Assembly: GCF_900460245.1 (NCBI RefSeq)
Contig: NZ_UHIP01000001.1
Span: 1,550,001 to 1,614,000 of the forward strand
Direction of reading: 5' to 3'
DNA length: 64,000 nucleotides
Origin: Vibrio fluvialis
GTDB taxonomy: Bacteria; Pseudomonadota; Gammaproteobacteria; Enterobacterales; Vibrionaceae
Shown here: one piece after another, positions 1-64,000 of the stretch
Layout of the letters: each line of letters begins with the position of its first letter
How positions within the stretch are numbered: position 1 is the first letter of the stretch
Notes under the pieces: generated by a model
What the model was told of the DNA's origin: nothing
The model's input: only the letters and a program-made list of their open reading frames with translations
Databases searched by the model: none
Program-made: the position numbers and the translations under genes

Positions 1-1
1 G

Positions 2-751
2 AATCAGGACGATGTCGATTTTCACCAACTCGCCCATAAAATTGAAATGGATCAGGTACTCAGCGCTCGCTTGTTACGTATGGCGAACTCTGCACATTTT
101 GGCGGCAACAAAACCATTGCAACCGTCAATGATGCCTTGATTCGAGTGGGAACGGGGCCAGTCAGAACTCTGGTCGTAGCGTCCGTGCTGTCGAGCGCTT
201 TCCCGCATATCACGACACTGGATATGGAAAAGTATTGGACAGACACCTTTGAAGTATCGGTGATTTCAAGCAAGCTTGCAGCGGAAGTCGGTATGGACAC
301 GAACGAAGTATTCACCACTGGCATTCTGCACAACATCGGCGAGCTGATGATTCATACGCTGGTTCCGGAACAGGCCATGGTTATTAATCAAAGAATTGAG
401 TTAGGAGAAGAGCCTTTCTCTGTTCAGGAAGAGTTATTGGATGTCTCCTCTCCGACCTTGGGTGCACGGCTTGCACGCAGTTGGAAATTTCCGGAAGAGA
501 TGGCCGATGCCATTGAACATTTCAACGAACCGAGAGAGGCCGAGGTATCACCCAAACTGGCAACGATTCTGCACTTTGCGCGATCCATCAACGAACGTTG
601 GGATTTGTTTCAGCAAGAGTTGGATAAAGCAAACTTTCTTGCCGAACATCCGGATTCACGACTACTCAGAGTATCGGCCAGTTTCGCGGCAACGATTGAT
701 CGTATTCGCGGCAATGGCCGCGATATCGCGATGCAAATGGTGCATGTCTAA
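2..751 (+). CDS. HDOD domain signalling protein (5' end cut by window)
   Basis: The reading frame is open from base 2, so the gene begins outside the window; 249 residues are visible. The visible part opens inside an HDOD domain: the segment around DPxLSARLLRMANSAHFGG is the typical first half, followed by helical bundle segments with TGILHNIGELMI and an acidic LGARLARSWKFPEEMADAI stretch. HDOD proteins resemble HD phosphohydrolases but usually lack the metal ligands; they act in signalling, often beside cyclic-di-GMP proteins. No other domain is visible in the 3' part. A terminator follows within 25 bases, so it is the last gene of its unit. What lies upstream, for example a receiver domain, cannot be judged here. 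Confidence 0.8.
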   Translation, partial: NQDDVDFHQLAHKIEMDQVLSARLLRMANSAHFGGNKTIATVNDALIRVGTGPVRTLVVASVLSSAFPHITTLDMEKYWTDTFEVSVISSKLAAEVGMDTNEVFTTGILHNIGELMIHTLVPEQAMVINQRIELGEEPFSVQEELLDVSSPTLGARLARSWKFPEEMADAIEHFNEPREAEVSPKLATILHFARSINERWDLFQQELDKANFLAEHPDSRLLRVSASFAATIDRIRGNGRDIAMQMVHV

Positions 752-772
752 TAAAACTCAACGGACAAAAAA

Positions 773-797
773 AGCGGGCTTAAAGCCCGCTTTTCAT
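773..797. terminator. Bidirectional terminator between the HDOD gene and prc
   Basis: Stem AGCGGGCTT/AAGCCCGCT with TTTT on the right and an A-run on the left, so it can end both convergent genes. Confidence 0.85.
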
Positions 798-807
798 CAT
801 TTGCATC

Positions 808-2808
808 TTACGATTGCTTGATCATGTCCACCATGATGGCGACCGATTCATCCAGATAAGCATCTGGTGCTTCGTAATCTTTTGGCACATCTTGCAACGT
901 CTTAAACTCTTTCTTGCCCATCGCTTTCTGACGAGTATTGATACGATCTAAGCGTTCCTGATCAGATTTCTCACTCTGAGCTTTACGTACTTTCTCATTT
1001 AAAGACAGGTAGTTATCGTCTTTCTCTGCTTTGTACTTCGCAATATCCTGCTGGATAAAGCTAAACTCCATATCCTTAGCGATGCGCGTCTGATGTTCCG
1101 CACTCAGTGCCGTGATCATCTTGTGAAAATCATGCAGCTTTTCATACTTCGCTTTATCGATACTGTCCCAAGGCAGCGCATTCGATTCCATACTTTCACC
1201 CGTTTCAGCAGCATCAACCGCTGTCGGGAAAGCAATATCCGGAATGACACCTTTGTTCTGAGTACTGCCGCCATCAATACGGTAGAACTTTTGAATGGTG
1301 TACTGTACGTAACCCAGCTCTTTATCAAACAGATCGTAAATATGATTTAACGAGCGATGTTGTTGAACCGTACCTTTACCAAATGAGTTTTCACCCAAAA
1401 TGATCGCACGGCCATAATCTTGCATTGCTGCGGCAAAAATTTCAGACGCTGAAGCACTGTAGCGGTTGATCAGAACGGTCATCGGGCCGCTGTAACTCAC
1501 CTTGCCGTCCGTATCGCTGTTCACATTCACTCGGCCGTAGCTGTCTCGAACCTGAACTACCGGACCACTGGTAATAAACAGACCAGATAACGCTGTTGCT
1601 TCTGTCAGCGCGCCGCCACCGTTATTACGCAGATCCACGATGATGCCATCTACATTCTTTGCTTTCAGCTCAGTGATCAGCTTGTCAGTATCTTGAGACA
1701 GACCAACATAGAAACTCGGGACTTCAAGCACGCCGATTTTCTTGCCATCTTTTTCAATGATCTCTGACTTAACTGCGCGGTCTTCCAGACGAATCTTGTC
1801 ACGTACAATTGTGACAACGTGACTTTTTGCATCTTTGCCGTCAGGCAGAACCTGCAGCTTCACTTTGGTCCCTTTCGGTCCCTTAATCAGCTGTACAACA
1901 TCGTCCAAACGCCAGCCAATGACATCGACAATATCTTCACCGTCTTGGCCCACACCGATAATGCGGTCACCCTCACCCAACTGTTTGCTGTTCGAAGCCG
2001 GACCACCGGCTACCAGTGAACGAATTACGGTGTAGTCGTCCGTCATCTGCAGCACAGCACCAATACCTTCCAGTGAAAGATTCATCTCAGACTGGAACTG
2101 CTCGGCATTGCGAGGTGATAAGTAGCTGGTGTGCGGGTCAATCTGACGTGCAAACGCATTCATGTAAAGTTGGAATACATCTTCACTGTGCGTTTGAGTT
2201 AGGCGTTTAATCGCATTGTTGTAACGTTTCGCCAGCGTTTCTTTGATTTCCGGCCACTCTTTACCCGCCAGCTTGAGGTTCAGCGCGTCGTATTTAACGC
2301 GTTTACGCCACAACTCATCGACTTCAGCCTGATCTTTTGGCCACGCCGCTTTTGAACGGTCAAGCTCAATCGATTCATCGGTATCAAAGGTGATTTCGTG
2401 GTCCAATAAAGACAGCGCATATTGAAAACGGTCAAAACGCTTTTCCATCGACAGGTTATACAAATCAAAGGCGATTTGGTTATTGCCTACCTTGAGTTGG
2501 TCATCAAGTTGAACTGACCAGTCTTTGAAAGAATCGATGTCAGCCTGAGTAAACAGGTTGCGATTGTAGTCCAGCATTTCGATATAACGTTCAAAAATCG
2601 CTTGGGAAAACTGATCGTCGAGATTGAAATGTTTGTAATGAGAACGAGTAAAACGAGACGTAACGCGTTTGCTCGCGGTTTCATGCTGAACTTCAGGGGA
2701 AAGAAGAGGAAGATCCTCTTTGTGGATATTGGCTTCGAGAGCCTGAACTGAAAAGGCTGCTAGCCAAAGGCTAGCAGCAATCAGAGATAATTTTGAACGG
2801 CATTTCAT
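808..2808 (-). CDS. prc: Tail-specific (C-terminal processing) protease Prc
   Basis: 666 residues, close to the 682 of E. coli Prc. An N-terminal signal peptide (LSLIAASLWLAAFSVQA) sends it to the periplasm, where the family trims or degrades proteins with apolar C-termini, including cell-wall hydrolases and lipoprotein partners. A PDZ domain lies around residues 235-320 and the S41 peptidase core follows. The catalytic serine is in NRYSASASEIFA and the lysine base in NSFGKGTVQ, about 25 residues later. It is the third gene of a minus-strand msrC-proQ-prc unit, with only 17 bases between the proQ stop and its start, the same order as in E. coli. The start ATG is preceded by a GGAGAAA ribosome binding site. 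No irregularity seen. Confidence 0.97.
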   Translation of the reverse strand: MKCRSKLSLIAASLWLAAFSVQALEANIHKEDLPLLSPEVQHETASKRVTSRFTRSHYKHFNLDDQFSQAIFERYIEMLDYNRNLFTQADIDSFKDWSVQLDDQLKVGNNQIAFDLYNLSMEKRFDRFQYALSLLDHEITFDTDESIELDRSKAAWPKDQAEVDELWRKRVKYDALNLKLAGKEWPEIKETLAKRYNNAIKRLTQTHSEDVFQLYMNAFARQIDPHTSYLSPRNAEQFQSEMNLSLEGIGAVLQMTDDYTVIRSLVAGGPASNSKQLGEGDRIIGVGQDGEDIVDVIGWRLDDVVQLIKGPKGTKVKLQVLPDGKDAKSHVVTIVRDKIRLEDRAVKSEIIEKDGKKIGVLEVPSFYVGLSQDTDKLITELKAKNVDGIIVDLRNNGGGALTEATALSGLFITSGPVVQVRDSYGRVNVNSDTDGKVSYSGPMTVLINRYSASASEIFAAAMQDYGRAIILGENSFGKGTVQQHRSLNHIYDLFDKELGYVQYTIQKFYRIDGGSTQNKGVIPDIAFPTAVDAAETGESMESNALPWDSIDKAKYEKLHDFHKMITALSAEHQTRIAKDMEFSFIQQDIAKYKAEKDDNYLSLNEKVRKAQSEKSDQERLDRINTRQKAMGKKEFKTLQDVPKDYEAPDAYLDESVAIMVDMIKQS

Positions 2809-2825
2809 GCGTAGGAATTTCTCCT

Positions 2826-3455
2826 TTATGCGCGCAAGTGCTCCGCTTTCACAACCATTTGCAGGCCGTTGCCGAGTTGAACACGCACATCTTCCTTATT
2901 GATTTCAACGATGGTCGCAGCCATGTTGCCTTTGCCCATGTTCACGTTCACTTCTTTGCCAACATTCAGTTCATCAGCTGTCAGAGCACGTGTTTCTACA
3001 GGCTTTTTATCCGCTTTTGGTGCCGCTTTTTGCTGAGGACGGCGAGCTTGAGGCTTTTTCGCTGCCTTCGGCTTCGCTTTTGCGTCTTCACGCACCTTTT
3101 TTCCTTGCTCTTTACGACGGGCGTCTACACGAGCTTTGCTCTCTGCCAACGCCGCTTTTGCGTGTTCTACATGTTGCTCTTCCAATACACCACATGCATT
3201 ACCATCTAGATCGACACGAACCGCACCAGCTTTAACACCGTGCAGGTAACGCCAAGACGAAGTGTACTGTCTTAGTGCTGCACGAAGTTGAGTTTTGCTT
3301 ACTTTAGAGTCTTCACTTAGGCGCTCAGCAAGATCTTGAAAGATACCAATTTTTAGAGGCTTAGCCTCACCTTCTAAAGTAAAGCAGTTAGGGAAACATT
3401 CAGCAATGTACGCAATCACTTCTTTGCTGTTTTTTAACTTTTCAGTGTTTTCCAT
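2826..3455 (-). CDS. proQ: RNA chaperone ProQ
   Basis: 209 residues. The N-terminal FinO/ProQ domain covers about residues 5-120 ([23 protein letters not shown], then [27 protein letters not shown]), followed by a lysine- and alanine-rich linker (about 120-155) and a C-terminal Tudor-like domain ([20 protein letters not shown]). ProQ binds structured small RNAs and mRNA 3' ends and acts post-transcriptionally in the cytoplasm. It sits directly upstream of prc and downstream of msrC, as in E. coli, and is probably co-transcribed with prc. Length, domain order and context all fit the family. Confidence 0.97.
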
Positions 3456-3555
3456 GAGGATTCCTGGTTGATGCGGCTGGTCCGCGAAGCATTAAGTATA
3501 AATATGTTCGGTATTATAGTGACCTGACTACGAAAAACCACAGGCAAAGACCAAT

Positions 3556-4029
3556 TTATGCCTTGTTCGCGTGTGAATTAAGCAGCTTTTCTACTTCAGT
3601 CATCAAAAACGTGAGTCCTTCTTCGTCAGTTTCTGAAAAACGGCCAACACTTGGGCTGTCAATATCTAACACGCCTGCAACTTCACCGTTGATAGAAAAC
3701 GGAATCACGATCTCAGAGTTACTTGCCGCATCACAGGCAATATGACCTTCGAACTCATGGACGTCATAAACACGTTGAACAGAATTGGTGGCAACCGCAG
3801 TACCACATACACCACGTCCGACAGGAATGCGCACACACGCAGGTTTACCCTGGAACGGACCAAGTACCAACTCACCATCACGCATCAGATAGAAACCTAC
3901 CCAGTTCAGGTCTTCTAACTCCATGTTGAGCAGTGCGCTTAAGTTCGACAAGTTTGCGATCATATCCGGTTCAGACTCTAATAACGCAACAGCTTGCTTG
4001 GTTAAGCGGTGGTAATGTTCTATTTTCAT
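3556..4029 (-). CDS. msrC: Free methionine-(R)-sulfoxide reductase MsrC (GAF fold)
   Basis: 157 residues, a single GAF domain. It reduces free methionine-R-sulfoxide with thioredoxin as electron donor. The three family cysteines are visible in PACVRIP, GRGVCGTA and HIACDAAS, and the DIDSPS motif near the end is also typical. The ATG at 4029 (MKIEHYHRL) is chosen; an in-frame ATG four codons earlier (4041) would add MEVN and is less likely by family length. It is the first gene of the msrC-proQ-prc unit. With msrB at 17.2-17.6 kb the window carries two unrelated methionine sulfoxide repair enzymes, one for the free amino acid and one for protein-bound residues. Confidence 0.93.
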   Translation of the reverse strand: MKIEHYHRLTKQAVALLESEPDMIANLSNLSALLNMELEDLNWVGFYLMRDGELVLGPFQGKPACVRIPVGRGVCGTAVATNSVQRVYDVHEFEGHIACDAASNSEIVIPFSINGEVAGVLDIDSPSVGRFSETDEEGLTFLMTEVEKLLNSHANKA

Positions 4030-4117
4030 ATTAACTTCCAATTGAAAAATAACGACTTCACTAAAGGTTCTACGTACAATGGCACCCAGAAGTTAAATAG
4101 GATGCATTCTCATTATA

Positions 4118-5914
4118 ATGACGTATACCAGTGACACTATTAGCCGTTCTTGGCTCATAACTCAAGTTAAAAAACATAAGTCTAAGTTGTTGTACGCTAA
4201 TGCGATTGCGATCGCTGCAACTTTAATCAGTGTACCCATCCCGCTACTTATGCCACTGATGGTTGATGAGGTTCTTCTCAATAAGCCAGGCACAGGTCTG
4301 GCGGTCATGAACAAGTGGCTCCCATCCGACTGGCAAACGCCAACCGGTTACATCATGTTTACCCTGCTGCTGGTGGTACTGATGCGTGCGGCCAGCCAAC
4401 TACTCAATATCGTGCAGAACCGGCAGTTTACTCTGGTTTCCAAAACCATCACTTTCCAAATGCGCAGCAAGATGATTGATAAATTGGGGCGCATCAGCAT
4501 AAAGCAATATGAAACCCGAGGAAGCGGCGGGATTAACGCCCATTTAATTACCGATATCGAGACGATCGATCAATTCATCGGCACGACATTAAGTAAGTTC
4601 CTCATCAGTTTCCTCACCGTCATTGGCACCGCGATCGTTTTGCTGTGGCTCGAATGGCGGTTAGGTATGTTTATTTTGCTGGTCAACCCGATTGTGATTT
4701 ATTTTTCTCGCAAGCTCGGTAGCAAGGTCAAACACCTCAAGAAACGAGAGAATCAGGCCTTTGAACGTTTCCAAAATCGTCTGGTCGAAACGCTGGATGG
4801 CATTTATCAGTTGCGCGCGGCGAACAAAGAGCGGGAATTTCTCGCCCAACTGACCTCGCATGCAGACGAAGTTCGCAACCACGCTGACAAATATGCCTGG
4901 CAATCGGAGGCCGCTGGCCGTCTGTCCTTCTTATTATTTCTGCTGGGCTTTGAACTCTTTCGCGCCGTCGCGATGCTGATGGTAGTTTTCAGCGACTTAA
5001 CTATTGGCCAGATATTCGCAGTGTTCGGATACTTATGGTTTATGCTCAGTCCGGTTCAGGAACTGCTCGGCATTCAGTTTTCCTGGTACAGCGCCAAAGC
5101 GGCCCTCACCCGCATCAACGAGTTGCTTCAGCTAGAAGAAGAACATCGTCCGCCCAGTAAGGTCAATCCGTTTACCGATGATCGCGAAGTGGAAGTGTCA
5201 ATTTCGCACGTTAACTTCTCTTACGACGGCGAACACAAAGTGTTAGATGATCTGTCACTTGAGATCCCGGCTGGTAAAAAGGTCGCATTAGTGGGTGCCA
5301 GTGGCGGCGGCAAATCCACCCTGATTCAATTGCTGATTGGCGTATACCGGGCAAATTCCGGAGAGATTCGCTACAACGGAGAGACCTGCGATGACATCAG
5401 CTTTGATGTGATTCGAAGCCAGATAGCCGTGGTATTACAACAACCTGTACTTTTCAATGACACTTTAAGGCATAATCTCACCCTCGGAAGCGATTATGAC
5501 GAGCTGTCATTGTGGCGTGCGTTAGATATCGCGCAGATGCAGGACGTGATCACTAAACTGAATCTGGGCCTCGACACCCAGATCGGACGCAACGGCATTC
5601 GTTTATCGGGCGGCCAGCGACAACGCTTAGCGATTGCGCGTATGATTTTGAGCAATCCGAAATTTGTGATTTTGGATGAAGCGACCTCAGCGCTCGACAC
5701 CGCCACCGAAGCGGCATTACATAAAGCGTTAACAGAGTTTCTGCACGGAAGAACAACACTGATCGTGGCGCATCGTCTGTCAGCAGTAAAACAAGCCGAT
5801 TTGATTTACGTGCTGGAAGATGGTCATGTCAGTCAATCCGGCACTCACGGAGAGCTGGTTGAACAAGAAGGTTTGTATCAAACATTGTATGGTTCAATAC
5901 AATCGCACGCATAA
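4118..5914 (+). CDS. ABC exporter with fused membrane and ATPase domains
   Basis: 598 residues with a six-helix exporter membrane domain in about 1-330 (for example LISFLTVIGTAIVLLWLEWRL) and an ATPase domain in about 345-595. Walker A is GASGGGKST (about 393), the signature LSGGQRQR (about 495), Walker B FVILDEATSALD (about 517) and the H-loop VAHRLSA. It works as a homodimer or with a partner encoded elsewhere; the substrate cannot be told from sequence. The architecture resembles MsbA- and HlyB-type exporters, but no peptidase or C39-like N-terminal domain is present. It lies between msrC and letA, two genes that adjoin each other in E. coli, so this locus carries an extra exporter. letA follows after 39 bases on the same strand. 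Confidence 0.9.
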   Translation: MTYTSDTISRSWLITQVKKHKSKLLYANAIAIAATLISVPIPLLMPLMVDEVLLNKPGTGLAVMNKWLPSDWQTPTGYIMFTLLLVVLMRAASQLLNIVQNRQFTLVSKTITFQMRSKMIDKLGRISIKQYETRGSGGINAHLITDIETIDQFIGTTLSKFLISFLTVIGTAIVLLWLEWRLGMFILLVNPIVIYFSRKLGSKVKHLKKRENQAFERFQNRLVETLDGIYQLRAANKEREFLAQLTSHADEVRNHADKYAWQSEAAGRLSFLLFLLGFELFRAVAMLMVVFSDLTIGQIFAVFGYLWFMLSPVQELLGIQFSWYSAKAALTRINELLQLEEEHRPPSKVNPFTDDREVEVSISHVNFSYDGEHKVLDDLSLEIPAGKKVALVGASGGGKSTLIQLLIGVYRANSGEIRYNGETCDDISFDVIRSQIAVVLQQPVLFNDTLRHNLTLGSDYDELSLWRALDIAQMQDVITKLNLGLDTQIGRNGIRLSGGQRQRLAIARMILSNPKFVILDEATSALDTATEAALHKALTEFLHGRTTLIVAHRLSAVKQADLIYVLEDGHVSQSGTHGELVEQEGLYQTLYGSIQSHA

Positions 5915-5953
5915 CGGTGACAACGTCACCATGTATAATAAGGAAACGCTGCG

Positions 5954-7210
5954 ATGAAAATCAAAGCGTTAAAGCAACATTTAACTGACAGCGGCTCTGT
6001 TCGCTTGTGTCAGGGATGCGAGCTGCCCGTTGATGTCATCTCGGTCGAACGAGGGAAAAGTGCTTATTGTCCGCGTTGCGGCACTCAGCTGTACCGCGGC
6101 GGCAGCCCTTCGTTATCCGGCAACTTAGCCGTTGCGATTACTTGTTTGTTACTGTTTATTCCGTCGCAGTTTTTCGATTTCATCAGTATTCGCCTGGTCG
6201 GTGTTATGATCCCGGCCTCATTGCCTGCCGGCATCATCGCATTAAGTAATGAAGGTTACTTCGCCCTCGCCTTATTGGTTTTCTTCTGCAGTACGCTGGC
6301 GCCGTTTCTCGTCTGTGGTTCGGTCGTGGTAGCCCATATATCGCTTCACCATCGTTGGTTTACCGGGCTTCGTTACTCGCTGACCCTGATACAGAAACTC
6401 AAATCATGGGCGATGATGGATGTGTTCCTGGTCAGCGTGGCTGTTTCTTGTTTCAAACTCAAAGACTATTCCGATGTGTTTATCGGCCCAGCCCTGTATA
6501 GCCTGGTGCTGTTGCAGCTGTTTACGGTGCTGCTCATCAGCCGCATCAGCGTGCGCCGCTACTGGGAAGCTTGGAAACCGGAGCGTGATTACGACGCGCA
6601 CAATAAACAGGTTCACTGCCATAACTGCCATTTATCTCAGGAAGAAGGGGCTCGTTGCACTCGTTGCCATCACAAACTTTACCATCGCAAGCCACAGTCG
6701 ATTGAACGTACTTGGGCGTATGTGATAGCGGCCAGCGTGGCCATTTTCCCCGCCAATATCATCCCGATTTCAATCCTGATCACCAATGGCCAGCGTTTGG
6801 AAGACACCATTTTTTCCGGTGTTGCCTCATTGGTGAACAGCGGCATGATCGGCATTGCTATTATTATTTTCGTTGCCAGTATTGTCGTCCCGGTAGCGAA
6901 AATTCTCGGCCTCATCTATTTATTGCTGGCGATACGCTTTAAGCGGCAGGTTTACCACCGCCAGAGAATGTTCATTTTTTATGTGATTAAATGGATTGGC
7001 AAATGGTCCGTCATGGATCTGTTTGTCATCTCCATCATGCTGACTTTGGTCGATCGCGGCCAGATTCTTGATTTTACGCCCGGGTATGGCGCCGTTGCTT
7101 TTGGTATGGTCGTCGTATTGACGATGCTCGCCGCAGAAAGCCTCGACCCTCGTCTGATATGGGATAACTATCCGGGTGCCGTTTCGAAGAACGAGTCTGA
7201 TAATGAGTAA
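5954..7210 (+). CDS. letA: LetA (YebS), PqiA-family inner-membrane protein
   Basis: 418 residues built from two repeats, each a zinc-ribbon followed by four membrane helices. The first ribbon is CQGC...CPRC (about residues 20-45), the second CHNC...CTRC (about 219-240). LetA is the inner-membrane partner of the MCE tunnel protein LetB and is thought to load phospholipids into it for transport across the envelope. The gene overlaps letB: the letB ATG at 7203 lies inside the last codons of letA, so the two are translationally coupled. Length and repeat plan match E. coli YebS. Confidence 0.93.
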   Translation: MKIKALKQHLTDSGSVRLCQGCELPVDVISVERGKSAYCPRCGTQLYRGGSPSLSGNLAVAITCLLLFIPSQFFDFISIRLVGVMIPASLPAGIIALSNEGYFALALLVFFCSTLAPFLVCGSVVVAHISLHHRWFTGLRYSLTLIQKLKSWAMMDVFLVSVAVSCFKLKDYSDVFIGPALYSLVLLQLFTVLLISRISVRRYWEAWKPERDYDAHNKQVHCHNCHLSQEEGARCTRCHHKLYHRKPQSIERTWAYVIAASVAIFPANIIPISILITNGQRLEDTIFSGVASLVNSGMIGIAIIIFVASIVVPVAKILGLIYLLLAIRFKRQVYHRQRMFIFYVIKWIGKWSVMDLFVISIMLTLVDRGQILDFTPGYGAVAFGMVVVLTMLAAESLDPRLIWDNYPGAVSKNESDNE

Positions 7211-9839
7211 CGAACCAACAAAACAAAAAGCCTACTCGCCGGACGTAAGGCGTAATAAGGGCATTTCACCGTTATGGATTTTGCCGATTCTGACCATGAT
7301 TCTGGCCGGATGGCTGGTGGTTAAAGCCATTCACGACGCAGGCGATCGCATACAGATCTACTTCTCCGATGCGCAAGGCCTGGTCGCGGGCCGTACCACC
7401 ATTCGCTATCAAGGTCTGGAAGTGGGTATGGTCAGAGACATTAAACTCTCCTCCGATCTTAACAGCATCTATGTGGAAGCCGATGTCTACCCCGAAGCTA
7501 CTCGCCTGCTCTCTGCCGATACGCGATTCTGGCTGGTCAAACCGACCGCCAGTCTGTCCGGAGTTTCCGGTCTTGATGCGCTGGTGTCAGGTAACTACAT
7601 CGCAATTCAACCTGGCAGCAACATTGATGGACAAAGTGATCATCCCGATGAATATCATGCTTTAGACTCTGCACCCTCGGATCTGCTGGCCAACAGCGGG
7701 CTGACCATTTCCCTGAAAGCCAGCGATCTCGGCGGTATTTCTATCGGCTCTCAAATCGTCTACAAGAAAATCCCGATTGGTGAAGTCTACAGTTATCAGC
7801 TCGATGAAAGTGCAAAATCCGTCATCATTCAAGCCTCCATCAAGAACGAATATCGCCACATCATTACCAGCGAAAGCCGCTTCTGGAACGTCAGTGGCGT
7901 TGGAACCACGGTTGGTTTTGATGGCATCGATGTACGTCTGGAAAGCCTGAGCGCTCTGATTGGTGGCTCAATTGCGGTCGATTCCCCCGATGGTGGTGAA
8001 CCCGTCGAACAGAATACCCAGTTCCGGCTCTATCGCGATTTAAAAACTGCAGGCCGCGGTATTCCGGTCAAAATTGATCTGCCGGATAACAACAACATTA
8101 ATCCGTCAGGTGCGCCGATCATTTATCGCGGAATTGAAATCGGTCAAATCACTAACCTTCAACTCAACAACGACAAAATTGTCGCATCAGCGGCAGTTCA
8201 GCCTGCGTTCAGTGATTTGCTGAATTCAGGCAGCCATTTTGTCCTCGAAGAAGCTAAAGTATCGCTGACTGGCGTAGAAAACCTCGCTAATTTGGTGAAA
8301 GGCAATTTTCTTACTCTGGTGCCAGGCGAAGGCGACCGTGCGCGTCATTTTACCGCCGTGCGCAAAGCTGAATTTAGCCAGGAGCAGTCACGCTCAGTCG
8401 CGCTAAAACTGATTGCTGAAAGTTCATTTGGCTTGGAAAAAGACGCACAGATCCTCTATCGCGGTGTCGCCGTCGGCTCGGTAACCGCCGTGAAGCTTGC
8501 CGCTGATAAGGTGGAATTTGATGTGCTGATTGACAAGCAGTACGCCTCGCTTGTTCGATCGCAAAGCCGTTTTTACGTGACAGGTTCCGCCAGTGCTGCA
8601 TTGACAGAATCTGGCCTGAGCGTTTCGATTCCACCGGCCAAACAGTTGTTAACCGGCTCAATCAGTTTTGTCAGCGAAGGCAGTGAGAAGACGCAGCAAT
8701 CTTACCGCCTGTATCAGAATCAATCTTTGGCTGAAATCGCCAAGTACAATCAGTCTGGTTCACAAACCCTGCAATTATTCGCGCCAGAACTGCCCCCGGT
8801 GAACGCTGGCAGCCCGTTGTTGTACCGCAATCTTAAAGTCGGCACGGTATCCAGCTTCAAGCTGACACAAAGCGGTGTTGTGATTGAGGCAAAAATTGAG
8901 AATCAGTACAAGCACTTGATTACATCACAAACCGTGTTTTGGAGCCGATCCGGCGTTGAAGTGAACGCATCTTTGTCCGGCGTCAGTATCAAAGCTGCTC
9001 CCCTGCAAACCCTGATTCAGGGCGGCATAGAGTTCGACAACATCAACGGCGTCGAAAACAAACAGGGTGAACTATGGAAGCTCTACCCGGATTATCAACA
9101 AGCGCAAAAATATGGTGAAGAGATCATGCTGGTCGCCCAAGGCAATACTGGCATTACCATCGGAACACCAATCAAATACAACGGTGTTCAGGTGGGCGAA
9201 ATCACCGACGTGCTGCCGGATTTTTCCTCACCACAAGTGCGCTTCAAAGCCCGGATTCAACCGACCTACGCGCCCTATATCACTAAAGCGGGATCCGTAT
9301 TCTGGCTAGCGGAAGCGAAGGTAGGACTCAAAGGCGTCTCCAACTTGCAGAATCTGATTTCAAAGGCGATTGAAGTGAAACCGGGCAGCGGCAAAGCGAC
9401 CAAACAGTTTACGCTGTCTGCTATGCCCTATCAGGCAAAAGGCATCACCTTTAGCCTGCAAAGCGAGACCCGAGGTTCAATTGATGTGGGTACGCCTGTA
9501 CTTTACCGCGACATCGAAGTCGGCCGCGTAACGGATGTTCGCCTGGGCAACTTTGCGGATCGCGTCATCTCCACTATCGAAATTGAGTCGAAGTACGCTT
9601 ATCTGGTGCGTGAGAATAGCCTGTTCTGGAATACTTCCGGCTTAGACGTTTCTATCGGCCTGAGTGGTGCCAATGTCAAAGCCGGCACGCTAGACAGTAT
9701 TGTGCGCGGCGGGATTACCTTTGCCACCCCAGAGCAAAAACAGCTGACTGCTGCCGCCAAAGCGGGTCAATCGTTCTACCTCTATCCGACCCCTCAGGAA
9801 GAGTGGAAAAAATGGCGAACTGCCATTCCTAAGCCCTGA
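7203..9839 (+). CDS. letB: LetB (YebT), seven-MCE-domain lipid tunnel protein
   Basis: 878 residues, the same size as E. coli LetB (about 879). One membrane helix near the N-terminus (ISPLWILPILTMILAGWLVV) anchors a periplasmic body. Seven MCE repeats can be counted by their YxGxxVG-type motif: YQGLEVG, YKKIPIG, YRGIEIG, YRGVAVG, YRNLKVG, YNGVQVG and YRDIEVG. Stacked MCE rings form a hydrophobic tunnel that links inner and outer membranes. The ATG at 7203 (MSNEPTKQ) is preferred to an in-frame ATG at 7176, which would lie deeper inside letA. A terminator follows directly, so rsmF has its own transcription or relies on read-through. Confidence 0.95.
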   Translation: MSNEPTKQKAYSPDVRRNKGISPLWILPILTMILAGWLVVKAIHDAGDRIQIYFSDAQGLVAGRTTIRYQGLEVGMVRDIKLSSDLNSIYVEADVYPEATRLLSADTRFWLVKPTASLSGVSGLDALVSGNYIAIQPGSNIDGQSDHPDEYHALDSAPSDLLANSGLTISLKASDLGGISIGSQIVYKKIPIGEVYSYQLDESAKSVIIQASIKNEYRHIITSESRFWNVSGVGTTVGFDGIDVRLESLSALIGGSIAVDSPDGGEPVEQNTQFRLYRDLKTAGRGIPVKIDLPDNNNINPSGAPIIYRGIEIGQITNLQLNNDKIVASAAVQPAFSDLLNSGSHFVLEEAKVSLTGVENLANLVKGNFLTLVPGEGDRARHFTAVRKAEFSQEQSRSVALKLIAESSFGLEKDAQILYRGVAVGSVTAVKLAADKVEFDVLIDKQYASLVRSQSRFYVTGSASAALTESGLSVSIPPAKQLLTGSISFVSEGSEKTQQSYRLYQNQSLAEIAKYNQSGSQTLQLFAPELPPVNAGSPLLYRNLKVGTVSSFKLTQSGVVIEAKIENQYKHLITSQTVFWSRSGVEVNASLSGVSIKAAPLQTLIQGGIEFDNINGVENKQGELWKLYPDYQQAQKYGEEIMLVAQGNTGITIGTPIKYNGVQVGEITDVLPDFSSPQVRFKARIQPTYAPYITKAGSVFWLAEAKVGLKGVSNLQNLISKAIEVKPGSGKATKQFTLSAMPYQAKGITFSLQSETRGSIDVGTPVLYRDIEVGRVTDVRLGNFADRVISTIEIESKYAYLVRENSLFWNTSGLDVSIGLSGANVKAGTLDSIVRGGITFATPEQKQLTAAAKAGQSFYLYPTPQEEWKKWRTAIPKP

Positions 9840-9851
9840 CGATATGAGCTA

Positions 9852-9879
9852 AAAAAGGCAGCCTGATGGCTGCCTTTTT
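9852..9879 (+). terminator. Terminator after letB
   Basis: Stem AAAAAGGCAGCC/GGCTGCCTTTTT with a four-base loop and U-tract, 12 bases after the letB stop. Confidence 0.88.
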
Positions 9880-9960
9880 ATATCCAGCGTCTCTGTAACT
9901 TCAAGTACGGCAATGATAGGTATATAATTCCGCCCCAAAATCCAAGACTGAGACACCATT

Positions 9961-11385
9961 TTGCATTCGAATATCTCTCTCCCAGAAGAATTTCTTACTA
10001 CGATCGCTGATATCCTTCCGGCATCCCTCAACATGGAAGATTTTATCGCAGCTTGCCAGCGACCACTGCGCAAAAGTGTTCGCGTCAACACGTTAAAAAT
10101 CAGTGTGGAAGAGTTTCAGCAACGCGCCAGTGAGAAAGGATGGGCATTGGAGCCTGTGCCGTGGTGCGAAACCGGATTCTGGATCGAAGCCGATGAAAGC
10201 GAAGTGCCACTTGGCAACACCGCCGAACACATGGCTGGTCTGTTCTACATTCAGGAAGCCAGTTCCATGATGCCAGTTTCAGCACTGTTTATGGATGAAG
10301 CAGACGCTTTCCACTCAGTACTGGATATGGCGGCAGCACCGGGGTCCAAAACTACTCAGATGGCTGCGCTAATGCACAACCAGGGGGTTCTGGTCGCGAA
10401 CGAATTCTCAGCCAGTCGCGTAAAAGTGCTGCATGCCAACATCGAACGCTGTGGTATTCGCAATGCAGCGCTGAGTAATTTTGATGGCCGAGTCTTCGGC
10501 GGATGGTTACCGGAACAGTTCGATGCCGTATTGATTGACGCGCCCTGCTCTGGCGAAGGCACGATCCGTAAGGATCCGGATGCCATGAAAAACTGGAGCA
10601 AAGAGTCTGTATTATCGATTGCAGATACGCAGAAAGACTTGATTGAAAGTGCTTTTCAGGCACTGAAGGTCGGCGGTGTCTTGGTGTATTCAACCTGTAC
10701 ATTGAGTTGTGAAGAGAACCAGCAAGTGTGCTGGCACTTGAAAAACACCTACGGCGATGCGGTGAGTTTTGAGCGCCTCGACTCTCTGTTCACCGATGCC
10801 GACAAAGCCATTACTGAAGAAGGTTTCCTGCACATTTTCCCTCAGGTTTATGACTGTGAAGGCTTCTTTGTGGCACGTATGCGTAAACTTGCCGCCGTTG
10901 CGGCTCCACCAGTCAAAAAACGTTTGGGCAAGTTCCCGTTCGAGAAAGCGAGCAACAAGATCCAAGCCGATGTGGAGAAACAGCTGCAAACCACTCTGGG
11001 TATCTCCCTACCTGCTGACAGCAGCATCTGGCTTCGAGACGGCGATGTGTGGCTGTTCCCTAATGCGTTGGAACCGATGTTGGGCGAACTGCGCTTTTCC
11101 CGAATGGGGATCAAAATCGCCGAAACGCACAAGAAAGGATACCGCTGGCAGCATCAGGTGGCGACCGCGCTAGCTACCGGGCAAGAAACCCGTTGCGTTG
11201 AACTTTCGGTTGAAGATGCACGCGAATGGTACATGGGACGAGATGTCCGTCCACAAGGTCAAAGTGGCCAAGGCGAAGTAATTGTTCGTTATGGTAACGA
11301 TGTGATTGGACTGGGGAAATGGGTGGGCAATCGCGTCAAAAACGGTCTGCCTCGTGAACTGGTCAGAGATAAAAACTTATTCTGA
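9961..11385 (+). CDS. rsmF: 16S rRNA m5C1407 methyltransferase RsmF (YebU)
   Basis: 474 residues. It methylates C1407 of 16S rRNA using S-adenosylmethionine. The SAM-binding motif DMAAAPGSKTTQ (about 121-132), the motif DAPCSGEGTIRKDPDA (about 193) and the catalytic-cysteine motif YSTCTLSCEEN (about 242) are all present; the C-terminal RNA-binding part ends with GNRVKNGLPRELVRDKNLF. The start is a TTG: an in-frame TGA at 9949-9951 rules out any upstream ATG, and the next ATG (codon 25) would remove conserved N-terminal residues. The letA-letB-rsmF order is the same as E. coli yebS-yebT-yebU. Confidence 0.95.
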   Translation: MHSNISLPEEFLTTIADILPASLNMEDFIAACQRPLRKSVRVNTLKISVEEFQQRASEKGWALEPVPWCETGFWIEADESEVPLGNTAEHMAGLFYIQEASSMMPVSALFMDEADAFHSVLDMAAAPGSKTTQMAALMHNQGVLVANEFSASRVKVLHANIERCGIRNAALSNFDGRVFGGWLPEQFDAVLIDAPCSGEGTIRKDPDAMKNWSKESVLSIADTQKDLIESAFQALKVGGVLVYSTCTLSCEENQQVCWHLKNTYGDAVSFERLDSLFTDADKAITEEGFLHIFPQVYDCEGFFVARMRKLAAVAAPPVKKRLGKFPFEKASNKIQADVEKQLQTTLGISLPADSSIWLRDGDVWLFPNALEPMLGELRFSRMGIKIAETHKKGYRWQHQVATALATGQETRCVELSVEDAREWYMGRDVRPQGQSGQGEVIVRYGNDVIGLGKWVGNRVKNGLPRELVRDKNLF

Positions 11386-11417
11386 ACCGCTAAACGCCAG
11401 CATGAAATGCTGGCTGC

Positions 11418-11448
11418 TTGTCGCGAAAAAATGAGTCTGTACTACACT
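11418..11448 (+). promoter_or_regulatory. Possible promoter of the small RNA candidate
   Basis: TTGTCG at 11418-11423 with TACTAC (11440, 16-base spacer) or TACACT (11443, 19-base spacer) as -10. Neither pairing is ideal. It lies between the rsmF stop and a strong terminator that is otherwise too far from rsmF. Confidence 0.3.
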
Positions 11449-11451
11449 TAA

Positions 11452-11545
11452 CGTTAAGCAGTCTCAGACTCAGTTCTATTAGCGCAGGCTCTTTGGAGCC
11501 ATTCCCCTAGGCCCGAAACGCCTTACGTTTCTGGCCTTTTTTTTT
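11452..11545 (+). ncRNA. Candidate small RNA between rsmF and the CvfB gene
   Basis: The 160 bases between rsmF and the convergent S1-domain gene end in a strong intrinsic terminator on the plus strand, far from the rsmF stop. In front of it are a short hairpin (GGCTC/GAGCC around 11487-11500) and an unpaired stretch, preceded by a plausible promoter. This is the layout of an Hfq-type trans-acting small RNA of about 90-95 nucleotides. It could instead be only a long rsmF 3' end. I do not recognise the sequence as a named Vibrio small RNA. Confidence 0.35.
11511..11545 (+). terminator. Strong intrinsic terminator, plus strand
   Basis: Stem GCCCGAAACG (11511-11520) with CGTTTCTGGC (11526-11535), one mismatch, loop CCTTA, then nine T. 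Confidence 0.85.
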
Positions 11546-11550
11546 GTGGA

Positions 11551-12387
11551 TTATTCAGCCAGGCGAATGCCGTCTTTTTCAATCAGGATTTTGCCCTGTT
11601 TGAACAGACCGCCAATGGTCTTCTTAAACGTGCCTTTACTGGTACGGAAAGTTGCGAAAATTGCTTCCGGAGTCGATTTGTCACTCAGTGGCAGGAAGCC
11701 ACCTTTCTTCTGCAACGTTTCCAGAATTTTCTCGCTCAGATCATCCATCTTCGCTACGCCCACTTTCTGCAGCGCCAGATCGATTTTGCCATCTTCACGA
11801 ATATTCTTGATGTAACCTTTCAGCTTCTTACCGATGAAGAGCTTACCAAATACATCGGATGGGAAAATCATGCCCCAATGCTGGCCATTGATGATCGCTT
11901 TGTAGCCAAGGTCCGAGCGTTCAGCGATGATCAAATCAACCTGTTCATTTTGCGCGTACTTCGCTGGCGTTTTATCCAGCAGTTTGTTGAACTTCGTTGT
12001 TCCCACAATACGGCCCGACGCTTTATCGGTGTACACGTAAACCAGAATGTTCTGACCCGCAGCAAAACGCGCACGTTGTTCACTGTAAGGCACAAGCAAA
12101 TCTTTGTCTTTGATTCCCCAGTTGACGAAAGCACCCGTGGTGTTAACGCCTTCAATTTTCATCAGGCCCCATTCACCCACTTTGGCGATTGGCGTTTCTG
12201 TCGTTGCCGCCAGTTGGTTTTCTGAATCAAAGTACAGGAACACATCAACAAAGTGTCCCAGTTCCACACCTTCTGGTGCAAATCGTTTTGGCAGTAACGT
12301 CGTACCAAACTCCCCGGCGTCCAGGAAGACACCAAAATCGGTAATTTTTACGACTTCTAGATTGTTAATCTGACCAACGTTAATCAT
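11551..12387 (-). CDS. S1 RNA-binding domain protein, CvfB/YitL family
   Basis: 278 residues. CvfB-like proteins are built of several S1 domains and a C-terminal winged-helix domain; they bind RNA and affect virulence-factor and general gene expression in Firmicutes. Here the S1-like repeats run from MINVGQINNLEVVKITDFGVFLDAG through GLMKIEGVNTTGAFVNWGIKD to IFPSDVFGKLFIGKKLKGYI, and the C-terminal third (SEKILETLQKKGGFLPLSDKS, then FATFRTSKGTFKKTIGGLFKQGKI) fits the winged helix. It stands alone, convergent with the small RNA candidate and divergent from the next gene. The function in Vibrio is not established. Confidence 0.88.
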   Translation of the reverse strand: MINVGQINNLEVVKITDFGVFLDAGEFGTTLLPKRFAPEGVELGHFVDVFLYFDSENQLAATTETPIAKVGEWGLMKIEGVNTTGAFVNWGIKDKDLLVPYSEQRARFAAGQNILVYVYTDKASGRIVGTTKFNKLLDKTPAKYAQNEQVDLIIAERSDLGYKAIINGQHWGMIFPSDVFGKLFIGKKLKGYIKNIREDGKIDLALQKVGVAKMDDLSEKILETLQKKGGFLPLSDKSTPEAIFATFRTSKGTFKKTIGGLFKQGKILIEKDGIRLAE

Positions 12388-12489
12388 TTAAAACTGTCTC
12401 ACATCAAATTTGCAGAGATTATACGTGATCTCTGTTATGCTTTCCCCCATTCAACAGAGAAAATTAAGCAATTTTTTCAGGAGTTTTCG

Positions 12490-13839
12490 TTGATCACTGT
12501 CGATAAGCAAGATGCCGTCACCCTAAAGATTTCGTCGGAGATGTCCGACAGTAAAAAGCTCGATCTTGATATGTATCTGTTTATCCCCGGGGAGTTGGGA
12601 CTGACACCGGAAGTGATATCAGAGTCTGAGTTTTTTTACAGTTCTATCCATCAAAAGCGTTCCTATTACAGTGACCAGATTCTGTTGCCACTGGTGCACA
12701 GCCGACTGGCGCAGCGCGGCCGACTCTCTTCTACCCAATACCGGGTCAGCTTAAGTTTGTTTGCTTATCAATACGTTATTGCACTCGACAAGGCCGTCAA
12801 TCAGCTCAACAACACGAGTGACAGCGTCACCTCTGAAGAAGTGGATACGGTTATAGAGTTGGCTTTGGATATTCTCAAGCGCCTGCGCAGAACAATCCCT
12901 TATGAAGAAACGCTTAAACGTTACTACGCCAACATCGACAACTACCTTTCGTGGTACACCGAGCAGAAGTTCCTTTCGATGGTGTCGAACCTCACACGCG
13001 ATAACGAATATAAAACCATCAAAGAACGCTTGATCACGCTGGTGGAAAAAGAACAGGCACATCGTGCCTTGAACCACTATAACTCAGATAAAGCCGATAA
13101 CGACATCACCAGACTCAGCAACAAAATGCGTCTGCTGCGCCGTCTGATTGAGCACCCAATCATTCTCAACGAGAAAATCACCTCCCTCGGCAAAAATATG
13201 AAACGGGCCGTGAAAGGGATTGCGACCGGTTTGGTCATGGTGGTGGTGACCATCACGGCAATTTCCGCACGTGACTACTGGGGCGAGATCACCGCTTCTT
13301 TCATCATCGCGATGTCATTTATTTATGCATTGCGGGAAATTTTTAAAGATGACCTGCGCGACATGTTGTGGCGCTGGATCCGCAAGGGCAAACCAAAGTG
13401 GCGCCGTCGCTATTTCGATCCCAGTACGGGTAAGCAAGTCGGTCAGAAAGATGAATGGTTGGATTATAAAAGCCTGAGCAATTTACCCGACAGCATTCAG
13501 AACATTCGAAAGAAGCGTGTTGTGCAGCGCGAAGAGCAGATTCTCCATTACCGCTCAGAAACCGAGATGACCACATCGCGATTTATGAGTGGCTATGAAG
13601 CCACTCGCGAAAGCATGTTGATTGATCTTCGGACTTTAACCCGCTTGATGGATAAAGGCTCAAACCGGATTTATCAGCTCAATAACGGACAAGTCAGCCG
13701 CGAATCGGTAGAAAAGCGTCACTTGATTAATCTGATCGTTAAAGAGAAAAATCACAAAAGTAAACCACGCTATTACCGTTGGAAAATCGTGCTAAACCGA
13801 AGCAAGATCGTGGATATCGAATCCATCGACCTGAGTTAA
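12490..13839 (+). CDS. Uncharacterised membrane protein with two central helices
   Basis: 449 residues, not recognised. The start is a TTG with a clear AGGAG site six bases upstream; no suitable ATG is near. The N-terminal half (to about residue 235) is mostly helical and charged, with no membrane segment. Two hydrophobic helices follow, GIATGLVMVVVTITAISA (about 244-261) and ASFIIAMSFIYALREIF (about 270-286). The last 160 residues are basic (WRWIRKGKPKWRRRYF; KKRVVQREEQIL) and presumably cytoplasmic, so both large parts should lie on the same side of the membrane. It overlaps the stop of the convergent DUF4442 gene by four bases. Its own promoter region is shared divergently with the CvfB gene. 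Confidence 0.8.
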   Translation: MITVDKQDAVTLKISSEMSDSKKLDLDMYLFIPGELGLTPEVISESEFFYSSIHQKRSYYSDQILLPLVHSRLAQRGRLSSTQYRVSLSLFAYQYVIALDKAVNQLNNTSDSVTSEEVDTVIELALDILKRLRRTIPYEETLKRYYANIDNYLSWYTEQKFLSMVSNLTRDNEYKTIKERLITLVEKEQAHRALNHYNSDKADNDITRLSNKMRLLRRLIEHPIILNEKITSLGKNMKRAVKGIATGLVMVVVTITAISARDYWGEITASFIIAMSFIYALREIFKDDLRDMLWRWIRKGKPKWRRRYFDPSTGKQVGQKDEWLDYKSLSNLPDSIQNIRKKRVVQREEQILHYRSETEMTTSRFMSGYEATRESMLIDLRTLTRLMDKGSNRIYQLNNGQVSRESVEKRHLINLIVKEKNHKSKPRYYRWKIVLNRSKIVDIESIDLS

Positions 13840-14315
13840 CGCTTCGAGCATTTCAGCGACAGCGTGAGCCAGAATTCCGCCATCGGTTCATCACCATGCA
13901 GTGATGGGCAAGTGGCGGTAATTTTTACCGCTTTGTTTACCCGCTCCCCGGTTTGAATGGTTTCATCGAGCATCGCATCGATGGCCTCACCTTCATCACA
14001 ATGAAAATACACATCCGCTTCCGGACGTTTTAGAAATTCACCTTTCACCGCTTTGAATGCCAGTGAGACTCGCTCGCCACGCTGTTGCGCTTTCTGCATC
14101 GCCATAAAACCACCGGCAACGTCTGCACCGACCGCGAGAACACCAAAATACATGCTATTGAGGTGATTCTTGTTACGACGCTTCAGCGGTATACGGACCA
14201 CCACCGATTGGTCATTGAGCGTGATGAGTTTTGGCCGGCAATACCAGATGAGTGGAACTTTCATTAAGCCAAAGTAATTAAGGTAAAAATTCGCTTTTGT
14301 GAGTGCGGAGAGCAT
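13836..14315 (-). CDS. DUF4442 protein, hot-dog thioesterase-like
   Basis: 159 residues. The fold of this family is that of hot-dog thioesterases such as PaaI. The central stretch LNSMYFGVLAVGADVAGGFMA corresponds to the hot-dog helix with its conserved small residues and Asp. KGEFLKRPEADVYFHCDEG and the final VKITATCP and EFWLTLSLK strands fit the sheet. No substrate can be named. The gene is single, between a convergent neighbour and a downstream terminator. Confidence 0.75.
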   Translation of the reverse strand: MLSALTKANFYLNYFGLMKVPLIWYCRPKLITLNDQSVVVRIPLKRRNKNHLNSMYFGVLAVGADVAGGFMAMQKAQQRGERVSLAFKAVKGEFLKRPEADVYFHCDEGEAIDAMLDETIQTGERVNKAVKITATCPSLHGDEPMAEFWLTLSLKCSKR

Positions 14316-14396
14316 AGGCCAGACCTTATTTTATAGTTGTCAGACCAGTTGACTAGACCGCATTTGAATTGTCAATGAGATGTTACAGAAAACAAG

Positions 14397-14424
14397 AAGC
14401 CAGCCTTCTTATTGGCTGGCTTTT
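14397..14424 (-). terminator. Hairpin between the DUF4442 gene and the PEP-synthase-like gene
   Basis: Stem AAGCCAGCC/GGCTGGCTT, 14 bases beyond the stop of the minus-strand gene at 14438. The U-tract on the minus strand is short and interrupted; on the plus strand it is TTTT. Confidence 0.6.
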
Positions 14425-14437
14425 GCATTGCTTAACT

Positions 14438-15325
14438 TCAGAAGTTGAAGATGGCTTCCGCCTGAGCGTTTTCCAATAAGTAGTTTTGCAGTTTCGGGTA
14501 CTGTTCAAGTGATTGTGTGACCACTAATACCGGCTTCTTAGCTTGTTGCGCAGCTTTAATCGCAATATCCGCCAGTTGAGTTATCGATTCGCTGTCCGGG
14601 TTGTAGAGGTATTCCAGCGACGGGTTCAGCTTGTCGATGCCAAGCGTAAACTGCGCCAACGATTCCCAATCTAAAACAACACCGTCGAAATAGTGCAGCA
14701 GGCGATCCGCGACCATAACGCTGGACGGCACATTACAAACGTAAAGTACCTTCAGGCCGTTCAAGCCACGCGGTAAGCCCTGGACTGCCAACCGGTCAAT
14801 AATCGTGGCTGCATCACTCAGTGTGCGGACAAACGGCACCACAATTTCAATATCCAACCCTTTCGACCGAAGTTGTTTAATCACTTCACACTCAAGTGCA
14901 AATGCTGCAGCGTAAGACTCAGAAGCATAACGCGAAACCCCTCTCAACCCCATTGCCGGGTTGACTTCATCAGCCTCCAGAGAGCCGCCCAGCAGAGTCT
15001 GATAGCCGTAACTATCGGCACAACTCAAACACACGCGAACCGATTGATGATGCGGTTCAATGGCCTGTTCGATTTGCGTAACCAAGGTTGCAACAAAGTG
15101 CTGCTCCAGCGGAATGCCACCTAACATGGCATCCAGTGAACTTTTTTCCAATTCTGACAGTTGGTCTGTGCCACTCACCAAAGCCGGATGATAAAACACA
15201 CTTTCCGCAATGAGCTCAGAAAGAGAGACAAACAAATAAGAACTCGGTGCTTGTGCCATCGCCTTTGGCAAGGTGTTTCCGAGAGCCAACTGTTCATGAA
15301 TGGTGGCGTTATGTTCTAAACTCAT
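14438..15325 (-). CDS. Orphan PEP-synthase C-terminal domain-like protein, probably non-catalytic
   Basis: 295 residues from the ATG at 15325, which has a GGAG site five bases upstream; an in-frame start at 15400 would add a spurious hydrophobic leader. The segment NPAMGLRGVSRY...LECEVIKQLRSKG...VVPFVRTLSDAATIIDRL...GLKVLYVCNVPSS...FDGVVLDWESLAQFTLGIDK follows the PEP-binding TIM barrel of PEP synthase and pyruvate phosphate dikinase. The ATP-grasp and phosphohistidine domains are absent. Catalytic positions are changed: the Glu of CEIP is Asn, the SIGSND metal site is LDWESL, and the CGQxPSD cysteine motif is VTQSLEQ. It is therefore probably a binding or regulatory protein. It is divergent from a DAHP synthase, which uses PEP. 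Confidence 0.8.
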   Translation of the reverse strand: MSLEHNATIHEQLALGNTLPKAMAQAPSSYLFVSLSELIAESVFYHPALVSGTDQLSELEKSSLDAMLGGIPLEQHFVATLVTQIEQAIEPHHQSVRVCLSCADSYGYQTLLGGSLEADEVNPAMGLRGVSRYASESYAAAFALECEVIKQLRSKGLDIEIVVPFVRTLSDAATIIDRLAVQGLPRGLNGLKVLYVCNVPSSVMVADRLLHYFDGVVLDWESLAQFTLGIDKLNPSLEYLYNPDSESITQLADIAIKAAQQAKKPVLVVTQSLEQYPKLQNYLLENAQAEAIFNF

Positions 15326-15530
15326 TACTGCTCCGATTATCATTATGATGTTTATGTCGAAAATACCGAGAGAACTCCAGAAAAACAAGCCAAAAATCAA
15401 TATTTATGAATTTATTTTGCATAAATTTTCACTTTACACTTTACGAAAAATTCCTTTTTTGCTTAACAGTTTATTCTAGTAGGTAAATTCGTTATCTTTA
15501 GGGCCTCGCAATAAAAGGACAGGCTATCCT

Positions 15531-16589
15531 ATGCCATTAAAAACAGATGAATTAAGAACCCAAGCATTGGGCCCAATGCCTACACCGGCAGAACTTAGCC
15601 ACGCCCATCCCATCACGGATGAAGTTGCAGAACGTATTGCTAACTCTCGACGTCAAATCGAGCGCATTCTGACCGGAGAAGATGACCGCCTGTTGGTGAT
15701 CGTCGGCCCATGTTCTGTACACGATACCATCGCTGCGATGGATTACGCGCGCCGCTTAAGTGCCATTCAGGATCAATACGCGAACGAGCTGTTTATCGTT
15801 ATGCGTACTTACTTCGAAAAACCACGTACGGTTGTCGGCTGGAAAGGCCTGATCACAGACCCGAACCTAGACGGTTCTTATGCACTGGAAACGGGCCTGA
15901 ATAAAGCTCGTCAACTGCTGCTTGATATCAACAAGCTTGGTCTGGCTACCGCGACAGAATTTTTAGATATGATTACGGGTCAGTACATCGCTGACCTGAT
16001 CACCTGGGGCGCAATTGGTGCACGAACAACCGAATCTCAGATTCACCGCGAAATGGCCTCCGCGCTTTCTTGCCCGGTTGGTTTCAAAAACGGTACCAAC
16101 GGCAATGTTAAAATCGCCATTGATGCAATTCGCGCATCCAAAGCTTCACACTACTTCTATTCACCAGATAAAAATGGCCGTATGACGGTGTACCGCACCA
16201 GCGGAAACCCATTCGGGCACGTCATTCTGCGTGGCGGCGATACCGGACCAAACTTTGATGCCGCGTCGGTTGATGCGGCCTGTGCTAAACTGGCAGAGTT
16301 TGATCTTCCAGAGCGTTTGGTGGTGGATTTCAGCCACGCCAACTGCGAAAAGCAACACCGCAAGCAATTGGATGTCGCCAAAGACATTTGTCAGCAGATT
16401 GAATCTGGCAGTCACAAAGTGGCGGGCGTCATGGCAGAAAGCTTCATTCTTGAAGGTAATCAGCCGATGCATGATCTGAACAACCTGACTTATGGTCAAT
16501 CGATCACCGATCCGTGCCTGAGTTGGGAAGATACAGCAACAATGCTTGATATGCTGGCTCAATCGATTAAAGTACGCCGCGCAAGTTAA
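15531..16589 (+). CDS. aroH: 3-deoxy-7-phosphoheptulonate (DAHP) synthase, class I, AroH-like
   Basis: 352 residues. It condenses PEP and erythrose 4-phosphate, the first step of aromatic amino acid synthesis. Core motifs are [27 protein letters not shown] and FKNGT. The N-terminus ([30 protein letters not shown]) is closer to E. coli AroH, the tryptophan-sensitive isozyme, than to AroF or AroG, but the feedback specificity is an inference. yajQ follows after 19 bases. I found no clean TrpR or TyrR operator in the 200-base gap to the divergent gene. The start ATG has an AAAGGACAG region upstream. Confidence 0.92.
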
Positions 16590-16608
16590 CCATAAGGAAA
16601 ACATTAAG

Positions 16609-17091
16609 ATGCCTTCTTTTGATATTGTTTCTGAAATCGACGTTGTAGAAGTCCGTAACGCGGTTGATAACTCCAACCGTGAGTTGGCCACTCGTTTCGA
16701 TTTTCGCAACGTAGAAGCCAGCTTCGAGCTGAAAGAAGAAACAGTAAAATTGGCTGCTGAAGGTGACTTCCAACTGCAACAGCTGATGGACATTCTGCGG
16801 AACAACCTGGCGAAACGTGGTGTGGATCCTCGTTCTATGGACGTGAAAGCTTCCGTTCATTCAGGTAAAAACTGGTACAAAGATGTCGTTTTCGTTCAGG
16901 GTATCGAAACCGATCTGGCGAAAAAAGTCGTGAAAATGATCAAAGATGCCAAGCTGAAAGTTCAGGCGTCGATTCAAGGCGACAAAGTGCGTGTAACTGG
17001 TAAAAAACGCGATGATCTACAAACAGTCATCGCTCTGCTACGTGACAGTGACTTGGAACAACCATTCCAATACAATAACTTCCGCGACTGA
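16609..17091 (+). CDS. yajQ: YajQ-family nucleotide-binding protein
   Basis: 160 residues, the normal family length, from the ATG at 16609 with AAGGAAA upstream. The sequence starts [20 protein letters not shown] and carries the two ferredoxin-like halves of the family, ending [10 protein letters not shown]. YajQ proteins bind nucleotides and RNA; a Xanthomonas member is a cyclic-di-GMP receptor that works with a LysR regulator. That role is not shown here, but this window has many cyclic-di-GMP synthases. It is co-directional with aroH and ends at a strong terminator. Confidence 0.95.
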
Positions 17092-17113
17092 TTACATCGC
17101 CACGAAGTAAAGA

Positions 17114-17141
17114 AAATCCAGCCCTTGGGCTGGATTTTTTA
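17114..17141 (+). terminator. Terminator after yajQ
   Basis: Stem AAATCCAGCCC/GGGCTGGATTT followed by T-run; the A-rich left side could also serve msrB on the minus strand. Confidence 0.85.
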
Positions 17142-17158
17142 CATTTGAAAGAATGCGA

Positions 17159-17605
17159 TTAATCTCGCTGCTTGTCTATCGCAATCGAGTTAACACAATA
17201 ACGCAGCCCGCTTGGTGGTGGACCATCAGGAAAGACATGGCCAAGATGTGCGTCACAACTGTTGCAGCGCACCTCGACTCTAGGCGTCGCCAGTTTAGTG
17301 TCGATATGATACGAAATCGCGTTGCTTTTCACGGGTTGAGAGAATGAAGGCCAGCCTGTATGCGAATCGTACTTGGTATTCGAATCAAACAGCACGGTTT
17401 TACAGCACACACATTGATAAATGCCCGGCTCAAACAAGCTGCACATTTCTGAAGAAAATGGTCGTTCCGTTCCGTGTTCACGCGTGACGTAATATTGCTC
17501 TTCGGTCAGTTCTTTTTGCCACTCCTGCGCCGTTTTTTCAACGCGACGCGTTGGTTGCAAATTCCCATGATTTGCAAATTCAAGAATGTCTTTCCAACTC
17601 AGCAT
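17159..17605 (-). CDS. msrB: Peptide methionine-(R)-S-oxide reductase MsrB
   Basis: 148 residues. It repairs R-sulfoxides of protein-bound methionine. Two zinc-binding pairs are visible, CVCC (about 68-71) and CNSC (about 114-117), with GWPSF between them, then HLGHVFPDGP and the catalytic cysteine in RYCVNS. There is no signal peptide, so it is cytoplasmic. It is a stand-alone gene, convergent with yajQ. Confidence 0.95.
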   Translation of the reverse strand: MLSWKDILEFANHGNLQPTRRVEKTAQEWQKELTEEQYYVTREHGTERPFSSEMCSLFEPGIYQCVCCKTVLFDSNTKYDSHTGWPSFSQPVKSNAISYHIDTKLATPRVEVRCNSCDAHLGHVFPDGPPPSGLRYCVNSIAIDKQRD

Positions 17606-17692
17606 AGCTGCCCTCTCTTACTGATTGCCTCTTGTCTGCCTTAGACCTTAGTACGAGACAAAAACTTTCACCGCCTTACGTCGCTTATAAAA

Positions 17693-17724
17693 AAATAGCT
17701 CATCAACGATGAGCTATTTTTGCT
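17693..17724. terminator. Bidirectional terminator between msrB and the coiled-coil gene
   Basis: Stem AAATAGCTCAT/ATGAGCTATTT with A-run to the left and T-run to the right. Confidence 0.85.
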
Positions 17725-17726
17725 TT

Positions 17727-18458
17727 TTACAGGCCGATTTCTTCGGACAACGATTTTATCTGTTCCAGATCCATCTGATGGACCCGAATCATCTGGTCCA
17801 GCTGACTGATACGTGAGTTCGCTTCATCTTGTTTATCACAAGCATCCGATTTAGCGTCCCAAGATTTGCCTTCCAGATAGATATCACACTCTTTCTTAAG
17901 CGATTTGACTTGAGGAACCAGCGCATCACGCTCCTTCTGCATCGCTTCCATCTCTTGCTTAATTTTCAGCTCTTTCTGGAATAGTTCACGAGAGCGCTCA
18001 AACATGGTCGCTTGCATATCAGCCTGACGATTCAGCTTGCTATTCTTGGCATCAGCCTCTGCCAGCGCATCTTTCTGTTCGGATAACTCGCTCTCCAGCG
18101 TCGCATTCACTTTTTCCAGCTCAGTGATCTGCTTTTCCAATTTACTCAGGTTGGTTTTGTGTTGTTCCGTCTGTTCATTAAGCGCTGCTTGAAGCTTATT
18201 TTCCCACTCGCTGTTCATAGCGATGGTTTGCTGCTCAGCGTCGGCCTGCTGAGCCGAATCATCACTCTTCGATTGCTGATATTGTGTTTCCAACGTCTGA
18301 TAGGCTTTTTCCCATTTCGACGCGGTGACCGATGAGCCAATCAAGCCACCAAGAGCCAAACCCAACACGGCTGCGATACCAATATAGAGATAACTGCGCT
18401 TATCGCGCTCTTCAATGACAACTACATCTTCGTTATCGTCTAACTGTTTCTGGTTCAA
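17727..18458 (-). CDS. Membrane-anchored coiled-coil protein of unknown function
   Basis: 243 residues from a TTG start with AGGAG seven bases upstream. A charged N-terminus (DDNEDVVVIEERDKRS) is followed by one membrane helix with glycine zipper character (YIGIAAVLGLALGGLIGSSV, about 24-43). The rest is almost entirely coiled coil, rich in Glu, Gln, Lys and Ala, with two cysteines near the end (KKECDIYLEGK and SDACDKQ) that could form a disulfide in the periplasm. I do not recognise a defined family. The 52-residue membrane-protein gene lies 20 bases upstream on the same strand, so the two probably form an operon. Confidence 0.75.
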   Translation of the reverse strand: MNQKQLDDNEDVVVIEERDKRSYLYIGIAAVLGLALGGLIGSSVTASKWEKAYQTLETQYQQSKSDDSAQQADAEQQTIAMNSEWENKLQAALNEQTEQHKTNLSKLEKQITELEKVNATLESELSEQKDALAEADAKNSKLNRQADMQATMFERSRELFQKELKIKQEMEAMQKERDALVPQVKSLKKECDIYLEGKSWDAKSDACDKQDEANSRISQLDQMIRVHQMDLEQIKSLSEEIGL

Positions 18459-18478
18459 GTTTTACTCCTAAATCAACA

Positions 18479-18637
18479 TCAGCGAAATAATTCAGCAACG
18501 ACCACAGAGACAATGTAAATCACAAACGCTGCCCCCAGAGTCATCACCACACCTTTCTGAACTTTCTCACTGGTTCGATAACGGATCAGAAAGTATGCCA
18601 GCACAATCAATAATCCAATGGTTATCAGTCTGATCAT
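18479..18637 (-). CDS. Small membrane protein, 52 residues
   Basis: A short gene starting with ATG at 18637 behind an AGGGAG site seven bases upstream. It encodes two predicted hydrophobic helices, IRLITIGLLIVLAYFLI (residues 2-18) and VVMTLGAAFVIYIVSVVVA (about 30-48), joined by a short basic loop (RYRTSEKVQKG). The loop charge suggests both ends face the periplasm. It is 20 bases upstream of the coiled-coil membrane protein and probably cotranslated with it. No family recognised. Confidence 0.7.
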   Translation of the reverse strand: MIRLITIGLLIVLAYFLIRYRTSEKVQKGVVMTLGAAFVIYIVSVVVAELFR

Positions 18638-18790
18638 GGCTCGCTCCCTTTATAACGCTCTATTTTATACCACTTATACCGTATGAAAGGTCAGAGAAAA
18701 GTTTATTCCTCCACATCTTAGGGAAGATTTCTGACTTCGATTGATTTTGTAGATGACATCACACTTTGTTTTGGTTAGTATCGCAAAGCA

Positions 18791-18814
18791 AATTACCTGA
18801 TTATACAGGTAATT
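18791..18814. promoter_or_regulatory. Perfect inverted repeat upstream of the glycine riboswitch
   Basis: AATTACCTG (18791-18799), six-base spacer ATTATA, CAGGTAATT (18806-18814). It lies 17 bases before the first aptamer and overlaps a TTATAC/TATACA promoter-like sequence, so it looks like an operator rather than part of the riboswitch. Confidence 0.45.
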
Positions 18815-18830
18815 GTTCCGTTGAAGACTG

Positions 18831-19042
18831 CAGGAGAGAGGTTGTTAACCTATTTTTAACAAAATAGGCAAACATACCCGCCGAAGAAGTAAATCTTTCA
18901 GGTGCTTTATTCTTCCCCAAGAAGAATTAGCGAGGACTGTAGTTGGAGGAACCTCTGGAGAGAACCGTTCAATCGGTCGCCGAAGGAGCAAGTTCTGCTT
19001 ATCCACTAAGCGGAGTGAAACTCTCAGGCAAAAGGACAGAGG
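18831..19042 (+). promoter_or_regulatory. Tandem glycine riboswitch (gcvT type, two aptamers)
   Basis: Two aptamers in a row. The first runs from about 18831 (CAGGAGAGAGG) through CCGCCGAAGAAGTAAATCTTTCAGG to GCGAGGACTG near 18940. The second runs from CCTCTG (18952-18957), through GTCGCCGAAGGAGCAAG and ACTCTCAGGCAAAAGGACAG, to CAGAGG (19037-19042), the two ends forming P1. The short linker contains the TTGGAGGAAC typical of the leader-linker kink-turn. The closest remembered relative is the V. cholerae VCI-II riboswitch, which turns expression on when glycine binds. Here it should control the AgcS symporter. Confidence 0.96.
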
Positions 19043-19109
19043 AGTGAAAGGTAACCCGTATTGTAAATAGCTTTTGGCTATTTACTGTTTGATCCGCCCT
19101 TTCCCTCTT

Positions 19110-19135
19110 CTCCTTAGATGTTGTTTATTAAGGGG
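19110..19135 (+). promoter_or_regulatory. Hairpin that can hide the symporter ribosome binding site
   Basis: CTCCTTA (19110-19116) can pair with TAAGGGG (19129-19135), the ribosome binding site of the symporter, five bases before the ATG. This points to translational control by the riboswitch. A second hairpin, GTAAATAGC/GCTATTTAC, lies between aptamer 2 and this element. Confidence 0.6.
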
Positions 19136-19140
19136 AAAAC

Positions 19141-20526
19141 ATGACCAACCTTCTTTCATTTTTACAAACTATTGATAGCTTCGTTTGGGGCCCACCACTA
19201 CTCATTCTGCTCGTCGGCACTGGCGTGTATTTCACTTTTCGTTTGGGTCTGCTGCAATTCCGTCACCTGCCAACAGCACTGAAAATGGTATTCAGCCGCG
19301 ATAAATCTGCCGACAAACAAGGTGACGTATCGAGCTTTGCGGCGCTGTGTACCGCACTATCGGCAACGATCGGTACCGGCAACATTGTCGGCGTGGCAAC
19401 CGCCATCAAACTGGGAGGTCCAGGTGCGCTCTTCTGGATGTGGCTGGCAGCGCTGTTTGGTATGGCAACCAAATACGCCGAATGTCTGCTGGCGGTGAAA
19501 TACCGTAAAGTCGATGATAAAGGCCAGATGGTCGGCGGCCCGATGTACTACCTGCAATACGGTGTCGGATCTAAAGCGCTGGCTATCATGTTTGCTGTTT
19601 TCGCTCTGGGTGTTGCCTGCTTTGGTATCGGTACCTTCCCACAAGTTAACGCCATCATTGATGCGACAGAGATTTCATTCGGTGTCTCTCGCGAAGTCTC
19701 CGCTGTCGTACTGACACTGCTGGTTGCCTTCGTCACCATCGGCGGAATTCAGTCAATTGCAAAAGTTGCTGGTAAAGTGGTACCAGCTATGGCGCTGTTC
19801 TACATCGTGGCTTGTTTAAGTGTGATCGTGACAAACGCTGACCAACTAATGAATGCAGTGGAGTTGGTTCTGACTTCCGCCTTTAGTTCCTCTGCAGCGA
19901 CGGGTGGTTTCCTAGGTGCGAGCATTATGTTGGCGATCCAATCTGGTATTGCACGCGGTGTGTTTTCCAACGAGTCTGGCCTCGGCAGCGCCCCAATGGC
20001 CGCCGCCGCAGCAAAAACCGATTCTTGTGTGAAGCAAGGCCTGATCTCGATGACAGGTACATTCTTCGATACCATCATCATCTGCACGATGACTGGCCTG
20101 GCATTAATTCTGACCGGCGCATGGCAAAGTGATTTCTCCGGCGCGGCCATGACAACATATGCTTTTGCCGTTGGTCTGAACGCAGAAACAATTGGTCCAA
20201 TGCTAGTCTCTATCGGCCTGATGTTCTTTGCTTTTACCACCATTCTTGGCTGGAACTACTACGGCGAACGTTGCATCGTGTTCCTGTTCGGCACTAAAGC
20301 CGTATTGCCATACAAACTGGTATTTATTGTTCTGGTTGCTTCAGGTGCATTCCTGAAACTGGATATGATCTGGGTCATTGCGGATATTGTGAATGGTTTG
20401 ATGGCAATTCCGAACCTGATTGGTCTGATAGCGCTGCGTCACATCGTGGTAGAAGAGACTAAACAGTTCTTTGCTAATACCGTGAAGGAAGTTCAACCCG
20501 CGTTCCATGCACAGCAATCAAGATAA
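19141..20526 (+). CDS. Alanine/glycine:cation symporter (AgcS family)
   Basis: 461 residues with about ten or more membrane helices. Family motifs are the N-terminal FVWGPPLLILLVGTGVYFTF, ALSATIGTGNIVGVATAI, KYAECLLAVKYR and RGVFSNESGLGSAPMAAAAAKT. It imports alanine or glycine with sodium or protons. The tandem glycine riboswitch upstream argues that glycine is a physiological substrate or signal, since such symporters are made when glycine is plentiful and can be used as a carbon and nitrogen source. It is a single-gene unit with its own terminator. Confidence 0.94.
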   Translation: MTNLLSFLQTIDSFVWGPPLLILLVGTGVYFTFRLGLLQFRHLPTALKMVFSRDKSADKQGDVSSFAALCTALSATIGTGNIVGVATAIKLGGPGALFWMWLAALFGMATKYAECLLAVKYRKVDDKGQMVGGPMYYLQYGVGSKALAIMFAVFALGVACFGIGTFPQVNAIIDATEISFGVSREVSAVVLTLLVAFVTIGGIQSIAKVAGKVVPAMALFYIVACLSVIVTNADQLMNAVELVLTSAFSSSAATGGFLGASIMLAIQSGIARGVFSNESGLGSAPMAAAAAKTDSCVKQGLISMTGTFFDTIIICTMTGLALILTGAWQSDFSGAAMTTYAFAVGLNAETIGPMLVSIGLMFFAFTTILGWNYYGERCIVFLFGTKAVLPYKLVFIVLVASGAFLKLDMIWVIADIVNGLMAIPNLIGLIALRHIVVEETKQFFANTVKEVQPAFHAQQSR

Positions 20527-20530
20527 GAAA

Positions 20531-20556
20531 AAAGCGCCCAATGGGCGCTTTTTTCT
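20531..20556. terminator. Bidirectional terminator after the symporter gene
   Basis: AAAGCGCCC/GGGCGCTTT with T-run right and A-run left; serves the convergent LysE-type gene as well. Confidence 0.88.
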
Positions 20557-21194
20557 TAAACAGTTTCTTTTTCGAGCAACAGCTTTAAACCCAGCGCGAC
20601 TAAAACAAAGCCCGTTGTCCCTTCCATCCAACGCATAAAAGATGCGTTCTTCAAAAGATTCTTGGCTGAGCTTAGCGCGCCAGCAAGGCCACATTGCCAA
20701 ACCATCGCGATCACAAAATGAATTCCTGCCATGAGCAAAGACTGCATTAAAGGAGAATGCTCAGGATTAATAAACTGTGGCAAAAACGCGAGGTAGAAGA
20801 CCGCAGTTTTAGGGTTAAGAACATTAGACAGGAAACCTTCACGCAGAGAACGCTTAACGCTGAGCTGTGAATGAGACAAAGTCGCCACATTCATACCCTG
20901 CCCAGTTTTCAACAAGGTACGTAAACTAGAGATACCCAGCCAAATCAGATACGCCGCACCAATCATTTTCATAAAGTGGAACAGCTCAGCCGACTGAGTC
21001 AGAATCGCAGAAATACCAATCGCGGAAAAAGTTGCGTGCACGAATAAGCCAGCACAAATACCAAGGCTAGTCACACAGCCATCCACCATCCCCGCTCGGG
21101 AGGTGTTGCGAATTACCAGCGCAGTATCAAGGCCGGGCGTTAAAGTGAGAATAGTAATGGCGATAAGAAACGCTTCAATGTTCTGTATGTACAT
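20556..21194 (-). CDS. LysE/RhtB-family amino acid exporter
   Basis: 212 residues with six hydrophobic segments. The N-terminus IEAFLIAITILTLTPGLDTALVIRNTSRAGMVDG carries the family TPGP-like motif (here TPGLD), followed by SLGICAGLFVHATFSAIG. GFLSNVLNPKTAVFYLAFLPQF is the second typical motif. These proteins export amino acids or their analogues; the specificity (lysine, threonine, homoserine lactone or others) cannot be told. It converges on the glycine-regulated symporter, but nothing shows that they work together. Confidence 0.9.
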   Translation of the reverse strand: MYIQNIEAFLIAITILTLTPGLDTALVIRNTSRAGMVDGCVTSLGICAGLFVHATFSAIGISAILTQSAELFHFMKMIGAAYLIWLGISSLRTLLKTGQGMNVATLSHSQLSVKRSLREGFLSNVLNPKTAVFYLAFLPQFINPEHSPLMQSLLMAGIHFVIAMVWQCGLAGALSSAKNLLKNASFMRWMEGTTGFVLVALGLKLLLEKETV

Positions 21195-21274
21195 ATCAAT
21201 CCCTGAAAAATCACAAGTGGTTAACTTATACCGTAAAGTGTGATTTGTGTCTCTAACAGATTATCGTCAGATAA

Positions 21275-21305
21275 GAAAACGCCCAGCTGTGGGCTGGGCG
21301 TTTTC
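21275..21305. terminator. Bidirectional terminator between the LysE-type gene and the T6SS cluster
   Basis: Stem GAAAACGCCCAGC/GCTGGGCGTTTTC, a long near-perfect hairpin. It closes the T6SS operon, which ends at 21315 on the minus strand. Confidence 0.85.
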
Positions 21306-21314
21306 GGTAGCTTT

Positions 21315-22073
21315 TTATTGATGGCTAGCACTCAGAGCTTCATCTAAAGTCTTTACTTTTTCTAAAGTATAAACTTTGTTCACTTTGTCCCATGGAATCG
21401 GGTCAATAGAAACGCCTTCGATCTCTGCTCTTTCTTTAACCTCAGCCAATAAGGAACTATTTTTATAGTCATCAGCTCTCATCCCATTACTATCATGTTC
21501 AAGAACTCTGTCTGGTGGTAGCTCTTTAACATAAATCATTTCATCACATCCTTTGAGCCAAATTTTTGCATTTCCATTAGGCAGTAAGCCAAAAACTAAT
21601 TCCTTACGAAAACAATCATGAATAACAAAGCCACTTTCAAGCGTATAACTAAGATTGATAGACATCAGCCGTTTAACTGACTCGTCAAGTTCATATTTTG
21701 TTACGTAAAATTTAGTATTTACCAAAGATGCCCAATAAATATAAATGTAGTCTGGTAAATGGGTTGTACCACCAATTTGGTCGCGTCGTACTATGCTTAT
21801 TGAATGCAACGGTAGTCCGTATCCGTCATAGTCTGGTAGTTTTTCACGCGCATTACTTAATTCGCTTCTCGTCATAAACTGCGTAAAATTATGCAGCATT
21901 ACAGTCCAATCTTCTTCTTCATTCACACCATAAGCCTGAGTGACATTTACTGGATAGAATGAAGGCATAACAACGCCAACTTGCCACTGTTTTCCAGGTA
22001 CTGGCGAAGCATCCGAAGCACAAGCAATCAATAAAAGTGATAGTACAGATGTAATTATATTTTTATAATTCAA
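21315..22073 (-). CDS. DUF2931-type lipoprotein, probable immunity protein to the phospholipase effector
   Basis: 252 residues from a TTG at 22073, placed one base after the effector stop with AAGGG seven bases upstream; an ATG at 22097 inside the effector gene is the alternative. A lipoprotein signal ends in LLLIAC, with Cys at residue 18, so the mature protein would sit in the periplasm on a lipid anchor. The body (QWQVGVVMPSFYPVNVTQAYGVNEEEDW; PDYIYIYWASLVNTKFYV) fits DUF2931. Members of that family are commonly found behind T6SS Tle phospholipases, where a periplasmic lipoprotein neutralises an effector delivered there. The gene is A+T-rich (19 of 60 bases G or C at 21661-21720), unlike its chromosomal neighbours. 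Confidence 0.78.
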   Translation of the reverse strand: MNYKNIITSVLSLLLIACASDASPVPGKQWQVGVVMPSFYPVNVTQAYGVNEEEDWTVMLHNFTQFMTRSELSNAREKLPDYDGYGLPLHSISIVRRDQIGGTTHLPDYIYIYWASLVNTKFYVTKYELDESVKRLMSINLSYTLESGFVIHDCFRKELVFGLLPNGNAKIWLKGCDEMIYVKELPPDRVLEHDSNGMRADDYKNSSLLAEVKERAEIEGVSIDPIPWDKVNKVYTLEKVKTLDEALSASHQ

Positions 22074-22074
22074 A

Positions 22075-24192
22075 TTATTTCCCTTTTTCACATTCATAAC
22101 TGGCCCGTTTGTAACAATTCTGTTTTTCATCCCAAAGAGGTGCCATACCAATATCGCCGCCCGATGAATGATGGTACAAGTTCATTTTCATGAATGCATC
22201 TTTAAGTTTTTTGTCACTCAGTTTTTTGGACAAAAAGTCATAATCTCCACATTTAGCAGATTCTAATATTTCGTCATTCAACATCCTGAAACTAATCACA
22301 TCAATATCTTGTACTGTATATTGGTTCTCATTTCGTACTGAATCAGACCAAACCTTTCCATCCCTATCATTAAATGGAACACCATGAAATTCTGACAATC
22401 CGTACATTAAGCGAAGATAAAGCCTAGACAGATCACCTGAAACAAAGCGTTTGATATAAAGACGACCAATTACCGTTCCACTATCCTTGTCATTTCCTCT
22501 ATTTATTACCTCAAATTCTGGTTCAGAATAGTCGCTCTCATTCCATCCGGTTAACAGATCTCTTTCCTTATATTCCATCAACTTAGAACTTATATATTTC
22601 TTAACTCTATCTTTCTCCCAGTCACCAGAAAAAGATCTGCTGATTTTCTTTACCAACTTATTCTCAAACATTGGGAGCAAAAAATCTCTTCGAATAAAAC
22701 TTTGTCGCGAATGATAGCCACCACCAATATCTGAGTGTGCACCTGGCAACACAAATTCATAAAAGTGTTGTTCATCTCTCGAGTTGAGATGATTCAAACT
22801 AAAGTTGTCACGGCATTCAATAGTTGGGTCAGCGGTTAGGTGTACGACACGTCTTACGCGCTCAGGATCGAGCCAGAGTCGCACATCACCATTGTCAGTA
22901 TGCGTTGAGAAATCAAACGACAAAAGATCAACAACAGAAGCAACAGTATCAAATAGCCCAGCAAAGCTGATTTCACAACTTGCCTTGCGCTCATCTTTTT
23001 CGTTCCAATCAAATCCAAACTTCAATGCTAACCCTGATTTATCACATGCTTTTGAAAAAGCAGGTGCAAACTCTCCATGTTTACCATCCAAAACGACATT
23101 TACGAAATGCCTAGCAGCAGCAGCCCCTCGGCTGAAACCAAAAACATCGAATTGTAACTTACTAATTCCATCTATATCAGGACCAGCTTGGCTACGAATG
23201 TCGGAAGCCACGTCTTCCATACTTTTTGAAAGTTGATCAATACCTGTGGAGACTTTAGCCGTTACACCATACTTGCCTGTTCCAAGTCCTTGCCCAATCA
23301 GAGATTCATCCGCTGGAGATATATTTGTGCTGTTGCCTGTTCCAATTCCTGTTACGTATTGCGCATGAGAAAACGTCCTGATTTCTTTAAAATATGTATT
23401 ATATGCATACAAATCATATAACTTCTGAACATTAGTGAGCTCATTGGTGGCACTGCCTTCCACGGTTTCGATTTCCCCGTCATCGTTTTTAAACAATGAA
23501 ATAAAGAAGTTATCTTTCTTAGGATACGCAAAACAGTCATCAGAAAGCAGTACTTCTGGTATAGCATTTTTGGGGTAACCGGTTTTTCTGGAAAGAATGT
23601 CGCAGTCTGCTTCGTATTTTGCCTTCCAAGTGGAATAGTATTTTTCCAGTTCCTGCTTACCCCATTTCGCACCATAGGTATTGTTGGCAGTGCCATCAAA
23701 GAACATGCCGACACGCAAAGTGATGAACTTGTACGCTCTGACCTGAAGAACATACGTTTTATCAACAACCAATTTGACTGCGTCACCTTGCCCTTTTTGG
23801 TGGTAAGGCGGCAGCGTTACTTTCTCGGGTAACAGCGTGAGATCGCCAGTGGTGATTTCTGCATATTTCACAGGGCCACCATTGTGACCGCTATAACCAT
23901 CGGCAAAGTCTTTGGTCGGTTTATCCGTGTTATTTCGCGGATGAGTCTCTGCTTGAGCTTCGAGAATCCATGGCTCTGCGTCTAAAACCAGTTGTACCGG
24001 GCCGGGCGGTAGCTGCTCAATCAAAATGGGCGCATCACTCAGTTCGACAGGATGTTCAACTTGATTGGAGTCAACCACTACACCAGTCACCCCCGAGAAT
24101 GGTTGATTATTTTCATCTCGAACAAGAATTTCAATCCAGTGAGTTAACTGTTGGCATGGTAAGCAATAAGCGTTGGTTCCTGTACTGCTCAT
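22075..24192 (-). CDS. T6SS phospholipase effector, Tle1-like (DUF2235)
   Basis: 705 residues. A DUF2235 alpha/beta-hydrolase region starts with GMFFDGTANN (about 162-171), has the nucleophile motif GFSRG (352-356), AGLFDTVASV (about 411) and GAHSDIGGGY (484-493), the usual Ser, Asp and His positions of Tle1 phospholipases, which attack membrane phospholipids of rival cells. The first 150 residues (CLPCQQLTHWIEILVRDENNQPF) form a separate region probably used for binding adaptor or VgrG. The start overlaps the adaptor stop by four bases (ATGA). Base composition changes within the gene: about 50% G+C at the 5' end (30/60 at 23761-23820) but about 29% at the 3' end (35/120 at 22201-22320). The V. 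cholerae lipase at this locus, TseL, is from memory of another Tle class. Confidence 0.88.
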   Translation of the reverse strand: MSSTGTNAYCLPCQQLTHWIEILVRDENNQPFSGVTGVVVDSNQVEHPVELSDAPILIEQLPPGPVQLVLDAEPWILEAQAETHPRNNTDKPTKDFADGYSGHNGGPVKYAEITTGDLTLLPEKVTLPPYHQKGQGDAVKLVVDKTYVLQVRAYKFITLRVGMFFDGTANNTYGAKWGKQELEKYYSTWKAKYEADCDILSRKTGYPKNAIPEVLLSDDCFAYPKKDNFFISLFKNDDGEIETVEGSATNELTNVQKLYDLYAYNTYFKEIRTFSHAQYVTGIGTGNSTNISPADESLIGQGLGTGKYGVTAKVSTGIDQLSKSMEDVASDIRSQAGPDIDGISKLQFDVFGFSRGAAAARHFVNVVLDGKHGEFAPAFSKACDKSGLALKFGFDWNEKDERKASCEISFAGLFDTVASVVDLLSFDFSTHTDNGDVRLWLDPERVRRVVHLTADPTIECRDNFSLNHLNSRDEQHFYEFVLPGAHSDIGGGYHSRQSFIRRDFLLPMFENKLVKKISRSFSGDWEKDRVKKYISSKLMEYKERDLLTGWNESDYSEPEFEVINRGNDKDSGTVIGRLYIKRFVSGDLSRLYLRLMYGLSEFHGVPFNDRDGKVWSDSVRNENQYTVQDIDVISFRMLNDEILESAKCGDYDFLSKKLSDKKLKDAFMKMNLYHHSSGGDIGMAPLWDEKQNCYKRASYECEKGK

Positions 24193-24983
24193 ACAAATTT
24201 CTCCTGAATATTCAATAACTGTTCTTGTTCTGGATTAGATAAGTGAAAAGCGAGGCATACTTCCGCCATCGACACCGGAGTACGTTGAACCAGCATGTTC
24301 AACACTGCCAGTTCCCCTTGTTCTGGGTTAAATCCTTGCGATTGAGCCTGTACCAATGTCTGTTTGATGATCTCCACGGGTTGGTCAAGCGCTTCCATCG
24401 ATTCAGGCAACACTTCCCAGAATCGCTTTTCTAAAATAACGGCATGAGTTTGAGTGGAGTACAGTGGCTTAAGATGTGCCTCTTTCATTCGCCACCAAGG
24501 CGCTGGTTGCAATTCGAACGGCGTCACTCGGGTTGACGACCAGGTTTGCAATTGGTCTGTTTCGGTATGAAAAGTAGTCAATTCCTTGATGTTGCCGAAT
24601 AGCGCGTTGAGATCGCTCTCGTCCATTACCGTGAGCATTGGTAGTAACACTTTCGGATCGTAAAAGCGAAATACTACTTCTTCACCATCCAACCCTGCGG
24701 TCAACAAGCTACGCAAATGGTCAGTGAGATCCCGTAGATCTGCCGACGATGTGAAGAACAACCCCTGCTGCAACGTATCTTGAGAAACCGCAGCCAAGGA
24801 ATCATCGGCAGGCACCAACCAAGGTGACAATGGCATCGCATTAGCAAACATATCCCCATGAAAAAGTGGGGTGGAATGCTCGAACGAAAAACCGCCATTT
24901 TCGCTTACGGCCTGTTTAAAAGGGTCTGCTTTGGCAAGCCAAAAGACGGGCAAGCTTTGTGTGTCTAGCCACTCAGAAATCAT
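24189..24983 (-). CDS. T6SS effector adaptor, DUF4123 (Tap/TEC type)
   Basis: 264 residues. A DUF4123 domain lies in about residues 10-130, with GLFFTSSADLRDLTDHLRSLL and VVFRFYDPKVLLPMLTVM as the recognisable core. Such adaptors load a specific effector onto the cognate VgrG tip and are not themselves secreted. The gene overlaps vgrG upstream and the effector gene downstream by four bases each (ATGA), so vgrG, adaptor and effector are translationally coupled. The C-terminal half is variable in the family and probably recognises the effector. Confidence 0.9.
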   Translation of the reverse strand: MISEWLDTQSLPVFWLAKADPFKQAVSENGGFSFEHSTPLFHGDMFANAMPLSPWLVPADDSLAAVSQDTLQQGLFFTSSADLRDLTDHLRSLLTAGLDGEEVVFRFYDPKVLLPMLTVMDESDLNALFGNIKELTTFHTETDQLQTWSSTRVTPFELQPAPWWRMKEAHLKPLYSTQTHAVILEKRFWEVLPESMEALDQPVEIIKQTLVQAQSQGFNPEQGELAVLNMLVQRTPVSMAEVCLAFHLSNPEQEQLLNIQEKFV

Positions 24984-27031
24984 GAATTACCCTCCGCTAG
25001 TGGACAAGGTTTCACTGCAGGCACATTGGCTTCCTCTGCCTGCAACAAAGCTTGGTAAGAAACCGTTTTCGGAGCATCCAGTGGCGGCGCATCGTCCAAA
25101 TTGCCCGGTAGTGTGGCAGCTTGGCCACTGAAACCACTGCCACTGCCCGGGCTACCGCCCGAGTTCAGGTTCACGCCTGCACCAGATAGATGAACCCCTG
25201 CTGGGTCGACTTTCACAAAGCTGCCGCCCGCTTTCACGGTGATTTCGGAGCCAGCTTCAATGACGACCTTTTGGCCCGCTTTAATATGGACTTCAGTACC
25301 CGATTCATTCACCCAAACACTGCCGGTTTTCACATGCAATGAGCCTTCAACCATCAGAGTTCGGTTCCCGGTCACTGATTCACGGCTTTCCCCACCCACC
25401 GTCAGATGCTGATTGTTTTTGATTTGACTGAAGCGGTCGTTCTCCACCGTAAGGTGTTTATCGTGCTTAATCACGCTGGTGTGGTCGTTTTCAATCAGGC
25501 CGTCAAAGTCTTTCTGTGCGTGCAGGTAAATTTGCTCACTGCCTGCTTGGTCGTCAAAACTGAGTTCGTTATAACCCTGCCCCTGATGGGTTTCGGTGCG
25601 CAGCACGGTTTTGGTTTTGTTGTCTGGCAGCGTATACGGCGCAGTGTTGGTGGCATGATAGGTACGACCGGTGACTATCGGTTGGTCCGGGTCACCATTG
25701 AGAAACGACACAATCACTTCATGACCGATGCGCGGAATGGCGATCATGCCATATTGACTGCCCGCCCAGCCTTGCGAGACGCGCACCCAGCAGGAGCTGT
25801 GCTCATCACCGTTGGAATAGCGATCCCATGGGAAATGCAGTTTTACGCGGCCGTGTTCATCGCAGAAGATCTCTTCGCCTTGCGGGCCTACGACAGTGGC
25901 GATCATCGGGCCATCGACCTGAGGTTTAGTTTGCGGCGTGGCGCGCCAAGTGCGATGCGCTGGGATGAGCGAAAATTGGTTCGCGTAGGTGGTCGCGCCA
26001 TTACCTCCGGCTTCTTCTAGCGCCTGAGGCTGCGTGCCTTGGCTGGTGACACTCACCACCAACCAATCTCGGTTTAGGGTGTCGTCGAGGTGCTCTTGCA
26101 GGTCAAACTTCACCCCCGGACGCAGCAACGGTTGGTTGCTTTTTCCCGTTGCGGTGTGCGCGTTGCGGCGCAAATAATCAAGGCGGATCTGGCTGAATGC
26201 TTTGCCGCTGACATCGTCTTTATACCGCCCCGGCGCATCGAAATGTTCGTAATCTGGCTGCTGATAGTCCATTTCTGTCCCGACCGCTTGCTGGGCAAAG
26301 GAGTATGTCGGCTTTTTAAAACTGTAGTCTTGCAGCGCCGTTTGGCTCACCTCCGATTGGGTGTGCACGCTCAGCGCCGAGATGTACGGTGATTCAATCA
26401 TACCGCCCGCCAGCGTGTTGTACGGAATTGGCTCACCGAGTTTCGGCAGGCTCTCTGAGGCGTCGCTGAATATCAGCGTATGTTTACCTTCTTCATGAAT
26501 GAAGCTGTACACCAACCCTTCTTCGGCAGCTAAACGATGGAGAAAATCCAAGTCGGTTTCACGGTACTGAACGCAGAATTCACGCTGCGCGCAGTCGCGA
26601 GTCAGCGCAAAGGCGTAGTCGTTGATGCCCATTTCCTGCAACAGAATGGAGAGGATTTCCGGCACGGTGTTGAGTTGGAAGATGCGGCTGTTGTGGCGCA
26701 GAGACAAACGCTCTAAAGCAGGCACCAACGTGAGTGAATAGAAGGTGTGGTGATGGCCGGTATCGCCCTGCGTAAAGCGGCGCACGATGCCGTTCACGCG
26801 CTGAACCAGCATATCGTCGCGATAGAGCGTCAGCTCCGCGGCTTTATCCACCACCATCTCCGGCGTTAAATTGGCAAGCCGACTGGCGAGCTCCAGTTCA
26901 TAACGAAAACCGTGGCACGGTTGCCCATTGATGCGTTCGCTGGAAAGCGTTTCTTGCCCGTCGAACCCACGCACCACCAGCGTGTCGTCCTCCAGACCTT
27001 CCACATGAAACTGATACTTTAACGTCGCCAT
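24980..27031 (-). CDS. vgrG: Type VI secretion tip protein VgrG
   Basis: 683 residues. The gp27-like part covers about 1-380 (YQFHVEGLEDDTLVVRGFDG, LDFLHRLAAEEGLVYSF), the gp5 OB-fold includes GPQGEEIFCDEHGRVKLHFPWDR and WAGSQYGMIAIPRIGHEVIV, and a beta-helix stalk with repeated short strands (VKTGSVWVNESGTEVHIKAG) runs to about 610. The end (LPGNLDDAPPLD...VKPCPLAEGNS) is a short tail and carries no enzymatic domain, so this VgrG depends on the separate effector and adaptor. It is the second gene of the cluster, 150 bases downstream of hcp across a strongly structured gap. Confidence 0.96.
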   Translation of the reverse strand: MATLKYQFHVEGLEDDTLVVRGFDGQETLSSERINGQPCHGFRYELELASRLANLTPEMVVDKAAELTLYRDDMLVQRVNGIVRRFTQGDTGHHHTFYSLTLVPALERLSLRHNSRIFQLNTVPEILSILLQEMGINDYAFALTRDCAQREFCVQYRETDLDFLHRLAAEEGLVYSFIHEEGKHTLIFSDASESLPKLGEPIPYNTLAGGMIESPYISALSVHTQSEVSQTALQDYSFKKPTYSFAQQAVGTEMDYQQPDYEHFDAPGRYKDDVSGKAFSQIRLDYLRRNAHTATGKSNQPLLRPGVKFDLQEHLDDTLNRDWLVVSVTSQGTQPQALEEAGGNGATTYANQFSLIPAHRTWRATPQTKPQVDGPMIATVVGPQGEEIFCDEHGRVKLHFPWDRYSNGDEHSSCWVRVSQGWAGSQYGMIAIPRIGHEVIVSFLNGDPDQPIVTGRTYHATNTAPYTLPDNKTKTVLRTETHQGQGYNELSFDDQAGSEQIYLHAQKDFDGLIENDHTSVIKHDKHLTVENDRFSQIKNNQHLTVGGESRESVTGNRTLMVEGSLHVKTGSVWVNESGTEVHIKAGQKVVIEAGSEITVKAGGSFVKVDPAGVHLSGAGVNLNSGGSPGSGSGFSGQAATLPGNLDDAPPLDAPKTVSYQALLQAEEANVPAVKPCPLAEGNS

Positions 27032-27062
27032 CCTGCCATTCCTTCATACTCAGTAAAAATGG

Positions 27063-27166
27063 TGAAACCTTAAGCGCAAAACACCCGAAACCAAGCGGAT
27101 GCCAGGGTGCGGGTTGGATGCTTTGTGCTTAAGGTTCACAAGGTTGCCCGCCTATAGACGGGCAAC
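27063..27166 (-). promoter_or_regulatory. Two stem-loops between hcp and vgrG
   Basis: A long imperfect stem pairs 27063-27083 with 27119-27139 (core AACCTTAAGC/GCTTAAGGTT, two mismatches and one bulge), enclosing a 35-base loop. A second hairpin, GTTGCCCG/CGGGCAAC, occupies 27143-27166, nearer hcp. Neither has a U-tract, so they may stabilise the abundant hcp message or act as processing or partial attenuation sites. Confidence 0.6.
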
Positions 27167-27182
27167 ACAGCTCGAGCGTAAA

Positions 27183-27701
27183 TTACGCTTCGATTGGTTT
27201 ACGCCAATCGTCTGAGCCTGAAGTACCCGCATTCACGTGATCCCACGTTATTTTGCGGTAAGACATCGAAACGGTCAGGTTCTGAGTGAAATCAGATTTT
27301 GCTGGATCTTGGCAGTGTGGCATTTCACATTGGATATCCACGATAGACGCGTTTTCCAGCTTGGTGGTGAAGAAGTTTTCTTGTTTGCCTTCGATAGACG
27401 TGCGGTACCATTTCAGTTCAACCGTCGTCATCTTCTCGCCTGATGCCAGTGCGTTGTACAGCAGAGGAACAGCTTTGTTCAGAGACACGGTGAATTTGAA
27501 TGGTTTGTGCACACGCTGACCTGAAGGCTGGCCCGATTGTGGGTCAGTCGGAACAGTAACGATGTGGTCGAACTGCTGAACCAGCATCTCGTCTTCGTGA
27601 CCTTCAACGAATGAATCGCCGATAGAATCCGCAGTACAAGCGCCTGCAGTGATTAGACCCTGAGTTTGACCTTCGATAGAGATATAACATGGAGTTGGCA
27701 T
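27183..27701 (-). CDS. hcp: Type VI secretion tube protein Hcp
   Basis: 172 residues, the usual size. It starts MPTPCYISIEGQTQGLITAGA and contains the family segments EMLVQQFDHIVTVP, HKPFKFTVSLNKAVPLLYNALASGE and MSYRKITWDHV. Hcp hexamers stack into the inner tube of the T6SS needle and are released in large amounts. The gene heads the auxiliary cluster, with no sheath or membrane-complex genes nearby; those must lie elsewhere. A sigma-54 promoter about 114 bases upstream fits control by VasH, the bacterial enhancer-binding protein known to drive hcp operons in V. cholerae. Confidence 0.96.
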   Translation of the reverse strand: MPTPCYISIEGQTQGLITAGACTADSIGDSFVEGHEDEMLVQQFDHIVTVPTDPQSGQPSGQRVHKPFKFTVSLNKAVPLLYNALASGEKMTTVELKWYRTSIEGKQENFFTTKLENASIVDIQCEMPHCQDPAKSDFTQNLTVSMSYRKITWDHVNAGTSGSDDWRKPIEA

Positions 27702-27814
27702 TGCTCATTCCTTTCTAACTGGTTGTTTATCAGGCAACGGGTTAAGACAACCTTTGCCATTCGATAAAACGTTCGTGATGTAAGTGCGCTCAGCGCGAAT
27801 TCAGTGAGTAAGGG

Positions 27815-27830
27815 AGCAAAGTCGATGCCA
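27815..27830 (-). promoter_or_regulatory. Sigma-54 (RpoN) promoter of the hcp operon
   Basis: On the minus strand TGGCATCGACTTTGCT: GG and GC elements exactly ten bases apart, as in the consensus TGGCAC-N5-TTGCW, with one change. Transcription should start near 27803, leaving a leader of about 100 bases before the hcp ATG. Confidence 0.82.
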
Positions 27831-27900
27831 CTTTGGCATTCATTTAAAATCAATTAGTTATATTTAAAACCTTGCCATTAGAGCAACAAACTGCCTTTGA

Positions 27901-27920
27901 ACAAGCAAGATCTTGCTTGT
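27901..27920. promoter_or_regulatory. Perfect 20-bp palindrome, candidate enhancer site
   Basis: ACAAGCAAGATCTTGCTTGT, a perfect palindrome centred about 85 bases upstream of the sigma-54 element, the normal distance for an enhancer-binding protein such as VasH. The binding protein is inferred from context only. Confidence 0.55.
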
Positions 27921-28014
27921 CGGGCAAGGTTCACGTCGCTGGTTCAGGCCACTTGTTAATCTGTAGCACGTTGGTACACTTCTCTCTCATTTTTCGTCAA
28001 GGAAGGCTATTCTC

Positions 28015-29499
28015 ATGAGCGTATTCGATAAATTAGTTAAACACTCTAAAAAGGTTTCTCACTTCAATCATTTGTCTGCCATCTGCGGCTGGGATCAAGC
28101 AGCGGTGATGCCAACGGGCGGCGCTCAGGCACGTTCAGAAGCGATGGCTGAGCTCTCTGTTCATATTCATGGTTTGATGACACAGCCGCAACTCAGTGAC
28201 TGGTTTGCCGAAGCAGAAGCGGAAAGTCTCAATAGCGAACAAACCGCTGTCCTGCGCGAGATGAAACGCCATTGGCAACAAGCCAATGTATTGCCTGAAT
28301 CGTTGGTCGAAGCCAAATCATTGGCAGGTTCAAAGTGTGAGCATGCTTGGCGCTCTCAGCGAAAAGCAAACGACTGGGCCGGTTTTGAAAAGAACTGGGC
28401 TGAAGTGGTGAAGTTATCTCAAGAAGAAGCACAAATCCGCGCTGAAGCGACGGGCACCACGCCTTACGATGCGATGCTGGAGCTCTATGAACCCGGCACG
28501 ACGACTGAATCTCTGAACCGCGTGTTCAGCGACGTAAAAAGCTGGCTACCAGAGATGATCGATCAAGCGATTGAGAAACAGCGTTCTGAAGCGGTGTTAG
28601 AGCCTAAAGGTTACTACCCAGCACAGAATCAGAAAGCGCTCGGCCTTGATGTCATGAAGCTGCTTCAATTCGATTTCGACCATGGTCGTTTAGATGAAAG
28701 TGTCCATCCATTCTGTGGTGGCGTGCCAAGCGACGTACGTATTACCACTCGCTACAATGAAACTGAATTTGTGCAGTCACTGATGGGTATCGTGCATGAA
28801 ACGGGTCACGCTCGTTACGAGCAAGGATTGCCAAAACATCTGGCAGGAACTCCGGCAGGTGAAGCGCGTTCGATGGGTATCCATGAATCACAATCCCTGT
28901 TCTTTGAAATGCAGTTGGGTCGCAGCCCGGCGTTTATCGATCACTTGGCGCGTCTTGCTGCTGATCACTTTGGCGCTCACAATGACAAAGTGTTTCAAAT
29001 CGACAACATTCAAAAGCTGTATACACGAGTGAAGAAAGACTTTATTCGTGTCGATGCCGATGAACTAACCTACCCTGCACACGTTATTCTGCGTTATGAA
29101 ATTGAGCGCGATCTGATGAACGGCGTGATCAAGCATACCGATGTGCCTGAACTGTGGGACGAGAAAATGCGCGCGTCTTTAGGCCTCAGCACCAAAGGCA
29201 ACTATCAGAACGGATGTATGCAGGACATTCATTGGACAGACGGCAGCTTCGGCTACTTCCCAAGCTACACCTTGGGTGCGATGTACGCCGCTCAGTTTAT
29301 GGCAACCATGAAGCAGAGTGTTGATGTGGACGCGGCAATTCGCAGCGGCGACCTGTCTCCTATCTTCGCTTGGCTACAAAGCAACATTTGGAGCAAAGGC
29401 AGTCTGTTAACAACAGACGAGCTCGTTAAACAAGCGACAGGTGAGACGCTCAACGCCAAGCATTTCAAAGCTCACCTCGTACAACGTTACATTGCTTAA
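28015..29499 (+). CDS. Metal carboxypeptidase, M32 family (carboxypeptidase Taq type)
   Basis: 494 residues, the family length. The zinc site is IVHETGHARYEQGL (HExxH motif at about residue 261) and the downstream glutamate lies in GIHESQSLFFE; the DPRxTTRY-like motif is DVRITTRYNE. M32 enzymes remove C-terminal residues from peptides in the cytoplasm. AAGGAAGG precedes the ATG. It lies beside the T6SS cluster as in V. cholerae (VC1414 from memory), but belongs to the core genome and has no obvious T6SS role. Confidence 0.93.
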   Translation: MSVFDKLVKHSKKVSHFNHLSAICGWDQAAVMPTGGAQARSEAMAELSVHIHGLMTQPQLSDWFAEAEAESLNSEQTAVLREMKRHWQQANVLPESLVEAKSLAGSKCEHAWRSQRKANDWAGFEKNWAEVVKLSQEEAQIRAEATGTTPYDAMLELYEPGTTTESLNRVFSDVKSWLPEMIDQAIEKQRSEAVLEPKGYYPAQNQKALGLDVMKLLQFDFDHGRLDESVHPFCGGVPSDVRITTRYNETEFVQSLMGIVHETGHARYEQGLPKHLAGTPAGEARSMGIHESQSLFFEMQLGRSPAFIDHLARLAADHFGAHNDKVFQIDNIQKLYTRVKKDFIRVDADELTYPAHVILRYEIERDLMNGVIKHTDVPELWDEKMRASLGLSTKGNYQNGCMQDIHWTDGSFGYFPSYTLGAMYAAQFMATMKQSVDVDAAIRSGDLSPIFAWLQSNIWSKGSLLTTDELVKQATGETLNAKHFKAHLVQRYIA

Positions 29500-29558
29500 A
29501 TCTGTCTTAGGCCACAACGATCACCACCTTCACAGAAGGTGTTTAGGGATAGAAAATA

Positions 29559-29586
29559 AAAAACCAGCCAAAAGGCTGGTTTTTTC
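29559..29586. terminator. Bidirectional terminator after the carboxypeptidase gene
   Basis: AAAAAACCAGCC/GGCTGGTTTTTT; serves the convergent barrel gene too. Confidence 0.88.
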
Positions 29587-29605
29587 ATTGAGTTTTAACG
29601 TCGAC

Positions 29606-30082
29606 TTATAGGAAGTGGAACGTTGCGTTCAGGCTGAACGTATCGATGCTGTCTTTGTCCAGCTCGTATTTGTGGTAGCTGGCGCCAACAGAGAATGGGC
29701 CCATGATGAAGTATTCAGCGCCAACACCGTACATGATATCGATGTCGTCATCTTTGTTACCGTTTACTTCCGTTTTCCATGAGTGCAGACCACCACGTGC
29801 ATAGACGTGCAGAGGACCAAAGTCGATGCTTGGCTTCAGTGCAAAGTAAACGGTTGATGCAGAGATGTCTGAACCGTTGTCTTTGAAGTCACCAAAATCG
29901 GTATAACCTGCTTCAACACCGATGAATGGCAGAATACCAGTACCAGCGTGAATGGTGTAAGAAGTGCTAGTGTCGCCTTTGTAATCCGCCTGACCAACAG
30001 ACGCACCACCGTAAATCCAAGAGTCAGCCAGCGCTGTTGAAGATACACCGATCAGAGCCAGTGCCAGTAAAGTCTTTTTCAT
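29606..30082 (-). CDS. Small outer-membrane beta-barrel protein, OmpX/OmpA-like
   Basis: 158 residues from the ATG at 30082. A signal peptide (MKKTLLALALIGVSSTALA) is followed by alternating strands such as SWIYGGASVGQADYKG, IGVEAGYTDFGDF, VYFALKPSIDFGPLHVYARGGL and FSVGASYHKYEL, and the protein ends in the aromatic residue pattern LNATFHFL with hydrophobic C-terminus typical of BAM substrates. About eight strands are expected. An in-frame ATG at 30136 would spoil the signal peptide. Function unknown; similar small barrels serve in adhesion, serum resistance or envelope stability. Confidence 0.85.
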   Translation of the reverse strand: MKKTLLALALIGVSSTALADSWIYGGASVGQADYKGDTSTSYTIHAGTGILPFIGVEAGYTDFGDFKDNGSDISASTVYFALKPSIDFGPLHVYARGGLHSWKTEVNGNKDDDIDIMYGVGAEYFIMGPFSVGASYHKYELDKDSIDTFSLNATFHFL

Positions 30083-30213
30083 GATTAACCTTCTCATCGT
30101 TATGAGGCAATGCTCCCTGCGGCCATTCATTGCCATGTTGCGCCAAATTATAGTGATATTGATAAGCTATGCAAATACTGTACCCGGGTTAGCGTCAGAA
30201 ACCCGGGCCAGGG

Positions 30214-33200
30214 TTAACAGGCATCGATGGCGTTTTTCACACGCTTATCGGATACCGGATACGGCGTACCCAGCTGCTGAGCAAAGAAGCTCACGCGCAG
30301 CTCTTCCAACATCCAGCGGATCTCCTTCACGTTCTCCGGCACGACCATGCCTTTCGGGATCTTGTTCAGCAGTTCCTGATAGTCTTTCGCCACCGACTCG
30401 ATCTTCAACATGTGCAAACGGTCTTTGTTCGGGTCAATCGGCAGTTTTTCCATGCGGCGTTCTATGGCCTTCATGTAACGCAGAATGTCCGGCAGACGTT
30501 TCCAGCCACACTCTGTCGCGAATCCTTTGAAGATAAGCCCTTCAATTTGCGCTTTGATGTCAGAGAGCGCAAACGCCATGGTGAAATCGATTTTCCCTTT
30601 CAGGCGTTTGTTGATGTTATAAGCGGTGGTCAGAATGGTTTCCACTTGCTTGGCGATATCCACCACAGTGTCACCCAGTTCTGCGCGCACAAACTCTTTC
30701 AACGCTTCAAACGCTTCCGGTTGCCACGCCATACCACCATGCTGCTCGATCAGTTTGTCGATGCCACACGCAATGCAGTCATCAATCAGATCCATCACTT
30801 TGCCATACGGGTTGAAGTACAGACCCAGTTTGGACTTGTTCGGCAAGTTACTGTGCAGATATTTAATAGGCGACGGCACGTTGAGCAGAATTAAGCGGCG
30901 CTGGCCTTCACGCATGGCATTATTCTGCTCCTGCTCGGTTTCGAACAGTTTGATTTCTACACTATCTTTGTTGTCCACCAGCGCAGGGAACGCTTTGACT
31001 TCAAAGCCACCACGTTTTTGCTGATAGACGCGTGGCAGTTCGCCAAACGACCAGGTGTGCAGGTTTTTCTGCTCGATATCATCGTCAGCGACCTGCGAAA
31101 GTGTTTCCTGAACTTTCTCTTTCAGACCTTCTTTCAGTTCGTGCAGATCTTTATTTTCATTCAGCTTGCGATTGCGATGATCAACGGCGCGGAACGTGAC
31201 TTTCAGATGGTCAGGCACTTGTTCCCATTTCCAGTCGTCGCGCAATACTTCCACTCCTGTCATCCGGCGCAGCTCTTTTTCGAGCGCATCCAATAGCGGC
31301 GCTTCCATTGGCTTAACACGTGCGAGGAAGGCATCGGCGTAATTTGGCGCTGGCACAAAGTTTTTGCGCAGCGTTTTTGGCAGCGACTTAATCAGGCTCA
31401 CCACCAATTCATGACGCAGGCCCGGGATCTGCCAGTCAAAGCCTTGCGGTTCAATCTGGTTCAGGATTGGCAACGGAATATGAACGGTGACACCGTCACT
31501 GTCATCGCCCGGCTCAAACTGGTAGCTCAGCTTGAGTTTAATACCGTTCTGATGCCAGAAGTTCGGGTAATCCAGATCCGTGATGTGGCTGGCGTCGCCC
31601 TTAAACAGCATCTCTTTTTCAAAGTTAAGCAGCTCTGGATTTGCTTTACTTGCCCCTTTCCACCAACTGTCAAAATGACGGCCTGAAACCACGTCCGTCC
31701 CGACACGTTGATCGTAAAACTGGAACAGCTCTTCATCGTCGACCAGAATATCGCGGCGACGAGATTTATGTTCAAGCTCTTCCACTTCCTGCAGCAATGC
31801 ACGGTTTTGTTTGAAGAAAGCGTGTTTGGTTTCCCATTCGCCTTCCACCAGAGCGCTGCGGATAAAGATTTCACGGCTGAGCGGCGCGTCGATATTGCCA
31901 TAATTCACCAGACGTTTCGGAACAATCGGCACTCCGTACAGCATCACTTTTTCATACGCCATGACTGCCGCACGTTTTTTCGACCAATGCGGTTCGCTGT
32001 AGCTACGTTTGATAAGGTGCTTAGCCAGCGGTTCAATCCATTCCGGTTGAATCTTAGCAACCATGCGCGCCCAGAGCTTAGAGGTTTCGACCAGTTCAGC
32101 CGCCATGACCCACTTCGGCTGTTTCTTGAACAGACCTGATGCCGGGAAGATATTAAAGCGCGCGTTGCGAGCACCGTGATACTCGTTTTTCTCTTGATCT
32201 TTCGCGCCAATGTGCGACAGCAGGCCAACCAGAATCGCGCTGTGCACGCCTTCGTAGCTACCAGGTTCATCGTTCAGTTTGTATTCCATTTCGCGCATCG
32301 ACTGATGCAATTGGAAATACACATCCTGCCATTCGCGAACACGAAGATAGTTTAGGTAATCCTGCTTACACTGGCGGCGGAAATGGTTGCTGCTCAATGC
32401 CTTTTGCTGCTGCTTGAGGTAATCCCACAAATTCACCAGCGTAAGGAAATCCGACTCTTCGTGGTGGAAGCGGCGATGTTTGTCATCCGCAGATTGCTGT
32501 TTGTCGCTCGGGCGCTCACGCGGATCCTGAATCGACAAACCCGAAGCAATCACCATCACTTCTTTCAGACAGCCAAAACGCGGTGCTTCGAGAACCATGC
32601 GCGCTAAACGCGGGTCAATTGGCAGGCGAGCCAGTTTGCGGCCGACTTCAGTCAGACGTTTCTTCGGATCGTTGGCATCAGCATTGATGGCGCCCAGCTC
32701 TTCAAGCAGGCGCACGCCATCCTGAATGTTGCGCTTATCCGGCGCTTCCACAAACGGGAATGCTTCAATGTCGCCCAGTCCCAGCGCAGTCATTTGCAGG
32801 ATAACTGACGCTAAGTTGGTCCGCAGAATCTCAGGATCGGTAAACTCCGGACGAGAAACAAAATCGTCCTCGGAATAAAGGCGGATACAGATGCCTTCTT
32901 CCACACGACCACAGCGACCTTTACGCTGGTTGGCACTTGCTTGTGAAATCGGTTCGATCGGCAAACGCTGCACCTTGGTGCGGTAGCTGTAGCGGCTGAT
33001 ACGCGCCGTACCCGGGTCAATCACGTATTTAATGCCCGGTACGGTCAGCGACGTTTCTGCTACGTTGGTGGCCAGAACAATGCGTCGGCCCGAGTGAGGC
33101 TGGAAGATCTTATTCTGCTCACCCGCCGACAAACGGGCGTACAGTGGCACAATTTCCGTGTCACGCAGTTTTCGTTTGGCCAGCGCGTCCGCGGTATCAC

Positions 33201-34158
33201 GGATTTCACGCTCACCGTTCATGAAGATCAGAATATCGCCCAGACCTTCATCGCACAGTTCATCAACCGCTTCGAAAATGCCTTCCAGCTGGTCGCGATC
33301 ACTTTCATCTTCGCCTGCAAGCGGACGATAGCGAGTCTCCACCGGGTAAGTACGACCGGATACTTCAATGATCGGTGCGCCATTGAAATGGTTAGAAAAG
33401 CGCTCTGGATCAATGGTCGCAGAGGTAATGATGATTTTCAGATCCGGACGACGCGGCAGCAGTTCTTTCAGGTAACCCAGAATGAAGTCGATGTTAAGGC
33501 TGCGCTCGTGCGCTTCATCGATAATGATGGTGTCGTACTGATTAAGAAAACGGTCGTGCTGAATCTCCGCCAGCAGAATACCGTCGGTCATCAGTTTGAT
33601 TTGAGTCTGGTCAGAAATCTGGTCGTTAAAACGTACCTTATAGCCGACAAAGCCACCCAGCTCAGTTTCCATCTCTTCCGCAATGCGGTTGGCCACCGAG
33701 CGCGCTGCCAGACGACGAGGCTGAGTATGACCAATCAGGCCAAATTTTCCGCGCCCAAGCTCGGCACAGATTTTCGGTAGCTGCGTAGTTTTACCTGAGC
33801 CGGTTTCACCTGCGACAATCACCACCTGATGCTCTTCAATCGCCTTAGCAATGTCGTCACGTTTTTGGCTGACTGGCAGCAGTTCCGGGTATTCGATTTT
33901 GATTTTTTGAGCCATACGCTGCTCAACAGTCATCATCGACTGCGCAATCTCGAGCGCGATTTCGTCAAACACAGCGTGGCGCGCTTGTTCATTTTTGATT
34001 TTGCTTGCGCCAGTGATTCGCTTGTTAAAACGAAAGCGGTCTTTAATCAGGCACTGTTTCAATGCCTTTTTCAGCGATTCCGCGCTGTTCGCTTTCGCAA
34101 CCGCTGACTTTTCTGTATTGGGCTGTGACTGAGTCAAAGCGTTTCCTATTCTTTTCAT
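30214..34158 (-). CDS. hrpA: ATP-dependent RNA helicase HrpA
   Basis: 1314 residues (E. coli HrpA has 1300). A DEAH-box helicase core lies in about 95-450: GETGSGKTTQLPK, TQPRRLAARSVA, DEAHERSLN, SATID and QRKGRCGR. Helicase-associated and OB-fold domains follow, and the long C-terminal DUF3418 region ends at about 1300. HrpA unwinds RNA and, in E. coli, rescues stalled translation complexes. Several long open frames opposite it on the plus strand are shadows. It stands alone, divergent from azoR. Confidence 0.97.
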   Translation of the reverse strand: MKRIGNALTQSQPNTEKSAVAKANSAESLKKALKQCLIKDRFRFNKRITGASKIKNEQARHAVFDEIALEIAQSMMTVEQRMAQKIKIEYPELLPVSQKRDDIAKAIEEHQVVIVAGETGSGKTTQLPKICAELGRGKFGLIGHTQPRRLAARSVANRIAEEMETELGGFVGYKVRFNDQISDQTQIKLMTDGILLAEIQHDRFLNQYDTIIIDEAHERSLNIDFILGYLKELLPRRPDLKIIITSATIDPERFSNHFNGAPIIEVSGRTYPVETRYRPLAGEDESDRDQLEGIFEAVDELCDEGLGDILIFMNGEREIRDTADALAKRKLRDTEIVPLYARLSAGEQNKIFQPHSGRRIVLATNVAETSLTVPGIKYVIDPGTARISRYSYRTKVQRLPIEPISQASANQRKGRCGRVEEGICIRLYSEDDFVSRPEFTDPEILRTNLASVILQMTALGLGDIEAFPFVEAPDKRNIQDGVRLLEELGAINADANDPKKRLTEVGRKLARLPIDPRLARMVLEAPRFGCLKEVMVIASGLSIQDPRERPSDKQQSADDKHRRFHHEESDFLTLVNLWDYLKQQQKALSSNHFRRQCKQDYLNYLRVREWQDVYFQLHQSMREMEYKLNDEPGSYEGVHSAILVGLLSHIGAKDQEKNEYHGARNARFNIFPASGLFKKQPKWVMAAELVETSKLWARMVAKIQPEWIEPLAKHLIKRSYSEPHWSKKRAAVMAYEKVMLYGVPIVPKRLVNYGNIDAPLSREIFIRSALVEGEWETKHAFFKQNRALLQEVEELEHKSRRRDILVDDEELFQFYDQRVGTDVVSGRHFDSWWKGASKANPELLNFEKEMLFKGDASHITDLDYPNFWHQNGIKLKLSYQFEPGDDSDGVTVHIPLPILNQIEPQGFDWQIPGLRHELVVSLIKSLPKTLRKNFVPAPNYADAFLARVKPMEAPLLDALEKELRRMTGVEVLRDDWKWEQVPDHLKVTFRAVDHRNRKLNENKDLHELKEGLKEKVQETLSQVADDDIEQKNLHTWSFGELPRVYQQKRGGFEVKAFPALVDNKDSVEIKLFETEQEQNNAMREGQRRLILLNVPSPIKYLHSNLPNKSKLGLYFNPYGKVMDLIDDCIACGIDKLIEQHGGMAWQPEAFEALKEFVRAELGDTVVDIAKQVETILTTAYNINKRLKGKIDFTMAFALSDIKAQIEGLIFKGFATECGWKRLPDILRYMKAIERRMEKLPIDPNKDRLHMLKIESVAKDYQELLNKIPKGMVVPENVKEIRWMLEELRVSFFAQQLGTPYPVSDKRVKNAIDAC

Positions 34159-34212
34159 TCAACAAAACTGCGCGGATTGTATCACAGTCTTTAGGCCGCG
34201 TAGGAACTTGCG

Positions 34213-34235
34213 CTTATTCAAATTTTTTGAATGAG
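34213..34235. promoter_or_regulatory. Inverted repeat between hrpA and azoR, candidate operator
   Basis: CTTATTCAAA, spacer TTT, TTTGAATGAG: nine of ten positions are symmetric. It lies 87 bases before the azoR start in the divergent gap. Confidence 0.4.
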
Positions 34236-34321
34236 TCCAGCAAATCTTCCTACTTATCTTGTGGGCGGGGTCTCACTAAGATGACACCATCAACGTGATA
34301 ACCACAGTTAAGGAACAAAAC

Positions 34322-34909
34322 ATGTCTCGTGTACTCGCTCTTAAATCAAGCATCCTGGGTGACTATTCTCAATCAAGCAAACTGCTTGATGCTTATCTGA
34401 CCAAGTTCAACCAAGACGAACTGAACGTGCGTGACCTGGCTGCTGAGCCACTGCCAGTACTGGACTTCTCTGTTGCCACTGCACTGCGCGCAACGGAAGA
34501 TCTGTCTGAAGAGCAGCAAAAAGTCGTTGCTCTGTCTGACGAACTGATCGCTGAAGTGAAAGCAGCAGATACTCTGGTTATCGCAGCGCCAATGTACAAC
34601 TTCACGATTCCGACTCAGCTGAAAAACTGGTTCGATTTGATTGCTCGTGCCGGCGTAACGTTCAAATACACTGAAGCAGGCGTACAAGGCCTGATTGAAG
34701 GTAAGAAAGCGGTTGTGATCACCACTCGCGGTGGCATTCACAAAGATTCAGCAACAGATAACGTGACACCTTACCTGAAAACCATTCTGGGTTTCGTTGG
34801 TATCACTGAAGTTGAGTTCGTGTACGCAGAAGCGCTGAACATGGGCGAAGAGCCTGCAGCGAAAGGCATCGAGTCTGCGAAATCTCAACTAGAAGCGATC
34901 GCTCTGTAA
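34322..34909 (+). CDS. azoR: FMN-dependent NADH-azoreductase AzoR
   Basis: 195 residues from the ATG at 34322 ([21 protein letters not shown]). The flavodoxin-like fold shows the FMN phosphate loop in [10 protein letters not shown], the [22 protein letters not shown] motif (about 94-115) and TTRGGIH (about 140). It reduces quinones, azo and nitro compounds by two-electron transfer and protects against electrophile stress. Single gene with its own terminator; a palindromic site upstream may be its operator. Confidence 0.95.
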
Positions 34910-34994
34910 TTCTCAAGGGTGCGATGCATCCTTTTGATTAAGAGAAACTGAAGGAATCGTTTCTCTTACTATCTCTAAATAAAAGTCCTAAGCC

Positions 34995-35027
34995 AAAGCA
35001 GCTCCTTGAAAGAGCTGCTTTTTTTTG
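34995..35027 (+). terminator. Terminator after azoR
   Basis: Stem AAAGCAGCTC/GAGCTGCTTT followed by a T-run of eight or more. Confidence 0.88.
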
Positions 35028-35059
35028 CTTCCTCACAATAACTCCTCCACCATCCAGAC

Positions 35060-35075
35060 TACTACTTAAGTGGTA
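35060..35075. promoter_or_regulatory. NarP/NarL-type 7-2-7 site
   Basis: TACTACT-TA-AGTGGTA: two heptamers in inverted 7-2-7 arrangement. Each matches TACYYMT at six of seven positions (A at the fifth). It sits about 150 bases upstream of the octaheme cytochrome start, and such sites mark nitrate/nitrite control of nap and nrf genes. Confidence 0.55.
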
Positions 35076-35221
35076 ATTTACGGATATAGGTTACATTTTA
35101 ACCACAACTTTTTTGTGGGAACTACATGCATATATACACTTAACTTCGGAAGTAGAGCAGTCGTCATACACAACAATTATGCAGCAATGTCCTGCATTCC
35201 TAACAGTGAACGAGGTTCATT

Positions 35222-36691
35222 ATGGAAAACGAACGGTTGACTAGACGGCCAACTGCGTGGCTCCTTTGCGCGTTAATGGCTTTGTTTACCCTCACTCTGT
35301 CCCTCCCCCTTTCTGCACAACCCAAAGCCTTGGTGATGAAACCTTTTGAGCAGCTCAGTGAAGAGAGCAAGGCCTGCGCCGCCTGTCATAAGGATGAAAA
35401 CCCGTCAATTTACGCCCAGTGGGGGCGCTCCAAACATTACGGCGCCAACGTGGGGTGCTATGAGTGTCACCAGGCATCACCGGACGATCCGGATGCGATC
35501 AAACACGAAGGCTACAACATCGCGGTGATTGTTTCGCCCAAAGATTGTGGCAACTGTCATACTCAGGAAGTACAGGAATTCTCTGCCAGTCACCACGCCA
35601 AAGCCGGGCAAATCATCGGCTCATTGGATAACTTCCTCGCGGAGGTGGTGGAAGGCGCCAACGTGCTGAACGGCGCCTCTCCGGCTGCGGTCAACGGTTG
35701 TTGGCAGTGCCATGGCTCAGAAGTCAAAGTGCTGGAGAACGGTGATCTGGATCCTGCAACCTGGCCAAATACCGGGATCGGCCGAATCAATCCGGACGGC
35801 TCTGTCGGTGCTTGTTCTGCATGTCACCAACGCCACGAGTTTGAAATGGTTCAGGCGCGCCGTCCTGAAGCGTGCGGCAAATGTCACTTGGGTCCGGATC
35901 ACCCCCAAAAAGAAATTTACGAAGAGTCCAAACACGGCATCAACTTCTTTGCGCATGTGGATCGCATGAATCTCGATTCTTCCAAATGGATTGTCGGTGA
36001 AGACTACGATTCCGCTCCAACCTGCGCCACTTGTCATATGTCAGCCACCCGCGAATTGCCCGTCACACACGATGTCGGCAACCGTATTTCCTGGACCTTG
36101 CGCCCTGCCGTCTCGGAAAAAATCGATGCCAAAGACAAAGCGTTGGGTAAAGAGACCAAGTCTTGGCAAGATCGCCGCGCCGATATGCAGAACGTGTGTG
36201 AATCGTGCCATACCAAATCGATGGTGGATAACTTCTATCAGCAGTTTGACTCTCTGGTAAATCTGTACAACGACAAGTTTGCCAAACCCGGCAAAGCCTT
36301 GATGGATACATTGATGAAGGAAGGCATGCTGACCGAAACTGGTTTTGACGAAGAGATCGAATGGACCTGGTTCTATCTGTGGCACCACGAAGGACGTCGC
36401 GCTCGTCACGGCGCCGCAATGCAGGCACCGGACTATGTGCAGTGGCACGGCCTGTTTGAAGTCGCGGAACGGTTCTACAGTCAGATGGTTCCTCAGTATC
36501 TCGAGGTGGTTGAAAAAGCGGAACACAAAGGCAATGTGGAAGGTGCGAAACGAGCACGCAGCGTGCTGGACGATATTCTGTCGCGTCCTGAACACGCTTG
36601 GTTCACGGGCAACGAACCCGAAGAAGTGAAACGTGCGCGCAAAGCAGCTCAGGACGCCTTTAAAGCGCGTTACCTCGACGAAAGCAAATAA
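35222..36691 (+). CDS. Octaheme c-type cytochrome, hydroxylamine oxidoreductase-like
   Basis: 489 residues. A Sec signal peptide (about 1-32) sends it to the periplasm. Eight CxxCH haem sites are present, starting at residues 52, 79, 109, 160, 198, 218, 268 and 326 (CAACH, CYECH, CGNCH, CWQCH, CSACH, CGKCH, CATCH, CESCH). The C-terminal helical part contains LWHHEGRRARHGAAM, as in the HAO family. Relatives include ammonia-oxidiser HAO and the epsilon-proteobacterial HaoA, which pairs with a NapC-like protein and is proposed to reduce nitrite to hydroxylamine or oxidise hydroxylamine. A NapC/NirT gene follows here, which favours a quinol-linked reductive role. Whether the HAO cross-linking tyrosine is present needs an alignment. 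Confidence 0.85.
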   Translation: MENERLTRRPTAWLLCALMALFTLTLSLPLSAQPKALVMKPFEQLSEESKACAACHKDENPSIYAQWGRSKHYGANVGCYECHQASPDDPDAIKHEGYNIAVIVSPKDCGNCHTQEVQEFSASHHAKAGQIIGSLDNFLAEVVEGANVLNGASPAAVNGCWQCHGSEVKVLENGDLDPATWPNTGIGRINPDGSVGACSACHQRHEFEMVQARRPEACGKCHLGPDHPQKEIYEESKHGINFFAHVDRMNLDSSKWIVGEDYDSAPTCATCHMSATRELPVTHDVGNRISWTLRPAVSEKIDAKDKALGKETKSWQDRRADMQNVCESCHTKSMVDNFYQQFDSLVNLYNDKFAKPGKALMDTLMKEGMLTETGFDEEIEWTWFYLWHHEGRRARHGAAMQAPDYVQWHGLFEVAERFYSQMVPQYLEVVEKAEHKGNVEGAKRARSVLDDILSRPEHAWFTGNEPEEVKRARKAAQDAFKARYLDESK

Positions 36692-36704
36692 CTCAGCGCC
36701 GACG

Positions 36705-36729
36705 GTTCGGGCACAAGCCGTGCCCGAAC
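36705..36729 (+). other. Intercistronic hairpin between the octaheme and tetraheme cytochrome genes
   Basis: Perfect ten-base stem GTTCGGGCAC/GTGCCCGAAC with a five-base loop and no U-tract. It may protect the upstream message or mark a processing site; the next gene begins after a strong GGAGG site. Confidence 0.65.
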
Positions 36730-36744
36730 CTCTCTGGAGGAATT

Positions 36745-37317
36745 ATGGGAGAGACATTCCCCGCTAAAACGTCGAGGCTTAAACGGCTTTGGCAATGGCT
36801 GAAAAAGCCATTATTGCTTGGCATTCCGATTGGTGTGTTCGTGTTATTGGCGGGTGCCGCCAGCTTTCAGGGCGTGATGGTGGCATCGAATCAGAACGCG
36901 TTCTGCTTTAGTTGTCACCTGAGCATGGACACTATCGTGCAGGAGTATCAAGCCTCGCCGCACTACGTGGATGAAAACACTATTCACGCCACTTGCGCTG
37001 ACTGCCACGTGCCGCACGAGTTTATCGACAAAATGAAAGTGAAAATTGTCGCCACTGCCGATATCTACCACATGTTGGTCGGAACCATTACCAAGGAAAA
37101 CTTCGAGCAACACCGGCCACGGCTGGCACAAATGGTGTGGGACGATATGGTCGCCAACGATTCGGCCAATTGCCGTCATTGTCATGTCGGCGATAACTTT
37201 GATCTGAGCAAACAACCGCAACGCGCTCGGCTCAATCACGAGCAAATGACCAAGCGCGGCGAAACCTGCATCGATTGCCATACTGGCATCGCGCACAAAC
37301 GTATCACCATTGAATAA
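36745..37317 (+). CDS. NapC/NirT-family tetraheme cytochrome c, quinol-oxidising partner
   Basis: 190 residues. One N-terminal membrane helix (LLLGIPIGVFVLLAGAASF, about 29-47) anchors a periplasmic head with four CxxCH motifs: CFSCH, CADCH, CRHCH and CIDCH. Proteins of this type take electrons from the quinol pool and hand them to periplasmic reductases. It has the same layout as CycX, the partner of HaoA in epsilon-proteobacteria, and is in an operon with the octaheme cytochrome. A strong GGAGG lies six bases before the ATG. A terminator follows at 37345. Confidence 0.9.
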   Translation: MGETFPAKTSRLKRLWQWLKKPLLLGIPIGVFVLLAGAASFQGVMVASNQNAFCFSCHLSMDTIVQEYQASPHYVDENTIHATCADCHVPHEFIDKMKVKIVATADIYHMLVGTITKENFEQHRPRLAQMVWDDMVANDSANCRHCHVGDNFDLSKQPQRARLNHEQMTKRGETCIDCHTGIAHKRITIE

Positions 37318-37344
37318 TTGTCTGGATTACAAAGCTTCTCTATC

Positions 37345-37370
37345 AAGCCACCTGAACGGTGGCTTTTCTT
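37345..37370 (+). terminator. Terminator after the cytochrome operon
   Basis: Stem AAGCCACC/GGTGGCTT followed by TTTCTTT. Confidence 0.75.
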
Positions 37371-37492
37371 TGCGACAACACGCGATGTTGGCTCGATCAC
37401 TCATTTATTGAGCAATCAACAAAAATAACCTTTAGTTTTCAATCGAATTGGCCGCTAAAATACAGACATACTCCGATTTGACTGATTGAACT

Positions 37493-37846
37493 GTGAAAGC
37501 ATCCGAACTCAAAGCACTTTTAAATTCTCTGCCCGATGATTGCGACCCTGATGTTGTGATGGGCGAAGTGTGGCTTCCCGAACAACTGGTCAATGTCCAG
37601 TTGGACGATAAGCTGCTGTTTCTCGAGTTCGATAACGCACCTGAAGAGGGCGAAGGCGAAGAGGAAGGTCGCGGTTTTGTCGAACACGAAGTGGAGCTTA
37701 TTCGTGAACAAGTAATGCACATTTTACAAGACGATTGCGCAACCCGAGCCAAAGCTGAGGCATTATTAGCGCTGATGTTAGTTGCCCATGAGCGAACCAG
37801 TTCAGAATTCATCGAAATGCTGGGCTCTATGGAAGAGGAAAACTAG
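37493..37846 (+). CDS. Small acidic protein of unknown function
   Basis: 117 residues from a GTG start. The sequence is strongly acidic, with a Glu/Gly run (EEGEGEEEG) in the middle and no membrane segment, signal or cysteine cluster. The C-terminal half (VEHEVELIREQVMHILQDD, AKAEALLALMLVAHERTSS) should be helical. Its TAG stop forms part of the ribosome binding site of the PhoD-like phosphatase gene, which starts nine bases later, so the two are coupled. No family recognised. It could be a partner or inhibitor of the phosphatase, but this rests on position only. Confidence 0.75.
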   Translation: MKASELKALLNSLPDDCDPDVVMGEVWLPEQLVNVQLDDKLLFLEFDNAPEEGEGEEEGRGFVEHEVELIREQVMHILQDDCATRAKAEALLALMLVAHERTSSEFIEMLGSMEEEN

Positions 37847-37854
37847 GAGCCATT

Positions 37855-39783
37855 TTGACGCATTATCAAACCACATCACTGCCCTTTTTACTGGCGGGAC
37901 CTATCGTTCGAAAGAGTTCTGCAAACGAGCTGGTGATCTGGTTTGCCACTTCAGAGGCACCTCAAGGCCAGCTTGAGTTATTCACTCCCGATTCTACTGC
38001 TCCGCTGGTAAGTCATCCATTTGCCGACACGCAAAGCTACCAAATTGGCGAACACGCTTGGGTATGCCAAGTTCAGATTAAACACCATTTCACACTTGAA
38101 ACGCTTTATCAGTACGAACTGGTGACCCAGTATGGCGCGGTAAGTGAGCTTTATCCTGACCTGCGTTACAAGGGAGAAACTCGTTTTTCGCTGTGGCTTT
38201 CTGGCAAAGCCGATCATGTACTGCATGGTTCGTGTCGCAATCCACATCATTTTGCTAAAGACGCATTGGTGACCGCCGACGAGCACATCGAACGCTTGCC
38301 TGCCAACGAACGTCCGGACCTTTTGATGATGAGCGGCGATCAGATCTACGCCGACCACGTTGCCGGGCCAACACTTTACGCGATTCACAGTGTGATTGAA
38401 CGTTTGGGGCTGTATACCGAAACCTTTGAGCAATCGCCCGTCGCCAACAGTGAGGCCTTGTACCAACATGCGCACTGTTTTTACGGCCGAGACCAACTTT
38501 TGCCGCACTCCATCGGCGAACAACGCTTTTTTGATCGCCTGCTGCCGCGCAAACCCACGCCGATATTCAGTTCTACCGACAATGACAACCATCTGATCTC
38601 ACTGGCGGAATTCTTTGCCATGTATCTGCTGATGTGGTCGCCAGCCTTGTGGCAGGACATTCACTTTGATGACAGCGATAGCTTGCAACTGGCAAACGCA
38701 ACCCATCGTATTCCGGCCGACAAGCTCACCGAATGGCAAAATGAGCTGAAGAACATTCGCGAGTTTGCTTCTGGGTTGGGCCAGGTTCAACGGCTGATGG
38801 CCCACCTGCCGACCTATATGATCTTTGATGATCACGATGTCACCGATGACTGGAATCTCACCGTTGGTTGGGAACAAGCCGCCTACAGTAATGCTTTTTC
38901 CAAGCGCATCATCGGCAACGCCCTGATCAGCTACTGGTTGTTTCAAGGCTGGGGGAATGAGCCGGACAACTTCGACACCGCGTTCCATCAACTTGCAGAG
39001 GCTTATTGTCGGTCTCCGCAACCCTCAACTCAGGATGCGTGGATTGCACACCTCTACCCGTTCGAAAAGTGGCACTACACTACAGACACCTCACCAAAGA
39101 TGGTGGTGCTGGATACCCGCACGCGGCGCTGGCGCTCTGAATCACGCATGAATAAACCCTCAGGGCTGATGGACTGGGAAGCGATGATGGAGTTTCAGCA
39201 AGCGTTGATGAACGAAGATAAAGTGATCATTGTGTCAGCAGCGCCGATGTTCGGCGTCAAATTCATTGAAGCGCTGCAACGCATGATGACATGGCTCGGC
39301 AAACCGCTGATCATAGACGCCGAAAACTGGATGGCGCACCCCGGCAGTGCCAACACGCTGGTGAGTATTTTTACTCACACCAAAACGCCGTCCAACTATG
39401 TAATTTTGTCGGGCGATGTGCACTATTCGTTCGCCTACGACATTCAACTGCGCTCAAGAAAATCGAGCCCGAATATTTTCCAGATTACCTGTAGCGGTAT
39501 CAAAAACCAGTTTCCAGAACCCCTGCTCTCATTCTGCGATACCATGGACCGCCTGCTCTACAGCCCACGTTCTCCTTTGAACTTGCTCACCAAACGCAAG
39601 CGGTTAAAAATCCGCAAACGCGCGCCGAGCTCAGAAAAAATCAAACGATTAGTGAACTGTGCAGCGATTGGAGAACTCAAACTAGATAAGAGTGGCAAAC
39701 CGAGTTCGGTGGCAATCCTCACCAGTGATGGCCAACGTATTACTTTTGCGCCGACTCAGCAACGTTCAAAGACTCACGATTAG
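37855..39783 (+). CDS. PhoD-like metallophosphatase without export signal
   Basis: 642 residues from a TTG with AGGAG six bases upstream, overlapping the end of the previous gene. Metal-binding motifs of the calcineurin-like PhoD group are present: HGSCRNP (about 123), SGDQIYADH (about 162-170), FDDHDVTDDW (about 323-332) and LSGDVHYSFAYD (about 518-529). PhoD enzymes are phosphodiesterases or monoesterases, usually exported by the Tat pathway. This protein has neither Tat nor Sec signal, so it should act in the cytoplasm, which is unusual. A basic segment (LLTKRKRLKIRKRAPSSEKIKR) near residues 580-601 might bind nucleic acid or anionic lipid. Confidence 0.85.
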   Translation: MTHYQTTSLPFLLAGPIVRKSSANELVIWFATSEAPQGQLELFTPDSTAPLVSHPFADTQSYQIGEHAWVCQVQIKHHFTLETLYQYELVTQYGAVSELYPDLRYKGETRFSLWLSGKADHVLHGSCRNPHHFAKDALVTADEHIERLPANERPDLLMMSGDQIYADHVAGPTLYAIHSVIERLGLYTETFEQSPVANSEALYQHAHCFYGRDQLLPHSIGEQRFFDRLLPRKPTPIFSSTDNDNHLISLAEFFAMYLLMWSPALWQDIHFDDSDSLQLANATHRIPADKLTEWQNELKNIREFASGLGQVQRLMAHLPTYMIFDDHDVTDDWNLTVGWEQAAYSNAFSKRIIGNALISYWLFQGWGNEPDNFDTAFHQLAEAYCRSPQPSTQDAWIAHLYPFEKWHYTTDTSPKMVVLDTRTRRWRSESRMNKPSGLMDWEAMMEFQQALMNEDKVIIVSAAPMFGVKFIEALQRMMTWLGKPLIIDAENWMAHPGSANTLVSIFTHTKTPSNYVILSGDVHYSFAYDIQLRSRKSSPNIFQITCSGIKNQFPEPLLSFCDTMDRLLYSPRSPLNLLTKRKRLKIRKRAPSSEKIKRLVNCAAIGELKLDKSGKPSSVAILTSDGQRITFAPTQQRSKTHD

Positions 39784-39857
39784 GCCATTTGGGTTGTGAA
39801 ATGGAACGCTCGTCGCCATCTATACTTAAACCAACGATTTTTGAAAAGGCATCACTT

Positions 39858-40304
39858 ATGTTCAATGCGATTACTTCACTGTTTAAACAATTGCTCGACG
39901 GTCAGGATCTGAGTCGACAGAAGCAGAGCCCGAACCTCGCCATTGCATGCTTACTGAGTGAAGTGGCAGGTGCCGACCATCAGATTGATGACAAAGAGCA
40001 GCAAGCGAAACTCACGCTGCTTCAGCGTCTGCTCGGTCTTGACGAGAGTGAAGCTAATGTACTTATCGACAGTGCGGACGAACAGATTCGCCAGTCGGCT
40101 TCACTGTATGATTTTACTTCACAGCTGCGTGAACTGACTCAGGAAACCCGCTTTGAACTTATCAAAGCGATGTGGGAAGTCGCGCACGCCGACGGCGAGA
40201 TCGATCCACTGGAAGATGCTGTGATTCGCAAAGCCGCTGAGCTGCTCTATGTCGATCACAGTCAGTTTATTCGCGCCAAACTGATGGTTACAGACGGTAA
40301 ATAA
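39858..40304 (+). CDS. TerB-like tellurite resistance domain protein
   Basis: 148 residues from the ATG at 39858; an in-frame ATG at 39789 would add an unlikely N-terminus. The helical TerB domain shows two acidic metal-site-like loops, SEVAGADHQIDDKEQQ (about 35-50) and WEVAHADGEIDPLEDAVI (about 108-125). TerB-domain proteins bind divalent metal and are linked to membrane stress and phage or tellurite resistance, but single-gene members like this are widespread and poorly understood. No other ter genes are nearby. A terminator follows. Confidence 0.85.
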   Translation: MFNAITSLFKQLLDGQDLSRQKQSPNLAIACLLSEVAGADHQIDDKEQQAKLTLLQRLLGLDESEANVLIDSADEQIRQSASLYDFTSQLRELTQETRFELIKAMWEVAHADGEIDPLEDAVIRKAAELLYVDHSQFIRAKLMVTDGK

Positions 40305-40321
40305 CGGCTTTGGATGGAAAA

Positions 40322-40352
40322 AGAAAAAGCGCAGTCAACACTGCGCTTTTTA
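40322..40352. terminator. Terminator after the TerB gene
   Basis: Stem AAAAAGCGCAGT/ACTGCGCTTTTT, A-run and T-run on both sides. Confidence 0.85.
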
Positions 40353-40473
40353 ATTGGTCGTATTTCTAATACCGTCTAGCCTAAGACGTTGTTAGCATCA
40401 TTTTCCCGATTTGCTGATGGAGAAGATTAACGATCTTGCATGACAGAAAGATTACCGCTTTTTGAGCAAGCAG

Positions 40474-41004
40474 TTACAGCATCGTCAACGCGAGCCTGGC
40501 CAGATTATAAGCATCCACATAGCCGGAGTGCTGACGCCCTTCCCACTCAATGCCTTTCGCTTCCTGAGCGGCACGATGGCCAATTCGCTTGTCCTTCAGC
40601 CGATTCTGGATCCGGTAAAGTGTGGCCAGATTAACAAACTCTTGAAACGGTACGTCGATACCTTTAGCACGACACTCGTTAATCAGGATCAGATCATCGC
40701 GTCCCCAAGATGCATAAATCTTCTGTGAGCCGCCAAAATTTTTCACCATCGATTGAATCACAGCCGCCAAAGGTCGGCCCTGCTTTTCAATCTTACGCGG
40801 CGTGATACCCGTTAACTCGGCGCAAAACAGCGACACTTCGTCCTGTTCTGGTTTCACGTAATATTGAGCACGCTTGACGATTTCACCTGCAGTTAAATCA
40901 ATCTCAGCCAGACCCACTTCAATGATCTCACCTGTGGTGCCCACTCCGTTTTCATTCCAACAGCACATTTCCAAATCGAAGCACACGACCCGGTTATAGT
41001 TCAT
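40474..41004 (-). CDS. DEDDh-type 3'-5' exonuclease
   Basis: 176 residues from the ATG at 41004 (MNYNRVVCFDLEMCCW); an upstream ATG at 41055 is less likely. The exonuclease motifs are FDLEMCCW (D and E of motif I), YASWGRDDLILINE (motif II Asp) and HSGYVDAYNLARLA (motif III His and Asp), the set of the DEDDh superfamily. The CCW after the first motif and the overall size recall the KapD/ERI-1-like group that trims RNA 3' ends. The substrate, RNA or DNA, is not defined. It sits in front of a CHASE-GGDEF gene on the same strand but without tight coupling. Confidence 0.87.
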   Translation of the reverse strand: MNYNRVVCFDLEMCCWNENGVGTTGEIIEVGLAEIDLTAGEIVKRAQYYVKPEQDEVSLFCAELTGITPRKIEKQGRPLAAVIQSMVKNFGGSQKIYASWGRDDLILINECRAKGIDVPFQEFVNLATLYRIQNRLKDKRIGHRAAQEAKGIEWEGRQHSGYVDAYNLARLALTML

Positions 41005-41088
41005 TGCCAAATCCAGTCCTCTGTCGAAAAATTCAAAGCGCGCTATGTTACCCAACTCTGTGAAAAAACTCGACGCCCAATCGGCAAT

Positions 41089-42606
41089 TTAGTCAGCAAT
41101 TGAGACCTGATTTCGCCCTTTTGCTTTACTTTCGTACAACATAGTGTCGGCGCGTTGCAACAGTTCCTGCTCGGAATACCCTTCATTGATGGCCGCCCCG
41201 ATACTCAGCGAAACCGAAAGCTGGTGATAATCGGTGTCAAAGCGGCTTAACTCCACTGTGCGCCGAATCGTTTCCAGATAGCTCTTCAATTGCTCTGGCT
41301 CCGTCACATGACAGAGTATCGAAAACTCATCACCACCAGTGCGGACAAAAATATCCTCCGGATCAAGCAGAGTTTCGATGGTTTTCGTCACAGCAACCAG
41401 CACCTGATCCCCGGCCAGATGGCTGTAGCGGTCGTTAATCGATTTGAAGTTGTCAATGTCAAAACTGACCAGAGTAAATGGCTTCTGGTCGCGCACATAC
41501 ACATCGAGAATCCGGTTAAACGCGCGGCGGTTGAAAATACCCGTCAAGCTGTCGTGTTCTACCATAAAACGCAGCTCTTTGGTCCGTTCTTCCAATTTGG
41601 AATTGAGCGTCTCTTTTTCACGGATCAGCAAATGGCTCACAAAACCCAACAGCAACGCAATCATGCTGCCACCAATACCAAGCCCAATCAGTACCCATTT
41701 ATCATTCTGAGTCAACGGCTGAGGGAGGCGAAAATCCACCAACCATTCGCGATTCGGCAATTCAACTCTACGAGTCACCTGAAGGCCTTCACCGTGAATC
41801 CAGTTGTTGCTCTGATAGAGCACCGGATCATCTTCAGAATCAAAACCAGTATCGACCACACGCAGTGCCATCTGGTGCTCTGCGGCCGTTTTGAGAACCA
41901 ATTCATCAAAGTAGACCGACAGACGAATTACACCCACCATCACACCCAGTAAATGATGACGATACTGATCAAACACCGGATGATAAATCAGTAATCCATC
42001 TTTGGGGGTTGACGAGTCTCGGCCATCCTGAAGGAGCCGAATTTTGTCAGAGACACTGGGATTGGTAGTGGTTGAAATATAGTCCAACACGAATTCAAAG
42101 CGTTTACGTGATGAATAAAAGCCCAGCAGGTCGATGTTTACTGGCGTCCGGGGAAAAATATCGGTCACCGCAAAGATAGGCTCACCTTTCAGTTGATAAC
42201 CATATACGATTTTACCGCCTTCAAGCACCGTATAAATCGTAAAGCCTGGATAACGTTTTGCCATCTTGGCTTCATAGGCTGGTATATCTTGGACTTCGAT
42301 TCGCTGTAACCACTGCAAACCGATTAAACTTTTTGAACCAGAGAGAACGTCACTGGCGTAAATGCGAAAACGACTCCAATTCATCGGACTGACGCTGTGA
42401 AAGAAATTGGCACCTGAACCGATGAAATGAATATCACTGTTCACAAACTGCTGCAGTGATTGCACCTGTCGATCCGCCAAGTTCTCAAACATCGTTTTGG
42501 TATAACGCTGCTGCACCAGATAAGCCACAGAGACAACACCAACGGTAAACAATAAAGTGAGCAAAGTAATGCTAAATGGCAGGAAATTTTTGAATTTTTT
42601 AGTCAT
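41089..42606 (-). CDS. Diguanylate cyclase with CHASE sensor domain
   Basis: 505 residues. Two membrane helices, about 9-30 and 303-327, bracket a periplasmic CHASE domain (about 75-230; LIGLQWLQRIEVQDIPAYEAKM is typical). A GGDEF domain occupies about 345-505, with FDIDNFKSINDRYSHLAGD and an intact active site TGGDEF, so it should make cyclic-di-GMP. The inhibitory RxxD position reads DPED, so product inhibition through that site is not expected. CHASE domains sense small extracellular ligands, unknown here. The ATG is followed by a basic stretch KKFKNF before the first helix. Confidence 0.92.
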   Translation of the reverse strand: MTKKFKNFLPFSITLLTLLFTVGVVSVAYLVQQRYTKTMFENLADRQVQSLQQFVNSDIHFIGSGANFFHSVSPMNWSRFRIYASDVLSGSKSLIGLQWLQRIEVQDIPAYEAKMAKRYPGFTIYTVLEGGKIVYGYQLKGEPIFAVTDIFPRTPVNIDLLGFYSSRKRFEFVLDYISTTTNPSVSDKIRLLQDGRDSSTPKDGLLIYHPVFDQYRHHLLGVMVGVIRLSVYFDELVLKTAAEHQMALRVVDTGFDSEDDPVLYQSNNWIHGEGLQVTRRVELPNREWLVDFRLPQPLTQNDKWVLIGLGIGGSMIALLLGFVSHLLIREKETLNSKLEERTKELRFMVEHDSLTGIFNRRAFNRILDVYVRDQKPFTLVSFDIDNFKSINDRYSHLAGDQVLVAVTKTIETLLDPEDIFVRTGGDEFSILCHVTEPEQLKSYLETIRRTVELSRFDTDYHQLSVSLSIGAAINEGYSEQELLQRADTMLYESKAKGRNQVSIAD

Positions 42607-42947
42607 AAAGCCTGAAACTTAACGGTAGATAGGTTGTGTTTACCTTTAACTCTCTAGCACGTCAACAACCCATTTAACAATCTATTGATATGACTCAAAT
42701 TACATAAAAATTCTAACTATCAGATGACACATGATGCGTAATAAACTGCGCTCATTTATGTTAGCACTGACATTTTGTTTAAAAGATCGGCTATCAAACC
42801 AGTTAGAAAGTGAGAATCTGCCTTTTCTGCAAGCCTTGAGCCTTGAATATGGTAATATCCGCCCTTATTTTTTGCTAAATTCTGACTATTCTGTGCAATG
42901 GATTTTACAACCGTTCATTGCCTACCTACATCTACAGAGATTTCATC
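42607..42947. other. Gap between the CHASE cyclase gene and the DUF2760-Hsp70 operon
   Basis: 341 bases. The left part is A+T-rich and carries the divergent cyclase promoter; the right part has a good sigma-70 candidate before the DUF2760 gene. An open frame at 42731-43087 has no plausible ribosome binding site and is not accepted. Confidence 0.6.
42842..42871 (+). promoter_or_regulatory. Promoter candidate of the DUF2760-Hsp70 operon
   Basis: TTGAAT (42843-42848), 17-base spacer, TATTTT (42866-42871) gives a sigma-70 promoter. The same bases can be read as a weaker heat-shock sigma-32 type: CTTGAA, 14-base spacer, CCCTTATTT against CCCCATNT. Confidence 0.45.
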
Positions 42948-43580
42948 ATGAACTTCGATTTACATTTGATTCCAACAACCTTCGATATGCTTCATGCCGG
43001 TTTAGCTGCATCCAGCGTCCTTTTGCTGATCCTTGCGGTATCACGCAAGTCGAAAATCATCGAGAAAGTCGTAGAGAAGCCGGTTGAAAAAATCGTCGAA
43101 GTGGAAAAACCCGTCGAGAAGATCGTCGAAGTCGAAAAAATCGTTGAAGTCGAAAAAGTGATCGAAAAAGTGGTGGAAGTTGAATCCAAACTGGCCACGG
43201 CTTCTACTGACTCTGCGATGCAACTACTTTCCCTATTCCAACAGGAAGCACGCCTGATCGACTTCCTGAAAGAAGACGTCACTAGCTTCTCTGATGAAGA
43301 AGTGGGCGCAGCGGCACGCGTTATCCACGCTGGCGGCCAAAAAGTACTGAAAGAGTATGTGGCGCTGACTCCGGTTCGCAGCGAAGACGAAGAGTCTCGC
43401 ATTACTATCGCGGAAGGCTTCAACCCACAAGAAGTTCGCCTGACAGGTAACGTTACTGGCAACGCACCGTTTACCGGCACACTGATCCACAAAGGCTGGA
43501 AAGCTGAATCAATGACACTGCCAAAACTGGCGGAAAACTACGATGCTTCGATTATTGCCCCTGCTGAGGTAGAGCTGTAA
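42948..43580 (+). CDS. Membrane-anchored DUF2760 protein
   Basis: 210 residues from the ATG at 42948. One membrane helix (MLHAGLAASSVLLLILAVS, about 14-32) is followed by the basic RKSK, which places the rest in the cytoplasm. A stalk of Val/Glu/Lys repeats (units such as VEKIVEVEKP, about residues 40-78) leads to the C-terminal DUF2760 domain (about 90-210; SLFQQEARLIDFLKEDVTSFSDEEVGAAA and GTLIHKGWKAESMTLPKL). It shares one base with the next start codon (TAATG), so it is coupled to the first Hsp70 gene. The function of DUF2760 is unknown; the arrangement suggests a membrane platform for the Hsp70 partners. Confidence 0.85.
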   Translation: MNFDLHLIPTTFDMLHAGLAASSVLLLILAVSRKSKIIEKVVEKPVEKIVEVEKPVEKIVEVEKIVEVEKVIEKVVEVESKLATASTDSAMQLLSLFQQEARLIDFLKEDVTSFSDEEVGAAARVIHAGGQKVLKEYVALTPVRSEDEESRITIAEGFNPQEVRLTGNVTGNAPFTGTLIHKGWKAESMTLPKLAENYDASIIAPAEVEL

Positions 43581-45496
43581 TGGAACACAACACCACTCAA
43601 GCAACTTCTGAAACCACAGCGAAATACAGCGTAGGTATCGACTTGGGTACCACGCACTGCGTGTTGTCGTATGTCGATACACAAACCGAAGACGCACGTG
43701 TTGAAGTGATGGCGATTCCTCAAATGACGGCGCCGGGCACGGTCGAAGATCGCATGCAACTGGGCTCTTTCTTGTATCAGCCGCACGAACATGAAATGTC
43801 TACCAGTTCTCGTCGTCTGCCTTGGACTGACGAACCCAAAGCGCTGGTGGGTGCGATTGCACGTAATCTGGGTTCTAAAACGCCGATTCGTCTGATTGCC
43901 AGCGCAAAATCATGGCTGTGCCATGCTGGCGTGAACCGCCGCGACGCATTCCTGCCACAAGGCAGCCCGGAAGATGTTGAGAAAGTCTCTCCCCTGCGCG
44001 CGACCGAATTGTATCTGGAACATTTAAAAGATGCGTGGAATCACGCACACCCGCAGCATCCGCTGGCCGAACAAGAAGTCACCATCACGGTTCCGGCTTC
44101 ATTTGACCCGGCTGCGCGCGATCTGACGGCAGAAGCGGCACGTAATGTGGGCTTTGTTCACCTGACGCTGCTGGAAGAACCTCAAGCGGCACTTTACAGC
44201 TGGATCGATAACAGCAACGACGAATGGCGCAACGAAGTCAATGTCGGTGATATTGTATTGGTGGTCGATATCGGCGGTGGTACCACTGACTTGTCTCTGG
44301 TGGAAGTCACCGAAGACGACGGCAACCTGACGCTCAATCGCATTGCCGTGGGCGAGCACATTCTGCTGGGCGGCGACAACATGGATTTGGCGCTGGCGTA
44401 CCGTTTGAAGATGAAACTGGCACAGGAAGGCAAAGAGCTGCAACCTTGGCAAGTTCAAGCCATGACTCACGCTTGCCGTGACGCCAAAGAAGCGCTGCTG
44501 AGCGATTCGGAACTGCAATCGGTGCCGATCGTGGTGCCAAGTCGTGGCTCTAAACTGCTGGGCGCAACGCTGAAAACGGAACTGACCAAGCAGGAAGTTC
44601 AGCAAACACTGGTAGACGGTTTCTTCCCACAAGTGACCATCTCTGAGCATCCGGTCCAAAAACCGCGTGGTGCCCTGACTCAAATGGGTCTGCCTTATGC
44701 ACAAGATGCGGGTATTACCCGTCACATTGCCGCGTTTTTGGCCAAACAAGCCAATGCACAAGGCCAAGCGGAAGCCGCACCATTTAATATGGCTGGCATT
44801 CCGGGTATGCCAGCACCAAGCATCGAATTCATCAAGCCTACCGCGATTTTGTTTAACGGTGGCGTACTCAAATCTGACCTGCTGGCGAATCGCCTGTTCA
44901 CCACGATTAACCAATGGCTGACCAACTCAGACAGTCCGGTTGCGAAACGACTGACTGGTCTGGATTTGGATCTGGCAGTGGCCAGCGGTGCGGCTTACTA
45001 CGGATCCGTTCGTCGTGGCCAAGGCGTGCGTATCCGCGGCGGTATCGCGTCGGCTTACTACGTGGGTATCGAAAGCGCAATGCCAGCGATTCCGGGTATG
45101 GCTCCTCCAATGGAAGCCCTGTGTGTGGCACCGTTTGGGATGGAAGAAGGCTCAAGCGTCAATGTCCCAAGTCAGGAGTTTGGCCTGATCATCGGCCAGC
45201 CAGTGCACTTCCAGTTCTTTGGTTCAACAGTTCGTCGTGACGATGTTGCCGGAACACACCTTGATTACTGGGCTCCAGAAGAGCTGGAAGAACTGCCAGA
45301 AATTCAGGTTACGCTACCAGTCTCAGAAGGTCGCCGTGAAGGCGAAGTGGTGCCGGTCACTCTGGCGTCACGTGTTACTGAACTAGGCACGTTGTATCTT
45401 GAAGCGATAGCCTCGGATAACGGTCAGAAATGGCACGTAGAATTTGATGTGCGCGAAGGCAGCAACGAGCAGCTTGCTCAGGAACACCATCACTAA
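43580..45496 (+). CDS. Hsp70-family protein, first of two paralogues
   Basis: 638 residues. The nucleotide-binding domain shows phosphate-1 VGIDLGTTHCVLSY, phosphate-2 VVDIGGGTTDLSL and an adenosine-motif-like ILFNGGVLKSDLL, so ATP binding looks intact. It is longer than the DnaK ATPase domain because of extra segments (for example around NAQGQAEAAPFNMAGIPGMPAP). A short beta region (VHFQFFGSTVRR...ASRVTELGTLYLEAI) replaces a standard substrate domain; the alpha-helical lid and EEVD tail are absent. It shares long stretches with the next gene, such as SAKSWL and DVEKVSP, and both differ clearly from DnaK, HscA and HscC. No J-domain or GrpE gene is near. Confidence 0.9.
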   Translation: MEHNTTQATSETTAKYSVGIDLGTTHCVLSYVDTQTEDARVEVMAIPQMTAPGTVEDRMQLGSFLYQPHEHEMSTSSRRLPWTDEPKALVGAIARNLGSKTPIRLIASAKSWLCHAGVNRRDAFLPQGSPEDVEKVSPLRATELYLEHLKDAWNHAHPQHPLAEQEVTITVPASFDPAARDLTAEAARNVGFVHLTLLEEPQAALYSWIDNSNDEWRNEVNVGDIVLVVDIGGGTTDLSLVEVTEDDGNLTLNRIAVGEHILLGGDNMDLALAYRLKMKLAQEGKELQPWQVQAMTHACRDAKEALLSDSELQSVPIVVPSRGSKLLGATLKTELTKQEVQQTLVDGFFPQVTISEHPVQKPRGALTQMGLPYAQDAGITRHIAAFLAKQANAQGQAEAAPFNMAGIPGMPAPSIEFIKPTAILFNGGVLKSDLLANRLFTTINQWLTNSDSPVAKRLTGLDLDLAVASGAAYYGSVRRGQGVRIRGGIASAYYVGIESAMPAIPGMAPPMEALCVAPFGMEEGSSVNVPSQEFGLIIGQPVHFQFFGSTVRRDDVAGTHLDYWAPEELEELPEIQVTLPVSEGRREGEVVPVTLASRVTELGTLYLEAIASDNGQKWHVEFDVREGSNEQLAQEHHH

Positions 45497-45500
45497 TTAA

Positions 45501-45524
45501 AACGGCACCTTTCGGGGTGCCGTT
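45501..45524 (+). other. Hairpin between the two Hsp70 genes
   Basis: Nine-base stem AACGGCACC/GGTGCCGTT with no U-tract. It may tune the amount of the second Hsp70 relative to the first. Confidence 0.55.
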
Positions 45525-45551
45525 CCTCTATCCGCGAAGTCGAGGTTTATT

Positions 45552-48374
45552 ATGACAACACCGCGCTTTCTGGTCGGGATCGATTTAGGGACGACCAACA
45601 CCGTCGTCGCATTCTGTGAACTTAACGATGATCTCGAAAACGCTCCGGTTGAGCTGTTTCCTATTGACCAACTGATTGGTCCTGGTGAAGTGGTTCGTAA
45701 GCCGCTGCTGCCCTCTTTCCGTTACCATCCTGCGGCGGGACAGATCGCCGACAGCGACCTGACCTTACCGTGGGAACACCAACCAGTCGAAGGCGACCTG
45801 CCACAGGTGATCGTCGGACAGTGGGCGCGTGATTTGGGCGCGAAAGTGGAAGGCCGTCAGGTATCGAGTGCCAAAAGCTGGCTCTCGCACCAAGGCGTCG
45901 ATCGCGAACAACCGATTCTGCCTTGGGCAGGTGCGGCCGACGTAGAGAAAGTCTCGCCAGTCATCGCCAGCGCCAGTTATCTCAATCACATCCGTCAGGC
46001 ATGGAACCACCGCCATCCTGGCAACCGATTGGAAGATCAGGACGTGGTCGTGACGGTACCGGCATCGTTTGACGAAACGGCTCGAAAACTCACACTGGAA
46101 GCGGCACGTCTTGCAGGTTTGAACCGGATTGTGTTACTCGAAGAACCACAGGCAGTCTGCTATGACTGGTACGCCCGCCACAAAGAGAGCGCTTCTGAAC
46201 AACTGGCCAGCTTGCCGTTGATTCTGGTGTGTGATGTCGGCGGCGGGACCACTGACCTGAGCTTGATTGAGGCTAAGTTCGAAAACGATCAACTGGCGCT
46301 GAACCGCATCGGAGTTGGCGAACATTTGATGCTCGGTGGTGATAACCTTGACCTCGCATTGGCTCACTTGGCGGAATCGCGCTTTAATCAGGGCAAAAAA
46401 CTGACCGCTTCCGGCCTGACCAAATTGATCCAGCAAACTCGTCAGGCAAAAGAAAGCCTGCTATCCGGCGAGGCCCCGGAGACGGTGAAGATCACCATGC
46501 TAGGCAGTGGCTCTAAGCTACTGGGCGGCACCAAAAGTATTAGCCTCAGCAAAGAAGAAGTCCACCAAATCGCCTTGGATGGCTTTTTCCCGATTTCCGA
46601 TTTCGGCCAATTGCCCGATAAACGCCGAAGCGCCGTAGTTGAATTTGGCCTGCCTTATGTGGCCGACCCTGCCGTGAGTAAACACGTGGCCGAGTTTTTG
46701 ACTCAGCACCAGCAAGTCTCGCACGCCGCACTGCACTCGGAAGATTCAACCCAGCCTGCGATTCCTGTCGGCATTTTGTTGAACGGCGGTGTATTCAACA
46801 GTGATCTCATCACAGATCGTATGTTGTCTTTGTTAGGGCACTGGCGCGGTGACGCGGTCACTCAACTGGATAACCCACATCCGGACTGGTCGGTGGCGTT
46901 GGGCGCGGTTGCCTTTGGCAAAGCACGCCGTGGGGCTCAGCTCAAAATTGGCGGTGGCGCTGCCCGCTCCTATTTCCTGCATCTGCAGGAGAAAAATCGC
47001 ATAGGCAAAGCACTGTGTCTGCTGGCGAAAGGAACAGAAGAAGGCCAGGAAATTCGCCTCACCAGTCGCCGTTTCTCCCTCACATTGGGTGAGCCGGTTC
47101 GCTTCAATCTGCTCACTTCGACGCACGATTCGCTCGCTGACAATATCGCGGTACAAAATGGTGTGTTGGTTGCCATTGATGCCGATAAGTTTCAGCCGTT
47201 GCCGCCATACATCACCACACTGCAAGGCGATGACACGGTGCAGTTGCACGCCAACCAAAAGCAGCGCGTTGAAGTTCTGCTCGCTTGCCAGTTAACGGAA
47301 GTCGGTACACTGAAAATAGAATGCGTGTCGGTGGAAGAGGAAAACAAACGCTGGTTGATGGAGTTTGAAGTCCGCCACGATGCACCCTCGCAAGGTAGCG
47401 CTGATTCAACTGAAAGCAAAGCCGATCCACGCTTAGAACAGGCGAAAGAGCTGATCATAAAAACCTACAGCGGCAACAAAGCCAGTGCCGAGTCTGGCGC
47501 TGTCAAAACCCTGAGTAAAGATCTCGACAAACTGTTAGGCAAACGTGATGAGTGGGATTTCTTCACGCTGCGTAGCCTGTTTGATTGCTTCGCGCAGGGA
47601 CGTAAACGCCGCCGCCGCTCTGAACAACACGAGAAAAACTGGTTGCGCTTAGCAGGCTATACGCTACGCCCGGGCTTCGGTGATGCCACAGACTCTTGGC
47701 GCATTGAACAGATCTGGAGCCTCTATCAACAAGGGATCCAGTTTCAGAATCATCAAAGCTGGACTGACTGGTGGGTATTCTGGCGCCGTGTGGCGGGAGG
47801 ATTGAACCAAGAACAGCAAGAAGCGATTCTGGCGGACATCGCCAAGTATCTGCATCCGGGCGCGTCACGCAACCCGAAATCCGCGAAAGAGGCCCAAGAC
47901 AAAGGTTACGAAGCCATGGTGCGTTTGGCCGCTTCGCTGGAACATCTGGAAGTGGAAGATAAAATACTGTTGACCAGCTGGTTCATCAGTAAAGCCATTA
48001 ACCACAACCAGTTTGAGCAGGCCCACTGGTGGGCCGTGGGTCGTCTTGCGGCTCGCACACCACTCTACGGTAGCGCGCATAATGTGATTGCTCGTGAACA
48101 AGCTCAACAGTGGCTGCCGAAACTGCTGGCGGAGAACTGGGCGAAGGAACCGATGATCGCTTTTGCCGCAGTGATGATCTGCCGTAAAACCGGTGACCGC
48201 GCGTTGGATATCTCCGACGATTGGCGCGATCAAGTTCTCGACAAACTCAAGCAGAGCAAAGTGCCGGAATCTTGGATTACTCTGGTGGCCGAAGTGTCCG
48301 AGCTGACCGAGAGTGAATCTAAGCGCGTGTTTGGGGACGCACTGCCAAGCGGCCTGACTCTTCTGCCGCACTAA
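45552..48374 (+). CDS. Hsp70-family protein with long helical C-terminal extension
   Basis: 940 residues. The N-terminal two thirds parallels the preceding gene: VGIDLGTTNTVVAF, CDVGGGTTDLSLIEA, VGEHLMLGGDNLDLALAHL and ILLNGGVFNSDL, then a beta region (EPVRFNLLTST, CQLTEVGTLKIECV). From about residue 620 a charged linker leads to a 300-residue helical region rich in Trp and Arg (KRDEWDFFTLRSLFDCFAQGRKRRRR; SWTDWWVFWRRVAGGLNQEQQ), which I take to be the DnaK-related domain known as DUF3731. No function is known for that extension. The start has AGGTTT before ATG, 55 bases after the first Hsp70 gene. Confidence 0.9.
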   Translation: MTTPRFLVGIDLGTTNTVVAFCELNDDLENAPVELFPIDQLIGPGEVVRKPLLPSFRYHPAAGQIADSDLTLPWEHQPVEGDLPQVIVGQWARDLGAKVEGRQVSSAKSWLSHQGVDREQPILPWAGAADVEKVSPVIASASYLNHIRQAWNHRHPGNRLEDQDVVVTVPASFDETARKLTLEAARLAGLNRIVLLEEPQAVCYDWYARHKESASEQLASLPLILVCDVGGGTTDLSLIEAKFENDQLALNRIGVGEHLMLGGDNLDLALAHLAESRFNQGKKLTASGLTKLIQQTRQAKESLLSGEAPETVKITMLGSGSKLLGGTKSISLSKEEVHQIALDGFFPISDFGQLPDKRRSAVVEFGLPYVADPAVSKHVAEFLTQHQQVSHAALHSEDSTQPAIPVGILLNGGVFNSDLITDRMLSLLGHWRGDAVTQLDNPHPDWSVALGAVAFGKARRGAQLKIGGGAARSYFLHLQEKNRIGKALCLLAKGTEEGQEIRLTSRRFSLTLGEPVRFNLLTSTHDSLADNIAVQNGVLVAIDADKFQPLPPYITTLQGDDTVQLHANQKQRVEVLLACQLTEVGTLKIECVSVEEENKRWLMEFEVRHDAPSQGSADSTESKADPRLEQAKELIIKTYSGNKASAESGAVKTLSKDLDKLLGKRDEWDFFTLRSLFDCFAQGRKRRRRSEQHEKNWLRLAGYTLRPGFGDATDSWRIEQIWSLYQQGIQFQNHQSWTDWWVFWRRVAGGLNQEQQEAILADIAKYLHPGASRNPKSAKEAQDKGYEAMVRLAASLEHLEVEDKILLTSWFISKAINHNQFEQAHWWAVGRLAARTPLYGSAHNVIAREQAQQWLPKLLAENWAKEPMIAFAAVMICRKTGDRALDISDDWRDQVLDKLKQSKVPESWITLVAEVSELTESESKRVFGDALPSGLTLLPH

Positions 48375-48380
48375 ACGCGA

Positions 48381-48412
48381 AAGAGCCAGCGATGCTGGCT
48401 CTTATTCTTTCT
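48381..48412. terminator. Terminator between the Hsp70 operon and the convergent cyclase gene
   Basis: Stem AAGAGCCAGC/GCTGGCTCTT followed by ATTCTTTC; U-tract moderate. Confidence 0.7.
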
Positions 48413-48445
48413 GCTGTCGACACGATATGCCACGAGCTGAGTCAT

Positions 48446-49588
48446 TCACACCAACGAAACCAGGCGATTCCGCCCTTTGCCTTTCGCATCATACAAGGCA
48501 ACGTCTGCCTGCTTGAGCGCCTGCTGAAGATGTTGGTCAGATTGTACTGACGCCATACCGATACTGACCGTCAGGTCGACATGTTGCCCACTGATCTCCA
48601 TAGCGTGATTCGCCACTTCGTGATTAAAGCGCTCCAACTTAAAGCGCGTCTCTTCAACACTTCCGGCCAGCAGAACGACAAACTCTTCACCACCATAACG
48701 GGCAACGAGATCACGTCTGAAATGACGAAACATCAACTGTGCTATCGCCGTCAATGCGCGATCCCCTACGTCATGACCAAAGGTGTCATTCACCTGCTTA
48801 AAATGGTCAACGTCGATGATCGCAACCGTGTAGGCTTCTTTAGCATTGTTGAGCCGGTTCGCGGCCTGCTCCATAAAATGGCGGCGGTTGAAAATGCCGG
48901 TTAGTTCGTCATGTATCGAACGGTGGTAATGCCATTCAATTTCATCGTAAAAGAACAACGACAACATCGCACCCAGGCTCACAACCGTCAGCAAGTTTTG
49001 CCCCACGACCACCCCACTGAGGAAATAAACCGCTGATTGGAACTGGTGGAACAAAAACATCGGTAAGAAAACACAAACGCTGGACAGTAATAAACTGGTG
49101 GTCAGCAGCTTTTCACCACTGCTGGACTTTTTCATATGGCGGAATGCATACCAGGCACTGGTCAGATGCACCGCAGAATAGCTGACTGCCGCCAGATTAA
49201 TCCGCCAATCAAAGTGCTCTGGGTACTGACGTAATAACCAAAGCTGAATGCAGGTGTAAGCAATAGTATGCGTAGCGGCGAAAGCCATTAATTTATTGGT
49301 GATGGGACGTCGAAACCAACTGATGACGCCAAACAGCAGCATATAAGTGACGGTTTGATAAAGGAAATTATTGCTCAATACCACAATTTCGATCGGTACC
49401 CAGCCTCGCATGGTGGTAGTCACAAATGCCAATGAAAACAACAAGAAATAAGCGGCAAACCAACCAGCTGCAGAAACCTTGTGGTGAGTCAGTTTACCTC
49501 TCAATAGCCAGAGGAAAATACAGGCAACCAAACTACAAATAATGTTGTTGAGTATGGTTGCAAACTTTAGAACATCAATATCCAGCAA
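48446..49588 (-). CDS. Diguanylate cyclase with multi-helix membrane sensor
   Basis: 380 residues. The first 205 residues contain about seven hydrophobic helices (for example NNIICSLVACIFLWLL, WFAAYFLLFSLAFVTTTM, TVTYMLLFGVISWF) with only short loops, a membrane-embedded sensor of unknown ligand. A GGDEF domain follows at about 210-380, with DVDHFKQVNDTFGHDVGD and an intact YGGEEF active site. The I-site position reads FRRD, so no RxxD is present. It converges on the Hsp70 operon. Confidence 0.92.
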   Translation of the reverse strand: MLDIDVLKFATILNNIICSLVACIFLWLLRGKLTHHKVSAAGWFAAYFLLFSLAFVTTTMRGWVPIEIVVLSNNFLYQTVTYMLLFGVISWFRRPITNKLMAFAATHTIAYTCIQLWLLRQYPEHFDWRINLAAVSYSAVHLTSAWYAFRHMKKSSSGEKLLTTSLLLSSVCVFLPMFLFHQFQSAVYFLSGVVVGQNLLTVVSLGAMLSLFFYDEIEWHYHRSIHDELTGIFNRRHFMEQAANRLNNAKEAYTVAIIDVDHFKQVNDTFGHDVGDRALTAIAQLMFRHFRRDLVARYGGEEFVVLLAGSVEETRFKLERFNHEVANHAMEISGQHVDLTVSIGMASVQSDQHLQQALKQADVALYDAKGKGRNRLVSLV

Positions 49589-50001
49589 GGTCTTTAAATT
49601 CCACTCATGACGGGATGTGCACTCCCGTTTATCTGTTTTGTTACATTTTATTGGTTGTTATACCGCATCCATCTGCGAGTTGACAACTAAGTTCCACCCT
49701 ACTCAGGGCTTGCTCAAAGTGCGTAACTTTTACTTATCAACACGTTAATCATTAGGATTAAAAATCATCCAATTCTGACTCGCATTGAACCATAAAGGAA
49801 GTGTAGAATACGCGCCCTCGCTCAATTATTAATAACAATGATGACAGCAACATCAACAGAGCGAAAGTATATAAATAACGACTGCAACGTCTGTGCTGGG
49901 AAAAATAAACAACGGCTTTGTCTTAGCTCAAAATACTTGGGCTAAAAACGTTTTAATTTTTTAACTAGATTTTAGATTCACGTGTTGGGTTATTGCAGTC
50001 A
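49589..50001. other. Intergenic gap between two signalling genes, no gene seen
   Basis: About 410 bases, A+T-rich, holding the divergent promoter regions. Near the left end is a small hairpin ACGGGA/TCCCGT in the cyclase leader (49608-49627). A weak stem TTAGC/GCTAA with neighbouring U-rich sequence lies at 49923-49962. I see no coding frame, RNA gene or riboswitch. Confidence 0.5.
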
Positions 50002-50550
50002 ATGAATCAAGACAAATTCATGCACATCTATCGTTTGCCGGGTTCCATTCAGATTCGTATTGCCAAATGGCAGGCGACATTTCGAGGAACGTCGGATCTC
50101 GTTCTGCACAACGCGCTATTAGTGCGTAATAAACAGTATCAGACGCCCGACTTTTTGCCTCGTGGATGGTGTTTAACGCCCTTCTCGGAAGATGAGATTT
50201 CGATTACCCATCATGGAAGTTATATTCAGACCACTATATTGACCATGCTGGATCGTAAAGTGGCGTATAAACGTGTCTATCTTTCGCGCTTAGCGCAGGA
50301 AAAAGCAGAACCTGCCCTACACGCATTCAAAGTAGAATGGATGCGCAAGTACAATCGTGTTGTAAAGAAATACAATCAGATCAAAAAGAAAGAGTTTCTG
50401 CGTCTGGCTCGCGAAGAAGAAGAAACGCTCTACCCGTCTATTCCTAAGGGCGAATTTGATAAGGTGCTGTGGAATCGCTTAGTTGTGACAGAGCTGGGGC
50501 CTGAGAAAAAGTTCAACAACCCTTATTTCGTCAGCAAAGCGGACTTTTAA
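50002..50550 (+). CDS. Uncharacterised basic protein
   Basis: 182 residues from the ATG at 50002; a TTG at 49993 would add three residues, and neither start has a strong ribosome binding site. The protein is rich in Arg, Lys and aromatic residues, with no signal or membrane helix. The middle (AFKVEWMRKYNRVVKKYNQIKKKEFLRLAREEEETL) is a long charged helix. No family recognised. It ends one base before the stop of the convergent cyclase gene. Confidence 0.7.
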   Translation: MNQDKFMHIYRLPGSIQIRIAKWQATFRGTSDLVLHNALLVRNKQYQTPDFLPRGWCLTPFSEDEISITHHGSYIQTTILTMLDRKVAYKRVYLSRLAQEKAEPALHAFKVEWMRKYNRVVKKYNQIKKKEFLRLAREEEETLYPSIPKGEFDKVLWNRLVVTELGPEKKFNNPYFVSKADF

Positions 50551-51888
50551 CTAGCCCAGCAGCGAGCTGTCGTTATTGCAGCTCGCCGGAAGAAGTGGAC
50601 AAAAAAAACGATTGCCCCCCTCGAGCTTGGCCTTGTACATCGCTTCGTCAGCCAAGCTCAATAACGTCGCCATATCCTGGCTCTGGTCAGGATAGAGGCT
50701 GATACCGATACTCACGCCAACCGCTATCGGTTCTCCACTAATGGATATTGGCTGACTCAATCGCTCGATGAGCCGATCGGCTTTTGCGCCGATACCTTCA
50801 AAATCCTTAATCAGATTAAGACAGACGACGAATTCATCACCGCCAAGGCGACCACAAAAATCGGATTCACGAATATTCTGCTCCAACCGAGCAGCAAAGT
50901 TCATTAACACTTCATCCCCGGCATCGTGGCCTTTGGTATCGTTGATCTCTTTGAATTTATCCAAGTCGATAAACAGTACCGCCAGTTTCACCTCTGTACG
51001 GTTGGCGTGAACAATCGCATCATGCAGATGTTCTTTAAAAGCACGTCGATTCAACATTCCCGTTAATGGATCTTTCTCTGACAAGAAGCGCAATTGTTCT
51101 TTTTGCTGCTCAAGCTTCGCTGTTTGTCGTGAGACTTCCTGTTGCAGCTGTTCTCTCGTCACGATGGAACTTTGCAATGACTCTTTCATCTGATTGAAAA
51201 ATTGAGCCAATGCGACGAACTCAGAATCTTGCTGATGGAGGGACAAGCGGCTATTGAGGTCGCCTTGCGCCAACTCGGCAATTCCTTGTTTCATGGTTGC
51301 GAACCCTGAGCGCACCCGTTTCAGGATCATAAACGCAATAGCCGCCACAATAATCGAGAAAAACAGCAGATGCAGAGCGCTGGTCATCAGGGACAAACGC
51401 TGACTCTCAGCACTTTTTTCCAACACCATTTTCTGCAGGTACAGCAGCTCTTCCGTCATATTTTGCACCAACATGTTGTAGCGTGAGTGCAGCAACTCGT
51501 TGGCTCCGACAAAGTCGCTGGACACCTTGCGGTGATCGTTCAACCCCAGCATACGTTCTTGCCGCAGCAACGCGGCCAGGCTACCGTTCATTCTGGCAAG
51601 GTTCTGAATAATGGGTTTAAATTCTGGTTTACTGGACAGTTTGGCCGACAAGTTTTGCTGCGCGATATAAACCTGCTCTAGACTATTTGCGTCATCATAC
51701 TGGAGGAAAATCCAAAGCTGGCTGCGCAACATGTCTACACTACGCTGAATCTGCATGATCTGCGTTAATTCACGTTGGGTACTTTTCTGCTCCTGAGACA
51801 AGTTCCACAACGAATAGGCAATCAAAATCACCAACATTGAAGTGGCGACAAACAGTAATGTGAGCTTACGAGAAACAGAGTGAATCAC
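50551..51888 (-). CDS. Diguanylate cyclase with HAMP domain, coupled to a binding protein
   Basis: 445 residues from a GTG that overlaps the TGA of the upstream binding-protein gene (GTGA). Membrane helices at about 8-28 and 170-192 enclose a helical periplasmic region of about 140 residues, then a HAMP linker (about 193-245), a short coiled coil and a GGDEF domain with FIDLDKFKEINDTKGHDAGD and an intact LGGDEF. The I-site RESD is present, so product inhibition is likely. The periplasmic region would be a natural docking place for the neighbouring binding protein, as in the NspS-MbaA pair of V. cholerae. Confidence 0.9.
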   Translation of the reverse strand: MIHSVSRKLTLLFVATSMLVILIAYSLWNLSQEQKSTQRELTQIMQIQRSVDMLRSQLWIFLQYDDANSLEQVYIAQQNLSAKLSSKPEFKPIIQNLARMNGSLAALLRQERMLGLNDHRKVSSDFVGANELLHSRYNMLVQNMTEELLYLQKMVLEKSAESQRLSLMTSALHLLFFSIIVAAIAFMILKRVRSGFATMKQGIAELAQGDLNSRLSLHQQDSEFVALAQFFNQMKESLQSSIVTREQLQQEVSRQTAKLEQQKEQLRFLSEKDPLTGMLNRRAFKEHLHDAIVHANRTEVKLAVLFIDLDKFKEINDTKGHDAGDEVLMNFAARLEQNIRESDFCGRLGGDEFVVCLNLIKDFEGIGAKADRLIERLSQPISISGEPIAVGVSIGISLYPDQSQDMATLLSLADEAMYKAKLEGGNRFFCPLLPASCNNDSSLLG

Positions 51889-52904
51889 TTGAATGAGACC
51901 TCCGTTTGCAATACCTGCTCCAGAGGCTCTGAGGCAAAGTAGCGCCGATAGTCAGGCAATTCACCTTTTACTAGTTTATTTTCGAGCGCCCAACGTGCCT
52001 GAAGCTGAATATTGGACAGCAACGCATTACCCAGAGACAGCCTGAACACATAATCCTGCCACGACCATTCCAACTGGTGTTCACGAATATTCAGAGAAGT
52101 GGCGACCCAATGGCGGGCTTGTTCCGGATTCGCATTCATCCACGCAATGGCTTGCTTGAGCGCTTCCAGAACTCTTATAGACTCCCCTTCATTCGAATCA
52201 ATACGCTCTTTCATTGCCATCAGGTTAAACGACAAATTGTAGATGCCATGAATGCCGAGATTTTTGACTTTTGACGCAGAGGTCATCTCTGTGCGGTATC
52301 CCCAAGGTTCCCAAACAGAGATAGCATCGACACTAAAGCCATACAGGGCTTGATTAAGCTGATCAGGACTAAGGTACACTTTCTCCAGATTCAGATTTTT
52401 CAGGTTATGCGCCAGCAAAACGGAATCGAGATAGAACTCGCTTGAACTCGCTTTGACCACACCGACCCGCTTGCCACCCAAGTCTTCAATGCTTTTGATA
52501 TTGCGATTATCCAAAGTCAGTAATTTCAGATCGTTGTCTGAACTGACAAAACTGGCCAACAGAACGAAATCATGCCGTTCAAAGCTCTTGAACATCACAA
52601 CAGATTCAGACGCGGTAGCGAAGTCCACTGAACCATTAAATAATGAATCAGCGCACGCGACACCACCGCTGCAAGGCACCAGTGTCACATCGAGTCCCTG
52701 TTGCTGGAAGAATTTAAGTTTTGATGCAATAAAGAACGGAGACGAAAGCGGAGTTTGTGATACGGCAATGCGAATCGGTTTGGCTCCGATGACAGGCTGG
52801 GCTTCGTTTCCGCGCCAGATAAAAAGCGCAGACGCCAAAACAGCGAGCATCAATACTGCGCCCACCACTGCCAATCGAGTAAAGCCTCTCTGTTGGCTTC
52901 CCAT
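51885..52904 (-). CDS. Periplasmic substrate-binding protein, NMT1/SsuA type
   Basis: 339 residues from the ATG at 52904 with AGGG upstream (an in-frame GTG at 52910 is possible). An N-terminal hydrophobic segment (LAVVGAVLMLAVLASALFIW) serves as signal or anchor. The body is a type II periplasmic binding protein: IRIAVSQTPLSSPFFIASKLKFFQQQGLDVTLVP, ADSLFNGSVDFATASESVV, LGGKRVGVVKASSSEFYLD and AISVWEPWGYRTE. Relatives bind sulfonates, nitrate or thiamine precursors. No permease or ATPase is adjacent; instead the gene is coupled to a diguanylate cyclase, so a sensing role is more likely than transport. Confidence 0.88.
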   Translation of the reverse strand: MGSQQRGFTRLAVVGAVLMLAVLASALFIWRGNEAQPVIGAKPIRIAVSQTPLSSPFFIASKLKFFQQQGLDVTLVPCSGGVACADSLFNGSVDFATASESVVMFKSFERHDFVLLASFVSSDNDLKLLTLDNRNIKSIEDLGGKRVGVVKASSSEFYLDSVLLAHNLKNLNLEKVYLSPDQLNQALYGFSVDAISVWEPWGYRTEMTSASKVKNLGIHGIYNLSFNLMAMKERIDSNEGESIRVLEALKQAIAWMNANPEQARHWVATSLNIREHQLEWSWQDYVFRLSLGNALLSNIQLQARWALENKLVKGELPDYRRYFASEPLEQVLQTEVSFK

Positions 52905-53059
52905 CCACACCCTGCCGTTGTTGTTATCTGTCTAAATAGCAGTTTAGTTGGTTATTTTTGCTCTGGATGCAACAATAAACAACTATTCATCTAAGTGCTT
53001 AAAATCATTGATCTTAAAGCGGTGAAAATTATTCATCTTGTTGAATTAAAAACGAAAAA

Positions 53060-53082
53060 AGCCCCATATACCGAATGGGGCT
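53060..53082 (-). terminator. Terminator of the 74-residue gene
   Basis: AGCCCCAT/ATGGGGCT with an A-run on the plus strand left of it, which is the U-tract for the minus strand. Confidence 0.85.
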
Positions 53083-53090
53083 CCATAATT

Positions 53091-53315
53091 TTAGTGTTGA
53101 GTATCTGACGGATTGTGTCCGAAATCGGCCTGTTTATAGATATCGGCCAGCGATTTGGGTTTGGATGAATGAGATTTACGATAGCGTTTGGGTTCGAACT
53201 CTTGTTCGACATGCTTTAACGTCTCTTCATGCTCTCTTGCTGATTGAACGAACTCAGGGTTAGACATCGCCTCTTGGCGCAGGCGGTTAACGCGTTCTAG
53301 TGTATCCCACAACAT
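53091..53315 (-). CDS. Small uncharacterised protein, 74 residues
   Basis: A short gene with a near-perfect GGAGG ribosome binding site seven bases before its ATG and a strong terminator eight bases after its stop, so it is a real single-gene unit. The N-terminal half is helical and acidic (LWDTLERVNRLRQEAMSNPEFVQ); the C-terminal half is basic and probably disordered (EPKRYRKSHSSKPKSLADIYKQ). No family recognised and no membrane segment. Confidence 0.75.
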   Translation of the reverse strand: MLWDTLERVNRLRQEAMSNPEFVQSAREHEETLKHVEQEFEPKRYRKSHSSKPKSLADIYKQADFGHNPSDTQH

Positions 53316-53485
53316 AGAAGACCTCCTTTACCACTGTTCATGCATACAGCATAGTTGTCTGATAAAGGAAGTCAAGAAAAACACTGTATACTCAAACAGT
53401 ATTTTAAAGGATCTTGAGAAGGATCAACGACAGAGGAAAAAGAAGCGGCGAAATAAAATATCTGCTGCTACAATTACTTAGATCA

Positions 53486-54136
53486 CTATACCGCGACTTC
53501 GTCATACAGTGGAATAGTCGTTAACGCAGTGATTTCATCCAGATACTGCCTTACTCGTTCAGGAAACTGAATACCTTTCACCACCGTCAGGTTGCGTAGC
53601 GTCGGGTACAGATTCACGTCATCGTAGCTGAGCTGGTTGCTTCGCTCTGAAGGCAATCGCAACCAATTTAGCTTGCTCAGCAAAACATTCATCGGTTCGA
53701 GAAAATCAGTCGTATTGGCGTAAGCTTGTTCAAAACTCATTCCAATCATGGCCGATTTATTCTTGGTGTACCACGCTTTCGCCTCTGGCAATTGAAACTC
53801 AGGTAAGTCGATCATCATCCAACGGGGATGCACTAACGGTCCGTTAAAAGGGGCGATTTGACGCTGCCAGTCCGAGATCTCATCGCCAAACTCGGCAACG
53901 GTTAAGCCTGGTTGTCCGTCCAACGCATCGAAGTATGCAGCGATATCAAGACTCTCAGCCATGTAACTGCCATCCGGCTTTTGTAAAATCGGGACCATAT
54001 TGGCTCCCACCTTTGCAATACGTGCGTCGACATCGTGATTTTGCAGGTAGACCCATTCCACATCGATCTTTTTATATGCGGCAACCATCATCGCCTTAAT
54101 GCAGTACGGGCAATGTTGAAAAACAAACAGTTTCAT
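53486..54136 (-). CDS. grxB: Glutaredoxin 2 (GrxB)
   Basis: 216 residues, matching E. coli Grx2. The N-terminal thioredoxin-like domain begins MKLFVFQHCPYCIKAMM with the CPYC active site, and VGANMVPILQKPDGSYMAESLDI carries the cis-proline and glutathione site. The C-terminal domain (about 85-216) is helical and GST-like. It reduces disulfides with glutathione. Single gene. Confidence 0.95.
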   Translation of the reverse strand: MKLFVFQHCPYCIKAMMVAAYKKIDVEWVYLQNHDVDARIAKVGANMVPILQKPDGSYMAESLDIAAYFDALDGQPGLTVAEFGDEISDWQRQIAPFNGPLVHPRWMMIDLPEFQLPEAKAWYTKNKSAMIGMSFEQAYANTTDFLEPMNVLLSKLNWLRLPSERSNQLSYDDVNLYPTLRNLTVVKGIQFPERVRQYLDEITALTTIPLYDEVAV

Positions 54137-54227
54137 AACCTATCCTTAGCCAGTTGAATGGTTTCCAGTCTAGCAAGTCAATGGTAAAACTCAAATTAAC
54201 CTTATGATTTATAATTAGAATCAATAA

Positions 54228-54989
54228 TTAGACTTGAAATAGATAAGGCGTTGTTGTTGCGATCAGCTCAAATCCATATTTTTCGACAATCGGTCGGCTC
54301 ATCGCTGAAGCATCAATAATCAAGTATTGTTTCCCAGCCAGCTTGGCGTCCCGAATCCGTTGTTTGAGCAGTGCCTGATAACAGCCGCGCCCCCGATACT
54401 CCGGCAACGTGCTTCCACCCCAAATTCCGGCAAACGGGCTGTCAGCATTAAACGTGATCCACGCAGAAGAGACCGGTTTACCATCCTGATACACAACATA
54501 AATTCTGATGGAAGCCGGATCTTGTCGTTTGGTTTCAATCAGGTGCAGCAACTGAGCCTGGCACGCTTCTCCGCGCAGTTCCTGTTTGACCCGCATCGCA
54601 TCACGAATGCCCTCTTCATCGGTTACTTCCTCGCACAACATTTGGGGCTCCGGCAATTCACAACCTGCCAGATCGAGCGCCATGAAAGACTCTGGTTCTT
54701 CAGCAACAAACCCTTTCTGCAGTAGCATCACTCCGATATTCTCAGGCTGATCGCTATCGTAAGTTTTCCACTCGAAGCTTTTGCCAAGCCGGGTGAAAAA
54801 TGCCACTTCTTTATCAATAGCTATGTTTGCCTGCTCTTCACTCAGCTCAAAGTACGCAATAAAACTGCCATCCATATCCGGCGACACCACTTTCACTACC
54901 TGAGTCGTGGCAAACTTCTCCCACCCCGGGATTTCATACTCTTTGCGCTCATATTGGTTGTATAGCGCCATCACTTCCTGTGTTTTCAC
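54228..54989 (-). CDS. GNAT-family acetyltransferase
   Basis: 253 residues from a GTG at 54989 with AAGGGA eight bases upstream; an ATG at 54971 (AGGA upstream) is an alternative, and a longer frame from 55112 overlaps the neighbour and is rejected. The C-terminal GNAT fold holds GIWGGSTLPEYRGRGCYQALLKQRIRDA, whose RGRGCYQAL segment is the acetyl-CoA site, then YLIIDASAMSRPIVEKYGFELI. The N-terminal part (IAYFELSEEQANIAIDKEVAFF) is a second, degenerate half. The substrate is unknown. It starts 12 bases after the stop of the alpha/beta-hydrolase gene, suggesting an operon. Confidence 0.85.
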   Translation of the reverse strand: MKTQEVMALYNQYERKEYEIPGWEKFATTQVVKVVSPDMDGSFIAYFELSEEQANIAIDKEVAFFTRLGKSFEWKTYDSDQPENIGVMLLQKGFVAEEPESFMALDLAGCELPEPQMLCEEVTDEEGIRDAMRVKQELRGEACQAQLLHLIETKRQDPASIRIYVVYQDGKPVSSAWITFNADSPFAGIWGGSTLPEYRGRGCYQALLKQRIRDAKLAGKQYLIIDASAMSRPIVEKYGFELIATTTPYLFQV

Positions 54990-55000
54990 GAAAAGTCCCT

Positions 55001-55942
55001 TTATTCCGTTGATTTGATAAGCAGCGCGACGTGGCGCAAAGATTGTCTCGCTGCCTGGCTGACACCCGCTAGCTGGAAAAATCCGTGGATGACGCCCAGA
55101 TAGCGCTGGCAATGCGCTTCAACGCCCTGCTTGGTCAGCAAAGCATAGAGCTTTTCCCCCTCGTCGCGCAAAGGATCGCACTCAGCAGTCAGGATATGAG
55201 TCACAGGTAGGCCTGCTAAATCACCTCTTTGCAACAGATTGAGTTCGGGTAGATGCAATTTTCCTGATGAGTAGAGTTCAAAACCAGAGAGCAGCATTTG
55301 CCGCGTGATTACATAGTCGTCACCAAAGATTTGATAGCTCTCAGAGCAGCCAAACGGGTCCAGCATTGGATAAATCAGTATCTGCTGTTTCGGAAGCCAT
55401 TCTGCTTGCTGTTTGAGTCTCAAGCAGGTCGCCAGAGCCAAATGGCCACCTGCGCTGTCACCGATAAGGGTAATGTTCGACGCGTCACCACCCAATACGT
55501 GAGCGTTTTCATAAATCCACTGAGTGGCATCGAACGCATCATTGTGAGCTGTCGGATAGAGGAATTCCGGTGCCAATCGATAACTGACCGCCACCACCAT
55601 GGCATTGCTCAGTTGGGCTAACGTGGCCAATTGTTGATGATGCGTTGTAAAGCTTCCGCTCACAAAACATCCACCATGAAAATACACCGCCATCGGTTGG
55701 TTTGAACGCTGATCACGACGATAAATACGCAAGCGAATATGACCGATTGCCCGCTCCTCAAACGTGACCGATTGAGGAGATTCTCCGGCAAGGGCCACAC
55801 TTGCTTCATAGCCTTCGCGACGCTGAGCAATCGAAGGTAGTGGCAAGTCTTCCGCTTTCTGAGCAACAAATTCATCCACCAAAGCCGCTATGCCGGCTTC
55901 AAGTGTGGGTTCAAACGGTGAGCTGTGTTGTGAGGTTGGCAT
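55001..55942 (-). CDS. Alpha/beta hydrolase, hormone-sensitive-lipase family
   Basis: 313 residues from the ATG at 55942; an in-frame ATG at 55978 is possible. The HSL-family oxyanion motif is YFHGGCFVSG (HGG followed by C in place of the usual G/A), the nucleophile motif GDSAGGHLAL, the Asp in AECDPLRDEGE and the His in GVIHGFFQL. These esterases cut short-chain acyl esters. No signal peptide is seen. The GNAT gene follows closely on the same strand. Confidence 0.9.
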   Translation of the reverse strand: MPTSQHSSPFEPTLEAGIAALVDEFVAQKAEDLPLPSIAQRREGYEASVALAGESPQSVTFEERAIGHIRLRIYRRDQRSNQPMAVYFHGGCFVSGSFTTHHQQLATLAQLSNAMVVAVSYRLAPEFLYPTAHNDAFDATQWIYENAHVLGGDASNITLIGDSAGGHLALATCLRLKQQAEWLPKQQILIYPMLDPFGCSESYQIFGDDYVITRQMLLSGFELYSSGKLHLPELNLLQRGDLAGLPVTHILTAECDPLRDEGEKLYALLTKQGVEAHCQRYLGVIHGFFQLAGVSQAARQSLRHVALLIKSTE

Positions 55943-56053
55943 GATAACTCTTGTTCTGTGTCTCAATTTGGTGGTCATTGTATGAGATAGAGAACAACTG
56001 TATAAATATACAGATCACACTTTTTGCAGAGAAATTCAGGCTGGATGTAAAAA

Positions 56054-56079
56054 ACGGGCCCCCATTCAGAATAGCCCGT
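56054..56079 (-). terminator. Terminator of the phytase-like esterase gene
   Basis: ACGGGC/GCCCGT with TTTTTTA on the minus strand. Confidence 0.65.
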
Positions 56080-56106
56080 CGATTACGCAAAAATAGTGGC
56101 GTGGCC

Positions 56107-57504
56107 TTATGGCTTCGCTCGCAGATCCAGATTATCGATCACATACAGGGTATTACCATCCACACGGCGGCGATCCGCATCGAGATATTTTTGCTCAAGT
56201 TTGCCATCGCTGGACCAGGTTGCAAAATCATCGTCATTGATCACGGCGATTTGCGTTGGACTCACCACCCACAAGCCTTCCAGTTTGTCATGAGGATAGT
56301 GAAGCTGCTTGGCCACATCCACCAGCAGAGTTTTCTGCACGGGCTTAATACCGTAAGCGTCAAGCGCATCCCAGCCCTGTTCCACCACCACTTGCTCAAT
56401 GGTCTTTCCGCCAAGCATCAGGCCTAGCTTTTCGTCCTGCTGCACATCGCCAGCCGATGGCAGCGTTTCCAGGTCCGTCGCCCCACGCAAATCAATACGG
56501 TAAAGGTGTTTCATCGCTTTCGGTTTGTCGCGTAAAAATGCGCCGTCACGTTCAATCACCACAAACTCATTTGCAGACAAAGCGGAGATCCCGGAGTTTG
56601 AGTTCTGCTTTTTCTCCTGACGATAGAGATACTGATGCACGTTGCCATCGTTCAGATCCACCGTCACGATGCGAACCACGTCGCCATCTTTAGTCGATTT
56701 GTTCGGGTTCATCATGGTTGACTGCATTATCCCCACCAGCGTGGTTTCGTCTGGCGTAATCGCTAAGCCTTCCATACCGCGGTTCGCGCGGCGATGAGCA
56801 AATTCTTGTGGCAAGTGCCAGGTATCACGACTGTCTTGCGTAAAGGCATTGATACGGCCAATTTCGACACCATTCTGATCAAAATGCACTAGGTGTGGGC
56901 CATATTCATCACTGACCCAAAACGTACCATTGCGCAGCGCCACCAACCCTTCAGGGTCCAGACCATAATCGTCGAGTTTAAGTGGGTTCTTGGATTGTTC
57001 AAACGGCTGCTGGCTGTTGACCACAATCGGATCGCCGCTGGCATCGTAAGGTGTTTCACCAGTACCGCCTAGCGCCGAGGTGTTAGGCAGACCAGTAATG
57101 GGAGTGCCATCCGGACGTTTAAGCAGAATCGTTTTCAACTGTTTCACTGTGCCCTTTGAGGTCACTTCAAACAAGCCGATACGCGGAGTGTAATCAGGCA
57201 CAGGGAACATTTTGCCTTTACCGAGACTGCCATGAGGATAGTCGGCATTCGGACCACGGTCAGTGATGGCATAAAACTGATTCGGATTGCTCGGATGTGC
57301 ACACATATCCGACCCGTATCCGCCATTACGAATCTCGATAGCGTGACCTGAGGTGCCCTTCAGATCCGAACGCAGCACTTGATAAGGCAGGCTGGCCCCT
57401 TGCTGCTTATCAATGCTACCTATCGAACTTGTTTGCGCAGCCTGCGCTGAACCGACCAACACGCTTAACAGTAATGCAGCGGGCAGGTATTTTCCCTTAC
57501 TCAT
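56107..57504 (-). CDS. Secreted esterase-like protein of the phytase family
   Basis: 465 residues from the ATG at 57504 with GGGGA upstream. A signal peptide (LPAALLLSVLVGSAQA) is followed by a beta-propeller-like esterase-like phytase domain (PF13449 type) covering most of the mature protein: GYGSDMCAHPSNPNQFYAITDRGPNADYP, GLDPEGLVALRNGTFWVSDEYGP and ANRGMEGLAITPDETTLVGIMQS are family hallmarks. It is predicted to act in the periplasm or outside. Whether phytate or another ester is the substrate is not known. Single gene. Confidence 0.87.
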   Translation of the reverse strand: MSKGKYLPAALLLSVLVGSAQAAQTSSIGSIDKQQGASLPYQVLRSDLKGTSGHAIEIRNGGYGSDMCAHPSNPNQFYAITDRGPNADYPHGSLGKGKMFPVPDYTPRIGLFEVTSKGTVKQLKTILLKRPDGTPITGLPNTSALGGTGETPYDASGDPIVVNSQQPFEQSKNPLKLDDYGLDPEGLVALRNGTFWVSDEYGPHLVHFDQNGVEIGRINAFTQDSRDTWHLPQEFAHRRANRGMEGLAITPDETTLVGIMQSTMMNPNKSTKDGDVVRIVTVDLNDGNVHQYLYRQEKKQNSNSGISALSANEFVVIERDGAFLRDKPKAMKHLYRIDLRGATDLETLPSAGDVQQDEKLGLMLGGKTIEQVVVEQGWDALDAYGIKPVQKTLLVDVAKQLHYPHDKLEGLWVVSPTQIAVINDDDFATWSSDGKLEQKYLDADRRRVDGNTLYVIDNLDLRAKP

Positions 57505-57633
57505 AAAATTCCCCATACAAGTGGTTGTTTAATAGAACAATGCCGAGATGGGAAACTAATCTACGCCGTGATTATGACGTTTTGGGTAATTTGATATGAC
57601 AAACAAAAGCGGAAAAGAATGGAGTGAATACGC

Positions 57634-59571
57634 TCAGCAAACGCAGTTTCTGCCGTTTTCTTTGCCTTGATAGAGAGCGCGGTCAGCCTGTTTAAGCAGT
57701 GCAAACGGATTACACCTTCCCTTCTGAGTGGAGGCAACGCCAATTGTGACAGTCAACATGATATCTTGTTGCTGATAGTGCATTTTGTGGACTTCCACCA
57801 GGCGACGCAATTTATCCGCGATCGCAAACGCCGTCTGGTAGTCAGTGTGAGGCAACAGCACCGTAAACTCCTCTCCGCCCATGCGGGCGAGCGTGTCGTA
57901 TTCCCGCAAGTGAGACTGCAAGCTCTGGCTGATTTGTTGCAGCACGTAGTCACCGGCATCATGGCCGAAGCGATCATTGATCTGCTTAAAGAAGTCGAAA
58001 TCGATAGCAAGAATTGAAAGCTCCTGCTTGTCTCTGCTGCTGCGCAGCAGTTCTTCATGCAACTCCTGTAAGAAATAGCGGCGGTTGTAGGCTCCCGTCA
58101 GTGGGTCGGTTGTCGATTCTTTTTGCAACCGCAGCTCCAGCTCTTTCTTCTCAGAGATATCGATCAATTGCCCTGACCAAATCATCTTTCCTTCATTAGA
58201 CAGCGACGGAATAGAGTGACCATACAACCAGCGTAATTTCCCCCCAGCTTTGACCCGAAACTCACACTTCCACTCTTCGAGTGTCTGAGCCGCTTGTTCA
58301 ATGCTCTGACGCACTTTGCTGACGTCTTCAGGATAAATGGCATCAAACACGGGCGCTGCATCCCGAGCCGCATCTTCCGGTGACACGCCGAAAATATCCT
58401 TCAGTTTCTGACTGGCGTAAGGGAAACGGCACGAACCATCGTCGAGATACTCGAACTGATAAAGAACAGCCGGTGAAACTTTGGCTAATGACTGAAGATG
58501 ATTATTGAGCGAGACCAGTTCGCTGATGTCGATAATCGAGCCGACATAGTACTGACTTCGCCCGTCTTCAGAGGTGACCGTTCTGGCCCGGTCTGCCAGC
58601 CAGATATATTGACCGTCTGCGCGGCGAAAACGGTATTCGCAATCCAGAATGGCGTTTTCACCCTGCGCGCGCCATTTGGCCACCCGCTCATCGTATTCAC
58701 TCAAATCCTGAGGATGAATATGCCGACGCCACCAATTGACCTGGTTGATCACGTCCCCATCTTTGTACATCAGCAACGCTTCAACGCCGCGGGTAATAAA
58801 CTGAACACGTTGGTCTTTGTCAGTCGAAATCTTGTAGATCACCGTCGGGCATAAATCCATGATCATATTGAGATCTTTACTGAGTAACTCGTTCTGTGCC
58901 TGAATATGTTTATAAGCGGAAATGTCGATGTGCGTGCCCAGCATCCATTCAGGATTGCCGCTTTGATCCCAGGACACAATGCGACCGTAATCGCGCACCC
59001 AGACCCAGTGGCCATCTTTATGTCGCATACGAGCTTCGCACTCGTAGTACGGCTTCTCACCATTAAAATGGGCGTTAAGAGCCACTTCAGACAGCGCCAG
59101 ATCGTCGGGATGAGCCAAATTTAACCAGGTATTAATGTCGGTTGGCGCCAACTCCTGTAAGTTGTAACCAACAATACCTGCCCAGCGCTCATTGAATTTG
59201 GTTTCACCGGTTTGAACATTCCATTCCCAAGTCGCAATTTGAGCGCAATCGAGAATCTGTTTCATACGCTGGATATGCAGAATCGACGGATGCGACGCAT
59301 CTTCAATCTGCACAAGATACTGAAGCTGACCCGTTTTATCCTGAATACTGGAGATTTGCCCGGAGTAGAGCGTGCCGCTAACCACAGTAGTAATGTGCAA
59401 AGCATCGGAGGATGGGAAATGGTGCTGAATGTCGGCGAAAGACAGCTCCCCCTCTCCATCAGTTGAGGTCAGGAGCAGCTGATTTAAGTGGGTAACGTGC
59501 TGAAATGTTTGCGCCGAATGAGATAACAGCTCTCCCGTCGATGCAAACAACAAAGTGATCGTTCCTTTCAC
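57634..59571 (-). CDS. Diguanylate cyclase with tandem PAS/PAC domains
   Basis: 645 residues, no membrane helix. A short N-terminal region is followed by three PAS domains with PAC motifs (about 105-225, 235-350 and 355-475; for example ATWEWNVQTGETKFNERWAGIVGY with HKDGHWVWVRDYGRI), then a GGDEF domain (about 485-645) with DFDFFKQINDRFGHDAGD and an intact MGGEEF. The I-site REYD is present. It should make cyclic-di-GMP in response to cytosolic ligands or redox state, and could carry haem or flavin in a PAS domain, which the sequence does not settle. Single gene. Confidence 0.92.
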   Translation of the reverse strand: MKGTITLLFASTGELLSHSAQTFQHVTHLNQLLLTSTDGEGELSFADIQHHFPSSDALHITTVVSGTLYSGQISSIQDKTGQLQYLVQIEDASHPSILHIQRMKQILDCAQIATWEWNVQTGETKFNERWAGIVGYNLQELAPTDINTWLNLAHPDDLALSEVALNAHFNGEKPYYECEARMRHKDGHWVWVRDYGRIVSWDQSGNPEWMLGTHIDISAYKHIQAQNELLSKDLNMIMDLCPTVIYKISTDKDQRVQFITRGVEALLMYKDGDVINQVNWWRRHIHPQDLSEYDERVAKWRAQGENAILDCEYRFRRADGQYIWLADRARTVTSEDGRSQYYVGSIIDISELVSLNNHLQSLAKVSPAVLYQFEYLDDGSCRFPYASQKLKDIFGVSPEDAARDAAPVFDAIYPEDVSKVRQSIEQAAQTLEEWKCEFRVKAGGKLRWLYGHSIPSLSNEGKMIWSGQLIDISEKKELELRLQKESTTDPLTGAYNRRYFLQELHEELLRSSRDKQELSILAIDFDFFKQINDRFGHDAGDYVLQQISQSLQSHLREYDTLARMGGEEFTVLLPHTDYQTAFAIADKLRRLVEVHKMHYQQQDIMLTVTIGVASTQKGRCNPFALLKQADRALYQGKENGRNCVC

Positions 59572-59714
59572 TACAAGATCCCTAACGCACTAATTTATTG
59601 TTATTTTTATTCATAGTAGTTGAGCAACCGGCAATTACCACACAATATGTGTATGTTTATCACAAAATATTAGCGCTCCGTTGCTCAGTTTTGCCAGCGA
59701 TCACAAATTCCAGC

Positions 59715-60323
59715 TCAGAAGTTCAAACCCAATGAAACCAAGGTATTACGTGCTTCCTGAGCCGTCACAAACTGGAACGAATGAAACCCCTGATTGATCG
59801 CACCCTGAACATTGGCTGGCATGTCATCCATAAATACCGATTCATGTGGCAAGATGTTTTGGCTGTGAGCCAGATGTTGATAAATGCGCGGATCCGGTTT
59901 GAGTAACCCACACTCACTTGACACGACGGCACCAGAAAACTTTGGCCAGAAATCATAGGTTGCTTTCAGATGGGCGACGATTTCATTGACGTTGTCCGTC
60001 AATGCATAAAGGGTGTAACCCGCGTTCAGCAAGTCATCCATCAACGTTTGCGTACCGTCGATCAGTTGCTGAGTGGCTTTGATGTAGTGAAACAGTGTCT
60101 CCAGTTCTGCGGGTTCAATACCCAGCGTAGTATGAAACTGCAACTGTGCCTGTTGTTCTGTGTAGTGTCCTTTATTGAGATCACGCCAAATCTCACTTTG
60201 GAACAGCAGCTTCGCGCGCTGTTTTGCCTGCTCGGTTTCCCCAAAAGTGAGCGCGGAAATTTCCGCAGGTGCCCACTTAACGATCACATTACCAATATCA
60301 AACACCACATTTTTTATCGCCAT
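59715..60323 (-). CDS. HAD-family hydrolase
   Basis: 202 residues. HAD motif I reads FDIGNV (Asp nucleophile, second position GN instead of the usual D-x-D/T), motif II LTDN, motif III LKPDPRIY and motif IV FMDDMPANVQGA. The DxGN form is like that of YihX, which dephosphorylates alpha-glucose 1-phosphate, so a sugar phosphate is the likely substrate class. The cap is a small helical one. Single gene. Confidence 0.88.
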   Translation of the reverse strand: MAIKNVVFDIGNVIVKWAPAEISALTFGETEQAKQRAKLLFQSEIWRDLNKGHYTEQQAQLQFHTTLGIEPAELETLFHYIKATQQLIDGTQTLMDDLLNAGYTLYALTDNVNEIVAHLKATYDFWPKFSGAVVSSECGLLKPDPRIYQHLAHSQNILPHESVFMDDMPANVQGAINQGFHSFQFVTAQEARNTLVSLGLNF

Positions 60324-60414
60324 AAACGCCTCCTGATTATGGTTCGAGTCTAGCTCAGGTTTACGACAAGGTGTTGAAAGCTGACTCGCATTGATACTAA
60401 TTCAACGATAAAAA

Positions 60415-60434
60415 AACCGCTCCGAAGAGCGGTT
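60415..60434 (-). terminator. Terminator after torZ
   Basis: AACCGCTC/GAGCGGTT with a minus-strand U-tract of six. Confidence 0.85.
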
Positions 60435-60453
60435 TAGTCGTCAATATTTACGC

Positions 60454-62901
60454 CTAAGCGCCTTTTGGTGGCGTAAACGCCGTCAGTGGAAGCGCTTCAC
60501 CCTGCCATTTTTCAATCTTGACCAGTGACGAGTTACCCGCGCAACCGTTAGCCAAGCGTGATGACGGAATGTCCGCGGTCAATACGTTACAGCCGCCGTT
60601 TTTACAGATGCCATGTGGTTTGTCGAAATCTGGCCACGCTCCTTCATGAATACACACCGAACCTTGTTTGATGCCATCCGTAATAAGGGCTCCCACCAGA
60701 ACCTGGCCGCGATCGTTAAACGCTCGCACCAAGTCTCCATCGGCAATACCACGCGCTTTTGCATCTTCCGGATGAATCCAGATAGGCTCTCGGTTGGCAA
60801 TCGCATACAGCTCACGCAGTTTGGCGTAGTTCAACTGGCTGTGCAGACGATGGGCCGCGTGCGACGTCATCAGTTGCAACTCACCATCTTTGGCATTGCC
60901 CACCCACTCCGTTGGCGGCAGCCAGGTCGGATGCGGAGGACAATCTTTATAACCAAAACTCTCAATGGTTTTAGAGTAAATTTCGATCTTGCCACTTGGC
61001 GTACCCAATGGATTCAGAATCGGATCTTCACGGAAATCTTTATAGCGCACGAATTTCGCGTTCTCTTCATTCCACTTCATCTCAATCAGTTGATTCTGTT
61101 TCCAGAAGTAGCTGAAGTTTGGCATCGCAATGCGGTTAGCTCGGCCAATTTTCTGAGCGTCTTTGTAGAAACCCGCCAGCCATTCCATTTCGGTTTTGCC
61201 ATCCATATAGACGTCACGACCGCCTGGTTTGAGTAGCTCAGCCATATCCGCAAACACATCCAGGTCGTTGCGCGCTTCAAACTGTGGTTCGATCACCTGC
61301 TTCATCGGCACCAAGTGCTGGTTACTGTAGTCCCCGGTCATGGTCATGTCGTTGCGTTCAAACGAGGTCGTGATTGGCAGAACCACATCCGCGTGTTTTG
61401 CCGCGGCGGTCCAGTATGGTTCAGAGATCACAATCAGTTCTGGTTTTTGCCACGCTTTGATCAGACGGTTGGTGTCCTGATGGTGAGTAAAGTTTGCACC
61501 GCCCGCCCACCAGATCATTTTGACATCAGGGAAGACTCGTTCATGACCGTTGTGTTGGTATTTACCACCAGGATTTTCCAGTGCTTCGACAATACGAGCC
61601 ACTGGGAACGCATTAACAGCGCCCGAGACCGCCCAGTCGTTACCCGCAGAAGAAGCTCCCGCAATCTCCGCAGAAATTGCCGGTAAAACGCCAGCATTGC
61701 GCGTTGGGTTACCACCGTTGGAATAGTGGTAAGAGAAACCAAAACCGCCACCCGGTAAACCAATCTGGCCCAACATAGCGGCCAGTGTAACCAGCATCCA
61801 GTGTTTCTGTTCGCCATACTGCTGACGCTGAATTCCCCAGCCCGACATGATCATCGTGCGGTTCTGACTGAAAATATCCCCCAGCAGTTCCAACTGTTTA
61901 GCGGGTACGCCACAGATGCCTTCCGCCCATTGCGGAGTTTTCTCGACACCGTCCGACTTACCTAACAGGTAGTCTTCAAATTTGTCGTAACCTGATGTGT
62001 ACTTATTCAGAAATTCCACATCGTGCTGTTTCTTTGTTACCAGCGAGTGCGCGACCCCCAGCAGCATCGCCACGTCCGTTCCCGGATGCGGTGCAATCCA
62101 CTGTGCTTTGTCACCAAAAAACTCGATGGTTTCGGAGCGCATTGGGTCGACAGCAATGATGGTTTTGTTGGACTTTTGCAGTTGATGGAAGAACTCCAGA
62201 CCCGCGCCATCGGTACTCGACCAGGCAATTTTCAGCGTGTTCAGTGGGTTTAAACCCCACAGTACGACGACGTCCGAATTCTCCATAATCATCGGGTATG
62301 TCGTTTGCTGTTCATACACTTCGATTGACCCTACCACGTGTGGCATGATCACTTGCGCTGCACCGGTTGAGTAGTCGCCAAGGTGGCCGGAATAACCGCC
62401 CGCCATGCTCATGTAACGTTGCAGCAATGTCTGCGCTTTGTGCAGGATACCACTGGATCGCCAACCATATGAGCCAGCAAAGACGGACTCGGCACCGTAC
62501 TGCTTACGAATACGCATATGCTGTTCATGAATGAGCTTGTACGCTTGGTCCCAACTAACACGGACGAACTCATCGTCTCCGCGTGTGCCCTGAGGTTTAG
62601 ATGGGTTGGCCAGATAGCCTTTGCGTACCATCGGATATTTAACGCGTGCTTGAGTATGCGCCTGATCCGGCGCAGAACTTTGCAGGCTGTTTTCCACGGT
62701 TTGTGGCAGCGCATTGGTCGATGACACGATTTTGCCATCTTTCACTTCAACCAACATCGCGCCCCAGCGGCCAGCAGTCAACACTGCTGAGCCACTGCGT
62801 TCGTTGGCAAATACAGGCATAGGTGCAACAGATGAAATGGCAAACGCGCCCGCTGTCATACCTGCACCTTTCAGAAAACTTCGACGTGTGAGAGTGGTCA
62901 T
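60454..62901 (-). CDS. torZ: Trimethylamine N-oxide reductase, TorZ type
   Basis: 815 residues from the ATG at 62901 with AAGGA eight bases upstream. A Tat signal ([10 protein letters not shown]) exports the folded molybdenum enzyme to the periplasm. The sequence follows E. coli TorZ closely from memory ([41 protein letters not shown]), more than Tor[19 protein letters not shown] contains the serine that binds molybdenum. TorZ reduces TMAO and other N- or S-oxides. It lies 19 bases downstream of torY, so the pair is an operon. No torD-type chaperone is in this window. Confidence 0.93.
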
Positions 62902-62920
62902 CACTGAATCCTTATACTGG

Positions 62921-64000
62921 TTATTGAGCGGCATCTTTTGCGTTGTATTGGAAGAACTTAGTCAGAATCTCTAAATCTTCTTTGCTGATGGATGTACGAT
63001 CACCCATGCTTTTTGCCACCGCAGGCCATGCGTTGACCGTAAAGTGCTCGCTTGGAATCTTGGCGTGACAGGTTGAACAGTAAACGTTGTCCAACTGCTC
63101 GGCGTAAGACCACAACGAATCGATTTTCGCCAGCACAGGCGTTTCGATGTCACCCTGTAGCTCAACACTGCGCCATTTATTACCGTAATCGTCTTCAGTG
63201 TATTCGCCCGTAGTCAGCGCGTTCTGGCCCGCTTCAGTCAGGATGGCCACCACCGCACGCTTGCCTTGCCCCATGTAAAGCACTTGCTCCGCGCCTTGCA
63301 TCTGGTAAGCCGTCAGAGAAACCGTGCGCTTGCCATCTTTATCGCTCATCACTGCCAGTTTGGTTGCCGGATTAATGGTGCCCAACTCACCGATTGGAGT
63401 CGCTTGCATGGTGAACACTTCTTTTGCCGTTGCCGGGGTCAGTTTGGCTTCATCCACCAGATGAGCCAGCGCCTGACTATCCATTTTCACTTCAGGCAGG
63501 ATATGCGCGACGCCTTTGTGACAGTCGATACAAGTTTGGTTGTTCTCAATACCGTACTGGTGCATCTTTTGCGCTTCAGGAGTCTGGTCGTAGGTTTCCA
63601 TCGCGTCTTCTGAGTGACAAGAGCGACAAGTCACCGAATCATTCGCCTTCAACTGCGCCCAGACCGTTTCGGCCATTTCGGCACGATGCGCTTCGTACTT
63701 CTCATCCGTGCTGATCTTTTTGGTAATGAACTCGTGGTAGATGTCTTTAGACGCACGAATCTTAGTGATCAGGTAATCGATGGTATCGGTGGGGATATGA
63801 CAGTCCGCACATTCAGCACGAATGCCTTTTGCATTCGTAAAGTGCACGGAACCCTGATACTCCTTGTAAGGGGTTTCCATGGTGTGGCAAGAGACGCAGA
63901 ACTCGGTGCTCGAGGTCTTTTCCAAAATGGCATGCGTTCCGCCGAGTGTCAGCCAACCTATGACTACACCAATGACGAGAAGCAGCACGATCGCGCTTTT
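62921..64000 (-). CDS. torY: Pentaheme cytochrome c, TorY type (5' end cut by window)
   Basis: The frame runs off the right end, so about five to ten N-terminal residues are missing. The visible start is inside the membrane anchor ([19 protein letters not shown]). Five CxxCH haem sites are present: CVSCH, CADCH, CRSCH, CIDCH and, in the C-terminal domain, CSTCH ([14 protein letters not shown]). The N-terminal tetraheme part is NapC/NirT-like and takes electrons from quinol; the fifth haem passes them to TorZ. It matches E. coli TorY in length and in EYQGTVHF- and [13 protein letters not shown] segments. Confidence 0.93.

Follow-up and report, generated by a model that had tools for sequence, protein, structure and literature searches.

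What do two divergent Hsp70s do when encoded directly behind a DUF2760 protein, and what could govern their ATPase cycle if not a J-protein? In the window, meaning the whole 64-kb stretch of DNA analysed here, the three genes form an operon at 42948-48374 encoding the DUF2760 protein, a lidless Hsp70 (HspA) and an Hsp70 carrying a DUF3731 region (HspB) (Table 1). The tight packing described in an earlier note on this DNA was reproduced, including the ORFs, the TAATG overlap and a 55-base gap between the Hsp70 genes (45497-45551). The operon start given there, 42842, is wrong: the first gene begins at the ATG at 42948 or at an in-frame TTG at 42918, and 42842 is the opening base of a promoter-like CTTGAA element. 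No characterisation of this three-gene system was found in the literature searched.

Table 1 Features of the DUF2760-HspA-HspB locus, in window coordinates
Feature	Position	Strand	Details
Composite promoter-like element, CTTGAA-N15-CCTTATTT	42842..42870	+	sigma32-like, with overlapping extended -10
Extended -10, TGGTAATAT	42850-42858	+	overlaps sigma32-like element
DUF2760 protein gene	42948..43580	+	210 aa; PF10816 8.3e-54
Predicted transmembrane helix, residues 14-35	42987..43052	+	hydrophobicity of aligned rows and structure model
Stalk with VEKIVEVEK repeats, residues 38-77	43059..43178	+	pLDDT < 50 in model
DUF2760 domain	43206..43574	+	predicted helices, then four short strands; PDB fold search without a match
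C-terminal tail APAEVEL	43557..43577	+	strongly conserved
TAATG stop/start overlap, DUF2760/HspA	43578..43582	+	
HspA	43580..45496	+	638 aa; Hsp70 NBD and SBD-beta-like domain (putative, by homology to HspB); lidless
HspB	45552..48374	+	940 aa; Hsp70 NBD, modelled SBD-beta-fold domain, linker, helical DUF3731 region

Whether the families often occur apart was checked for DUF2760 and DUF3731 in genus and phylum samples, and they did not. Among 148 genomes of the genus the two were together in 143, both absent in 5 and never single, so the operon is core in the window's genus; among 397 genomes of the phylum, 27 contained both, one DUF2760 alone, none DUF3731 alone and 369 neither. HspA, for which there is no dedicated profile, was scored at loci only: an HspA ORF or fragment starts at the DUF2760 stop in all 80 named-genome loci. 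HspB was not found beside HspA in 11 of these 80; it lies elsewhere in 10 of the 11 genomes, and one MAG gave no match (locus L067 extends just 324 bases beyond HspA). Because methanotroph-type genomes carry HspB apart from DUF2760-HspA, the tightest unit is DUF2760 plus HspA. The operon also occurs in Burkholderiales, Bradyrhizobium and methanotrophs, and DUF2760 is listed for Vibrio natriegens. Triads were found on two conjugative Bradyrhizobium plasmids, one of 110 kb, and one triad is near groESL. A Thiodictyon plasmid carries DUF2760-HspA amid anti-phage, TIR and VapC genes.

The membrane helix and stalk ascribed earlier to the DUF2760 protein both reappeared in our analysis, the stalk as a low-confidence stretch of the structure model (mean pLDDT 78, with blocks at 84-96 from residue 81 onward). 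Of 37 aligned DUF2760 rows, 30, the window's among them, have the predicted helix and 7 lack any hydrophobic helix; membrane anchoring therefore stands for Vibrionaceae and most other rows, and not for the whole family. Since lysine and arginine lie C-terminal of the helix, the positive-inside rule predicts a cytoplasmic DUF2760 domain. PF10816 was the sole Pfam match, with no J-domain or other known fold; the DUF2760 profile found nothing credible among PDB sequences (best E 0.12), and a Foldseek search with the model returned no match under E 0.001; the VIA rows spanned only residues 1-44. The protein ends in EVEL in 93 of 100 homologues and in a close variant in the other 7. We rejected the reading that this tail is kept solely as the ribosome site of the next gene, because close variants persist where the genes do not overlap (loci L015, L190, L191, L204 and L221).

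HspA and HspB both match Pfam HSP70 (2.8e-18 and 3.1e-18, respectively), and HspB residues 690-937 match DUF3731 (8.9e-101). The catalytic ATP-site residues that mark the NBD of the Hsp70 superfamily are retained in both, in keeping with the phosphate motifs noted before. The missing DnaK lid and the added helical stretch of ~300 residues were likewise recovered: HspA stops after its beta domain, and the structure alignment of HspB ends before the lid and is followed by the different, helical DUF3731 region (residues 628-930 of the model), so that neither protein has the lid of DnaK/HscA/HscC-type Hsp70s. The HspB model (pLDDT 85, from AlphaFold, whose training included Hsp70s) overlays ATP-bound DnaK through SBD-beta and superposes on DnaK/BiP up to residue ~610, at ~20 percent identity to DnaK-type structures; the linker at 606-624 is of low confidence. 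By sequence the beta domains show no relation to the DnaK SBD (hhalign 0.1); the predicted SBD-beta of HspB hence rests on the model, and that of HspA would follow from homology to HspB. The DUF3731 profile retrieved nothing credible from PDB sequences (best E 0.75).

The surface at which a J-protein would dock is altered in both Hsp70s. In DnaK, R167 and Q378 have J-domain docking roles, according to PMC8215388. R167 is found in none of the 80 HspA sequences and in 18 of 68 HspB sequences, the window's not among them, and Q378 is replaced in every row, in a less surely aligned column; the R167/Q378 docking pair of DnaK/HscA-type Hsp70s is thus missing here. Y145, N170 and T173 (DnaK numbering) are replaced in 148/148 rows, and signal-transmission residues are also altered relative to DnaK/HscA. 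The DUF2760 protein showed no J-domain in the Pfam search or the genome-wide J-domain search, and its sequence has no HPD. As claimed before, no J-protein is encoded locally: the 64-kb window contains no J-domain match, and of six in the genome, five above the cut-off, the nearest is ~124 kb away. Nor was GrpE, or any other chaperone family, found among the nine neighbouring genes and one overlapping ORF checked at 37.8-54.1 kb, two of which match no family. It is plausible that DUF2760 does the J-protein's job, which would fit the altered docking surface of both Hsp70s. Alternatively, the cell's housekeeping J-proteins and GrpE could drive HspA and HspB, with DUF2760 a mere membrane tether or client adaptor, a role like the recruitment of HscC to the membrane proposed for DjlB/DjlC. 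The replaced contacts argue against this, as do the two Bradyrhizobium triads, near which the incomplete gene table has no annotated J-protein gene within 14-16 kb, and we consider it unlikely.

The upstream element scores 12/14 against the sigma32 consensus (CTTGAA / CCCCATTT). A score of at least 12 was reached in 20 of 46 upstream regions, the window counted, compared with 2 of 466 upstreams serving as controls and 7 of 920 shuffles, so a sigma32-like element is enriched upstream of the operon in Vibrionaceae; a second upstream set yielded 7 of 25. Comparison of 29 such elements showed that the same element can also be read as an extended -10. This promoter may confer heat induction. Judged from family and gene order, the DUF2760 protein is probably the equivalent of V. 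cholerae VC1375, which HapR controls in vivo and in vitro according to PMC10328515. We rejected HapR control as a genus-wide feature, as 1 of 43 upstreams exceeded the 95th shuffle percentile in our scan. VC1374 is among the changed entries of a polymyxin B/vc1639-mutant table in PMC5636140.

The pair might instead be an actin/Hsp70-fold ATPase scaffold on a bitopic membrane protein, not chaperones, in the manner of PilM-PilN and FtsA. HspA barely passes the MreB cut-off (27.5 versus 27 bits) and weakly matches FtsA and EutJ, a bitopic partner is present, and the alignment reveals extra NBD segments. However, the best profiles for both are HSP70 and HscA/DnaK, even though the HscA/DnaK scores fall far under those families' own cut-offs, and the modelled SBD-beta of HspB, the sigma32-like promoter and the groESL neighbour all speak for chaperones, which makes a scaffold quite improbable. 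We give very little credence to a mobile stress or defence module, spread by plasmids and guarding against phage or plasmid-borne stress, which the 110-kb conjugative plasmid, the Thiodictyon stretch and weak PADLOC candidate matches (6e-7 and 3e-6) favour, as the operon counts as core for the window's genus, and those matches span just ~115 and ~85 NBD residues.

Methanotroph-type genomes encode an additional exported two-cysteine protein, which in one such genome shares an ORF with DUF2760. It was rejected as an exclusive DUF2760/Hsp70 partner because it matched in 15 of 369 genomes, strongly only in G136 and G776; of 13 weak matches, the 8 inspected had no DUF2760 or Hsp70 within ~1.5 kb. 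By eye, several weak matches adjoin apparent nudix and HAD genes.

Taken together, these results support in part the membrane-tethered Hsp70 machine proposed in the earlier note, and we lean towards a dedicated Hsp70 pair that is induced by stress and tethered to the inner membrane through DUF2760. In such a machine, on the cytoplasmic face of that membrane, DUF2760, with its helix, stalk, cytoplasmic domain and conserved tail, would contact HspA directly and set it at the membrane. HspA would be a lidless ATPase with a beta domain of the peptide-groove type, and HspB, presumably an ancient paralogue with helical DUF3731 in place of a lid, would form a heteromer with it as partner or exchange factor. 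The ATP cycle may run without canonical J-protein docking, governed by DUF2760 or HspB; heat stress would lift expression through the sigma32-like promoter, and clients may be membrane-inserting, membrane or exported proteins. Points that weigh against this picture are the 7 helix-less DUF2760 rows, the 11 loci with HspB not beside HspA, the extended -10 reading of the promoter, the R167 retained by 18 of 68 HspB sequences, the unrelated sequences of the beta domains and the DnaK SBD, and the low HscA/DnaK profile scores. A bolder version is conceivable, if doubtful: a J-protein-free machine spanning the inner membrane, in which DUF2760 replaces the J-protein for a coupled pair of Hsp70s and, by way of its helix and the exported partner of methanotroph-type genomes, links periplasmic state to cytoplasmic ATP-driven folding.

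Several known systems resemble parts of this arrangement. For HscC and its membrane-anchored neighbours, a plasma membrane role is proposed in PMC8215388. Like E. coli HscC with tail-anchored DjlB/DjlC, the operon joins specialised bacterial Hsp70s to a membrane-anchored partner from an adjoining gene, but here the partner has no J-domain, there are two Hsp70s, HspA is lidless and the J-docking residues are replaced. The ribosome-associated complex unites a non-canonical Hsp70 and a co-chaperone (Ssz1-Zuo1) with a second Hsp70, Ssb (PMC7083937 and PMC10191838). That eukaryotic triad too comprises two Hsp70s, one non-canonical, and a partner, whereas Zuo1 is a J-protein acting at ribosomes and DUF2760 a membrane protein that lacks a J-domain. 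Ssz1 has no lid, and Hsp110/Grp170 are Hsp70 paralogues with an extended C-terminal helical part that act on an Hsp70 partner. HspB shares with Hsp110/Grp170 the long helical C-terminal part; unlike them it appears from its model to keep the SBD-beta fold, and its DUF3731 part has no match to solved sequences. With DnaK/HscA the proteins share the NBD fold, the catalytic residues and, in the HspB model, the SBD-beta fold, and differ in their low identity, the missing lid and the altered docking and signal-transmission residues.

A 2021 review recognises three prokaryotic Hsp70 types (DnaK, HscA and HscC) and assigns J-proteins to each. The operon encodes two Hsp70 types beyond those three; both lack key J contacts and co-vary with a membrane protein. 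If our reading is right, an Hsp70 cycle driven by a non-J-domain factor becomes directly testable, and the operon would be a candidate for membrane-side folding under heat stress.

The DUF2760 gene is followed by the genes for two Hsp70s, the lidless HspA and HspB, and the packing described in the earlier note was confirmed, with a TAATG overlap between DUF2760 and HspA and a gap of 55 bases between HspA and HspB. In the window, GGDEF genes on the opposite strand border this triad on both sides. Three diguanylate-cyclase (GGDEF) genes in all lie around the operon, one of them divergent from it and sharing its promoter region. Named homologues that best matched the DUF2760 protein came from Vibrio, and V. 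cholerae VC1373-VC1375 is taken to be the counterpart triad, judged from name, order and family.

Features of the DUF2760-Hsp70 operon and of related loci (L numbers, DUF2760 loci from other records)
Feature	Record	Coordinates	Strand	Pfam or content
DUF2760 gene	window	42948-43580	same as HspA, HspB	DUF2760
HspA gene	window	43580-45496	same as DUF2760, HspB	HSP70
HspB gene	window	45552-48374	same as DUF2760, HspA	HSP70; DUF3731 in last 248 residues
GGDEF gene	window	41089-42606	opposite	
GGDEF gene	window	48446-49588	opposite	
GGDEF gene	window	50551-51888		
Promoter-like element	window	42842-42870	+	
Small two-cysteine protein, methanotroph-type loci	L079; L088; L069; others	9574-9960; 9463-9849; 9528-10004		no Pfam family
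Fused two-cysteine/DUF2760 ORF	L012	2490-3605		
HspA-HspB interval	L069	12988-13751		
HspA-HspB interval	L189	7287-9833		
Triad near groES-groEL	L224	6752-14366		
Thiodictyon plasmid locus	L222	1-16387		

DUF2760 and DUF3731 were each searched in identical genome samples at genus, class and phylum level, which overlap; for HspA, which lacks a dedicated profile, presence was checked at loci only. The constant co-occurrence expected of the system held for these two families: among 148 genus genomes both were found in 143, neither in five and one alone in none. Two of the five look like true losses, since the other three are either about 1 Mb (two genomes) or in 1370 contigs (one). In the class sample (n = 185) DUF2760 was present in five genomes and DUF3731 in those five and a sixth, where HspA reaches the contig end and the position of DUF2760 is therefore uncovered. 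All 27 phylum genomes with DUF3731 (n = 397) were among the 28 with DUF2760, and 14 control genomes contained neither. The DUF3731 match is split or has internal stops in four genus genomes (G232, G242, G280 and G300), reflecting either assembly error or decay; in G300 the two families lie on separate contigs.

Gene order was examined in 80 named-genome loci, the best among at least 523 and hence nearer relatives. An HspA ORF or fragment starts at the DUF2760 stop in all 80, with a 1-base overlap in 41, a 4-base overlap in 36, a 2-base gap in one and, as the ORFs read, an 85-base overlap in two. HspB or its start comes next in 65, and four more reach the contig end. It was not found after HspA in 11, mainly methanotroph records, one of which (L067) extends just 324 bases past HspA; DUF3731 was present in 11 of 12 genomes, comprising those 11 and that of L069. 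Triad order is kept, with wider spacing after DUF2760, in L190, L191 and L204, a clade outside the class, and in Bradyrhizobium. The HspA-HspB interval of L069 holds a HicB-like antitoxin gene (Pfam) and another small ORF, and that of L189 an opposite-strand porin-like gene and a membrane-protein ORF, both judged by eye.

DUF2760 also matched 11 plasmid records. Five were examined, one of them without annotation, and three carry the full triad, two being conjugative Bradyrhizobium plasmids; on one of these two (L224, 900 kb) the triad lies about 1 kb from groES-groEL. On a Thiodictyon plasmid, the 16-kb stretch examined carries DUF2760 with HspA as the sole Hsp70 and has no HspB. The pair is surrounded by anti-phage, TIR and VapC genes.

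In 17 of 85 loci a small protein that begins with a signal-like sequence is encoded at most about 130 bases upstream of DUF2760, and G776, a sampled genome, provides a further case. Two cysteines are invariant across 13 aligned rows, and three of the proteins look lipoprotein-like by eye. In L012 this protein and DUF2760 form one ORF, running from signal through exported part and helix to cytoplasmic domain. The two-cysteine protein had no match in the window's genome; weak relatives occur in other genomes apart from the DUF2760/Hsp70 system.

Upstream regions from Vibrionaceae and one near relative were scored against a sigma32 consensus (maximum 14). Scores of at least 12 were reached by 20 of 46 operon upstreams, related sequences whose counts are non-independent. 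The corresponding numbers were 2 of 466 for control upstreams, taken from other genes of these loci, and 7 of 920 for shuffled sequences; six operon upstreams and no control or shuffle scored 13 or more. In a second set of 25 genus genomes, whose species may repeat from the first, 7 scored at least 12 and 18 at least 11. The window's operon scores 12; in its genome dnaK scores 11 and the two groES copies 10 and 13. An extended -10 lies inside the sigma32-like element in 29 of 46 upstreams, selected on TTGA, TG and TA; among unselected bases, the next A was found in 26 of 29, and T and C in 29 of 29 each. We read the element as two overlapping predicted promoters, one for sigma70 and one sigma32-like. 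A V. cholerae table lists VC1373 as down in one column with dnaK, dnaJ and htpX, a column taken as the ribD mutant because its VC1279 value agrees with the 29.6-fold change in the text of that paper (PMC5816637). Other papers place VC1373-1375 among genes repressed in biofilm (PMC9201469) and report activation of the VC1375 promoter by HapR in vivo and in vitro (PMC10328515). No genus-wide conservation of a HapR site was detected in our scan of the upstreams.

A literature search largely confined to papers outside subscription found none on DUF2760 or DUF3731 and, for lidless, non-canonical or membrane-anchored Hsp70, no title with a bacterial Hsp70 among the matches listed. In the passages available, "DnaK-related protein" and the Pfam numbers appear only as table entries, and VC1373, VC1374 or VC1375 is named in several papers, in one as a strain. 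A 2021 review recognizes three prokaryotic Hsp70 types, DnaK, HscA and HscC.

The membrane helix proposed for DUF2760, defined here by our threshold of mean hydropathy of at least 1.6 over 19 residues, stood in 30 of 37 aligned rows and failed in seven (four Massilia/Duganella, one Competibacteraceae, two others), whose N-termini look amphipathic by eye. Lysine and arginine are commoner after the helix than before it in all 30, so the domain is predicted to be cytoplasmic. All 100 proteins compared carry [E/Q][V/I]E[L/V] at the C-terminus, followed by no more than one residue, EVEL being the final residues in 93, and we propose this conserved C-terminus as a putative docking tail.

DnaK and HscA of the window's genome served as references for an alignment of 80 HspA and 68 HspB rows, the window's included. 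K70, E171, D194, T199 and D201 are invariant in every row, bearing out the claim that both Hsp70s keep the ATP motifs, and D8 is retained except in one gapped row of each. According to a review, DnaK R167 contacts the HPD aspartate of the J-domain and D148 is important for relaying the substrate signal (PMC8215388). R167 is missing from all 80 HspA rows and kept in 18 of 68 HspB rows; D148 is replaced by P in 78 HspA and by E in 66 HspB rows; and Y145 to S, N170 to E and T173 to Q occur in all 148. Q378 is substituted throughout, in a column near the linker where the alignment is less sure. HscA, which has a J-protein of its own, retains each of these residues in the same alignment. From these kept catalytic and replaced J-contact residues we infer that HspA and HspB probably retain ATPase activity behind a rebuilt J-facing surface.
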